Shown: positions 1 through 40,121 of the stretch, one piece after another
Position numbering within the stretch: the stretch's first letter is position 1
Layout of the letters: every line of letters starts with the position of its first letter
Source of the DNA: Sulfuricurvum sp. 17-40-25
GTDB lineage: Bacteria > Campylobacterota > Campylobacteria > Campylobacterales > Sulfurimonadaceae
Direction of reading: 5' to 3'
Length of the DNA stretch: 40,121 nucleotides
Assembly: GCA_002282015.1 (NCBI GenBank)
Contig: NCIJ01000010.1
Location: 1 to 40,121, forward strand
Made by a program: the position numbers and the translations under genes
Notes under the pieces: model-generated
What the model was told of the DNA's origin: nothing
The model's input: the letters and a program-made list of their open reading frames with translations, nothing else
Database searches by the model: none

Positions 1-722
1 CCGTACAATCGGCTTATCTCATCACATCCTACCATCTCTTGGGGTGCTTGAGATACCAACAAGGTTTGGTTGACGAAAAAAAGTTTCGAAATATCCTCAG
101 CTATGACGCCGACGTCATGGGTAATAAACAAAACACTAATCCCTCTGGTCTTATGTAAAGATCGCAACAGTTCGTAAAAACGGTGCTGAGACTCTACATC
201 GACCCCCGTATTTGGCTCATCAACAATCAATACTTCAGGATGAGACGCAAGAGCACGCGCGATCATCACTCGCTGACGCTGACCACCCGAGAGGTGACCA
301 ATCAGTCGATCACGCAAATCACTAACTCCCATTTGCTCCATAGACTCTTCAATAATCTGTTTATCTTCAGCCGATTCAATACTAAACATTCCCCGAAGCG
401 CATAACGTCCCATTGCTACTACTTCGCGTACCGTTGCTGGAAAACTCGCGTCCACTAGAGCCGAACGCTGTGGAACGTAGCCGATTTTATGCCATGCTTT
501 AAATTTTTGTTGATCCACACCGAAAAGTCGAATCGTACCAGAAGTGGGTTTTTCTAATCCCATCAATAAGCGAATGAGCGTTGTTTTTCCCCCTCCATTT
601 GGTCCGATGATCGCACAATATTCACCCTTTAACACCGTCATATTGACTGATTTTAAAATTTCGTTACCTCTTACGGTATAGGTGAGAGAGCGAACTTCGA
701 AAAGACTCGGGGAAAATTTCAA
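1..722 (-). CDS. znuC: Metal (Zn/Mn-type) ABC transporter ATP-binding protein, 3' end outside window
   Basis: This is the ATPase subunit of an ABC importer for a divalent metal, probably zinc or manganese, acting on the cytoplasmic face of the inner membrane. Translating the minus strand gives about 240 residues: a Walker A motif (GPNGGGKTT), a Q-loop (GYVPQ), the ABC signature (LSGGQRQR), Walker B (VLIVDEP, with Asn-Thr following) and a switch His (FITHD). The gene runs off the left edge before its stop codon. I chose the TTG start at 722 because GGAG lies 5 nt upstream and it overlaps the znuA-like stop by 4 bp (TTGA), implying translational coupling; a GTG at 728 is an alternative. The znuA-like neighbour supports a cluster A-I metal importer, and the permease should lie to the left. 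The metal specificity is inferred. Confidence 0.87.
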   Translation of the reverse strand, partial: MKFSPSLFEVRSLTYTVRGNEILKSVNMTVLKGEYCAIIGPNGGGKTTLIRLLMGLEKPTSGTIRLFGVDQQKFKAWHKIGYVPQRSALVDASFPATVREVVAMGRYALRGMFSIESAEDKQIIEESMEQMGVSDLRDRLIGHLSGGQRQRVMIARALASHPEVLIVDEPNTGVDVESQHRFYELLRSLHKTRGISVLFITHDVGVIAEDISKLFFVNQTLLVSQAPQEMVGCDEISRLY

Positions 723-1633
723 CGACACTCCATTGCTTGGGTCAATTTTGCTAAATTAGCGCGCATTATCGACTCGTATGTTTGATGTGATTTTAACTCA
801 TCTTCACTAATATTCTCTAGCGGTTGGAGAGGCTGTGCTTTTGCGCCTGTTTCACGTGCTATGGTTTGGGCTACATTATCATTGATCATTTCTTCAAAAA
901 ATATTGTTGTAATCCCATGTTCTTTTACCCGTGCAATTACCTCTGCAATAATTTTTGCACTTGGCTGCTCATCGGATGAAAGACCGATAATGGATACATT
1001 TTGAAGATTATTGGCATGGGCAAGATAGCCAAATGCATCATGGTTTGAAATCAAGGTACGATTTTTACACTCTTTTAATCCAGCTGTATAGTCTGATTTT
1101 AGTCTTTGCAGTTTAGCGATGTAGGCTATTGCATTGCTATGATACAGTTTAGCATTTTGCGGGAAGCGTTTAGAAAACTCATTCTCAAGTGTTTGCGTCA
1201 TTGTTATCATATTATCTATATCCAGCCAATAGTGCGGGTCATACGCTCCATCGTCTTGTTCTCTTAATAATGTCACATGCCCACTCATATCAATCACTTT
1301 GACTGTTTTAGGTAAAGTATTTTCAATGGATTTTGCCCACGTTTCAAATCCTGCACCGTTATAAATGAAAAATACCGCATTGGATATCTTGGCGACTTGT
1401 ACCGGCGTGGGAGAAAACATATGGGCATCGCTTCCCAATGGGACGATAGGAAAAATATTCAATGTATCCCCGGTAATCACACTCGAGGCTTCATAGAGAG
1501 TGAAAGTGCTTACAGCGACCATTGGTTTGTCCGTTTGTTGCAGTGGAGCAGATAATTCTGGACTCAAAAACCTTACACCCACACCTATGATGACAAGCAT
1601 GACTCCAATAAAGATCAAACGTTTTGTATTCAT
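719..1633 (-). CDS. znuA: Periplasmic metal-binding protein of ZnuA/MntC type (cluster A-I)
   Basis: This is the solute-binding partner of the adjacent ABC ATPase; it captures Zn2+ or Mn2+ in the periplasm and delivers it to the permease. The 304-aa product starts with one hydrophobic segment (residues 5-24) that serves as a signal or membrane anchor. Metal-ligand regions of the family are visible: His in the GSDAHMF segment, His in DPHYW, His in SNHDAF, and acidic residues in FFEEMIND. The His-rich loop typical of dedicated zinc ZnuA proteins is nearly absent; only a short acidic stretch (REQDDGAYD) precedes DPHYW, so manganese is possible. It is the first gene of the minus-strand operon with znuC, and a TATAAT lies 33-38 bp upstream. 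I saw no convincing Zur or Fur box. Confidence 0.87.
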   Translation of the reverse strand: MNTKRLIFIGVMLVIIGVGVRFLSPELSAPLQQTDKPMVAVSTFTLYEASSVITGDTLNIFPIVPLGSDAHMFSPTPVQVAKISNAVFFIYNGAGFETWAKSIENTLPKTVKVIDMSGHVTLLREQDDGAYDPHYWLDIDNMITMTQTLENEFSKRFPQNAKLYHSNAIAYIAKLQRLKSDYTAGLKECKNRTLISNHDAFGYLAHANNLQNVSIIGLSSDEQPSAKIIAEVIARVKEHGITTIFFEEMINDNVAQTIARETGAKAQPLQPLENISEDELKSHQTYESIMRANLAKLTQAMECR

Positions 1634-1665
1634 CTCTACATCCCTATTGTTAATTCAGTCATACC

Positions 1666-1671
1666 ATTATA
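1666..1671 (-). promoter_or_regulatory. Putative -10 box for znuA-znuC
   Basis: Read on the minus strand this is a perfect TATAAT, 33-38 bp upstream of the znuA-like ATG, followed by AGGGATG-type ribosome-binding bases just before the start. No clear -35 box is visible, which is usual for sigma-70 promoters in Campylobacterota. The assignment rests on position and consensus only. Confidence 0.45.
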
Positions 1672-1728
1672 TTCAAAAGAGGATTAAGGATCACTCTTGG
1701 TCGTTTCATACGCTCTTCATGTGCACTG

Positions 1729-1737
1729 TGCTATAAT
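1729..1737 (+). promoter_or_regulatory. Extended -10 promoter for secG-frr-pyrE
   Basis: TGCTATAAT is a consensus extended -10 element 32 bp upstream of the secG ATG, with AAGGA at 1758-1762 as the ribosome-binding site. It diverges from the znuA promoter about 60 bp away, so the 135-bp gap holds two back-to-back promoters. Confidence 0.6.
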
Positions 1738-1768
1738 CGCGAACTTTTACACTATATAAGGACTCATA

Positions 1769-2086
1769 ATGACAGGCATTCTGCTCATCGTGCAAATCGT
1801 ACTCGTGGTGATGATCGTCATCGCCGTACTCTTACAAAAAAGCTCCAGTATTGGTTTGGGCGCGTATAGCGGCTCGAATGAATCCGTGTTTGGAGCAAAA
1901 GGACCTGGGAGCTTTTTGGCTAAGGTCACTTTTTTTCTTGGATTTACATTTGTGGTTAACACCATTGCTTTGGGCTATTTTTACGCTCAACAAAAAAATG
2001 CATCTGTCGTTGATTCTATGTTGGATAAAACTGACATTAGTGCACCAACTATCAATGTCGTCGACGACGTAAACACTACTAAATAA
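1769..2086 (+). CDS. secG: Preprotein translocase subunit SecG
   Basis: SecG is the small inner-membrane subunit of SecYEG and helps SecA-driven protein export. The 105-aa product has the family layout: an N-terminal transmembrane helix (about residues 3-22), a cytoplasmic loop with the diagnostic Leu-Leu-Gln-Lys and Gly-rich region (SSSIGLGAYSG followed by NESVFGAKGP), and a second transmembrane helix (about 49-70). A polar tail of about 30 residues follows, typical of epsilonproteobacterial SecG. AAGGA lies 6 nt before the ATG. The gene is followed after 14 bp by frr, as the first gene of a secG-frr-pyrE operon. Confidence 0.93.
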   Translation: MTGILLIVQIVLVVMIVIAVLLQKSSSIGLGAYSGSNESVFGAKGPGSFLAKVTFFLGFTFVVNTIALGYFYAQQKNASVVDSMLDKTDISAPTINVVDDVNTTK

Positions 2087-2100
2087 GAAGGGAACATTTC

Positions 2101-2658
2101 ATGTTAGAAGAAGTGTATCAATTTTGTGAAGAAAAAATGCAGGGAAGTCATGAGCATATGCTCAGTAACTTTCGAACACTGCGCACAGGAAGAGTAACCA
2201 CTAAGATCTTGGATAATGTACGTGTTGATAGCTACGGGTCTATGGTTCCATTGGATCAAGCAGCAAGCGTATTGGCAACCGATGCTACGACCATCACGAT
2301 CTCTCCATGGGATAAGTCGATGCTCAGCGTCATCGAAAAAGCGATTTTAAAATCCGATATCGGTGTCAATCCAAACAACAACGGTGAAGAGATCAAACTC
2401 TTTTTCCCTCCAATGACCGTAGATCAACGTCACGAAACTGCAAAAAAAGCGAAAGGGATGGCAGACGATGCAAAAGTCGCTGTCCGTAATGATCGTAAAA
2501 AAGCAAACGATAAGATCAAAGTTCTTGAAAAAGATAAAATCGTAACTGCTGATGATTCAAAAGCAGCTCAAGATAAAGTTCAAAAAATAACCGATAAATT
2601 TATCACTAAAATCGATGACTCGCTCAAAAGTAAAGAGCAAGACATTCTTACGGTCTAA
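2101..2658 (+). CDS. frr: Ribosome recycling factor
   Basis: RRF splits the post-termination ribosome together with EF-G so that subunits can be reused; it is cytoplasmic and essential. At 185 aa it has the normal family length. Visible hallmarks are the N-terminal helix followed by [17 protein letters not shown], the [15 protein letters not shown] segment, the [16 protein letters not shown] segment that corresponds to the conserved PxxTEERRxExxK region, and a long Lys/Asp-rich helical C-terminus. It has a GGGA ribosome-binding site in the gap after secG and ends 2 bp before pyrE, so the three genes are almost certainly cotranscribed. Confidence 0.96.
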
Positions 2659-2660
2659 TC

Positions 2661-3269
2661 ATGGACGTCAAAGCCATCTATATGAAAGCAGATGCTCTTT
2701 TAGAAGGGCATTTCAAGCTAAGCTCCGGAAATCACTCCCAATATTACCTCCAATCAGCAAAAGTACTCGAAGATCCTAAAACGGCAAAGCAATTAGCCGA
2801 GGCATTGGCTGTACAGATCAATGCAAGTGCATTGCAAATCGATACGGTATGTGCGCCTGCACTTGGTGGACTTATCGCCGGATTTGCCCTCGCAACGGCT
2901 TTGGACAAACGGTCTATTTTTGCGGAACGTGTCAATGGTGAAATGCAAATTCGTCGTGGATTTGAAATCAAAAAAGGGGAACGTGTCCTCGTATGTGAAG
3001 ACATTATTACCACTGGCGGTTCAGCGCTCGAAGCTGCGCGTGCTATTGAAGCTCTGGGCGGAGAAGTCATAGCGTTTGCGGCATTGGCTAATCGCGGGTT
3101 TTGTAAACGTGATGGCAGTAGCTTAGAGCGTAAAGAAAACTGTTCACTCCCGGTGAACAAACCTCTTTTTGCACTAGCTGATTTTGATTTCGAGATGTAC
3201 GCACCCGATAACTGTCCACTGTGTCAAGCTGGGTCTGAAGCGATTAAACCGGGGTCAAGAGGAAACTAA
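2661..3269 (+). CDS. pyrE: Orotate phosphoribosyltransferase
   Basis: PyrE transfers the phosphoribosyl group of PRPP to orotate to give OMP, the fifth step of UMP synthesis. The 202-aa protein has the PRPP-binding signature [19 protein letters not shown] (about residues 107-125) and the early [14 protein letters not shown] substrate loop. The C-terminal tail contains several Cys residues (FCKRDGS, ENCSLP, NCPLCQ), as in the longer OPRT subtype. It follows frr after 2 bp. The stop codon lies in the loop of a short stem-loop (3256-3276). The following gene is convergent. Confidence 0.95.
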
Positions 3270-3276
3270 CCTCTTG
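3256..3276. terminator. Stem-loop between convergent pyrE and kefB-like genes
   Basis: A perfect 7-bp inverted repeat CAAGAGG/CCTCTTG encloses a 7-nt loop that contains the pyrE stop codon. The next gene on the opposite strand ends 10 bp further on, so the hairpin is placed to end transcription from either side. There is no U-tract, so the terminator role is tentative. Confidence 0.35.
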
Positions 3277-3285
3277 CTCAATGTC

Positions 3286-4896
3286 TTATAGCTCACAATA
3301 AAGAGCTTCGCAGACTAGTTTGGCCGCAACCTCTTTTTTCCCATCCACAGTAACTGTGATTGGGAGTCCTCTAAGTTCTCTTTTTTCTTCTATACTCACT
3401 ACTTTGACAACGACCTTCACCTGTGGCGCATAGCTTAATATGCTTTCACAAATTAGACGTTTTTTTGCCAAATTATCAAGCGTTACAATAACACTGATCG
3501 CCTCATGAATGTGCAGCTTGTCTAAAATCGCAATCTTGGACATATCACCATAATACGCTTTTTCACCATCAGAGAGAGCCTCTTGAACATGCTTGTAGCT
3601 ATTGTCTACAATAATGTATTTCACATCTTCTAATCGTAACGCTTGGACCACAAATTTTCCCACAATACCGTATCCACACACGATTACATGATTGTTGTAG
3701 ACCGAAAGAGACTCAAAGTCTTCCGTCATACTGGTCTCTTTAAAAAAGAATCCCGCAATTACACTGACTCTTGAGAGAATAAACGGTGTTGCGACAATCG
3801 AGAGTACGGTGATGAGCACCAGCATTTGAACCAATTGCGGTTCTAAAATCTTACTATTACCCGCAAGAGCGAAAATAGCAAACGAAAATTCTCCCACTTG
3901 AGACAGCGCAACGGCTGTCTTAAATGCTGTTTTTCCCTTGGAATAAATACGAACTACTCCGAAAATAATAAGCGCTTTTATCACTAAAATAATGATCAAC
4001 AGCCCGAGAATTTCTCCAATATGTGCCACAAAAAAGAGGACATCGATCTTCATTCCTACCGTAACGAAAAAGGTTCCCAGCAGTAGATCTTTAAAAGGGG
4101 CAATGTCTGACTCAACTTTATTATGATAATTGGTTTCGGCGATAATCATCCCCGCAATAAAGGCTCCTAGTGAATAGGTAAAGCCGAAGAAATGCGCACT
4201 CAATGATGCACCAACAACAATAACTAAAACCGATCCCATAAACAGTTCTTCAACGTTACTCGTAGATGAAAAATGCAGCAGCCACGTCATCACGCGCTTG
4301 CCAACGACAAACAACAAACTAACGACCACAATGGCACTAAATGTTGTTTGCATCAGCACTTGCCCAATATTATCGGTTCCTGTACTCAAAAATCCAATCA
4401 AAATCAAAATCGGGATAACCGCTAAATCTTGATAAATCAAGATTCCCATAGAACGCTGTCCATATGGGCGTGATATCTCTTTACTCTGCTTTAAATAACT
4501 TAGTACTACTGCGGTAGATGATAGGGAAAGAGACATAGAAACAATCATCGATGTTGCAAAATCAAGATCAAACAAACCATACGTTGCCCCAAAGATGACT
4601 ATCGCAGTGAGTGTTGTTTGTAAAAATCCATTCAAAAATACATCAATTTTCATCGTAGCAAGTCGTCGGAGGGATACTTCCAATCCGATGGTAAACATCA
4701 AAAATACCACACCAAATTCAGCAATCGTAGCCAGAGTATCCGAGTCTGCCATATGCCGTAGATCAAAAGCATAGGCAACTACGGTTCCTGTCATAATGTA
4801 GCCGATAATCTGAGAGACACCAAGGCGTTTTAAAATGAGATTAACGACAATCGAAATCCCAAGCGCAATCGTAAGATAATAAAGAGCCGATTCCAT
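3286..4896 (-). CDS. kefB: CPA2 family cation/proton antiporter with TrkA-N domain (KefB/KefC-like)
   Basis: This is an inner-membrane monovalent cation (probably K+):H+ antiporter involved in pH or electrophile response. The 536-aa product has about 12 hydrophobic helices over residues 1-380, including the SSTAVVLSYL segment and the FVTVGMKIDV motif typical of Na_H_Exchanger domains. A cytoplasmic Rossmann RCK/TrkA-N domain follows, with the nucleotide loop CGYGIVGKF (about residues 410-418) and an acidic partner VDNSYKHV. It starts at ATG 4896 with AAAGGA upstream and faces pyrG across a 133-bp divergent gap. The exact ion and the Kef-type gating by glutathione are inferred. Confidence 0.85.
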   Translation of the reverse strand: MESALYYLTIALGISIVVNLILKRLGVSQIIGYIMTGTVVAYAFDLRHMADSDTLATIAEFGVVFLMFTIGLEVSLRRLATMKIDVFLNGFLQTTLTAIVIFGATYGLFDLDFATSMIVSMSLSLSSTAVVLSYLKQSKEISRPYGQRSMGILIYQDLAVIPILILIGFLSTGTDNIGQVLMQTTFSAIVVVSLLFVVGKRVMTWLLHFSSTSNVEELFMGSVLVIVVGASLSAHFFGFTYSLGAFIAGMIIAETNYHNKVESDIAPFKDLLLGTFFVTVGMKIDVLFFVAHIGEILGLLIIILVIKALIIFGVVRIYSKGKTAFKTAVALSQVGEFSFAIFALAGNSKILEPQLVQMLVLITVLSIVATPFILSRVSVIAGFFFKETSMTEDFESLSVYNNHVIVCGYGIVGKFVVQALRLEDVKYIIVDNSYKHVQEALSDGEKAYYGDMSKIAILDKLHIHEAISVIVTLDNLAKKRLICESILSYAPQVKVVVKVVSIEEKRELRGLPITVTVDGKKEVAAKLVCEALYCEL

Positions 4897-4924
4897 TAAA
4901 TTTTTCCTTTTTATAAGCCATAAC

Positions 4925-4934
4925 AGTATATAAT
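4925..4934. promoter_or_regulatory. Overlapping divergent -10 boxes for pyrG and kefB-like gene
   Basis: On the plus strand TATAAT (4929-4934) fits a pyrG promoter with a leader of about 90 nt. On the minus strand the overlapping TATACT (4930-4925) could serve the antiporter gene, whose ATG is 29 bp away. The overlap would make the two promoters mutually exclusive. This rests on consensus and position only. Confidence 0.35.
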
Positions 4935-5029
4935 GACCTACTTAAAATACAGCTCACAAAAGTCGTTATGTGTGCCTATTTGGCCTATTTTCACCCAAAA
5001 TATTGATTCATTATCCGAAGGAAACCCTC

Positions 5030-6658
5030 ATGACCAAGTATATTTTTGTAACCGGTGGCGTATTGAGTTCTCTTGGAAAAGGAATTACCGCTGCTAGTAT
5101 CGGCGCATTGCTCTCCCATGCAGGCAAAAAAGTTGGTATGCTTAAAATCGATCCGTACATCAATGTCGATCCAGGGACCATGAGCCCATTGGAACACGGT
5201 GAAGTTTTTGTCACCAAAGACGGTGCAGAGACTGATTTGGACGTCGGAAACTATGAGCGTTTTTTAGATGCTTCGTTTTTACGCACCAGTAACTTCACAA
5301 CAGGGCAAGTCTACAGCAGCGTAATCGAGCGTGAACGTGCCGGTGGATACCTCGGACAAACCATCCAAGTCGTACCGCACATCGTAGGTGAAATCGTCGA
5401 TCGTATCAAAAATGCAGGCGAAGGTCATGAAATCCTCGTCGTTGAACTTGGCGGAACCGTTGGAGACATCGAAGGTCTCCCATTTATGGAAGCAATCCGA
5501 ATGATGAAACACGACGACGAAGTTGAGGGAACATTCTTCATCCACGTAACGCTTATCCCCTTTATCAAAGCGGCAGGCGAACACAAAAGCAAACCAACAC
5601 AACACTCGGTTCAAGAGCTCCGACGTATCGGTATCACACCGCAGATGATCATCGCACGGAGTGAAGAATCGCTTCCAAAAACATTCAAGAAAAAATTGGC
5701 CCTTAGCTGTGACGTTTCTGCTGATAGCATCATCGAAGCGCTTGACGCTTCCACTATTTATGCCATACCGCTTACCTTCTTGCACCAAAATATTTTAGTA
5801 CCCATTGCAAAAGAGCTTGGGTTAGGTGAACTCAAACCGGATATGGAACAATGGGACATATTGGTTAAAAAGATTGTTTCTCCTAAATACCGCGTGAATA
5901 TCGGATTTGTCGGAAAATACCTAGAGCTCAAAGAATCGTATAAATCACTTATCGAAGCCCTCATACATTCGGGAGCTCACTTAGATACCCGCGTGAATAT
6001 CAGCTGGATCGACAGTGAAAAAATCGAAGAACAAGGAGCTGAGGTCTTCTTACGCGATTGTGATTCGGTACTCGTAGCCGGTGGATTTGGAAATCGTGGG
6101 GTTGAGGGAAAGATCAAAGCTATCCGCTACGCGCGTGAAAACCGTCTTCCGTATTTAGGTATCTGCTTGGGTATGCAGCTTTCACTTGTTGAATATGCTC
6201 GCAATGTTTTAGGATTTACCGATGCTAACTCCATCGAGTTTAATCCTCAAACCACTCATCCAATGATCTATTTGATCGATAACTTTATCGACCAATCGGG
6301 CCAAAAGCAACTCCGTACCCACCGCTCACCTATGGGTGGAACAATGCGTTTGGGTGAATACCCGTGTGAGACTAAAGAGGGATCCCATCTTCGCGCAGCC
6401 TATAGCGGTGCTCCAATGATTTTTGAACGTCATCGTCACCGTTATGAAGCCAATCCAACCTATCGCGATGATTTAGAGCGTGCAGGGATGATTGTAACCG
6501 GTGAATCCGATGGGCTTATCGAAGCAGTTGAAATACCGGGACATCCGTGGTTTTTGGGAGTCCAATTTCACCCAGAGTTTACTTCACGTTTACAAACCCC
6601 TAATGCGACCATCCTTGCATTTGTGAAGGCTACCTTTGAGCAAACCAATCCTGCTTGA
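5030..6658 (+). CDS. pyrG: CTP synthase (glutamine-hydrolysing)
   Basis: PyrG makes CTP from UTP, ATP and glutamine in the cytoplasm. I start it at ATG 5030 (542 aa), preceded by GAAGGA at 5017-5022, rather than at the longer in-frame ATG 4970, because the protein then begins [18 protein letters not shown] exactly like the family (E. coli 545 aa). The synthetase domain (1 to about 270) has that P-loop and the [15 protein letters not shown] region. The class I glutaminase domain has its nucleophile Cys379 in LGICLGMQ and the His/Glu pair in QFHPEFTSR near the C-terminus. recJ begins inside its last 23 bp, so the two are coupled. Confidence 0.97.
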
Positions 6659-8237
6659 GGTACCTCATCTCAACCACGAGAACTTAAATACCCTTCTCGC
6701 AGGGCGTTTTAATGCCCAAAGTGAAAAACTTTCCGACATTCCTCATCCCAGCCAACTCAAAGATGCCCTAAAAGCTGCCAAACGCATTGCCGACGCTATT
6801 CGCAAAGGTGAAAAAATAGCCCTTGTAGGGGATTACGATGTAGATGGGGTGACCTCTACTGCGATCGTTAAACGTTTTTTTGATCTCATCCCTTATCCTC
6901 TGTTTGCCACTATCCCAAACCGTTTTACGGATGGGTATGGTGTTTCCAAAGGGGTACTAGAGCGTATCCATGCTAATGTCGTGTTTACGGTAGACAATGG
7001 GATCAATGCCGTTGAAGCCGCCGAGGTATGTAAGACAAGAGGCATAGATCTCATCATCACGGATCACCATACCCCAAGTGACATTCTCCCAGATGCCTTT
7101 GCCATTGTCAATCCAAAACTGCGTGATTGCCCTTACCCATTTAAAGATATCTGTGGAGCACAAGTAGGCTGGCTTTTGATGGGGCTCATCAAGCAAGAGC
7201 TTGGACTCTCCATCGATATGCGCCAGTTTTTCCCTTTTCTAGCACTTGCTATTATCGCTGACGTTATGCCACTAGTAGGAATCAATCGTGCCATCGTCAA
7301 AACAGGACTGGAGATGATGAATACCTCTTCTATTCCTCCGTTTGTGATTATCCGCGATATCCTCAATCGTTCCAGTATTTCCTCTGAGGACATCGGGTTT
7401 CAAATTGCTCCGCGTATCAACAGTGCAGGTCGTCTCGAAGATGCTTCGATCGCATTGGACTTTTTAACGGCTAAAACCACTGAAAAAGCCTATCACCAAT
7501 ATGATCTTCTCACGGCCCTCAATGCCCTACGAAAAGAGATCGAAGCGGACACAACGGCACGCGCGATGGGTGAGGTATCCTCTCATGATCAGGTTATCGT
7601 TGTCGCAGGAGAACATTGGAACGAGGGGGTTGTGGGTATCGTCGCTTCACGCCTCGTGAACCATTTTCAAAAACCTGCTATCGTATTGAGCATCCACAAT
7701 GGTATCGCCAAAGGCTCAGGACGCAGTATCGGTAATGTGGATTTATACACGCTCATTAAATCACAAGAACACCTATTAGGTAAATTCGGCGGGCACAAGA
7801 TGGCGGCAGGACTCTCTATGGATTTGGAAAATGTCACGCAATTTCGTACTCTTATCAACCAAGCTGCGCAAGAGCTTCACCCTGATGATTTTATTCCTCA
7901 AAGTGATATTCTAGGAGAACTAGAGTCCGAATCGATTAATTTCGAGTTGCTTGAACTGCTCCAAAAATTTGAGCCCTACGGTGAGGGAAATCCTCGTCCA
8001 CGCTTTTTATTGCGGGATGCACAGGTCGTACAGATAAAACTGTTTGGCAGTGATAAATCCCATAGCCGTTTAGAACTTCGACCAATTCCCACTATTTCTA
8101 AAACAATTGAATTAATCGCATTTCGAAGAGTATTGGAGTGTCCAGACAGTAAACAGCTTAGCTGCAGCTATACGGTTAATAAAAATGAATTCAATGGCAA
8201 AGTTTCCATGCAACTTATGTTAGAAAGGCTCTTTTGA
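6636..8237 (+). CDS. recJ: Single-stranded-DNA-specific exonuclease RecJ (DHH family)
   Basis: RecJ is a 5'-to-3' ssDNA exonuclease in RecF-pathway recombination, mismatch repair and base excision repair. The 533-aa product shows DHH motif I (GDYDVDG, residues 65-71), the DHH triad itself (D143-H144-H145), a DHHA1 domain with the GSGRS segment and the FGGHKMAAG motif, and a C-terminal OB-like region. The start is TTG 6636 inside pyrG (23-bp overlap). The first downstream ATG would remove the conserved N-terminus, so TTG is preferred although I see no strong ribosome-binding site. The gene overlaps the next gene's ATG by 1 bp. Confidence 0.93.
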
Positions 8238-9280
8238 TGAATACTTTTTACATCGCCTTTCGTGATCCTCTCTTTGGCGTCATCCTCTTTTTTCTTTTAC
8301 TCTTTGTTATCTCATTTTTAAGCTATTGGGGAGGGCGCTATAAAGCGTCCAGAGCACACCGTTCTTTAGAATCCTTCTTGGGGAAATTTGACGAGAGCAG
8401 TGATCCGACACCCATTGCCTCCCAAATTCATAATAATACACTCAATAATGAGTCCTGGCTTTTACTGGCTCAAAGTTTTGAGCTACAGGGCAACTATGAG
8501 AAGAGTGTTGAAATATACCTCGCTATTCTCTCAAAATACAGCGATCCTATATTTCAAAAAGAGGTACTGCTACTTTTAGGGAAAACCTATTTTAAGGCAG
8601 GCTTTTTGGAGCGAGCACGGGTCAGCTTTGTTCAAATACTCGAGAATCATCCCCGTACCCCCATGGCACTGCATTATCTTATTTTAGTTTATGAACAACT
8701 CCAACAGTTTGATCAGGCACTGGAAGTCAGCGAGTCTCTGTTGGAACTTCAACCGCAATCGCATTCCATTCAGACCTATCTTCAGTGCCGACTCATCCTT
8801 GTAGATCCAAAACTAACCGTTGAGGAACGATGCCAACAACTTGCTGCTATTTATCGCCAAACCCAACGCTTGGGCTATTTAATTTTCGACTATCTTTTTA
8901 CCCATTGCAGTACGCTGGCATGGGAAATCTTCGATCATGCACTGGCTCATCAACTTAGCGACATTTTATGGAGACTCAAGGACGATCAACTCGATTTAGC
9001 TATAATTTCACACAATGGATATCTGCGTGAATTATTCACCGCCCGTGGTACTGTTGAACTGGTTTCTAAAAGTTCAGTATTTGAGCTTGACACCCTCATA
9101 GCATTGCGACAATGTGGCGTTAGCAAAGCTACTTTGCAGTTTGAGTACGCGTGCGGTGAGTGTAAACAAATATCTTTTATACCGTTTCACCGATGCCCTC
9201 ATTGCCATACAATAGATACCATAAGTCCAATTTTAACCCTTTCCAAGGAACATTTTGAAGAAAATAACTCTTTTCAGTGA
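8237..9280 (+). CDS. Membrane-anchored TPR protein with C-terminal zinc ribbon (LapB/YciM-like)
   Basis: The protein (347 aa from ATG 8237) has one N-terminal transmembrane helix (about residues 12-32). Tandem TPR-type helices follow, clear around 60-175 (ESWLLLAQSFELQGNYEKSVEIY; KEVLLLLGKTYFKAGFLERARVSF). A rubredoxin-like zinc ribbon closes it (CGECKQ...RCPHCH, about 309-330). This is the layout of E. coli LapB/YciM, an inner-membrane scaffold linking lipopolysaccharide synthesis to LpxC turnover; that role is inferred here. A TTG at 8234 is in frame, but the ATG has AAAGG at proper spacing and overlaps the recJ stop by 1 bp. rnhA starts within its 3' end. Confidence 0.75.
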   Translation: MNTFYIAFRDPLFGVILFFLLLFVISFLSYWGGRYKASRAHRSLESFLGKFDESSDPTPIASQIHNNTLNNESWLLLAQSFELQGNYEKSVEIYLAILSKYSDPIFQKEVLLLLGKTYFKAGFLERARVSFVQILENHPRTPMALHYLILVYEQLQQFDQALEVSESLLELQPQSHSIQTYLQCRLILVDPKLTVEERCQQLAAIYRQTQRLGYLIFDYLFTHCSTLAWEIFDHALAHQLSDILWRLKDDQLDLAIISHNGYLRELFTARGTVELVSKSSVFELDTLIALRQCGVSKATLQFEYACGECKQISFIPFHRCPHCHTIDTISPILTLSKEHFEENNSFQ

Positions 9281-9695
9281 TGGCTCCGCCCTTGGCAATC
9301 CAGGACCAGGTGGCTATGGAGCGATTTTACGGTATGGCGATACAGAGAAAATTGTTTACGGCGGCGAGAGCCACACGACCAATAACCGTATGGAGCTGTT
9401 GGGAGTAATCGAAGGATTACGCGCACTCAAAGAACCGTGCAGCGTTACGGTTATCTCAGATTCAAGTTACGTTATAAAAGGGATTAATGAGTGGCTTGCA
9501 GGATGGGTAAAACGTAATTTTGCTAAAGTCAAAAATCCCGATCTATGGCAAGCCTATATCGAAGTCTCTGCGCAGCATCAGATATATGGGGAATGGGTAC
9601 GAGGCCACAACGGCCATCCTGAAAATGAACGATGCGATGAAATAGCCCGCGAACAGGCAGAAAAATTTAAACAAGGATTGAACACCAATGGATGA
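9255..9695 (+). CDS. rnhA: Ribonuclease HI
   Basis: RNase HI cuts the RNA strand of RNA-DNA hybrids, removing primers and R-loops. The 146-aa product has the full acidic set: Asp in [14 protein letters not shown], Glu in NNRMELLGV, Asp in ISDSSYV and Asp in ENERCDEIA, plus the His loop [11 protein letters not shown]. It begins with TTG at 9255, overlapping the preceding gene by 26 bp, with AAGGA at suitable spacing; this start gives the family's normal N-terminus ([11 protein letters not shown]). It overlaps rnc by 8 bp. Grouping of rnhA, rnc and aroC is also, from memory, a Campylobacter arrangement. Confidence 0.96.
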
Positions 9696-10368
9696 TTTAC
9701 AAACCCTACAAAAACAATTAGGGTATCAATTTCAAAACAAAGAGCTCCTTATTGAAGCGCTGACGCATAAAAGCTACAAACAGCCCTACAATAATGAGCG
9801 ACTTGAATTTTTAGGAGATGCCGTTCTCGACCTGATCGTCGGTGAATACCTGTATAAAAGATTTATTCACTTTGAAGAGGGAAATCTCTCAAAAATGCGT
9901 GCTTCCCTCGTAAATGAGGGAGGGTTTACCCGCCTTGCCATCTATTTGAATCTAGGTGAGTATATTTATTTATCCAATGCTGAAGAAAACAACAGTGGAC
10001 GTACCAAAAGCTCATTGCTTTCCAATGCGTTTGAAGCATTAATGGGGGCTATTTACCTTGAAGTCGGATTGGATACCGTGCGCACGATTACCATCGATTT
10101 GCTGGAAAAAGTGCACCCCGATATTTCACTCGATTCTCTCTTCAAAGACTATAAGACATCGTTACAAGAACTCACACAAGCTCACTATGGAATCACTCCT
10201 GATTACCAACTCGTTGCAGCTCATGGTCCTGATCATAAAAAAGAGTTTGAGATTGCTGCATTCATCGATGGAAAACGTTATGCCTCGGCTGTTGGTAAAA
10301 GTAAAAAACAAGCCCAGCAAGAGGCTGCTAAAATCGCATTGGACATTTTAACAAAGGAACTCAAATGA
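9688..10368 (+). CDS. rnc: Ribonuclease III
   Basis: RNase III cleaves double-stranded RNA in rRNA processing and mRNA turnover. The 226-aa protein has the endonuclease signature [16 protein letters not shown] (about residues 33-48), the second acidic motif [13 protein letters not shown] (about 113-125), and a C-terminal dsRNA-binding domain (about 155-223) ending in [17 protein letters not shown]. The length matches the family. It overlaps rnhA by 8 bp upstream and aroC by 4 bp (ATGA) downstream, so all three are translationally linked. Confidence 0.97.
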
Positions 10369-11438
10369 ACCGTTTTGGCGAACGTTTTACGATGACCACC
10401 TACGGTGAGTCCCATGGAAAAGCTATCGGATGTGTTTTGGACGGTGTCCCTGCAGGATTAGAGATCGATGAAGCCTATATCCAAAGCGAACTAGACCGTC
10501 GCCGCCCGGGTCAAAATGAGTTTGCAACCGCACGTAAAGAATCCGATAAAGTAGAAATTTTAAGCGGTGTCTTTGAGGGTATTAGTACGGGCACTCCTAT
10601 CATGATGGTCATCTACAACACCGACCAAAAAAGCGGTGATTACTCCAATATCAAAGACATCTTTCGCCCGGGTCATGCTGATTTTACCTATTTTCATAAA
10701 TTCGGACTACGTGATTATCGCGGTGGCGGACGCTCCAGTGCACGTGAAACCGCTGCACGTGTTGCCGGAGGTGCGGTTGCAAAACTGATGCTCTCTAAAA
10801 TCGGTATTACTTTTTCTAGCGGTATCAGTGCTATTCATGGAATCCAAGGAAAAGAACTGGACTTCTCGTATCCACCTAAAAGCCCAATCTATGCTTTAGA
10901 CCCCAGTGTTGAAGAAGCACAAAAAGAAGCTATTTTAGCAGCCAAGAATCGCCATGATTCTGTTGGAGGAGTTGCCACTCTCAAAATATCGGGGCTTCCT
11001 ATCGGATTAGGCGAAGGTCTGTATTACAAACTCGATGCAGTGCTTGCAAGCGCTATGATGGGAATCAATGCTGTAAAAGCGGTCGAAATAGGGGATGGTA
11101 TTCACAGTGCCGAAGTTTTAGCATCTCAAAATAATGATCCCATTACCGATCAAGGCTTTAAAACCAACCATTCAGGAGGGATTCTAGGAGGAATGAGCAA
11201 CGGTGATGATCTCATCTGCAAAGTTCATTTTAAACCTACCCCTTCGATCTTCATCGACCAAGAGAGCATTAATACATCAGGAGAAAATGTGCATGTTTCT
11301 CTCAAAGGGCGTCATGACCCCTGTGTCGCTATTCGCGGCTCTGTTGTCGTTGAGTCTATGGCAGCCTTAGTCATCGCGGATATGACATTACTCAATATGG
11401 GACGCACTATGGAGGGTATAAAAAGCTACTATAGGTAG
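10365..11438 (+). CDS. aroC: Chorismate synthase
   Basis: AroC converts EPSP to chorismate with reduced FMN, the last step of the common aromatic pathway. The 357-aa product carries all three signatures: [18 protein letters not shown] at the N-terminus, the [22 protein letters not shown] region, and the C-terminal [10 protein letters not shown]. The ATG overlaps the rnc stop by 4 bp. A 66-bp gap with no clear terminator separates it from the PhoH gene on the same strand. Confidence 0.97.
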
Positions 11439-11504
11439 TCCTATTAGCTTCGGTTAAGAATTATTTCACTACCATTGATTATCTTTATTTAATAAGGTTT
11501 CAAC

Positions 11505-12968
11505 GTGAGTGAAAAAGAAAAAACTTACCTTCTAGACACTTCAGTTATCCTCGATGACCATACCAATATCTTGCGTATTAGCCAAGAAAATCAAAATGCC
11601 GTCGTCATTACCAACATCGTCTTATCTGAGCTTAACAGTAAAAAAGACGACATGCGCTCAGAAGCCGGCTTTCAGGCCAGAGAGTTTTTCCGTCTAGCGG
11701 ACATAGCCTTTGGTGAGCCCATTGCCGCTATTGAACTTCCCGCCGTTATACGAGAAGGAATAGACCCAAAAGAATGCATCAATGACCGCTACTATCGACT
11801 TGATCTAAAATTTGACCGCTCATTACACGGGGGCCAGGATGTCTCTATTGACTTTTACATCATTCATCGAGAAAACTACCGCATTTCAACCTCTTTTTCA
11901 GAACCAAAAGGGATGAACGATGCCAAAATAGCAGAGATCGCTGATGATTATGATCTCACGCTCGTTACCAATGATATGTCGTTTCGTATTGCAGCAGAAA
12001 TTCGAGGAATACCAACCCAAAATATTCGCAATAGCAGTGTTGAAGCTCCTGAAGATATTGATTTTTCCTCAACCTATACCTACATTGAATCCCCGCAATT
12101 CCCAGCTCAAGGTGAGCATTATAATTTTGAACAATTCACGTTTATTGAACATGCCATAAGCACGTCAAACGAGACGTATGCAACAGGTATACAGCGATAT
12201 GCGCTTAGTTCTAACGGTCAGCTAGAATGGTGTGATTTTGATCGCCGCTTTGGTGAACATTTTGATGACAACCTAGTTCGCCCTATGAACATTGAACAGA
12301 AGTTTTATTTCTCAATGATGACGCATCCTCAAAACTTCGTCACCGTGGTCGCAGGTTCAACAGGATCAGGAAAAACACTCGTTGCATTGCAAGCTGGGCT
12401 TGAGCTAGTAGAAGAGGGTATCGTAGAGGGGATTATTTATGCTCGTAATACCGTAACCTCAAACGATCAGCAATCAGAGTTAGGTTTTCGCAAAGGAGAT
12501 GAAGAGCAAAAACTCGGCTATTTTATGTACCCCTTGTACGCTGCAGTCAATTTTACCATTGAACAGCAAAATAAACACTCTCTTGATGCACGTGTCGAGT
12601 TTACAGGTAATACCAATTCCACCAAGCGGGAAAATGCAACTGAACTGTTTATGAAAAAATACAATATTGAAGCCATGGACATTGCCCACATGAGAGGGAC
12701 TACAATATCCCGTAAATTTGTCATCATTGATGAAGCTCAGAACATGACAAATGCCACACTCAAACTCATCGGTACGCGCATGGGAGAAGATACTCGGCTA
12801 GTCGTTATGGGAGACCCAGGACAAATAGATCATCCATTCCTCTCAAAGCGACGTAATGCGCTCGTAAGCCTTCTGAATAAAGCACAGCACTGTAATTTTA
12901 TAGCGGGGATACAGCTTCGTCATACCATACGTAGTAGTGTTGCTAATTGGTTCGATGATAACTTCTGA
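11505..12968 (+). CDS. phoH2: PIN-PhoH family ATPase/ribonuclease
   Basis: The protein joins an N-terminal PIN nuclease domain to a PhoH ATPase, as in PhoH2 proteins, which are RNA helicase/RNases. The 487 aa comprise PIN motifs (LLDTSVILDD at residues 8-17; conserved Glu and Asp at LSELN, NDAKIAEIA and LVTNDMSFR), then Walker A GSTGSGKT (284-291), Walker B FVIIDEAQNM and the arginine-rich end LRHTIRSS. It begins at GTG 11505 with AAGG upstream. It is followed by a convergent structured gap and nifU. This is usually a chromosomal housekeeping or stress gene; I do not read it as part of the island. Confidence 0.88.
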   Translation: MSEKEKTYLLDTSVILDDHTNILRISQENQNAVVITNIVLSELNSKKDDMRSEAGFQAREFFRLADIAFGEPIAAIELPAVIREGIDPKECINDRYYRLDLKFDRSLHGGQDVSIDFYIIHRENYRISTSFSEPKGMNDAKIAEIADDYDLTLVTNDMSFRIAAEIRGIPTQNIRNSSVEAPEDIDFSSTYTYIESPQFPAQGEHYNFEQFTFIEHAISTSNETYATGIQRYALSSNGQLEWCDFDRRFGEHFDDNLVRPMNIEQKFYFSMMTHPQNFVTVVAGSTGSGKTLVALQAGLELVEEGIVEGIIYARNTVTSNDQQSELGFRKGDEEQKLGYFMYPLYAAVNFTIEQQNKHSLDARVEFTGNTNSTKRENATELFMKKYNIEAMDIAHMRGTTISRKFVIIDEAQNMTNATLKLIGTRMGEDTRLVVMGDPGQIDHPFLSKRRNALVSLLNKAQHCNFIAGIQLRHTIRSSVANWFDDNF

Positions 12969-12975
12969 TAAACAC

Positions 12976-13070
12976 GCCATCGGAACACGTCCCGATTGGC
13001 TACGCTAACACTGAGTTTTACCCTCAAGGGGCACAATGTCTTCAGCAGAAGGCTCACGCGGAAAACCGCG
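12976..13070. other. GC-rich intergenic hairpin cluster between convergent phoH2 and nifU
   Basis: The 125-bp gap between converging genes holds at least three hairpins. The first is a long imperfect stem, GCCATCGG pairing with CCGATTGGC (12976-13000). The second is a short CCTC/GAGG-like stem near 13021-13031. The third is a strong CGCGG-AAAA-CCGCG hairpin (13057-13070). The stretch is more GC-rich than its surroundings and has no ORF with coding character. It most simply acts as a bidirectional terminator, but no U-tracts are evident; a small RNA or an extragenic repeat unit would look similar. Confidence 0.4.
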
Positions 13071-13093
13071 CTACTGCAAATATATTTGGTGAA

Positions 13094-14068
13094 TTAGATA
13101 GGTAAAACGCGGATTTTGTTAGAAAGTTTCTCTTTAAGTGTTGACTCCATAGCGTACAATGTACCCGTACTTGAACTCGCACATCCATTACATGCGCCTA
13201 AATAACGGATGTAAATATCAATATACTCACCTGAATCTTTAACATCGATAACTTCAACGTTTCCACCGTCCATGATCAAAAATTGACGAATACTTTCATC
13301 AATAACTGCATCAATGGCTTTGATTTTCTGTACCAAAGTCATGGTTTCAAAATCACCGAGTCCGCCTGCATCTGCTGCAGATTGCATTTTCTCAACATCC
13401 ATCTCATGACGTACACCATTGAGAATATCAACGAGATAATATTCACGTGCTTCATGTCCGCCAGGCTTGATACATGATTTACAAAAACCACCTGCTTTGG
13501 TATAGTCTGTAATTTGTTCAATCGTTGTAAGATCGTTAAGTCGAATTACCTCTTTAAGCGTTCCAAGACTAACACGAGCACATTCACATACGATGATTTC
13601 TGTTTCAAAACTTGCTTCATCAACCCCTAAATACAATCCTGCCGCTTTTTTAATAACGTCATACGCCATAACCGAACAGTGCATTTTTTGTGGTGGAACT
13701 GCCGGAGTCTCAGGATCATCACGAAGTGACATTTCAACGTCGATATTCGTGATCTTAACTGCGTCTTGTACTGTTTTACCAATACAAAGCTCTGCCATCA
13801 TGTCTGAACTGGCGATTGCCGTACCGCATCCAAAACTTTTGAATTTTGAATTAACGATAGTATCGTTTTTTGGATCTACTTCCCAATACAAACGAACCGC
13901 ATCTCCACAGCTCTCGGCACCGAAGTCAGCAACGATCAGCTTGTGTCCTGCTGTATCGCATTCCTCTTGTGTGATTTCACCCTGATTGGTCGGGGCGTTC
14001 ATCAATGTTGTTACTTTATTTGAATACTGATCCCAAAGAGACCCGCTCATTAAATCATTTTTTGCCAT
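13094..14068 (-). CDS. nifU: Fe-S cluster assembly scaffold NifU
   Basis: NifU assembles Fe-S clusters from sulfur supplied by NifS and passes them to client proteins. The 324-aa protein has all three classic domains: an N-terminal IscU-like scaffold (about 20-150, cysteines near SFGCGTAIAS and QKMHCSVM), a central BFD-like [2Fe-2S] domain (CECARV...FCKSC, about 160-205), and a C-terminal NifU domain with CxxC in GACNGCASSS. It follows nifS by 11 bp in a two-gene operon. In Campylobacterota this pair is the general housekeeping Fe-S system and does not by itself imply nitrogen fixation; no nif structural genes are in the window. Confidence 0.95.
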   Translation of the reverse strand: MAKNDLMSGSLWDQYSNKVTTLMNAPTNQGEITQEECDTAGHKLIVADFGAESCGDAVRLYWEVDPKNDTIVNSKFKSFGCGTAIASSDMMAELCIGKTVQDAVKITNIDVEMSLRDDPETPAVPPQKMHCSVMAYDVIKKAAGLYLGVDEASFETEIIVCECARVSLGTLKEVIRLNDLTTIEQITDYTKAGGFCKSCIKPGGHEAREYYLVDILNGVRHEMDVEKMQSAADAGGLGDFETMTLVQKIKAIDAVIDESIRQFLIMDGGNVEVIDVKDSGEYIDIYIRYLGACNGCASSSTGTLYAMESTLKEKLSNKIRVLPI

Positions 14069-14079
14069 AATAAAATCCT

Positions 14080-15303
<1,224 letters not shown>

Positions 15304-15426
15304 CTAATATTGAGGTGCTTTAATATAGATAATTTTTATCTTGTTTAACTTTTGGGATAATAGTGCAACCCTTGTTATACTAACCTTAAGATTTTTTTAT
15401 ATTTAGCATAGTTTAAGAATTGATTA

Positions 15427-16734
15427 TTATAGAGCCATGAGCGCTATCATAGAGTCAATGCTCTCTTGGTACTCTGTAATCAGCGTTGCATCTTGGGATA
15501 AAAAGAGTTCCATCTGCTCTTTCTTGGCTATCGCTTCGTCGAGTTCTTTATCAGAACCTTTAATATAGGCACCTATACGGATGAGCATCTCATTTTCTTT
15601 TAACAATGTATACAAGCGGCGAAATCGACGTGCCGCAGCTAAATGCTCAGGAGAAATAATATCGTTCATAATACGTGATGCAGAATTGAGAATATGAATG
15701 GGTGGATAGATACCAAAATCGGTCAGCTCCCGAGACAGTACAATATGCCCATCTAGAATTGAGCGTGACTGATCGGCGATAGGATCACTCATATCGTCTC
15801 CCTCTACGAGAACGGTGAAAAAAGCGGTGATCGATCCGTGACCTTCTTCTTTTCCTGCACGCTCCATTAGCTGTGGTAGAAGAGTAAGAGAAGAGGGCGG
15901 ATATCCTTTGGAAGTAGGAGGTTCCCCAAGGGCCAGACCGATTTCACGCTGTGCCATTGCAAAGCGGGTCACCGAGTCCATCATAAATAAAACGTCGTGT
16001 CCCTGTGATTTGAAATACTCGGCCACGCTCATCGCGCTAAACGCTCCGTATTTACGCATAAGAGGTGAATCATCACTGGTAGCAACCACCAGCACCGTAT
16101 TTTCTAGATTACCGCCAAGACTTTTTTCGATAAATTCAGGCACTTCCCGTCCACGCTCACCGATGAGGGCAATTACTTTGATCGGCGCTTGGCTGCCACG
16201 GACAATCATCCCCATGAGGGTTGATTTTCCCACACCGCTTCCGGCAAAAATACCAAGCTTTTGCCCTTTACCGCAGCTTAAAAGTCCATCGATGGTTTTC
16301 ACTCCAACACTAAAGGGCTCATCGATCATTCCACGCTTCATGGCAGCAATAGGTGCTTTAATAATGGGTTCAATATGACTGCCCCAAACAGGCCCTTTTC
16401 CATCAATAGGTTTCATAAAAGGGTCCACAACGCGGCCAAGAAGTCCCTCACCCACTTCTATGGCCATCCCGGTTTGATTGGAAAATACTTGATCCCCGGC
16501 CCGAAATCCCTCTACAAATCGAAAAGGGGTAATAAAAAAGCGGTTTCGCTCTACTTCGCTTACCATCCCCATCGCTTCAGACGCGTTTACCCCCGAAACA
16601 ATCGTAACGGTATCGCCGATACTGACATGCAATCCTTCTGCCACTATAACTGTAGGACTGATTTTAATGATGGTCCCAAAAATAGTATGAAGCTTCTCTT
16701 TTCCGAGACGTTCGCGAAGGGCTTTTAATGGCAT
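15427..16734 (-). CDS. fliI: Flagellar export ATPase FliI
   Basis: FliI is the ATPase of the flagellar type III export apparatus, related to the F1 beta subunit. The 435-aa protein has an N-terminal beta barrel, Walker A GIFAGSGVGKST, the GERGREVPEF loop, Walker B VLFMMDSVTRFAMAQRE, and the LGEPPTSKGYPPS segment diagnostic of type III ATPases. It is plainly flagellar rather than virulence type by its neighbours; folE lies 7 bp upstream on the same strand. It implies a motile organism. Confidence 0.93.
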   Translation of the reverse strand: MPLKALRERLGKEKLHTIFGTIIKISPTVIVAEGLHVSIGDTVTIVSGVNASEAMGMVSEVERNRFFITPFRFVEGFRAGDQVFSNQTGMAIEVGEGLLGRVVDPFMKPIDGKGPVWGSHIEPIIKAPIAAMKRGMIDEPFSVGVKTIDGLLSCGKGQKLGIFAGSGVGKSTLMGMIVRGSQAPIKVIALIGERGREVPEFIEKSLGGNLENTVLVVATSDDSPLMRKYGAFSAMSVAEYFKSQGHDVLFMMDSVTRFAMAQREIGLALGEPPTSKGYPPSSLTLLPQLMERAGKEEGHGSITAFFTVLVEGDDMSDPIADQSRSILDGHIVLSRELTDFGIYPPIHILNSASRIMNDIISPEHLAAARRFRRLYTLLKENEMLIRIGAYIKGSDKELDEAIAKKEQMELFLSQDATLITEYQESIDSMIALMAL

Positions 16735-16741
16735 AATAGCA

Positions 16742-17326
16742 CTAGTATCGGTTGCCCGAATGCGAGTTGATCAGGCTAAAAAATTCCATACGTGTTTTTT
16801 CGTCTCTTTTAAAAAGACCGCGCAATGCGCTGGATGTCGTGGTCGAGCTGATTTTTTCCACTCCACGCATTTCCATACACATATGGCGTGCTTGAATCAC
16901 TACTGCAACCCCTTTTGGATTGATCGAGCGCATTAACGCATCGGCAATTTGTTCCGTGAGCTGCTCTTGAATTTGCATCCGTCGTGCAAATACATCTACT
17001 ACTCTTGGAATTTTTGAAAGACCTACTACTTTTCCATCCGGAATATAAGCGATGTGCGCTCGTCCAATAATCGGGAGAAGGTGATGCTCACACGTAGAAT
17101 AAAATTCAATATCTTTTATTAAGACCATTTCATCATTACTCGTAGCAAACATGGCAGAATTTAAAATGGCCTGTGGATCTTCTTGGTATCCACCAAACAT
17201 AAACTCATACGCTTTAAAAACACGCTCAGGCGTCTTCAGTAACCCTTCTCGTGTCACATCTTCGCCCACATGTCCGATCATAGTTCGTACTGCTTCTTCA
17301 AAATCCTCTTGCTGTCTTGAGGCCAT
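16742..17326 (-). CDS. folE: GTP cyclohydrolase I
   Basis: FolE opens the purine ring of GTP to give dihydroneopterin triphosphate, the first step of folate synthesis. The zinc ligands are visible: Cys and His in [10 protein letters not shown] and the second Cys in RHMCMEMRG. The [15 protein letters not shown] stretch is also diagnostic. I start at ATG 17326 (194 aa) because AAGAAGG precedes it by 5 nt; a GTG at 17332 is in frame but abuts the ribosome-binding site. The gene ends 7 bp before fliI and is divergent from tig. Confidence 0.95.
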
Positions 17327-17478
17327 AGGCACCTTCTTTTACTAAAGATTATTTCGTGACTCTAACACTGATTTGCTTTTATTTTGATTTTGTTCAGCCA
17401 TAGTTTAACCCTTTTTGGATATTATTTTTGCCATTTAGTCATCAAACTATAGACGACAAACAGCCATAAAGGGATTCA

Positions 17479-18774
17479 ATGCAAATCACAACCAATAAAA
17501 TCAATTCTGCTAATGCAACAATAAACGCAGCTATCACACGCAATACACTCGATATGAATATCGAGAAAATTGCTAAACAACTCAGTAAAGACGCAAAAGT
17601 TCCAGGATTCCGTAAAGGGAAAGTTCCTATGGATGCTGTTAAAAAACAATACGGTGAGCGCTTGATCCAAGACGCTGAGGCGCAAGCTCTTCGTGATTTA
17701 CTTAATGAAGGTCTAAAGCTCATGGAGATCGCACAAGATACTCTTATCGGCGAACCACAAATTACCAAATTTGAGAAAAATGACAACGGGATCGATGTGG
17801 AAGTCACCATCGCTACACGTCCTGCTATTGAATTGGGAGATTACGCTGCTCTCGTTCCTGCTGTTAAAAAACCAGCAATTGCAGATGATGCAGTCATCGC
17901 ACGTATCCAAGAGCTTGCAGGCGCACAAGCACCATTGATCACTGTCGATGAAGCTCGTCCTCTAGCCAATGGCGATACAGCCTTGATCGATTTCGAAGGT
18001 TTTATTGATGGCGTAGCATTTGAAGGCGGGAAAGCAGAAAACTTCTCACTCACTCTTGGAAGCGGTCAGTTTATTCCTGGTTTTGAAGAACAAGTGATCG
18101 GACTTAGCAAAGGCGATGAGAAAACAATCGACGTTACTTTCCCTGAAAACTACGGCGGAGAAAAACTAGCGGGTAAACCTGCGAGCTTTAAAGTCAAAAT
18201 TCACGCTATTCAAACTAAAGAAGCGGTTGTTTTGGATGACGAATTAGCTAAAAAAATGTTGCCTGGTTTTGAAGACGCTACCCTCGTAATGCTTAAAGAA
18301 AAAGTCAAAGAGCAGCTAGAGAGCGAAGAGATGAGCAAGCTCTACAACGACGAGCTTAAACCAAATCTTATGGAGCACTTTGTCTCCACTTTTACTATCG
18401 ATCTTCCAGACTTCATCGTTGAGCAAGAAATCGATATGGCTCTTAATAAAAAAGCGCGTGAAATGACGGAAGAGCAAATCGCTGAACTTCGCGACAATGC
18501 AGACAAAGTCAAAGAGATGCGTGAAACATTCCGTGATGATGCATGCCGTGCAGTTAAAGCGACTTTCATCGTTGATGCATTGGCAAAAGCCGAGAGTATT
18601 TCGGTCAATGAGCAAGAGCTTATGCAAACCATCTATTATGAAGCAATGCAAATGGGCCAAGACCCTGCGGCTGTGTATAAAAACTACCAAGAGTCCGGTT
18701 ATCTTCCAGCCATTCAAATGGCAATGATCGAAGATCGCGTATTGAGCAAATTGCTTAATGCAAACATCAAGTAA
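17479..18774 (+). CDS. tig: Trigger factor
   Basis: Trigger factor is the ribosome-bound chaperone and peptidyl-prolyl isomerase. The 431-aa protein has the ribosome-docking signature [10 protein letters not shown] (about residues 42-51), an FKBP-type PPIase domain (about 155-240, [13 protein letters not shown] and [15 protein letters not shown]), and a helical C-terminal chaperone domain. GGGAT precedes the ATG. It leads a plus-strand series tig-clpP-GGDEF-def-comM with gaps of only 5-15 bp before def. tig next to clpP is a widespread arrangement. Confidence 0.96.
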
Positions 18775-18779
18775 CTGTT

Positions 18780-19379
18780 ATGAGCTATATTCCTTACGTT
18801 ATTGAAAAAACGGGTCGCGGTGAGCGCTCGTACGATATTTATTCACGTCTTCTCAAAGACCGTATCATCATGCTAAGTGGCGAAGTACATGACCAAGTAG
18901 CCTCTTCGATCGTAGCACAACTTCTTTTCCTAGAAGCAGAAGACCCGCAAAAAGATATCTATTTTTACATCAACTCGCCGGGTGGTGTTATCACATCGGG
19001 TATGGCGATTTACGACACAATGAATTACATTCGTCCTGATATCTGTACGATCTGTATCGGTCAAGCGGCGTCCATGGGTGCATTTTTGTTAAGTGCAGGA
19101 GCTAAGGGTAAGCGCTATGCGCTGCCACACGCACGTATCATGATTCACCAGCCTCTAGGTGGAGCACAAGGCCAAGCAACCGATATCGAGATTCAAGCTA
19201 AAGAGATTTTACGCATGAAAGCCGAACTCAATGAAATTTTGGCAAAGAATTGTGGTCAGACCGTCAAAAAACTCGAAAAAGATACTGATCGTGATAACTT
19301 TATGTCTGCCGCAGAAGGTGTAGAATATGGTATCATTGACGAAGTACTTGTTCAAAAAGAAAAAGTAGAAGAAAAATAA
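18780..19379 (+). CDS. clpP: ATP-dependent Clp protease proteolytic subunit
   Basis: ClpP forms the two-ring serine peptidase that degrades proteins fed by ClpX or ClpA. The catalytic residues are in place: Ser98 in GQAASMGAF, His123 in MIHQPLGG, and Asp in [14 protein letters not shown]. At 199 aa it matches E. coli ClpP closely. It starts 5 bp after tig. It has the usual short N-terminal segment ([20 protein letters not shown]). Confidence 0.97.
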
Positions 19380-19389
19380 GGTAGAAAAC

Positions 19390-20436
19390 ATGGACGCTAC
19401 CCCGAATCATAACGCGGCATCACGACTTGCAAGCGGTCAATCGATCCAAGAGGGAACTCTCCATGTTGGTTCATTAAGCGATCCTACCAGTGATTTAGAA
19501 ATCTTTTCCAAAGAAGTTCTAAATGCACTGATCTCTGATAATCTACCTCCTACCCCTAATAACTTTTCCCTCTATTTTGACCGTATTTTGGAAGACAAGA
19601 GTGAAAGTCTTCGCCGACAGATCGGTTCCATTTTAGAATTGGAAGACAATAATGAAGATGAACAAAATCTTGAATTGGAAAAAACGCTCAAGCAGGGCTT
19701 TTCCTCTGTCAAAAGTATTTTACAACTAAGCGCCACTCTCTATAAAAACATGACACTCATGGAAAAAATTCTTGAAAAACGACAAGAAGAGATCAACAAT
19801 GTCCCTTCTTTGTCTGAGGCACAGAATGTATTAGCCTCTCTTACCGGTGATGTCAGTAAATTAAGCGGGATTCTAACTAAACAAGTTTCCCACATGAAAG
19901 ATCTCTACACAGAAACGGCAACGATAGTTAAACAAGTAGAAAATGAAACGATCTTTGACAACCAGTATGGAGTCTACAATAAGCGCTATCTTCTCAACAA
20001 GTTAACGCAAGAATCGACTCTTATTGAAGAGTTCAACCATAAAAGTTCGCTGATAATGGTTCAACTTTCCAAGGCTACTATTGCTTTGATCAATGGTGAG
20101 AAAGCCAAAAGTCTCATGGTACGTACCGTAGCACGGTTACTGCTTAAGACTTCACGCAGAAGCGACATTGTTGCGCACTATGGTGAGGGTATCTTTTCTA
20201 TGTTACTGAAACATACAGATACTGAAAGTGCACAACGAGCTTCCGAACGTCTTTATGAGTTGGTATCTTCTACCAACTTTTTTCTTGGAGATCAAGAGAT
20301 ACAACTGCAAATTGCAATCGGTCTTGCAGAGTTAAAACCATCACGTTCTATCGAAGAGACCCTGCTTGGAACGCTAGATGCCATGGTTGCTTCCAATGAT
20401 GAAAAAAAAGTACACTATGTTGTTTACAACGATTAA
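19390..20436 (+). CDS. Degenerate GGDEF-domain protein
   Basis: The 348-aa product has a variable, partly coiled-coil N-terminal half (about 60-185, Glu/Lys rich) and a C-terminal region with the fold pattern of a diguanylate cyclase (DNQYGVYNKRYL, resembling DxLTGLxNRR, at about 195). The active-site GGDEF is replaced by GEGIF (residues 265-269), so c-di-GMP synthesis is unlikely; it may bind nucleotide or act as a regulator. It sits between clpP (10-bp gap) and def (15-bp gap), which suggests cotranscription with protein quality-control genes. There are no transmembrane segments. Confidence 0.75.
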   Translation: MDATPNHNAASRLASGQSIQEGTLHVGSLSDPTSDLEIFSKEVLNALISDNLPPTPNNFSLYFDRILEDKSESLRRQIGSILELEDNNEDEQNLELEKTLKQGFSSVKSILQLSATLYKNMTLMEKILEKRQEEINNVPSLSEAQNVLASLTGDVSKLSGILTKQVSHMKDLYTETATIVKQVENETIFDNQYGVYNKRYLLNKLTQESTLIEEFNHKSSLIMVQLSKATIALINGEKAKSLMVRTVARLLLKTSRRSDIVAHYGEGIFSMLLKHTDTESAQRASERLYELVSSTNFFLGDQEIQLQIAIGLAELKPSRSIEETLLGTLDAMVASNDEKKVHYVVYND

Positions 20437-20451
20437 TTAATAAGAGTTTCT

Positions 20452-20967
20452 ATGCTACTTCCAATTATAACTTATCCCAATAAACTTCTCAAAAATATAT
20501 CCGATGATGTTGTCCTTTTTGATTCCCAATTGCATGCATTTCTCGATAACATGTATGAGACAATGATGCATAGCAATGGTATAGGTCTTGCCGCAATACA
20601 AGTTGCTATGCCCATTAGAGCACTCATCTTGTGTATACCCGATGAAGAAGGCAATCAAGATCCAAACAATACCTTGGAGATCATTAATCCGCGTATCGTT
20701 AATCCCAATGGTAAAACCACTTACCAAGAGGGGTGCCTGAGCGTTCCAGGGTTTTATGAAGACATTGAACGCTATGAGACGCTTACCCTGCATTATCATG
20801 ACCGTCATGGTGTTGAGTGTAGCCTGCAAGCCGATGAACTGCTCTCCATTGCTATTCAACATGAGATGGACCATTTGGATGGGAAACTGTTTATTGACCA
20901 CCTCTCCTACAGTCGTCGTAAAAAGTTTGAAAAAGAACATAAAAAAGCCCTCAAAGAAAAAAAATAG
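20452..20967 (+). CDS. def: Peptide deformylase
   Basis: Def removes the formyl group from the initiator methionine of new proteins. The 171-aa product has all three motifs: GIGLAAIQV (residues 43-51), EGCLS (93-97, metal Cys95), and HEMDH (137-141, metal His pair and catalytic Glu138). The C-terminus is Lys rich. It is followed by an AT-rich palindrome and then by comM. Confidence 0.97.
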   Translation: MLLPIITYPNKLLKNISDDVVLFDSQLHAFLDNMYETMMHSNGIGLAAIQVAMPIRALILCIPDEEGNQDPNNTLEIINPRIVNPNGKTTYQEGCLSVPGFYEDIERYETLTLHYHDRHGVECSLQADELLSIAIQHEMDHLDGKLFIDHLSYSRRKKFEKEHKKALKEKK

Positions 20968-20975
20968 TCCTCACG

Positions 20976-21000
20976 TAAATATTGCAATTTGCAATATTTA
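20976..21000. terminator. AT-rich perfect stem-loop between def and comM
   Basis: TAAATATTGC and GCAATATTTA form a perfect 10-bp stem with a 5-nt loop (AATTT), 9 bp after the def stop. The stem is too AT-rich for a classic strong terminator, so a dyad operator for comM is also possible. Confidence 0.4.
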
Positions 21001-21053
21001 GCCCTCGAATTCTTTACTAAGATACACTTTCCCTAAAAACAGGGTAAAACATA

Positions 21054-21181
21054 ATGAAACAATTACTATGTGCAACACTTGAGGGGAATGAAGCTAAAAA
21101 TGTAGAAGTACAGTTTACTGCAACCAAAGGACTACCGGCATTTAGTATTGTTGGCATGGTCAATACCGCTATAACAGAATC
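21054..21181 (+). pseudogene. comM: comM, 5' fragment (interrupted by the element)
   Basis: ComM (YifB/Mg-chelatase-like) is a hexameric helicase that drives branch migration during natural transformation. Only the first 42 codons remain here: the family start is clear (LEGNEAKNVEVQFTATKGLP followed by AFSIVGM), ending ..NTAITES. The element begins at 21182 and supplies three foreign codons and a stop (TAG 21189-21191). The frame is restored exactly when 21176-21181 is joined to base 35721: the junction then reads AITESKERVKSALL, matching the family. The ATG at 21054 has AGGG upstream. Confidence 0.93.
21176..21181. repeat. 6-bp flanking direct repeat AGAATC, left copy
   Basis: AGAATC directly abuts the left terminal inverted repeat. 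The same 6 bp abut the right end at 35715-35720. It is either a target-site duplication or the 6-bp crossover spacer of a tyrosine-recombinase site. Confidence 0.88.
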
Positions 21182-21191
21182 CACCTGTTAG
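21182..21191 (+). repeat. Left terminal inverted repeat
   Basis: CACCTGTTAG is the exact reverse complement of the right end CTAACAGGTG (35705-35714). Just inside, TGTTAG recurs at 21214-21219, and a TGGCA-AAA-TGCCA hairpin sits at 21198-21210, which could be accessory recombinase sites. Confidence 0.9.
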
Positions 21192-21247
21192 CAAATATGG
21201 CAAAATGCCAACTTGTTAGTAAGAAAGAAATGTACAAGATAAAATAA

Positions 21248-21270
21248 GGCTACTTATCAAAAAGGTAGCC
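21248..21270 (+). promoter_or_regulatory. Hairpin overlapping the ribosome-binding site of the first recombinase
   Basis: GGCTAC (21248-21253) pairs with GTAGCC (21265-21270) across an 11-nt loop that includes most of the AAGG ribosome-binding site at 21262-21265. The ATG follows at 21272. Folding would limit translation of the recombinase, which would suit an element that must move rarely. This is a structural inference only. Confidence 0.35.
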
Positions 21271-21271
21271 C

Positions 21272-22780
21272 ATGAATAAAATTGCCTCTACTCAACTTCA
21301 TATCTATTCACCTACAATAGATAACAATCCAGTCAATACACCTATTGTCGACCACAATGGCGAAATACTTTACTACGCCAAGCCTCCAGATGACGATCTC
21401 AAATATGAAGATCAATTTGACCTAACACATTATAGCAATTTCACATTCGTACTGAATAAGGGTGGCACACTGTGGGAAGAAGCCAACCTCTACCTTTTGA
21501 ACATGATTGAAGATGATGCTGGATACAGTGAAGAAACGCGAATATCCTACAAGACGGTAGCGGCGCATGCTAAAGCATTACAAGATTACAAGTTCTTTTG
21601 CGACCTCAAAGATGATGAGCATGAATTAAGTGAAGAAGATCGAAAAACAAAGGCTTTTTGGATGATTGCCAAGCGGCCTACGAACCGCCCGAACTTTAAA
21701 TATAAAGAACATCTCGAAAAGAGAATGCTCAATCAAGAGCTCACACCTTCAACAGTCAAAAAAATGATACGGCCTATCACATCATTTTACGAGTTTGTCC
21801 AAAGAGAACTTGGCATGACATTTGAAACAACAATGCCTGGAAAGAAATTCGGTGCCATTATTGATACCGGCAACGGAAATGGAATATTTGTGGAAGGCAA
21901 TGAGGCCAACCGAGTCAGGGGAGCAACGAACTTTGATGATGGATATATTAGAGATGTTGGTAAGCTTCGTCCCCTTGATGAAGGCGAGCAGGCTCAACTA
22001 TTTAAAGTCCTTCATGATGATGGCCAGCCAGAGATGATCCTTTCCCATACCTTTGCCTATTTGACAGCAGCAAGAATGGATACGGTTTTCACACTTAGGC
22101 TAAATACATTCATAAATTCGCTTCCTCAAGACTATTCAGATGCCGCAATCAGGCAATGGTACGCGGAACAAAAGCAGATGGAGCCATACAAAGAATATGA
22201 TGTCATGATCGGGACTGGAACCCTCATAGATGCCAAAGGTACAGTCAAAAACTACGAACTCAAAGTACCAGGGTATCTAATTCAAATGCTCAGAGTCTAT
22301 ATTGTTTCTGAACGTGCGAAGAAGCGCAGGGAGGCGATGCGCCATAAACAGGCCAATCCGCTTCACGAATATGTTTTCATCACAGATAAAGGGCAACCCT
22401 ATTATGTTGCCAAAAGTGATCCACATAAAAGCAAGTACAAAAACCCGCCTGACGGTGGTGCAGTACGGGTATTTAAGACAAATGTCATCTCAAAGCAGAT
22501 TAGGTTTGAATACAGCTTTCATTTTCTTCGTGCCACCTGCTTAATGAACTTGATACGAACCCACCAGAAGCTTGTTGCCGATGGAGTATGGACGACGGAT
22601 CAATTGGAGTGTTTTGTGCAAAAAAGGGCTGGGCATCAAAATAAAGCTACTACACAAAAATATTTGAAATACAAATACCTCGAAAAACACCGTGCAGAAG
22701 CCATCGAAATCAGGGCAGCAAAACTGCTCAGCTGGATTGGGGATATGGGGGTAGCTAACAATGGCAAAACGAAAAACTGA
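21272..22780 (+). CDS. Tyrosine recombinase 1 of the element (TnpA-like)
   Basis: This is a site-specific recombinase of 502 aa. The tyrosine-recombinase catalytic set is visible in order: Arg268 (TAARMDTVFTLRL), His417-x-x-Arg420 (FHFLRATC), His455 (RAGHQNKATT) and nucleophile Tyr464 (QKYLKY). The H455-to-Y464 spacing of 9 is normal. The N-terminal half (about 60-190) is the expected SAM-like core-binding region (ETRISYKTVAAHAKALQDYKFF). ATG 21272 has AAGG 6 nt upstream, partly buried in a hairpin. It overlaps the next gene by 20 bp. It may cut one strand pair while the third protein cuts the other; that split is a guess. Confidence 0.9.
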   Translation: MNKIASTQLHIYSPTIDNNPVNTPIVDHNGEILYYAKPPDDDLKYEDQFDLTHYSNFTFVLNKGGTLWEEANLYLLNMIEDDAGYSEETRISYKTVAAHAKALQDYKFFCDLKDDEHELSEEDRKTKAFWMIAKRPTNRPNFKYKEHLEKRMLNQELTPSTVKKMIRPITSFYEFVQRELGMTFETTMPGKKFGAIIDTGNGNGIFVEGNEANRVRGATNFDDGYIRDVGKLRPLDEGEQAQLFKVLHDDGQPEMILSHTFAYLTAARMDTVFTLRLNTFINSLPQDYSDAAIRQWYAEQKQMEPYKEYDVMIGTGTLIDAKGTVKNYELKVPGYLIQMLRVYIVSERAKKRREAMRHKQANPLHEYVFITDKGQPYYVAKSDPHKSKYKNPPDGGAVRVFKTNVISKQIRFEYSFHFLRATCLMNLIRTHQKLVADGVWTTDQLECFVQKRAGHQNKATTQKYLKYKYLEKHRAEAIEIRAAKLLSWIGDMGVANNGKTKN

Positions 22781-24755
22781 TCCAATGAAAGGGTTGACTC
22801 AACTCAATATTTTATATATCGATCTTGACACTCTTATCAAAACGGTCGTCGAAGAAGAAAAGCCTTTGGGAGACTATCGGCACCTTGGGGTAAGGCTTAT
22901 AGATCATAGGGAAGGTTATTCAGACAAACTATTAAGCCTTTCACACGTTATGTACCACACAGTAATATTGAAAAATCCTCCCTCTGATGGCTCACCTATG
23001 CGGGTATTTGTTGATGAATCCACTTATGATGATAATCGTAAGAATGCTATTAACGGAATGATCAGAGCCCTAGCAGACAAAAGTGCCCTTTCAAAAGCCC
23101 GCAAAACAGATATTATAGGCGGTATGATGACCGCTCTTTTATGGCTTTACAATGAAAACATAGCACTTCCGAAGTCGCTTGATGAAGCTAGGAAGGCTTT
23201 TGTCAAATATAAAGAAGAACTCAACAAGTCTGTCAAAGCATCTGAATTATTACAAAGTTCAGCAGTCATACGGCTTCCGGGATTGCTAAGGTTGCTGTCC
23301 GGAATGCTGAAAATTGATGAAGCAAAAATAACAGAAGATATTGGATTAATACTCGAATCCAAAAAGCGGACAAATGCTTATAACAATACGGCAGCCTTCT
23401 CTCAAGAAGAGATGAGCCATGCGTTCTCGTTTTATTATCACCTCTTTGATCAGGTGGCGGATTTCTTGTTGGAATGCAAACCCTACCCTCATATTATAAA
23501 GCTTCCGCTAGGCAATGCTACTCTGCTACCAAATGCTCAACAAGGAGGAAGTATGATTGCGCTTGGCTACGGGCAACGGCGTAAAGGCGATGCAGCTGTA
23601 GACTACACGACTGGGCACATCCTGAGTGATAATGATATTGAAGCAGTAATTAGCAATCTTAAAGTCAAAAATACTGCCCGATCCGATATCAAAAGAAAAA
23701 GAGCCAAGCTTCTCGAAAAACTCGAATTGGTCAATGGAATGCCTAACCATCCTGTCCGTTTGGCACTTGGGAAAAAAGCGATGGAAGCATGGTTCATGTG
23801 CATGCTCTTTATCGCTCCTTTCAATGATGCGACACTTGCTACAATGGAGTGGAATGATACGGATGAGTTTGAGATAGAGCGGGCCGAAAATAAAGAATTC
23901 AGAGCCATCAAATACCGTGCTCAAAACAAACCTGTCCGGTTTGAAATATCCGCCGCATTTATGGATAGCTTTCGCAAGTTCCTCAAACTTCGCCGACTCA
24001 TCCTTGATGGATACTCATTTCAATACCTCTTCTTCGGCGGAGTAGGCAAAGATGCCTTTTTAACAAAAAACCAGCAAGATGGTAGATACGGTTCCTCGCT
24101 TGCAGGATCATTTATCAGAAATTTGGATAGTACATTGCCGCGCATTACGTCACGTAACAGTCGCAAAGATGCAGGCCGGGATGGCCTATCCTCCCATGGT
24201 CTTCAGGTAGCCCTTTCTATCTTGCAAAATAATAAAGCAACTTTTCTGAAGCATTACAATGGGCAAACAGCAGAAGAAATGGCTTCACAGGTACACAATT
24301 TCCTCGAAAATGTTCACGGCATCGTCAATGGTGGTCCCATAAAACCAGAGCAAGAAAGCGCCATTGGCGGATGTGGATACGAAGCTAATCCAGAGCCAAA
24401 GACAATCAGTGAAGAGAGTCCTGTACAAGCTGATTGTAACGACCAAAAAAGCTGCATTTTCTGCATACATTTCCGCACATATCCAGAGAAGGAACAGATA
24501 CGGAAACTTCAGAGCTTGAAATACATCATCAAAAATATAGCCTATCCAAGAGCAGAAGATGACAAGCACTACAACGAGGCAATGGGACCTTGGCTCATCC
24601 GTATTGATGCCCTGTTTTCTGTAATGAATGAGGAAGAGTATGGGGCTTACAAAATCATCGAAGAAGTCGGCACAGAAGTCTTTGATGAAGGAATGCTATC
24701 TCCATATTGGCTTGATTGGGTACAGCTATTTGAAGATTTAGGGAGATTCGCATGA
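22761..24755 (+). CDS. Catalytically degenerate recombinase-like protein with C-terminal Cys/His cluster
   Basis: The 664-aa second protein of the operon has the general layout of a large Tn554 TnpB-type integrase but lacks key residues. The expected first Arg region reads IAPFNDATLATMEW (no Arg), and the HxxR box reads H479-G-L-Q482, so the second Arg is Gln. A later HYNGQ may mark the old Tyr region. Near the C-terminus a Cys/His cluster (C559, C565, C568, H570) suggests zinc binding. It is probably a structural or DNA-binding partner of the two intact recombinases. It overlaps both neighbours (20 bp and 4 bp), which argues for fixed stoichiometry. The recombinase ancestry is inferred from pattern and context, not from a strong motif. 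Confidence 0.68.
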   Translation: MAKRKTDPMKGLTQLNILYIDLDTLIKTVVEEEKPLGDYRHLGVRLIDHREGYSDKLLSLSHVMYHTVILKNPPSDGSPMRVFVDESTYDDNRKNAINGMIRALADKSALSKARKTDIIGGMMTALLWLYNENIALPKSLDEARKAFVKYKEELNKSVKASELLQSSAVIRLPGLLRLLSGMLKIDEAKITEDIGLILESKKRTNAYNNTAAFSQEEMSHAFSFYYHLFDQVADFLLECKPYPHIIKLPLGNATLLPNAQQGGSMIALGYGQRRKGDAAVDYTTGHILSDNDIEAVISNLKVKNTARSDIKRKRAKLLEKLELVNGMPNHPVRLALGKKAMEAWFMCMLFIAPFNDATLATMEWNDTDEFEIERAENKEFRAIKYRAQNKPVRFEISAAFMDSFRKFLKLRRLILDGYSFQYLFFGGVGKDAFLTKNQQDGRYGSSLAGSFIRNLDSTLPRITSRNSRKDAGRDGLSSHGLQVALSILQNNKATFLKHYNGQTAEEMASQVHNFLENVHGIVNGGPIKPEQESAIGGCGYEANPEPKTISEESPVQADCNDQKSCIFCIHFRTYPEKEQIRKLQSLKYIIKNIAYPRAEDDKHYNEAMGPWLIRIDALFSVMNEEEYGAYKIIEEVGTEVFDEGMLSPYWLDWVQLFEDLGRFA

Positions 24756-26758
24756 GCCATGTAGTTACATTTCAGCCATTCGCTGGCATAAGAGATGATC
24801 TGCTGCCAGATCCATTTTATTATGACGAGGGAAACAGCCATATCGAACCTTCGCCTGATCATGTCATCAGTCGTCGTGATGGATTCGTATTGTCCCGCTA
24901 TAAAGACAATACATGGGACCTCACCCCTTATGCCACAAAACGTACGGTCTTGATTTTCGATACTATCTGCAATATTTCCCTACTTTCAGAGATGAAACGG
25001 TTGACTTACATTTTTATGATCTATGGCAGAGGGAGAAGCGGTACAATGCCCGGAGGAGCCTCTGTCGCACACATTTTTTATACTACTAAAATACTCGCCC
25101 AATACGCCAATTCAAAAGCCATTGGAATTAATGATATCCTTAAAAATAAACGGATTTTAAAGAATTTTATCGCTTTTCAAAACCGCAATTCACCATCTAT
25201 TCTGACCTCGCTAAGGGTATTATTGAACACTCTCAAATCAATCAGCGAAAAACGAAGCGGATTCATCTATGTTTATGACAAAAAAGTCGAGCGCCTGCTT
25301 GGAAGGCTGGTGCAGATGTATTCTGACAGTCATGACCAAACCGAACTGATCCCTGTCAGCATCTATGCTACAGCAGCTAAAATGAGATGGGAACATATGT
25401 CTTGTGTTGAGCCGTATGCTAAAAAACTTTCAGTGTTTTTAACGGAGTTTATAAACAATGAGGCTTTTGCGAGGCCATCTAAAAAACTGCCAGAAAAGAG
25501 CAAATACAATGGGGAATTCTCAACCTGGGACGATGCCACAGCCAAATATGGGCTCACGGGACTATTTGAAAAATACGGGGTCACAAGGCATAAGTCTTTT
25601 ACTTCATTTCTGAATCAAATCCAAAACACATGCCGCCATCTGATTCATCAATATACAGGTATGCGAGAAAGGGAATGCGCCACCTTGGCCCACGATTGCT
25701 GGCTTGAAAAAACCTCAGAGATGCCCTCTCGAATCCGGGGATACACCTCCAAATATATTGGGTACAAAAACCCTCAAGTATGGATCACACATGACGATAT
25801 AAAACGTGTCATCAATCTACTTAATGCAATATCCAAACCTATTTATGAGCATTATGGAAAACACCTTAAAAAGCGACCTCTTATCATGCGGACCGGTTTT
25901 ATAGCAGGCAAGAATAAAGAGACACAAAGTTATGACGAATCAGTATGTCACACACTATCAAATAGCAACTCGTATGAACTTTCCCTCAGCATTGAAGACA
26001 TAACGCTCACACAACAACATCTCGATAATGAATTAAGAGCAGTCGAACCAGATAGAGATTGGAGTAAACATGAATGGATCGAAGTTGGCAAGCCATGGCA
26101 TTTTGCAGCACATCAGTACCGCCGTTCTCTTGCCGTCTACGCACTAGGAAGCGGGCTGGTATCCCTATTCGCAATCAAAGAGCAATTTGGACATCTGCTA
26201 TCGCTGATCACGGCGTATTATGGCAATGGAAATCTAACTGCAAAACGGCTTGATGGAAAAATTGACGAAACTAACCATATCGGAAAATATATGGCTTCCA
26301 TCGACTATCAGATTAAAGCATACGGCTTCATCAAGAATGTCTACCTGAGCGAAGAACCTTTATTTGGTGCAGGTGGAGTCCATTTCGAGAAACATGTCAT
26401 TGCCAGAACTCCTGAAGCTAGGGAAGCGGTAATGAAGAGTGCTCCACATACTGCCAAAAAGTTCAAAAGTGGGCTACTACATTGGCACGACACACCGATG
26501 GGAGGATGTATCTGCTCAGATAAATGCGACAAATACCTATTACCAGACTTCTTTATCTACTGCAACGGGTGCGATCACTCTGTCCAAAAGCTCTCAAAGA
26601 TCGAAAAGATAGCAGAAGCACAGTACAAAAGCGCCATGGCTTGGGGAGAACGCATGCCTGACTCAATCGTTCACCGTACCGAAGTAAGAAAGTCGATTGC
26701 GCTCAATGAGTACGTTGAACTACTAAAACGAAAACAAGAAAAATTGGAGACAGTATGA
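24752..26758 (+). CDS. Tyrosine recombinase 2 of the element (TnpB-like) with C-terminal zinc cluster
   Basis: The 668-aa third protein has an intact catalytic set late in the chain: Arg305 (YTGMRERECATLA), His454-x-x-Arg457 (AAHQYRRSLAVY), His481 (EQFGHLLS) and Tyr489 or Tyr490 (TAYYGN). After the catalytic domain comes a Cys-rich region (GGCICSDKCDKY ... YCNGCDHS, about 585-610) that should bind zinc, as in Tn554 TnpB-type integrases. The long N-terminal 300 residues are of unknown fold. It overlaps both neighbouring genes by ATGA (4 bp). Confidence 0.85.
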   Translation: MSHVVTFQPFAGIRDDLLPDPFYYDEGNSHIEPSPDHVISRRDGFVLSRYKDNTWDLTPYATKRTVLIFDTICNISLLSEMKRLTYIFMIYGRGRSGTMPGGASVAHIFYTTKILAQYANSKAIGINDILKNKRILKNFIAFQNRNSPSILTSLRVLLNTLKSISEKRSGFIYVYDKKVERLLGRLVQMYSDSHDQTELIPVSIYATAAKMRWEHMSCVEPYAKKLSVFLTEFINNEAFARPSKKLPEKSKYNGEFSTWDDATAKYGLTGLFEKYGVTRHKSFTSFLNQIQNTCRHLIHQYTGMRERECATLAHDCWLEKTSEMPSRIRGYTSKYIGYKNPQVWITHDDIKRVINLLNAISKPIYEHYGKHLKKRPLIMRTGFIAGKNKETQSYDESVCHTLSNSNSYELSLSIEDITLTQQHLDNELRAVEPDRDWSKHEWIEVGKPWHFAAHQYRRSLAVYALGSGLVSLFAIKEQFGHLLSLITAYYGNGNLTAKRLDGKIDETNHIGKYMASIDYQIKAYGFIKNVYLSEEPLFGAGGVHFEKHVIARTPEAREAVMKSAPHTAKKFKSGLLHWHDTPMGGCICSDKCDKYLLPDFFIYCNGCDHSVQKLSKIEKIAEAQYKSAMAWGERMPDSIVHRTEVRKSIALNEYVELLKRKQEKLETV

Positions 26759-27138
26759 CACCAGCAGAAAAAGAGTTTACAGAAGCATTCAAACGGCTAA
26801 AATCAGGAAAACCCATTCGGGTTAAAAAGTATAGCCTGATTGACCTCAATATGGTTGCACTTGAAGCAGGTAAAAAAGCAGGATCTCTACGTCGAGTAAG
26901 ATATCCAGATCTATGTAAAGAGATTGATGCTTATGATAAACCCGAAAAACAAGAGCAAAAGGACAAAAGACTCAAAGAACAGTATCATTCAGAAAAAGCA
27001 GAATATGAAAATCTTTGGCATCAGACCTTGGCAAGAGAGTTGATGTTGATTAAACGAGTGGGTGAATTAGAGAAGACACTTAGAAGCATAAAACAGAAGT
27101 ATCCAGGTGTATTGTTTGATTTAGATGATATGAATTAA
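26755..27138 (+). CDS. TnpC/DUF6262-like small accessory protein
   Basis: The 127-aa product has an N-terminal helix-turn-helix-like stretch (SLIDLNMVALEAGKKAGSLR, then RYPDLCKEI), resembling the VAxEAGVSRxTLYRxP pattern of Tn554 TnpC and DUF6262 proteins. A Lys/Glu-rich coiled coil follows (about 60-118). TnpC in Tn554 aids orientation or efficiency of integration; a similar helper role is inferred. The start overlaps the recombinase 2 stop (ATGA), making it the last gene of the mobility operon. A second copy of its last 88 or so codons lies 5.5 kb downstream (32628-32903). Confidence 0.75.
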   Translation: MTPAEKEFTEAFKRLKSGKPIRVKKYSLIDLNMVALEAGKKAGSLRRVRYPDLCKEIDAYDKPEKQEQKDKRLKEQYHSEKAEYENLWHQTLARELMLIKRVGELEKTLRSIKQKYPGVLFDLDDMN

Positions 27139-27237
27139 ACTATTCATCAATCTATGGTTTTTATAACACAAAATAATATATGAAAATTATGGTATATTAA
27201 AAATCAAAACATATACGATTACAATAGGCTCAAAATA

Positions 27238-30200
27238 ATGTCACAATCACCAGAACTCGCCGGCGGCGAAGGTTTTACTTTTGAGGGAACCGCAGCGGCT
27301 TACTATCTCAGTTCACTGTTAGCCGAAGCATATGCCCCCGGAATCGATAACAAAACGGTTGTTCAAGTATCAGTACAACAGCGCGATTTTGGTGAACCTC
27401 TTGATGATGTTATTGTCGATTTTGAGGATATTGCAAAGAATTCCTCTCGCCTTAGTCTTCAAATCAAACGCTCTCTTACAATTAGCCAAGCTAAAACGAA
27501 TAAAGACTTTCGTGACATAATACGCGACAGCTGGGCCACATTTAATAAGCCAAATTTCCGTATAAATAATGACCGTTATGGGGCAGCAGTTGGCACAATC
27601 ACCGCTACAAAAGAACGAGCACTCAAAACTCTTTGTGATTGGGCCCGTGAAAGTCTGACAACAGACCATTTTGACACACGATTTTCGATAAGTGGCATTG
27701 CTAGTGCCGACCTCAGAACAATCAAGAATGATATAGTTGCCTTACTAGAAGAGGTAAAGGGAGCATCGTGTACAAATACAGAGGTCCATCAGTTCCTTGC
27801 ACACTTTGTACTCATCCAATTTGACTTCCTACGAGAAGGAGCAACTGATCACACAGATGCAATTAATCGTATTCAATCTTGTCTCACATCTAGTGATGCA
27901 AAGAAAGCACCTCTTGTATGGTCTCACATAGTTCAATTAGCCCGTGCATCAGCTGGCAAGGCAGGACAATTTACCCGCTCACAGCTTGTAAACCTAATCA
28001 CACCTATCGCACATCTTCAAGGTGCAACTTCTTTACGCCAAGACCTCGACCAATTAACCATTCTCGCAAAAAACTATTCGGATCTTATTCAAGACGATAT
28101 CGGTGGGACGAAGCTCAATCGAAACACATTGATAGAAGAGCTACATATTAAACTAACCAAAGCCCGCTTAGTCCAAATCCGCGGCCTACCAGGAAGTGGT
28201 AAGTCAGCTCTCATAAAGCACACCGTGCAGCATGCATTAGAGCGCGGGTCCGTCCTCTTCCTTAAAGCTGAACAACTTGAAGGCACTAGTTGGATTAGCT
28301 ACGCGAATGCACAAGGTCTTTCAAGTGTACCTTTAGAACAACTTCTCGTAGAAATCGATGCCACCGGTACTCCAATTTTCTTCATCGACGCGATTGATCG
28401 TATAGAAAAAGAACACCAACCAATCATTCTTGACGTAATTAACACCATCGTGAACTCTCCGTTACTCAGCAACTGGCGCGTTATCGTTTCTCTACGTGAT
28501 ACTGGTATTGAAATACTTCGGAATTGGTTAGGCCACCTCCTTGATGTAGTTACAGTCGAGACACTTAATACTGACCAATTGAACGATGAAGAAGCAGAGA
28601 TACTCGCAAATGCAAAACCACACCTAAGACCATTACTATTTGGAACTAGCCAAATTCAAGAGATTGTTAGACGTCCCTTTTTTGCAAAAGTGCTGAATCA
28701 AAGCTATGTGGCAGATCCAAGCATCCCAACCTTTATACCCCAATCTGAAGTAGATTTGATCGAAAATTGGTGGAAACATGGTGGCTATAATGAGTCTGGT
28801 CAAGATGCAATTGAACGCCAACAAGTATTGCTTAAATTAGCTTCTATTCATGCACGTGATCTGAGCCGACCAATTCGTCTTAGTGTGCTCACTAATGTTG
28901 CACATATCGATGATTTAAGAACAGACGGTATCCTTCAAAACGCTCGGCTTGGAATATCCTTTCGCTTTGCCCACGATATTTTCTTTGAATGGGCTTTTTT
29001 TCATGTCCTTGCCGACAAGGAAGAACAATGGGTAGATGAAATAAAGGCTTGTGGAGAACCGCCAGCAGTCGCACGTGTGGTAGAACTCCTTTCCCAGTGG
29101 GAATTTACATGCGGCAAGAACTGGGCAACAAATCTTGCCAAAACCCAAAAATCAAACCTTAGATCTCAATGGTTGCGAGCATGGCTGATTGGTCCCATTG
29201 GAACTGCAAAATTCGAAGCCGATGAAAATCAATTTACGAAGATCGTCTTTGCTGACGACTTCCAACTCTTCAGAAAAATGCTTGTCTGGTTTCAAGCGGA
29301 AAAAACTTCTCCAAATGCTAATATCTTAGCTGGTAGCTTACCACATGAAAAACGTCAGCAATTTGCTTATCTTCTTGGCTGGCCTTCCGATTTCGCCTCA
29401 TGGCGTCGGCTAATTGACTTTATTCTTCGATACATTTCAGACATTCCACAGCGTCTTTATCCGGAGATCGTTGCTATTTTCGAAGTCTGGCAGAATGCTC
29501 TATCTGATCTTCGCAATCCGACGTCTAATGCTCTTCTATTGCAATGTGCAATGTGGCTCAATGCTATTGATAGGATTGGTATATCTAATGGTCCTGATGA
29601 GAACTCAGCGTATTGGAAAAATGTGCCTAATTTAGGTGAATTCCGAAAATCTTTAGAGGCGCTACTTTTAAGGTCTGCAGGAGCTGAACCAACCTTTTCT
29701 GCCGATTACTTACAACGAATTATCAACTCAAAGTCCCTACATGAAAAAGAGTTTCACAACATTATTGCATACTCGCCATTTCTTGCCAAATCGTTGCCAA
29801 AACTACTTGCCGAACTTTCTTTAATACACTTCTGTAAGGAACTTCCAGACGATACGGCTATTCGTTTAAAAAAAGAATCTCGTGCTGCAGCTAAGATGCG
29901 TGAAGGAATTCAAGCAAAACCAGAACAAGAGCGAACACAGCTAGAGAAAATGACGCTTGCCAGCTTTCCTTCGCACCTCTTTCACGATTTTAACAGGCAC
30001 GATTGGGAACACCTATCGATATATGACAATTTCAGTAGTGCATGGCCTCCTTCACCACTTAGAGAACCATTTCACTCTCTTTTCCAGGTATCACCTAATG
30101 AAGCACTTAAACTCCTTAGAAATCTGTGCAATCACGCCATAACTGCATGGTGTCAGCTCCATCGTCATTCATATGAACGAGAGGGAGTCCCTATACCACT

Positions 30201-32586
30201 CGAACTCATATTCCCTTGGGGTAGTCAAAAGTTTTGGGGAACAGATCGGGAGTATCTTTGGTTTCGGTCAATGTTTGCACCAAAAATCATCGGTTGTGGA
30301 TTTATGGCATTGGAGGAGTGGTGTTTCGCTGAGCTAAAAAATGGTATGGCCATTGACGAGCTGATTCAGCAAATTCTGGCAGAGAACGAATGTATTGCCA
30401 TCCTTGGTACTGCCATAATGCTCTTACTGCATACGGAGTCGGTATCTGAAGTTACATTGCCTCTTGTTACTTCACAACGTCTCTTAATGGCAGATCAATA
30501 CCGATTGGTTCAAGATTATTCATCTCTTGCAAATCTGATAGGATTCACTCGCCACGATGACAATCACTTTGAAGCAGTTCAAGCAGCAAACAAACGGTCA
30601 GTTCGTAAAAAAGAACTCAAATGGTTGATTCCTAAGTTTGTATTTGGAGCTAAATCGATAAGCGATCATACTCGCAATGCTGTCCTCAACTTCAAAAACG
30701 ATTTGCCCTTTCAGTACGTGGAGCATCGCAGTATTCCGGAGATACAAGAAGAGCTCACGATTCAAGCTGTCAAATATGCAGAGTTAATTGATGAAAAGAA
30801 TTACCAAGCCTATCACACCGAAGAAAACTCTGATCAGATTGCAATTGTCCACGTCAGCCCTTCTGCTGCTGAACCTGAAAATGTCGCCAGAGCTGAAGAA
30901 GCATCAAAATGGCTTCAGTATAACAGCCTTTGGATATGGGCATCCAAGTCTTTTGAAGATAAGGTACTATGTAATACCCACTCGATTGCTAATGCGATTA
31001 CATTGGCTAAAGAAGCCGACAGCAACGATTTATTTGAATGTTTGCAAGACAATCGCGGAGAAGAGCTTCTGAGTCAATATCAAAGTGCTGTCGTCGCAAC
31101 TGCAGCCATTGTGCTCAACTTCCGAGAAGGATGCACCCTTGAAGAGCTTGAGTGGGCATACAATGTAATAAAACGAGCAAGCAAATTACCATCAATAGCT
31201 GCTTCAACGTATTCATCCAGTTCTATCATCCCGTGGCATCCCTTGATCTACGTTGCATATGGATTGGGAGCAAATATCCGCGAAGACAAAGCAATACTGG
31301 ATATAATTCTTAGCCTTCTCAAGCTCATATCAGAGCCGCTAGAAATCGTCTCATTAACCGCATTTGAAGAAGCCTGCAGTCTTTGGAATAAAGATCCAAA
31401 ACTAACTTGGACAGCACTAATCTTGGCATTATCGTTTTGTCATTATCCGTCACGATTAAGCCATCAAGTTGATAAACGAGGTGAAATACTCAATACAGCT
31501 ATTTCTTTTTATGAAAATGGGAATGGATGGTCTACTCTTCCATTACCGCCTCCAGCATGGGTAAAAGTCCAACCTAATAGAAATCGCCGCGAACATTGGG
31601 ACGACGAAGATTACAGTGATTCTGATCTGATTATCACAGATGAGTCATGGGGTGAACCTGATATATACTGGAATTCAAAGCAGGCGGCCGAAATCTTTAA
31701 ACGCATTCCTTTCGATGCACTTTTGAATAGCAGCGCAAGAAATACGTTTCTGGAGTTTCTTGCTTCTGTTCTGGACTGGACCAATCAGAAAAATGCCCCG
31801 CATTGGGTAAAGCCAGGACATCGAAATCACTCATCAACCCGTAACTTAGAATGGACCTACACGTTAGGATCGAGTCTCGGTAAAGTAGCGGGACTTATCC
31901 CTCTTGATGAATTTCAAGCTCCATTTCTCGACCGAATATTGGAATTAGAGGGTGACAATTGTTGGCATATACTTTCTTCTTTTACAGACACTTACATCTG
32001 TGCTTACGTGTATGATGCATCAGTAGTTCCAATCGATGCAATCACCATACTTAATCTCTGTCTTGAAAGGCTTCTCCATGCCCCTGTTTTCAATCGCGGA
32101 ACCTATCGAAGCGGAGAACTCTCCGGCTTTGATTTACCGAGACTTGTGCAAACTTTGATGTTTGTCTCAGTTGAACGTGCAGATTTATCCGCTCGCTACG
32201 TCAATGGCGACTGGTCAGAAATCGATCGTATTCTGCCTCTCATTAATCGTTTCATCCGTGCCGCTGGATGGGCTTCTTCCATAATGAATCCCTTTTTAAC
32301 TTTATGCGAACGGGCTAAAGCCAACTATCCAGCTGAAATCTTTGCCGATCAAGTACTATCGATTATAGGGAATGACCCCGAGGATAACCTAAAAGGATGG
32401 CATGGAACATTTATTCCGGCACAAATTGCAGAACTTGTGCAGTATTTTGCACATCGTGATGCACCAATGGAATTAGCTCTCGCTCAGAAGTTACTACAAA
32501 TCCTTGATATACTTGTTGATATGGGTGACCGGCGCAGTGCAGCACTTCAGTTAAATGAAGTTTTTCGTGAAGTCCGGTTATCCTAA
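27238..32586 (+). CDS. Avs-like STAND NTPase with N-terminal Cap4/Mrr-like nuclease domain
   Basis: The 1,782-aa protein has the three-part plan of antiviral STAND (Avs) proteins. The first part is an N-terminal nuclease-like domain (about 1-170): GFTFEGTAAAYYL start, then LDDVIVDF (55-62) and LQIKR (about 74-78), giving the D...QxK form of a PD-(D/E)xK site seen in Cap4/DUF4297-type nucleases. The second is a P-loop NTPase with Walker A GLPGSGKS (316-323) and Walker B FFIDAIDRIE (about 379-388). The third is a helical C-terminal region of about 1,200 residues that would be the sensor. Avs proteins recognise a phage protein, assemble, and degrade DNA. Its position as cargo in a mobile island fits. 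It has a 99-bp leader with a possible TATATT box near 27191; the ribosome-binding site is weak. Confidence 0.8.
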   Translation: MSQSPELAGGEGFTFEGTAAAYYLSSLLAEAYAPGIDNKTVVQVSVQQRDFGEPLDDVIVDFEDIAKNSSRLSLQIKRSLTISQAKTNKDFRDIIRDSWATFNKPNFRINNDRYGAAVGTITATKERALKTLCDWARESLTTDHFDTRFSISGIASADLRTIKNDIVALLEEVKGASCTNTEVHQFLAHFVLIQFDFLREGATDHTDAINRIQSCLTSSDAKKAPLVWSHIVQLARASAGKAGQFTRSQLVNLITPIAHLQGATSLRQDLDQLTILAKNYSDLIQDDIGGTKLNRNTLIEELHIKLTKARLVQIRGLPGSGKSALIKHTVQHALERGSVLFLKAEQLEGTSWISYANAQGLSSVPLEQLLVEIDATGTPIFFIDAIDRIEKEHQPIILDVINTIVNSPLLSNWRVIVSLRDTGIEILRNWLGHLLDVVTVETLNTDQLNDEEAEILANAKPHLRPLLFGTSQIQEIVRRPFFAKVLNQSYVADPSIPTFIPQSEVDLIENWWKHGGYNESGQDAIERQQVLLKLASIHARDLSRPIRLSVLTNVAHIDDLRTDGILQNARLGISFRFAHDIFFEWAFFHVLADKEEQWVDEIKACGEPPAVARVVELLSQWEFTCGKNWATNLAKTQKSNLRSQWLRAWLIGPIGTAKFEADENQFTKIVFADDFQLFRKMLVWFQAEKTSPNANILAGSLPHEKRQQFAYLLGWPSDFASWRRLIDFILRYISDIPQRLYPEIVAIFEVWQNALSDLRNPTSNALLLQCAMWLNAIDRIGISNGPDENSAYWKNVPNLGEFRKSLEALLLRSAGAEPTFSADYLQRIINSKSLHEKEFHNIIAYSPFLAKSLPKLLAELSLIHFCKELPDDTAIRLKKESRAAAKMREGIQAKPEQERTQLEKMTLASFPSHLFHDFNRHDWEHLSIYDNFSSAWPPSPLREPFHSLFQVSPNEALKLLRNLCNHAITAWCQLHRHSYEREGVPIPLELIFPWGSQKFWGTDREYLWFRSMFAPKIIGCGFMALEEWCFAELKNGMAIDELIQQILAENECIAILGTAIMLLLHTESVSEVTLPLVTSQRLLMADQYRLVQDYSSLANLIGFTRHDDNHFEAVQAANKRSVRKKELKWLIPKFVFGAKSISDHTRNAVLNFKNDLPFQYVEHRSIPEIQEELTIQAVKYAELIDEKNYQAYHTEENSDQIAIVHVSPSAAEPENVARAEEASKWLQYNSLWIWASKSFEDKVLCNTHSIANAITLAKEADSNDLFECLQDNRGEELLSQYQSAVVATAAIVLNFREGCTLEELEWAYNVIKRASKLPSIAASTYSSSSIIPWHPLIYVAYGLGANIREDKAILDIILSLLKLISEPLEIVSLTAFEEACSLWNKDPKLTWTALILALSFCHYPSRLSHQVDKRGEILNTAISFYENGNGWSTLPLPPPAWVKVQPNRNRREHWDDEDYSDSDLIITDESWGEPDIYWNSKQAAEIFKRIPFDALLNSSARNTFLEFLASVLDWTNQKNAPHWVKPGHRNHSSTRNLEWTYTLGSSLGKVAGLIPLDEFQAPFLDRILELEGDNCWHILSSFTDTYICAYVYDASVVPIDAITILNLCLERLLHAPVFNRGTYRSGELSGFDLPRLVQTLMFVSVERADLSARYVNGDWSEIDRILPLINRFIRAAGWASSIMNPFLTLCERAKANYPAEIFADQVLSIIGNDPEDNLKGWHGTFIPAQIAELVQYFAHRDAPMELALAQKLLQILDILVDMGDRRSAALQLNEVFREVRLS

Positions 32587-32627
32587 GCTTTATTATCATT
32601 TTTAACAAAGTTTGAGAATGAGAATGC

Positions 32628-32903
32628 TTGCAACCAAAAAAAGCAGGATCTCTACGTAGAGCAAGATATCCAGATCTATGTAAAAAGATTGATGATTATG
32701 ATAAACCCGAAACACAAGAGCAGAAGGACAAAAAACTCAAAGAACAGTATCATTTGGAAGAGGGAGAGTATGAGGATCTTTGGCATCAGGCATTAGCAAG
32801 AGAGTTGATGCTGATTAAGCGAGTGGGTGAATTAGAGAAGGAACTTAGAGATATAAAACAAAAATATCCTGGAGTGCTGTTTGGGTTAGATAACATTAAT
32901 TAG
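32628..32903 (+). pseudogene. 5'-truncated second copy of the TnpC-like gene
   Basis: From codon 4 onward this 91-aa reading frame matches the C-terminal 88 residues of the 127-aa protein at 26755-27138 (for example AGSLRRARYPDLCK and ARELMLIKRVGELEKELR). The DNA similarity begins abruptly at about 32636. The N-terminal 36 or so residues, including part of the helix-turn-helix, are gone, and the frame can only start at a TTG without a clear ribosome-binding site. I estimate roughly 85% DNA identity by eye, so it is not a very recent duplicate. It separates the two cargo modules. Confidence 0.8.
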
Positions 32904-32993
32904 TGTGGTAGGAATCAAGCTCCTCCTAGCATCTCTGTAACTCGTATTTTGCTTGTTTGTATTGCTCTAATTAAGTACAGTATTGTAGAATAT

Positions 32994-32999
32994 TATAAT
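32994..32999 (+). promoter_or_regulatory. Putative -10 box for the ATPase-HEPN operon
   Basis: A perfect TATAAT lies 22 bp upstream of the ATPase ATG, in a very AT-rich 118-bp gap after the TnpC-like remnant. The implied leader would be about 15 nt, so the ribosome-binding site (GGA at 33012-33014) would be near the 5' end. No clear -35 is present. Confidence 0.4.
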
Positions 33000-33021
33000 T
33001 AAGTAAATACTGGAAAACAAA

Positions 33022-34713
33022 ATGACAAGTGACAGCTTATTTATTGAACAAGCGGAATATATCAATCCTGAAGATTTTATAGAGTGGTCAAGTGAACATC
33101 CGAATGAAGAAGTTATTTTAAAGAAACTAACTCAGGCGGGTGCCAAGCTCTTAACAGGTCCACGTGGATGCGGAAAAACAACATTAATGCTTAAGGCATA
33201 TAACAAGCTAAATAGTAGCAAGAATAATGGTGCATTTCCGATATATGTTAATTTTAAATTGTCACTAAAATTAGAGCCTTTATATAAAAGTAAAGCCAAT
33301 GGTGGTTATTGGTTTTCACAGTGGATGTATTTGAAGATATATGAGGGTATTTACAAGAGTCTTGAGAGCAAAGATATTGGTAAAGATGTGAATTTCCATA
33401 TCAAATTGATTGAAATTGAGAAAGCGATGAGCTTGCTCGAATTAGGCGAAATAAACAGGGAGGAATTGACAAATCTCAACCTATCAACATACATCCTTAA
33501 CAATGACATTAATATAGCAATGAATCTGGTAAATAAAACCCGATGTGTGCTATTTTTGGATGATGCAGCGCACGCATTCGCTCCTGAGCAGCAGCATGAT
33601 TTTTTTGAATTCTTTAGAAAAATCAAAAGTCGAAATATCTCTCCAAAGGCCGCAATCTACCCTGGTGTAACGAATTTTTCACCCACCTTTAATATTGGGC
33701 ATGATGCGGAAGAGATTAATGCGTGGATCAATCCAGAGGATGATAACTATTTTGCATTCATGATAATGATGCTAAGAAAAAGGCTTCCTGCGGAAGTATT
33801 CGAAAAGCTTACACAAGAGGAATCCCTTTTGTCAATTATGTGCTATGCATCATTTGGAATACCCAGAATGTTGTTGAATATGGTACGCAATATGTATGTT
33901 GAAAACGAAGAAGATGGAGAAATAACATATGAAATAAATTTCACAAGAAAAAATGTGCTCAAAGAGGTTAAAGTATGTACACAAAGCGTAATGTCTATTT
34001 ATTCATCCCTTGAGCTAAAATTACCAATTTATAAGCATTTTGTTGAAGTTGGGAATGTAGTTTTTAGCAGAATTATTGATTTGATTAAGACTTACAATAA
34101 AGATAAACAAGTAGGGCTTAAAAGTATAACCGTAGCAATCAAAAAAGAAACAAACCTTAATCTAAAGAAAATTATAGGTTTTTATCAATATGCAGGTCTT
34201 CTCAGTGAAAAAGGACAAATTAGCAAAGGGGAAAAGGGCATATTTGATCTTTATTTAATAAACCTTTCTTTTTTGATTGACAGTAATGCACTTTTTGCAG
34301 CTAAAAAAGTCAAAACAGATGATTTGGCAACAGCACTCAAGACTCGGAATGCCCACGCTTTTACTCGAACTCAAGCAGACTACTTGCTACAAGATGAGGA
34401 GTGTAAGCTTAGCTTGAGTCTTCCACCATGCCAAAAATGTGGTAAAAATAGAGATAATGAAGAGGCTAGATTCTGTTCTAATTGCGGATCACCATTAAAA
34501 GCTGCATCGATTTATGAAGAGTTAATCAATCAAGACATTGATGCTCTTCCGCTAACCACAACAAGAATCAGTGGAATAAAAAATCATTCAAATATCAAGA
34601 AGGTTAGAGATATTTTATTTGATATTGATCATAAAGAACTTAATTCCGTTCCTAGAATTGGTCAATATTGGGCTGCTAAAATTTATTACATAGCCGAGGA
34701 GTATATCTCATAA
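33022..34713 (+). CDS. Orc1/Cdc6-like P-loop ATPase with zinc ribbon and C-terminal HhH domain
   Basis: The 563-aa protein starts with an ATPase: Walker A GPRGCGKTT (about residues 47-55), Walker B CVLFLDDAAHAF (about 175-186), and a later AAA-lid-like helical region. A zinc ribbon follows (CQKCGKNRD ... FCSNCGSPL, about 472-495), then a C-terminal helix-hairpin-helix (VRDILFDIDHKELNSVPRIG followed by QYWAAKIYYIA), a DNA-binding motif. It resembles proteins annotated as ORC-CDC6 family AAA ATPases in defence islands. The stop overlaps the HEPN gene start by 1 bp (TAATG), implying coupled synthesis of a two-protein system. The gene is clearly more AT-rich than the core genes, consistent with transfer. 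Sensor and regulator roles are inferred. Confidence 0.78.
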   Translation: MTSDSLFIEQAEYINPEDFIEWSSEHPNEEVILKKLTQAGAKLLTGPRGCGKTTLMLKAYNKLNSSKNNGAFPIYVNFKLSLKLEPLYKSKANGGYWFSQWMYLKIYEGIYKSLESKDIGKDVNFHIKLIEIEKAMSLLELGEINREELTNLNLSTYILNNDINIAMNLVNKTRCVLFLDDAAHAFAPEQQHDFFEFFRKIKSRNISPKAAIYPGVTNFSPTFNIGHDAEEINAWINPEDDNYFAFMIMMLRKRLPAEVFEKLTQEESLLSIMCYASFGIPRMLLNMVRNMYVENEEDGEITYEINFTRKNVLKEVKVCTQSVMSIYSSLELKLPIYKHFVEVGNVVFSRIIDLIKTYNKDKQVGLKSITVAIKKETNLNLKKIIGFYQYAGLLSEKGQISKGEKGIFDLYLINLSFLIDSNALFAAKKVKTDDLATALKTRNAHAFTRTQADYLLQDEECKLSLSLPPCQKCGKNRDNEEARFCSNCGSPLKAASIYEELINQDIDALPLTTTRISGIKNHSNIKKVRDILFDIDHKELNSVPRIGQYWAAKIYYIAEEYIS

Positions 34714-35543
34714 TGTTGGACTGGAAGCAAACTGTTAGTGCTCCCGCCACAACAGTTAATATTGGAAATATTGCCAGTTATGTTTGTACAAGCATTCCTT
34801 CAAGTTCGCCAATAGACAATTTCTACAATGAAAGAAATAAACTTTTGAGTGCCGTATCACCGACTTATGCTACAAGTCACCCAACGGTTATACCTTTGAT
34901 TTTAGTTGGAATGATATCAATTACAGAAAATTATTTTCGAGAACTGCTGGCTGGCATAATTACCCTATGCCCAGTTGCTAAAGAAAAAAGTTCAAGTAAA
35001 GCTTTAAATTTGGCGACTATTTGGTTTGGATATAGTCAGATGGAGAAAGGTGCGTTTGAAAACATTTCATTTTCTGATGTTGATGCTGTTAAAAAAGCAT
35101 TTCAATCTTTTATTGGGTATGAAATAAAGCCAAGTAATCAACTCATTGCCCCTTTGAATGAGTTTGGAAAGTTGTGTGAATTAAGACACGCAATTGTGCA
35201 TAGCGCCAGTATTCTAGCTGGAAAAAATGCTATAAAATTGCAATTACCTGGCTCAGGAAATCCGGTAAGGGTTCAAGTTGGATTTTCTGAATTACAAGAA
35301 GCGGCAGAAGTTTGTACATCTCTAATTTGTGCAGTTAATTTGGATTTATTTGAATTACTTTCACGAAGATGGTTGTTTGAGTGGCCAGGAACACCTGCGT
35401 ATATAGGACAAGATATGAACCAACTTTTTCGGAAAGTCTGGAACTTGTTTTATTCAAATTTTGATGCCACGAATGGATTAATTTCTCAGCCCCTAACTTA
35501 TGTCAAAACAAAAAACCTTATCATATCTACAAATGCTTCATAG
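34713..35543 (+). CDS. HEPN-domain protein, candidate RNase effector
   Basis: The 276-aa, mostly helical product contains the HEPN signature R158-H-A-I-V-H163 (CELRHAIVHSAS), the Rx4H form with His after Arg that is typical of RiboL-PSP/MAE_28990-type HEPN ribonucleases. The upstream helix VIPLILVGMISITENYFRELL is the usual HEPN partner helix. HEPN proteins act as RNases in toxin-antitoxin, Abi and CRISPR systems. Paired by a 1-bp overlap with the ATPase, it is the likely killing arm that the ATPase controls. No transmembrane segments are seen. The catalytic role is inferred from the motif; it could also be a non-catalytic dimer partner. Confidence 0.75.
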   Translation: MLDWKQTVSAPATTVNIGNIASYVCTSIPSSSPIDNFYNERNKLLSAVSPTYATSHPTVIPLILVGMISITENYFRELLAGIITLCPVAKEKSSSKALNLATIWFGYSQMEKGAFENISFSDVDAVKKAFQSFIGYEIKPSNQLIAPLNEFGKLCELRHAIVHSASILAGKNAIKLQLPGSGNPVRVQVGFSELQEAAEVCTSLICAVNLDLFELLSRRWLFEWPGTPAYIGQDMNQLFRKVWNLFYSNFDATNGLISQPLTYVKTKNLIISTNAS

Positions 35544-35714
35544 TATTTTGTTTTTCATGATACTAATTGATAACATAGCTTATGTTTTTGAATGTACAAT
35601 ATTTGCCGCATAGAATACATTAACTAAGTAAAATCAGTGTACATGGTGTAGAATCATAAAAAGCCTTATTTATCGTAATTCATTCAATGTACTTCATAAT
35701 AATACTAACAGGTG
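35544..35714. other. Noncoding right end of the element with repeated TGTAC sites
   Basis: No gene is visible in this AT-rich 171 bp. A weak stem-loop TAGTAT/ATACTA (35541-35565) at the HEPN stop may terminate transcription. TGTACA or TGTAC occurs at 35593-35598, 35638-35643 and 35688-35692, spaced 45-50 bp, and once near the left end (21231-21236); these could be accessory recombinase-binding sites. A boundary-like string (GGTG, T, AGAATCA) occurs at about 35645-35656. Confidence 0.4.
35705..35714 (-). repeat. Right terminal inverted repeat
   Basis: CTAACAGGTG is the exact inverted copy of the left end (21182-21191). In a circular form the two ends would face each other across a 6-bp spacer, the usual core of a tyrosine-recombinase site. 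Confidence 0.9.
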
Positions 35715-35720
35715 AGAATC
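35715..35720. repeat. 6-bp flanking direct repeat AGAATC, right copy
   Basis: This AGAATC copy continues straight into the comM frame (GAA TCA AAA GAA CGG GTC). It matches the left copy at 21176-21181. Confidence 0.88.
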
Positions 35721-36522
35721 AAAAGAACGGGTCAAATCGGCTCTATTGAGTAATGAGTTCACCTTTCCTCCCAAACGACTAACCGTTAACTTAGCACCCA
35801 GTGATTTACGCAAAGAAGGATCGCATTTTGATCTCGCAGTAGCTGTTTTGATTGCTTTAGGCAATGATGAGAGTACTCTGGATGAGTGGCATGTATTTGG
35901 AGAACTAGGATTGGATGGCTCCGTAACCGAAAATACCCTTCTTTATCCAATCATCCTATCCTTAGCCAACAAAGGAGCAATTACTAAAGCCATTGTCCCG
36001 ATCAATAGCATCAATAAGCTCTCAAAAATACCTAATATCTCTTTTTACGGTGTTTCGACACTTACCGATACCTTACAGCTATTACGGTCTAAAGAAACGA
36101 TCCCACACGCGCAATCAACATCGTTTGAATTTCCCTCAACATTGCATAATGCGCAAGCCTATTATCATCATGAAAACTACCCTTTGGATTTTAAAGATAT
36201 AAAAGGACAAGAACATGCCAAACGTGCAGCACTTATCAGTGCTGCAGGGATGCATAATATACTGCTCGAAGGTTCTCCGGGATCTGGAAAATCGATGATA
36301 GCGAAACGTTTACAGCATATCCTTCCTCCACTCAACAACACTGAAATGCTTGATTGTGCAAAGCTCGAAATATTAGAGGGTAAGGAGCCTTCATTTGCAC
36401 CTCTACGCCCCTTTAGGTCACCACACCATACCAGTACGGCAGCAAGTATATTTGGAGGAGGAAGTCACAAAGCGCAAATTGGGGAAGTAGGATTAGCCCA
36501 TAACGGTATATTATTTTTCTAG
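35716..36522 (+). pseudogene. comM: comM, central fragment, truncated again inside Walker B
   Basis: The frame opens at the element boundary with ESKERVKSALL and continues through the N-terminal Lon-like domain (PPKRLTVNLAPSDLRKEGSH) and the ATPase Walker A (EGSPGSGKSM), plus the RPFRSPHHTST loop typical of ComM. It ends AHNGILFF followed directly by TAG, where the family has NGILFFDE, so the break falls within Walker B. About 190 C-terminal residues found in normal ComM (about 500 aa) are absent and do not reappear in the window. An internal TTG at 35746 could start translation, but the product would be dead. Confidence 0.92.
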
Positions 36523-36578
36523 GTATAGAATATTTACTATACTATTTATATATGCCTATAATACAATATTTTCTATAC
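36523..36578. repeat. Inverted repeats GTATAG/CTATAC at the second comM breakpoint
   Basis: Directly after the truncated comM, GTATAG-8 bp-CTATAC (36523-36542) forms a dyad, and an inverted relative AATATTTTCTATAC lies at 36565-36578. Dyads with an 8-bp spacer are the form of a recombinase core, so this may be the left end of a second inserted element. The alternative is a repressor site for the downstream gene, whose TATAAT (36557-36562) lies between the repeats. Confidence 0.45.
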
Positions 36579-36611
36579 TCTACTTAACAGACTTTTAATA
36601 GTGAGGGATAT

Positions 36612-36884
36612 ATGTTTTTACAAATTATTAGTTATTTACTTGCTATAAATTTTATTACATTTATAATATTTGGACTTGATAAATACTTTGCAGTTAATCA
36701 AATGTGGCGAATTAGAGAGGGAACATTGATAACAGTAGCAATATGCGGCGGAAGTATCGGTGCGCTTACTGGTCAAAAGTATTTTAGACACAAAAGAAAA
36801 TCATTTAAGGGCGTATTTCCCATATTGATATTTTTACAAATAACTGTGGTAATAGCTTATTTAATTTATCGATTCGTTATATAA
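36612..36884 (+). CDS. DUF1294 family small membrane protein
   Basis: The 90-aa protein has three hydrophobic stretches (about 3-22, 42-56, 69-88) and the family's FGLDKYFAVNQMWRIREGTL and GGSIGALTGQKYFRHKRKS segments, so DUF1294 is a confident assignment. Its function is unknown; family members are inner-membrane proteins, sometimes fused to cold-shock domains. GAGG lies 6-9 bp before the ATG and TATAAT 50 bp upstream. It is the first gene after the second comM break, so it may be carried by that second element. Confidence 0.8.
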   Translation: MFLQIISYLLAINFITFIIFGLDKYFAVNQMWRIREGTLITVAICGGSIGALTGQKYFRHKRKSFKGVFPILIFLQITVVIAYLIYRFVI

Positions 36885-37059
36885 ACTATTTACTAAATTA
36901 GTAAACAAAGTCTTAATCAAATAAGTAAATAATTGACTTTTTTTAACGTATTTAAGACAAATTCAACTTCTCATAAATCAAGCTTTTAATACAAAATTAT
37001 TTGGTATAAAATCATAAGATAATTATTCAAATAGACCGTATAATCGTTATATCTTCAAA

Positions 37060-37212
37060 ATGACTAGTAAGTTTTTAAATGCGGTATTGGCTCTTCAAAT
37101 GCAAACCGAGGGGATGTTCAACCAAGAGATTGCAGACCACAAGAAAAAACTACTCAAATAATATGGAAGTGCTCGCTATGAGACAGACTTCATTTACAAA
37201 CTGACTTGCTAG
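37060..37212 (+). pseudogene. Short gene remnant with an in-frame stop
   Basis: ATG 37060 opens 33 codons ending in TAA (37159-37161), and the same frame continues for 16 coding-looking codons (YGSARYETDFIYKL) to TAG at 37212. The amino-acid composition on both sides of the stop is protein-like, so I read it as a decayed fragment of a larger gene, not as a real small protein. The parent family is not recognised. The rest of 36885-37313 is AT-rich and shows nothing else I can support. Confidence 0.35.
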
Positions 37213-37313
37213 TAAAACTTTACAAATAAATCTAAAACTTTGTTAACGCTCATTCAAGCCTTCTATTCTCATTAATTTTTTCAGATCGCATGTTGCATTC
37301 GGGGGATTCTTCA

Positions 37314-37674
37314 CTATCTCTCTCGACCTGGATGATTAATTTTCCCAGATGAGTGAAAGGAAAGATATTCATGCTTTTTCGCCAGCCCTATTGGTATCTC
37401 AACCTCTTCACTGTATTTAAAATGAATTTGCCCACCATCTTTAGCAGTCCCCTCCCCTCTTAAAATTTCAGTCGCATCAATAGCAGCTGCAGTATATATA
37501 CTCCAATCATTTCCAAATTCGATTTTGAATAATGGCAACCAAAAAGTTGCTAAAGGCGTTTTTAAATCTGACATTACATATATAGGGTTCTTTTTTTTCC
37601 AGTGCCAGGAATCAGTCTTATAACCGGTATCAAGCTTTCGTCGCACATCAATATAACCTTTTTTTAGTTCTCAT
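37314..37674 (-). CDS. Unknown protein, start displaced by an A7-tract frameshift
   Basis: The open frame (ATG 37646 gives 110 aa) has no family I recognise; it is mixed alpha/beta in character with Trp- and Lys-rich stretches (TDSWHWKKKNPIYV, KIEFGNDWSIYTAAA). The frame extends upstream to 37674 without an ATG. On the minus strand, an ATG about 30 bp upstream would join this frame perfectly (MRTKKGYIDVRRKLDTGYK) if the A7 tract were A6. The gene is thus either frameshifted, phase-variable at the A7 tract, or started at an internal GTG/ATG. It lies alone between the remnant and the Fic locus, divergent from fic. Confidence 0.45.
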
Positions 37675-37736
37675 AAATTTTAGCACATTTTGCTTCTTAC
37701 CCTTATTTTCAACATAAATCTAAAACTAAATGGCAT

Positions 37737-37756
37737 AAAATCGCGGTATCGCGAAT
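37737..37756 (+). promoter_or_regulatory. Upstream operator-like palindrome of the fic gene
   Basis: A 20-bp site with core TCGCGGTATCGCGA, itself nearly palindromic. Its exact reverse complement occurs at 37831-37850. The CG-rich core stands out in a very AT-rich gap. Confidence 0.65.
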
Positions 37757-37791
37757 TATTAAACAATTAATACTTAAATCACTTTAAGAAA

Positions 37792-37800
37792 TGCTATAAT
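37792..37800 (+). promoter_or_regulatory. Extended -10 promoter of the fic gene
   Basis: TGCTATAAT is a consensus extended -10 located between the two operator-like palindromes, 71 bp before the fic ATG. Binding at both sites could loop out or bend this promoter. Confidence 0.55.
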
Positions 37801-37830
37801 TACTTTTATATGGCTTAAAATAATTAATAT

Positions 37831-37850
37831 ATTCGCGATACCGCGATTTT
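37831..37850 (-). promoter_or_regulatory. Downstream operator-like palindrome of the fic gene
   Basis: This is a perfect 20-bp inverted copy of the site at 37737-37756 (core TCGCGATACCGCGA). It lies downstream of the expected start point and 20 bp before the ATG, a position suited to blocking transcription or translation. Confidence 0.65.
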
Positions 37851-37870
37851 TTTACGGAAATGAGGCAAAA

Positions 37871-39364
37871 ATGATATGGATTTCAAATAAAGAGAATAAA
37901 GACCAAATCAGTCGAGGGGTTAAATCTGGGAAACTGAAGAAAATAGCACCAAAGATATACATACAAACAGCACGTGCCGAAGAAGAAGAGATCAAAACAA
38001 ACATCATTGCCATTCTTAATGAACTTGCCCCGGGTGGAGCAATTGCCTACAGGAGTGCATTGCTCCCAATAATCCGAGTACCGGGCGAGATAATTATACT
38101 GGCGGACAAAAATAAAACCATAAAGCTTGGCACAACTGTCACGATCATGCTTGTCGAAGACAAAGATGGAATGCTGACAGAGGGCAACAGAGGACTACTA
38201 AGCAAAATGGTAGACTACGATGGCTATACCGTTCTGAAGACTAAAGCCATATTAGACAACCTCTCTAAAGCAGTAGCGCCGAAGTATCGTGACTTTACCC
38301 TTGCAGTGGAAATGATCAAAAATGATGTTTACTCCAGAAATGGAGACGCAGAAAAGAACCAATTTCTACGCGATGAATTTATTCGAGTTGGCAAAAGTGC
38401 CGGCATGGCGGAAGAAGTCAGGATTGCGCTAACAATCATCGATAAAGCCGAAAAATATTTCTTGGAGACATACGGTTCTACGGTTGATTATAAACGACTC
38501 GTGATGTTTAAAAAGCTCTCAGAGGCTCTAGTCAATAGTCAGACGCTAAGCGAATTATCTGAAGAGCTTGTGTTGACAAATAAGATATCTCAGCGGGAGA
38601 TGGAACATACTGCTTTTTTTGAATCGTATTTTAGTAACTACATCGAAGGGACAAAGTTCCCAGAGGATGAAGCTAGGGATATCGTTTTTGGGGCAAATGT
38701 TCCATATGAAAGACATTCGGACGGGCACGATCTTCTTTCGCTGTATAGACTTTCGCTGATGCATGAAATGAATCCGCAGGCGATTGTTGGTTCGGACGAT
38801 TTCATAAAGAAGCTCAAAGAGTGGCACTTGTACTTCTTGGAACACGCTCAAAGCAAACACCCTGGAGAGTTTAAAAAAAGGAAAAATATAGCCGGCTCTA
38901 CTTTCTTTGTGGACCCATCCAGAGTAGAGACTATGCTTCGATATGTTTATGATATAGGAGAAGAGATTGTTGACCCAACAAAAAAGGCTCTTTTTATGTC
39001 ATTGGCGTTCACAGAAGTCCACCCTTTCGATGATGGAAACGGGCGGATATCCAGACTTTTGATGAATATGATATTGTCACAAAGTGGACGAAAAAGGATC
39101 ATATTCCCGACAGTTTTTCGCCAAGACTACAACCTCACACTCAAAGCGTTCTCTTCTCAGGAGAAATGTTCCGGTATTGTTAAGTTTACGGAGCAGCTTC
39201 TTACGGCAAACGTTGAAATGGATTTTGCCTGCTCACTTGATGACACGGTTGAGTTTTTAAAGGCGCGAAGAGCTTTTGATGAAGATGACATGGCAAGGTG
39301 GAACAGTGAGATACAGGACAGGGAAATCTTTTCTTTGACGGTACAATCAGGAAGCGAGAATTGA
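37871..39364 (+). CDS. AbiEi-like winged-helix domain fused to a Fic domain (class II)
   Basis: The 497-aa product combines two toxin-antitoxin modules. The N-terminus (about 1-130) has the winged-helix pattern of AbiEi-type antitoxins (QISRGVKSGKLKKIAPKIYI, then the AYRSALLPIIR region). The C-terminal half is Fic: catalytic HPFDDGNGR (residues 384-392, His384 with Arg following) and the inhibitory-helix motif S255-NYI-E259-G260 of the (S/T)xxxE(G/N) form, N-terminal to the Fic core (class II). Fic enzymes AMPylate or similarly modify target proteins. The paired operators suggest autorepression through the wHTH, as in AbiE systems. The ATG at 37871 has GGAAATGAGG upstream. Confidence 0.87.
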   Translation: MIWISNKENKDQISRGVKSGKLKKIAPKIYIQTARAEEEEIKTNIIAILNELAPGGAIAYRSALLPIIRVPGEIIILADKNKTIKLGTTVTIMLVEDKDGMLTEGNRGLLSKMVDYDGYTVLKTKAILDNLSKAVAPKYRDFTLAVEMIKNDVYSRNGDAEKNQFLRDEFIRVGKSAGMAEEVRIALTIIDKAEKYFLETYGSTVDYKRLVMFKKLSEALVNSQTLSELSEELVLTNKISQREMEHTAFFESYFSNYIEGTKFPEDEARDIVFGANVPYERHSDGHDLLSLYRLSLMHEMNPQAIVGSDDFIKKLKEWHLYFLEHAQSKHPGEFKKRKNIAGSTFFVDPSRVETMLRYVYDIGEEIVDPTKKALFMSLAFTEVHPFDDGNGRISRLLMNMILSQSGRKRIIFPTVFRQDYNLTLKAFSSQEKCSGIVKFTEQLLTANVEMDFACSLDDTVEFLKARRAFDEDDMARWNSEIQDREIFSLTVQSGSEN

Positions 39365-39492
39365 AAAAGAATTTACTAAAGCTCATTTTGTTGACAACCT
39401 ATGATGCCAAGATGAATGCGGAATACAATCGAGCTTGGATTTCCAAGACGATGCTGTTGGATGATTTGTTTGTAGAAATTCCGGCAAGATAG
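39361..39492 (+). CDS. Possible 43-aa protein overlapping the fic stop
   Basis: A TTG at 39361 overlaps the fic stop by 4 bp (TTGA) and opens 43 codons (KKNLLKLILLTTYDAKM ... FVEIPAR). The overlap looks like translational coupling, and the sequence seems protein-like, but there is no clear ribosome-binding site and no family I recognise. It might be a decayed partner gene. Confidence 0.35.
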   Translation: MKKNLLKLILLTTYDAKMNAEYNRAWISKTMLLDDLFVEIPAR

Positions 39493-39506
39493 AAAATATT
39501 TATAAA

Positions 39507-39638
39507 CGTTAGTAACTGGTCCATTTTTGGCGAATAAATTAACTTAAACAGTGTGAAATGGCAGTTATATAAGGGATTTAATTCCAAATAAGCGGTTAAT
39601 AAGAACCTTCAGAACAATTCTTGGCCAAACTACTAACG
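39507..39638. repeat. Inverted repeat enclosing a 132-bp noncoding segment
   Basis: CGTTAGTA (39507-39514) is exactly inverted at 39631-39638 (TACTAACG), with partial extension into neighbouring CTGG/CCAAA bases. The segment between is AT-rich and noncoding. It could be a small nonautonomous element or a recombination site; it does not fit the attC core rules. Confidence 0.3.
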
Positions 39639-39639
39639 C

Positions 39640-40020
39640 TTATTTGCTTTCTTTGGAATTCAAAAAGAGTTCCCTGTAAGCGAGCACTGCACCGTCATGA
39701 AGATAAAGAATTCTCCCATCGTTGGTCTTTGATGATTCTTTAATACAGACATATCCTTTATTAATTAGAATTGAACGGTAAGTGCCTCGCACGATATCAC
39801 CCATTCCCCACACGCCGTCACCATCTATATCAAGATGGTAATCTGGAAATAGGCATCTCATTATCCTTACAAAAACTTTTGGGGAAATCTTGCGAAGAGA
39901 CATTCGATTGATATTTTGGTTGTCCTTTACGTAATACCTGAATTCTCCAAGTTTCATATTCGGGATTGATTTTATCCCCTTGTCACCATTGGTATAGCCA
40001 ACCTGGCTAAGCTTGATCAT
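39640..40020 (-). CDS. Unknown 126-aa protein paired with a Phd/YefM-like antitoxin
   Basis: This soluble, basic protein (MIKLSQVGYTNGDKGIKSIP, later FPDYHLDIDGDGVWGMGDIV) belongs to no family I can name. Its ATG lies inside the antitoxin-like gene (14-bp overlap), the usual coupling of antitoxin-toxin pairs, so a toxin role is possible. The central Asp-rich DIDGDG segment could bind a metal, as EF-hand-like loops do, but this is speculative. The gene is transcribed away from the window edge. Confidence 0.5.
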   Translation of the reverse strand: MIKLSQVGYTNGDKGIKSIPNMKLGEFRYYVKDNQNINRMSLRKISPKVFVRIMRCLFPDYHLDIDGDGVWGMGDIVRGTYRSILINKGYVCIKESSKTNDGRILYLHDGAVLAYRELFLNSKESK

Positions 40021-40121
40021 TTAATTCCCTTATCAAGTCTAGATTTATTTGCATGCGTTTATATTCAGATTCCGATAGCATAACTGTTTCTATTTTATCA
40101 TCGCGGATGATTGCGATCTTT
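40007..40121 (-). CDS. Phd/YefM-like antitoxin, C-terminal part only
   Basis: The last 37 codons are visible; the 5' end lies beyond the window. The sequence (KIAIIRDDKIETVMLSESEY, then KRMQINLDLIRELN) follows the Phd/YefM pattern in which an exposed beta hairpin ending in VLLSxxEYxxL leads into a C-terminal helix. It overlaps the next minus-strand gene by 14 bp. The family call rests on this short match. Confidence 0.55.
   Translation of the reverse strand, partial: KIAIIRDDKIETVMLSESEYKRMQINLDLIRELNDQA

Follow-up and report, generated by a model that had tools for sequence, protein, structure and literature searches.

Why does a mobile island carry, in the middle of its cargo, a second and incomplete copy of the last gene of its own mobility operon? 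The question is raised by a 40,121-nt stretch of a Sulfuricurvum sp. 17-40-25 contig (NCIJ01000010.1; here called the window), in which an island at 21176-35714 is inserted in comM (yifB) at AGAATC. The features of the locus, all on the forward strand, are as follows.

21053-21181 (+), 5′ part of the target gene comM (yifB), through the AGAATC core, continuous with the intact comM of genome G076 (L042)
21176-21181 (+), left core AGAATC, 6 bp, from the empty-site alignment
21182-21191 (+), left terminal inverted repeat, CACCTGTTAG
21272-22780 (+), gene A, tyrosine recombinase, 502 aa, catalytic R-K-HxxR-H-Y residues conserved
22761-24755 (+), gene B, recombinase-like partner in a tfp-like position, 664 aa, without the canonical catalytic set
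24752-26758 (+), gene C, large tyrosine recombinase, 668 aa, R305/K334/H454/R457/H481/Y490 conserved
26755-27138 (+), gene D, complete, TnpC-like (ginD/srap type), 127 aa
27238-32586 (+), module 1, Avs4-like STAND/NACHT protein, 1782 aa
32637-32903 (+), copy 2, the gene D fossil, a 5′-truncated diverged copy with the last 88 codons plus stop
33022-34713 (+), module 2 gene 1, AAA/ORC-CDC6-like ATPase with a zinc ribbon, 563 aa
34713-35543 (+), module 2 gene 2, 276 aa, whose homologue at L197:9678-10502 matches RiboL-PSP-HEPN weakly
35544-35714 (+), AT-rich right end, 74% A+T, with the terminal inverted repeat CTAACAGGTG at 35705-35714
35715-35720 (+), right core AGAATC, 6 bp, from the empty-site alignment
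35715-36519 (+), middle part of comM, interrupted a second time at 36511-36519 by a further insertion

The limits of the island were given by an empty site in genome G076 of the same genus, where comM is intact and the alignments from the two sides overlap by exactly 6 bp, AGAATC. The terminal inverted repeats (CACCTGTTAG/CTAACAGGTG) are perfect over 10 bp, and similarity beyond these 10 bp is weak. Genes A, B, C, and D form a single operon with overlapping ends, the only A-D operon of this type in the source genome. With this operon and the matching ends remaining, the island probably moves as one unit. The same genome also contains a second, distantly related island in arsC (G000:C44, L005; 26 to 30% protein identity). 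The other interruption of comM, at 36511-36519, shows an overlap of ~9 bp at the joint, and the rest of the gene is found on contig C10 (G000:C10:1398 onward), so this insertion spans a contig gap. It includes DUF1294 and Fic-domain genes and a gene for a small protein (39640-40020, reverse strand) that resembles, with a shared KLGEFRYY stretch, a protein encoded on contig C44 (L005:7406-7843, reverse strand); neither is assigned to a family. Three further genomes of the genus (G048, G063, and G064) have comM matches that stop at residues 239 to 241, with short open frames. Either insertion into comM may recur, or these may be contig effects.

Two kinds of elements with four mobility genes have been published, GInts (genomic islands with three integrases, ginABCD; Bardaji et al. 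2017, PMC5385486) and SEs (strand-biased circularizing integrative elements, intA-tfp-intB-srap; PMC10214605). The island resembles GInts in its left-end operon of three recombinase-like genes and a small TnpC-like gene in the same order and strand, in variable cargo that begins at or next to the gene 4 stop, in an AT-rich right end, and in site-specific insertion into a gene with short flanking repeats and a 6-nt staggered core (AGAATC in the window). The presence of two different islands in one genome is a further likeness. However, published GinA and GinB are catalytic and GinC is degenerate, missing the first arginine, whereas in the window the catalytic set is found in A and C but is missing from B. 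The host phylum, to which the Sulfurimonas and Aliarcobacter relatives also belong, is likewise not listed for GInts (PMC5385486). The likeness to SEs, which rests on the SE description rather than on a verified SE sequence, lies in the order catalytic-degenerate-catalytic-small (intA, tfp, large intB, srap) matched by A-B-C-D, the end inverted repeats, the 6-bp footprint, and a coiled-coil fourth protein. SEs differ in having imperfect repeats of 13 to 19 bp instead of perfect ones of 10 bp, and they were published from Gammaproteobacteria only (PMC10214605). Because the tripartite layout and the cargo start match GInts and the catalytic order matches SEs, the island was filed under a GInt/SE superfamily and neither kind was chosen. 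Genes A, C, and D have distant homologues in L230, a four-gene element carried by an IncC plasmid. GinD has low similarity to TnpC of Tn554 according to the GInt authors (PMC5385486), and the island shares with Tn554 a TnpC-like small protein, tyrosine recombinases, insertion into one gene, and a 6-bp core, but the published Tn554 has three mobility genes (tnpA, tnpB, and tnpC) and not four. Gamma-Mobile-Trio and RIT elements were dropped as identities, the four-gene literature fitting better.

Only one family of long direct repeats was found between 20 kb and the end of the window (20-40 kb). Positions 26872-27137 and 32637-32902 align without gaps over 266 nt at 86.47% identity (E = 1.6e-80). 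This confirms what the first-pass annotation had noticed, namely, an Avs-like gene between a complete TnpC-like gene and a 5′-truncated diverged copy, with a second module (33022-35543) on the 3′ side of the latter; the end it assigned to the truncated copy, 32903, is exact. The copies are 5.5 kb apart on the same 40-kb contig and in the same orientation. Copy 2 lacks the first 39 codons of gene D and retains the frame and the stop, with TAG replacing TAA. From a TTG start at 32628 it can be read as a stop-free frame of 91 aa that keeps the coiled-coil region. Homology ends at the stop codon in both copies, and neither the upstream nor the downstream flanks are more alike than expected by chance (p 0.12 to 0.17).

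The changes that separate the two copies point to the origin of copy 2. First, dN was 0.087 and dS was 0.496 (dN/dS about 0.18), and 15 amino acid changes were observed compared to ~25 expected neutrally, the minimum in 1000 simulations being 17. Second, copy 2 has zero stop codons, though 87% of neutral simulations gain one. Third, with L024 and L025 as outgroups, the nucleotide changes split 16/12 over the two branches. Judged from these substitutions, the copies diverged under purifying selection. Because the divergence is constrained, falls on both branches, and is stop-free, copy 2 would come from the working gene of a sibling element. It would thus have been a working gene D elsewhere for most of the time since the split and would have been cut off recently. 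A partial duplication of gene D in place, followed by decay of the extra copy, accounts for two copies in the same element and orientation, but on the copy-2 branch it requires a dN/dS close to 1, and no such value was observed. Neither the low ratio, the missing stops, nor the changes on both branches agree with it, and for truncated DNA to stay under such constraint through 14% divergence would be impossible unless it were functional. Such a duplication is therefore very improbable. The divergence had already been taken to argue against a simple tandem duplication, and it is the selection pattern between the copies that rejects it. Copy 2 might also still be a working short gene, for example, a dominant modulator of gene D or a means of transcription coupling to module 2, as its stop-free open frame and retained coiled-coil region would allow. 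We consider this improbable, since the start is weak, no such gene is present in 79 comparison loci, and a past in a sibling element already explains the constraint.

Module 1 matches the NCBIfam model for Avs4 (AVAST type 4) with 124 bits (3e-36) against a curated cut-off of 1500 bits, and the match is confined to the STAND region, residues 290 to 754, leaving the C-terminal part unmatched. The term "Avs-like" is therefore apt insofar as the sequence suggests a STAND protein related to Avs4, but not in the sense of Avs4 itself. A full-length relative, 37% identical, was found on a Polaromonas plasmid with a tyrosine recombinase nearby. The gene pair of module 2 also occurs on a Limimaricola plasmid (42% and 31%), where the second gene weakly matches a HEPN family. 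Both cargo sets are probably anti-phage. Defence-like cargo also stands behind gene D in relatives, with Dsr1 in L075, a Cap4-nuclease STAND protein in L020, type I restriction in L024, and PDC-M60A in L021.

The most fitting reading of copy 2 is that a second element was fused to the first and left its gene-4/cargo boundary there as a fossil. We give a probability of about 0.8 to the island having been assembled from two sibling tyrosine-recombinase islands, both four-gene members of the GInt/SE superfamily. Element 1 would have supplied the left end, genes A to D, and the Avs4-like cargo; element 2 would have supplied 88 codons from the 3′ end of its own gene D, the AAA/HEPN-like cargo, and the right end. 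Because cargo often starts at the gene D stop in such islands, 32637-32903 would be the old gene D/cargo border of element 2. The feature in the window is real and informative in that it is the fossil border of a second island inside the first. Of the two origins originally offered, recombination between two related elements is the one that stands, given the derivation of copy 2 from a sibling's functional gene and the change of cargo at gene D 3′ ends; this supports an exchange at the gene 4 end between such elements. Neither half was found alone in any relative, and so we infer the two parent elements. The draft state of the genome (50 contigs, 1.6% estimated contamination) could suggest that elements of different strains were joined by the assembly. 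However, a single 40-kb contig holds both copies at a distance of 5.5 kb, the insert is bounded in comM by matching ends and cores on both sides, and the genome has a single A-D operon of the island's type. An assembly artefact is hardly credible.

The joining of the two elements would have been an illegitimate event. By one route, a tandem insertion at the same comM site would have come first, and then a deletion that began past the Avs4-like gene and ended within the second gene D. By another, a single crossover would have taken place between gene D copies, with a circle carrying a gene D 3′ end and the Avs4-like gene. Both routes fit the present data. An attachment remnant would favor the tandem route because it might have stayed at the junction, but none was found beyond chance; the best match to an att-like sequence between the Avs4-like gene and copy 2 was at chance level (6.5% of sequence windows, shuffle p 0.17).

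A search by profile and tblastn was made over 80 loci with gene D (the window and 79 others), covering 1.17 Mb of DNA behind gene D. A second gene D stretch was present in two of the 80, the window and L177 (Pseudomonas), that is, in 1 of the 79 comparison loci. In L177, the last 24 codons plus stop of a gene D from another lineage (83% to L150) begin 32 nt behind an intact gene D and are followed by umuDC cargo. The proposal that each module generally arrives with its own tnpC 3′ end finds no support at this frequency, and the one scar in a relative sits directly behind the intact gene and not between modules, where such scars had been anticipated. Because scars are too rare in this sample, exchange at the gene D end cannot be called the standard route of cargo gain. 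This rarity, along with borders that are not always at the gene D stop, also weakens the reading of the island as two fused elements. Apparent second copies in L151 and L158 were rejected, as gene D is broken in place there; in L151 (G762:C37:844282-844895), ~200 bp of extra DNA splits gene D, and the remainder is a near-perfect match to the gene D of L135. No pieces of gene C were found in any cargo.

Gene D was uncommon nearby, occurring in 3 of 228 genomes of the family and 8 of 397 of the phylum. Additional loci came from genome contigs, plasmids, and 70 of 399 Pseudomonas genomes, and gene D alone had no matches in viral contigs or in the first genome-contig scan. The A-B-C-D order was kept in all operons examined, and both copies were carried by no relative. 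A variable gene right after tnpC had been suggested as something to look for in relatives, and cargo indeed changed at the gene D end in several families. For instance, L024 and L025 share a chromosomal site and have wholly different cargo after gene D, and L020 and L075, with operons 91.7% identical, part at most 40 nt from the gene D stop. Among pairs at 80% identity or above, 25 of 36 parted 2 to 65 nt after this stop (four families), and borders of this kind were seen in L020/L075, a seven-member Pseudomonas family, L072/L125/L160, and L180/L181. Cargo variation was tied to the gene D end in 4 of 11 multi-member families; at least 280 nt of cargo was shared in 6 of the 11. In the seven-member family, 20 of 21 pairs parted within 62 nt of the stop. 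Border positions within one family were +2, +12, +14, +32, +36, and +61, and because they differ in the seven-member family (+2 to +62), there is no fixed crossover base. In L148 and L178, of one Pseudomonas family, a palindrome (GCTAGTCGC...GCGACTAGC) lies 20 to 65 nt past the gene D stop. The cargo borders of L149 and L177 are inside it, and no similarity was seen between the palindrome and the right ends of the family.

Clustering of borders 2 to 65 nt behind the stop in four families, like the scars in the window and L177, is what would be seen if the recombinase system captured cargo at the gene D 3′ end as a preferred site, at times dragging along a piece of the donor's gene D. The GInt authors allow for acquisition of DNA by the integrases and say that evidence for it is lacking (PMC5385486). 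However, the borders vary inside one family and a common core sequence is absent, no att-like match at the window junction exceeds chance, and retention of the nearest border together with selection for an intact gene D also gives clustering, which leaves such capture unlikely. Doubtful to a similar extent is the idea that the gene D 3′ end is a portable junction at which islands swap whole cargo blocks, with their own recombinases involved and the fossils as footprints.

If the island is a composite of two sibling elements, the diverged gene 4 fossil between two cargo modules is the footprint of one cargo-gain event, and fusion of two sibling islands can yield a single island in which the mobility operon is still complete and the ends still match. 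A fossil gene 4 in this position is not described for GInts, and the route by which they gain their large and mostly adaptive cargo was stated as unknown (PMC5385486). The rule applied here, a search for 5′-truncated diverged gene 4 ends inside cargo, led to the second case in Pseudomonas and makes cargo gain testable across many genomes.

The first cargo gene showed a separate trend. In three unrelated island groups, it is a homologue of the gene that is interrupted by the island or targeted by its family. L005 (12374-12712, 19251-19433) and L023 have a complete diverged arsC right behind gene D, and the chromosomal copy is split after ...RTKED. These two loci had been candidates for cargo-free islands and were rejected as such, since the arsC after gene D is an import and the split copy is the chromosomal one. 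L021 (9546-10091, 3702-4169) has a complete diverged maf homologue right behind gene D, and L177 (reverse strand of G884:C255) has a complete diverged umuDC there, umuC being the insertion target of its family. The arsC, maf, and umuDC genes behind gene D look like target-gene rescue as first cargo.

Follow-up and report, generated by a model that had tools for sequence, protein, structure and literature searches.

A 497-residue protein of Sulfuricurvum sp. 17-40-25 (positions 37871–39364, plus strand; assigned by open reading frame, translation and alignment) appears to carry an AbiEi-like DNA-binding half and a class II Fic domain in a single chain. We consider it probable, at about 0.7, that this protein is a self-restrained toxin, i.e., that its AbiEi-like half represses its own promoter and Glu259 quiets its Fic domain, where binding, repression and AMPylation are what we infer. 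The gene lies in a stretch of 40,121 nucleotides that was analyzed as a whole and is called the window throughout. Little is known about what holds class II Fic proteins in check (PMC9755527).

The Fic half was recognized by Pfam at residues 314–402 (38810–39076, plus strand) with an E value of 1.2e-11 and a score of 45.8 bits (cut-off 24). From translation and alignment, the active-site motif H384-PFDDGNGRIS-R395 (HPFDDGNGRISR) was located at 39020–39055 on the plus strand. It follows the class II Fic pattern HPFx[D/E]GN[G/K]RxxR, and its key residues were invariant in 11 of 11 aligned family sequences. The first-pass annotation had proposed a Glu in an S-x3-E-G motif as an internal brake. 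This class II inhibitory helix motif, S255-N-Y-I-E259-G260, is indeed in place N-terminal to the Fic motif (38633–38650, plus strand; translation and alignment) and conforms to the pattern (S/T)xxxE(G/N), with S255, E259 and G260 invariant in the same 11-sequence alignment. The structure model of the Fic half was of good quality and matched FICD, SoFic and other Fic structures at Z 20–23. Sofic was also the best PADLOC match of the window protein (E 2e-15, residues 213–407); the curated cut-off of the NCBIfam SoFic family (NF046030) was missed with 17.6 versus 550 bits. By its motifs, the window protein is hence a predicted class II Fic protein that stands outside the curated SoFic family. Its Fic region had eight matches in its own genome, on contigs C12, C16, C44, C50, C11 and C34, which makes many Fic genes for a genome of 2.3 Mb.

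Sequence searches gave little on the N-terminal half. Pfam and NCBIfam contained nothing convincing for the first 240 residues of any family member, and the PADLOC AbiEi match of the window protein was weak (E 0.0016, residues 11–153), as were those of several other members (best E 0.001–0.015). A PDB sequence-profile search with the N-terminal alignment returned coiled-coil chance hits and nothing else, and a BFVD search gave no significant match. Because the window protein's own N-terminal model was of low confidence, the fold assignment rests on the homologue L033, whose N-terminal 239 residues were modelled from a 12-sequence alignment including the window protein, and with confidence (mean pLDDT 87). 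Among solved structures, this model was closest to Streptococcus agalactiae AbiEi (6y8q; Z 9.8, 156 aligned residues, rmsd 4.4, model residues 1–194), followed by Mycobacterium tuberculosis Rv2827c (1zel; Z 6.9, 187 aligned residues) and then by MenT1 and other nucleotidyltransferases over residues of about 48 to 196. Foldseek likewise ranked AbiEi first (E 6.7e-3). The window protein and L033 are colinear homologues over their full length (about 30% identity, E 3e-56), and the fold assignment was therefore passed to the window protein. On this model, its N-terminal half appears to resemble a whole AbiEi protein, with a winged helix-turn-helix as putative operator reader at residues 1–45 (37871–38005, plus strand) and a C-terminal-domain-like region, also like a nucleotidyltransferase fold, at residues of about 46–196 (38006–38458, plus strand; L033 model and PADLOC), both boundaries being approximate. 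The AbiEi-like domain fused to Fic that had been proposed from the letters of the sequence was thus recovered, and apparently with both AbiEi domains rather than the DNA-binding one alone.

Upstream of the gene, an inverted-repeat search located two operator-like sites. The distal site AAAATCGCGGTATCGCGAAT occupies 37737–37756 on the plus strand (core 37741–37754) and the proximal site ATTCGCGATACCGCGATTTT 37831–37850 on the minus strand (core 37833–37846); they form a perfect inverted pair, identical at 20 of 20 bases with 74 nt between them. Their 14-mer core TCGCGGTATCGCGA has two mismatches to its own reverse complement, both in the middle. Between the sites, we read an extended −10 promoter element TGCTATAAT from the sequence (37792–37800, plus strand) with a weak −35; it was absent from the output of a consensus promoter scan. 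A likely Shine-Dalgarno sequence, GAGG (37863–37866, plus strand), precedes the ATG at 37871, and the proximal site, which ends 20 bp short of this ATG, would fall within the leader. With these coordinates, the first-pass description of two perfectly inverted, nearly palindromic 20-bp operators around an extended −10 was confirmed. The decisive feature of the pair is the uniqueness of its GC-rich word; length by itself is not decisive. The longest exact inverted repeat in other 200-nt tiles of the contig measured 14 nt, and at least one of 400 shuffles of the AT-rich promoter stretch also reached 20 nt (shuffle maximum 20). The core matched four times in the window versus 0.11 expected, and a search of the whole 2.3-Mb genome found the exact core at these two places only. 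No genome among 40 others of the genus has the site pair. In virus contigs, 52 hold one exact 15-mer copy each of the operator word and none holds two, and a search of plasmid DNA gave weak AT-rich matches at most. Judged by position, both sites are placed so as to block the promoter, consistent with a putative repression.

The relatives of the fusion have upstream repeats of their own in place of the window's operator word and inverted layout, neither of which was found there. Examples are AACAAAAGTTTGCA (five copies, homologue L072), AAAAACACGACA (four to five copies, L042), TTGTTGACATTA (two copies, L066), GAAAATATTTTGCA (L078) and TCTTATCAGACT (two copies, L040). These repeats are mostly AT-rich and are not terminator hairpins; the words vary between lineages, and one pair of upstream regions alone was clearly sequence-related. 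We scanned the window and 18 homologues for direct repeats with at least 10/12 identity at all 106 lags from 14 to 119. Lag 31 was the tallest, with 10 of 19 sequences at threshold versus 0.25 expected, and lags 32 and 41 each had 4 of 19 (0.17 and 0.15 expected), whereas no other lag rose above three sequences. Taken together, lags 30–32 were occupied in 14 of 19 sequences and, among AT-rich control windows of these loci, in 5 of 216; once homologue L094 had been added, the count was 15 of 20 (shuffle mean 0.60, maximum 4 in 300). L094, which joined after the first test, also shows repeats about 31 bp apart. Hence, with the window excluded, 15 of 19 homologues have direct repeats 30–32 bp apart, some of them also at 41 bp, and the proximal repeat pair usually lies near −68/−37. 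The 31-bp step had been noticed before the test, and the loci tested were for the most part those on which it was noticed; scanning every lag and including controls reduces this bias without abolishing it. Among other Fic genes of related genomes, 1 of 16 had such a repeat at 10/12 or better, i.e., they did not show the 31-bp rule. For the window itself, an earlier statistic that counted repeats did not reach significance (p about 0.35); the lag test is the more informative of the two.

Steps of 31 and 41 bp correspond to three and four helical turns, so that the repeats face the same side of the double helix. That the words differ while the helical spacing is shared speaks for a family-wide autoregulation, probably exerted by the fusion protein at its own promoter. 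The window is the odd member of the family. Direct repeats at 31 bp are absent from it (best 9/12); instead it has a single inverted pair. In the direct register, where 15 of 20 bases agree, the two sites are separated by 92 bp, and in the inverted register by 94 bp, near three steps of 31; a loss of the middle steps from such an array is no more than a suggestion. The autoregulation proposed in the first-pass annotation hence gained the family-wide upstream repeats, but its layout of two inverted operators is not the family rule, which is direct repeats at about 31 or about 41 bp. Homologues lacking the operators had been named there as counter-evidence; the window's word and arrangement are in fact not conserved, whereas the principle of upstream repeats is.

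The fusion is rare and scattered. It occurred in 1 of 397 genomes sampled from the window's own phylum, i.e., in the window's genome alone, and in 5 of 398 sampled from another phylum, and a protein search of 36 of the 40 other genomes of the genus found no full-length gene. Full-length relatives are sporadic in Proteobacteria and Bacteroidota, on plasmids and virus-like contigs, with 24–31% identity, and the closest homologue found was only about 31% identical to the window protein. Over its full length, the architecture is kept colinear in Alpha-, Beta- and Gammaproteobacteria and in Bacteroidota. Plasmid-borne relatives came from Sphingorhabdus, Novosphingobium, Neorhizobium, Rhizobium, Variovorax, Alteromonas, Hymenobacter, Bacteroides and Phocaeicola; others were found in metagenome-assembled genomes. 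Scanning virus contigs with the family alignment gave 24 loci, and with the single window protein no match; a homologue used as query against a phage collection gave no match either. Genes adjoining the relatives include hipA, DUF6088, recombinase and RhuM genes. This patchy spread on plasmids and virus-like contigs is a mobile-element pattern.

Solo DUF6088 genes near relatives (L039:1438-1690, L044:855-900) are preceded by long palindromes such as AACGATGTCAAGTTTTTACATGTAAAAACTTGACATCGTT, whereas the fusions have direct repeats. On an Acetobacter plasmid, a Fic gene with a related Fic part (L100:1239-2135) adjoins an annotated AbiEii toxin gene. Within the window, a Mg-chelatase/ComM (YifB)-like reading frame (35746–36522) ends early after ...GILFF and is apparently a truncated gene at the island edge. 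An ORC-CDC6-like ATPase with a zinc ribbon is followed, with a one-base overlap, by a possible HEPN protein (33022–35543), and the two may be a defence pair. A 1782-residue protein (27238–32586) matches PADLOC DUF626_VIII with its first 260 residues (E 1e-28).

A second promoter in the same genome bears on the question of which protein reads the sites. On contig C44 (C44:4325-4425, equivalent to L056:1826-1926), 102 bp that are 76% like the window promoter face a hipA-like gene. The distal site of this copy keeps TCGCG....CGCGA, with changes confined to the central four bases of the core, which we counted as support for site reading by the fusion; of the proximal site, one half is present, at roughly the distance seen in the window. 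A 50-bp piece of the 3′ flank of the window Fic gene (90%) adjoins the C44 copy, with no AbiEi-Fic gene between. The C44 promoter could be the remnant of a copy since lost, or else a second target acted on in trans. Further repeats lie close by. Inverted repeats of about 20 bp of the AAACGTTAGTA / TACTAACGTTT type, 98 nt apart, occur in an 84% identical stretch at window 39502–39643 and C44:4838-5043, and on C44 they precede a DUF4172-Fic gene. Imperfect inverted repeats of its own, TTCTCGTGACA / TGTCACGAGAA, lie close to the start of the hipA-like gene (L056:1679-1771), a second case of paired repeats ahead of a toxin-type gene.

The C44 copy can also be turned against the fusion as reader: with a diverged promoter copy facing a hipA-like gene, the sites are not private to the fusion gene and might serve another regulator, e.g., that of a neighbouring or paralogous toxin-antitoxin gene, while the AbiEi-like half would read other DNA or have lost binding. 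The departure of the window layout from the direct repeats of the family would agree with this, and the relatives' upstream repeats, too, could be read by another factor. However, relatives with other neighbours still have repeats, made of different words, just upstream of the fusion gene, and the window word occurs nowhere else in the genome without mismatch, so that we regard a foreign regulator as quite unlikely. The inverted copies might, on the other hand, be no operators at all, but a pair of hairpins resembling terminators, or the termini of a MITE-like insertion of 114 bp. Each copy can be drawn as a 5-bp stem with a 4-nt loop followed by T, the proximal one on the plus strand as a weak terminator-like hairpin with T7 (−6.8 kcal/mol), and the whole 114 bp are bounded by 20-bp terminal inverted repeats and loosely self-complementary. 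Yet two terminator-like sites are at the shuffle level (mean 1.8), strong termination in the leader would shut the gene off, and the repeats of relatives are mostly AT-rich and form no terminator hairpins. We rejected the MITE or terminator pair as very unlikely on these grounds together with the lack of a target-site duplication visible in the sequence and the presence of one diverged relative in the genome rather than a family of copies.

A further alternative leaves the promoter aside, and autorepression may still hold under it: the Fic half might be a housekeeping or signalling AMPylase/de-AMPylase under DNA-binding control and not a toxin. There is precedent in CbFic2 of Coxiella, in which DNA binding stimulates AMPylation and de-AMPylation (PMC10628234). 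The patchy distribution (1 of 397 in its own phylum, 5 of 398 in another) speaks against such a role, and the plasmid and virus-like contexts better fit a mobile toxin or defence gene; we hence hold this alternative to be unlikely.

Several known systems share parts of this build. AbiEi acts as a repressor at its own promoter, whose repeats it binds (PMC7319586), and the predicted fold of the fusion's N-terminal half is like that of the AbiEi antitoxins 6y8q and 1zel. AbiEi, however, is a protein on its own with a DUF1814 nucleotidyltransferase as partner, whereas the fusion has its Fic toxin in the same chain. The analogy to AbiEi paired repeats that had been drawn from the sequence is loose in geometry: the promoter has repeats, with 74 nt between them, versus 3 bp between the 23-bp repeats of AbiEi (PMC7319586) and 3–13 bp over the AbiEi antitoxins. 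No Pfam match to the AbiE partner DUF1814/AbiEii was found among the flanking reading frames, the right flank being short as the contig ends at 40121; with no AbiEii partner found in its flanks, the locus is by its gene content not an AbiE type IV toxin-antitoxin system. The Yersinia pseudotuberculosis Fic protein CccR represses its own promoter via inverted repeats with an attached helix-turn-helix (PMC9755527). CccR is the closest precedent. Like CccR, the fusion unites a DNA-binding domain and a class II Fic domain, inhibitory helix included, in a single polypeptide. In CccR, which is SoFic-like, the helix-turn-helix is C-terminal; the DNA-binding domain of the fusion is N-terminal and its architecture hence not that of CccR. 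The CccR operator, two 10-bp repeats with 26 bp between, lies near −35/−10, and CccR is without an AbiEi-type domain and was reported as a secreted T6SS effector (PMC9755527). SoFic/Sofic defence proteins have a class II Fic core with an N-terminal inhibitory helix, as in the fusion, and are without the AbiEi half (PMC12249575). In Coxiella burnetii CbFic2, a Fic enzyme is combined with a DNA-binding helix-turn-helix and DNA binding alters enzymatic activity; its helix-turn-helix is C-terminal, its reported eukaryotic target is histone H3, and the accessible text describes no operator array (PMC10628234). We found no description of an AbiEi-Fic fusion in the open-access literature, to which this search was confined, subscription papers being outside its scope. 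The principle of an autorepressing Fic protein is known from one other Fic protein, CccR, and the AbiEi-Fic build and its spacing rule appear undescribed.

We propose that the AbiEi-like half, i.e., winged helix-turn-helix and C-terminal domain, would bind the two CGCG-bearing sites around the extended −10 and would repress the promoter of the fusion gene. What little protein is made would have its Fic domain kept quiet by the class II inhibitory helix and its Glu259. A trigger that relieves repression or autoinhibition would let the Fic domain AMPylate a bacterial target, with growth arrest as the result, and the biological role may be to stabilise a mobile element or to defend against phages. 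A more far-reaching version is doubtful, namely that a horizontally spread, undescribed toxin family has AbiEi welded to Fic, 31/41-bp operator arrays and an operator occupancy coupled to AMPylation, such that operator loss or titration releases the enzyme. If this coupling were true, loss of operator DNA with the element, or copies borne by an invader, would release the enzyme.

The family combines an AbiEi-type repressor in the same chain with a simple operator rule, i.e., an own word at a phase of about 31 bp near −68/−37, and this rule opens autoregulation to direct tests in many unrelated hosts. The set of protein-operator pairs may help to establish how the AbiEi winged helix selects the sequence it reads, and the fusion would link the worlds of type IV (AbiE) and Fic toxins.
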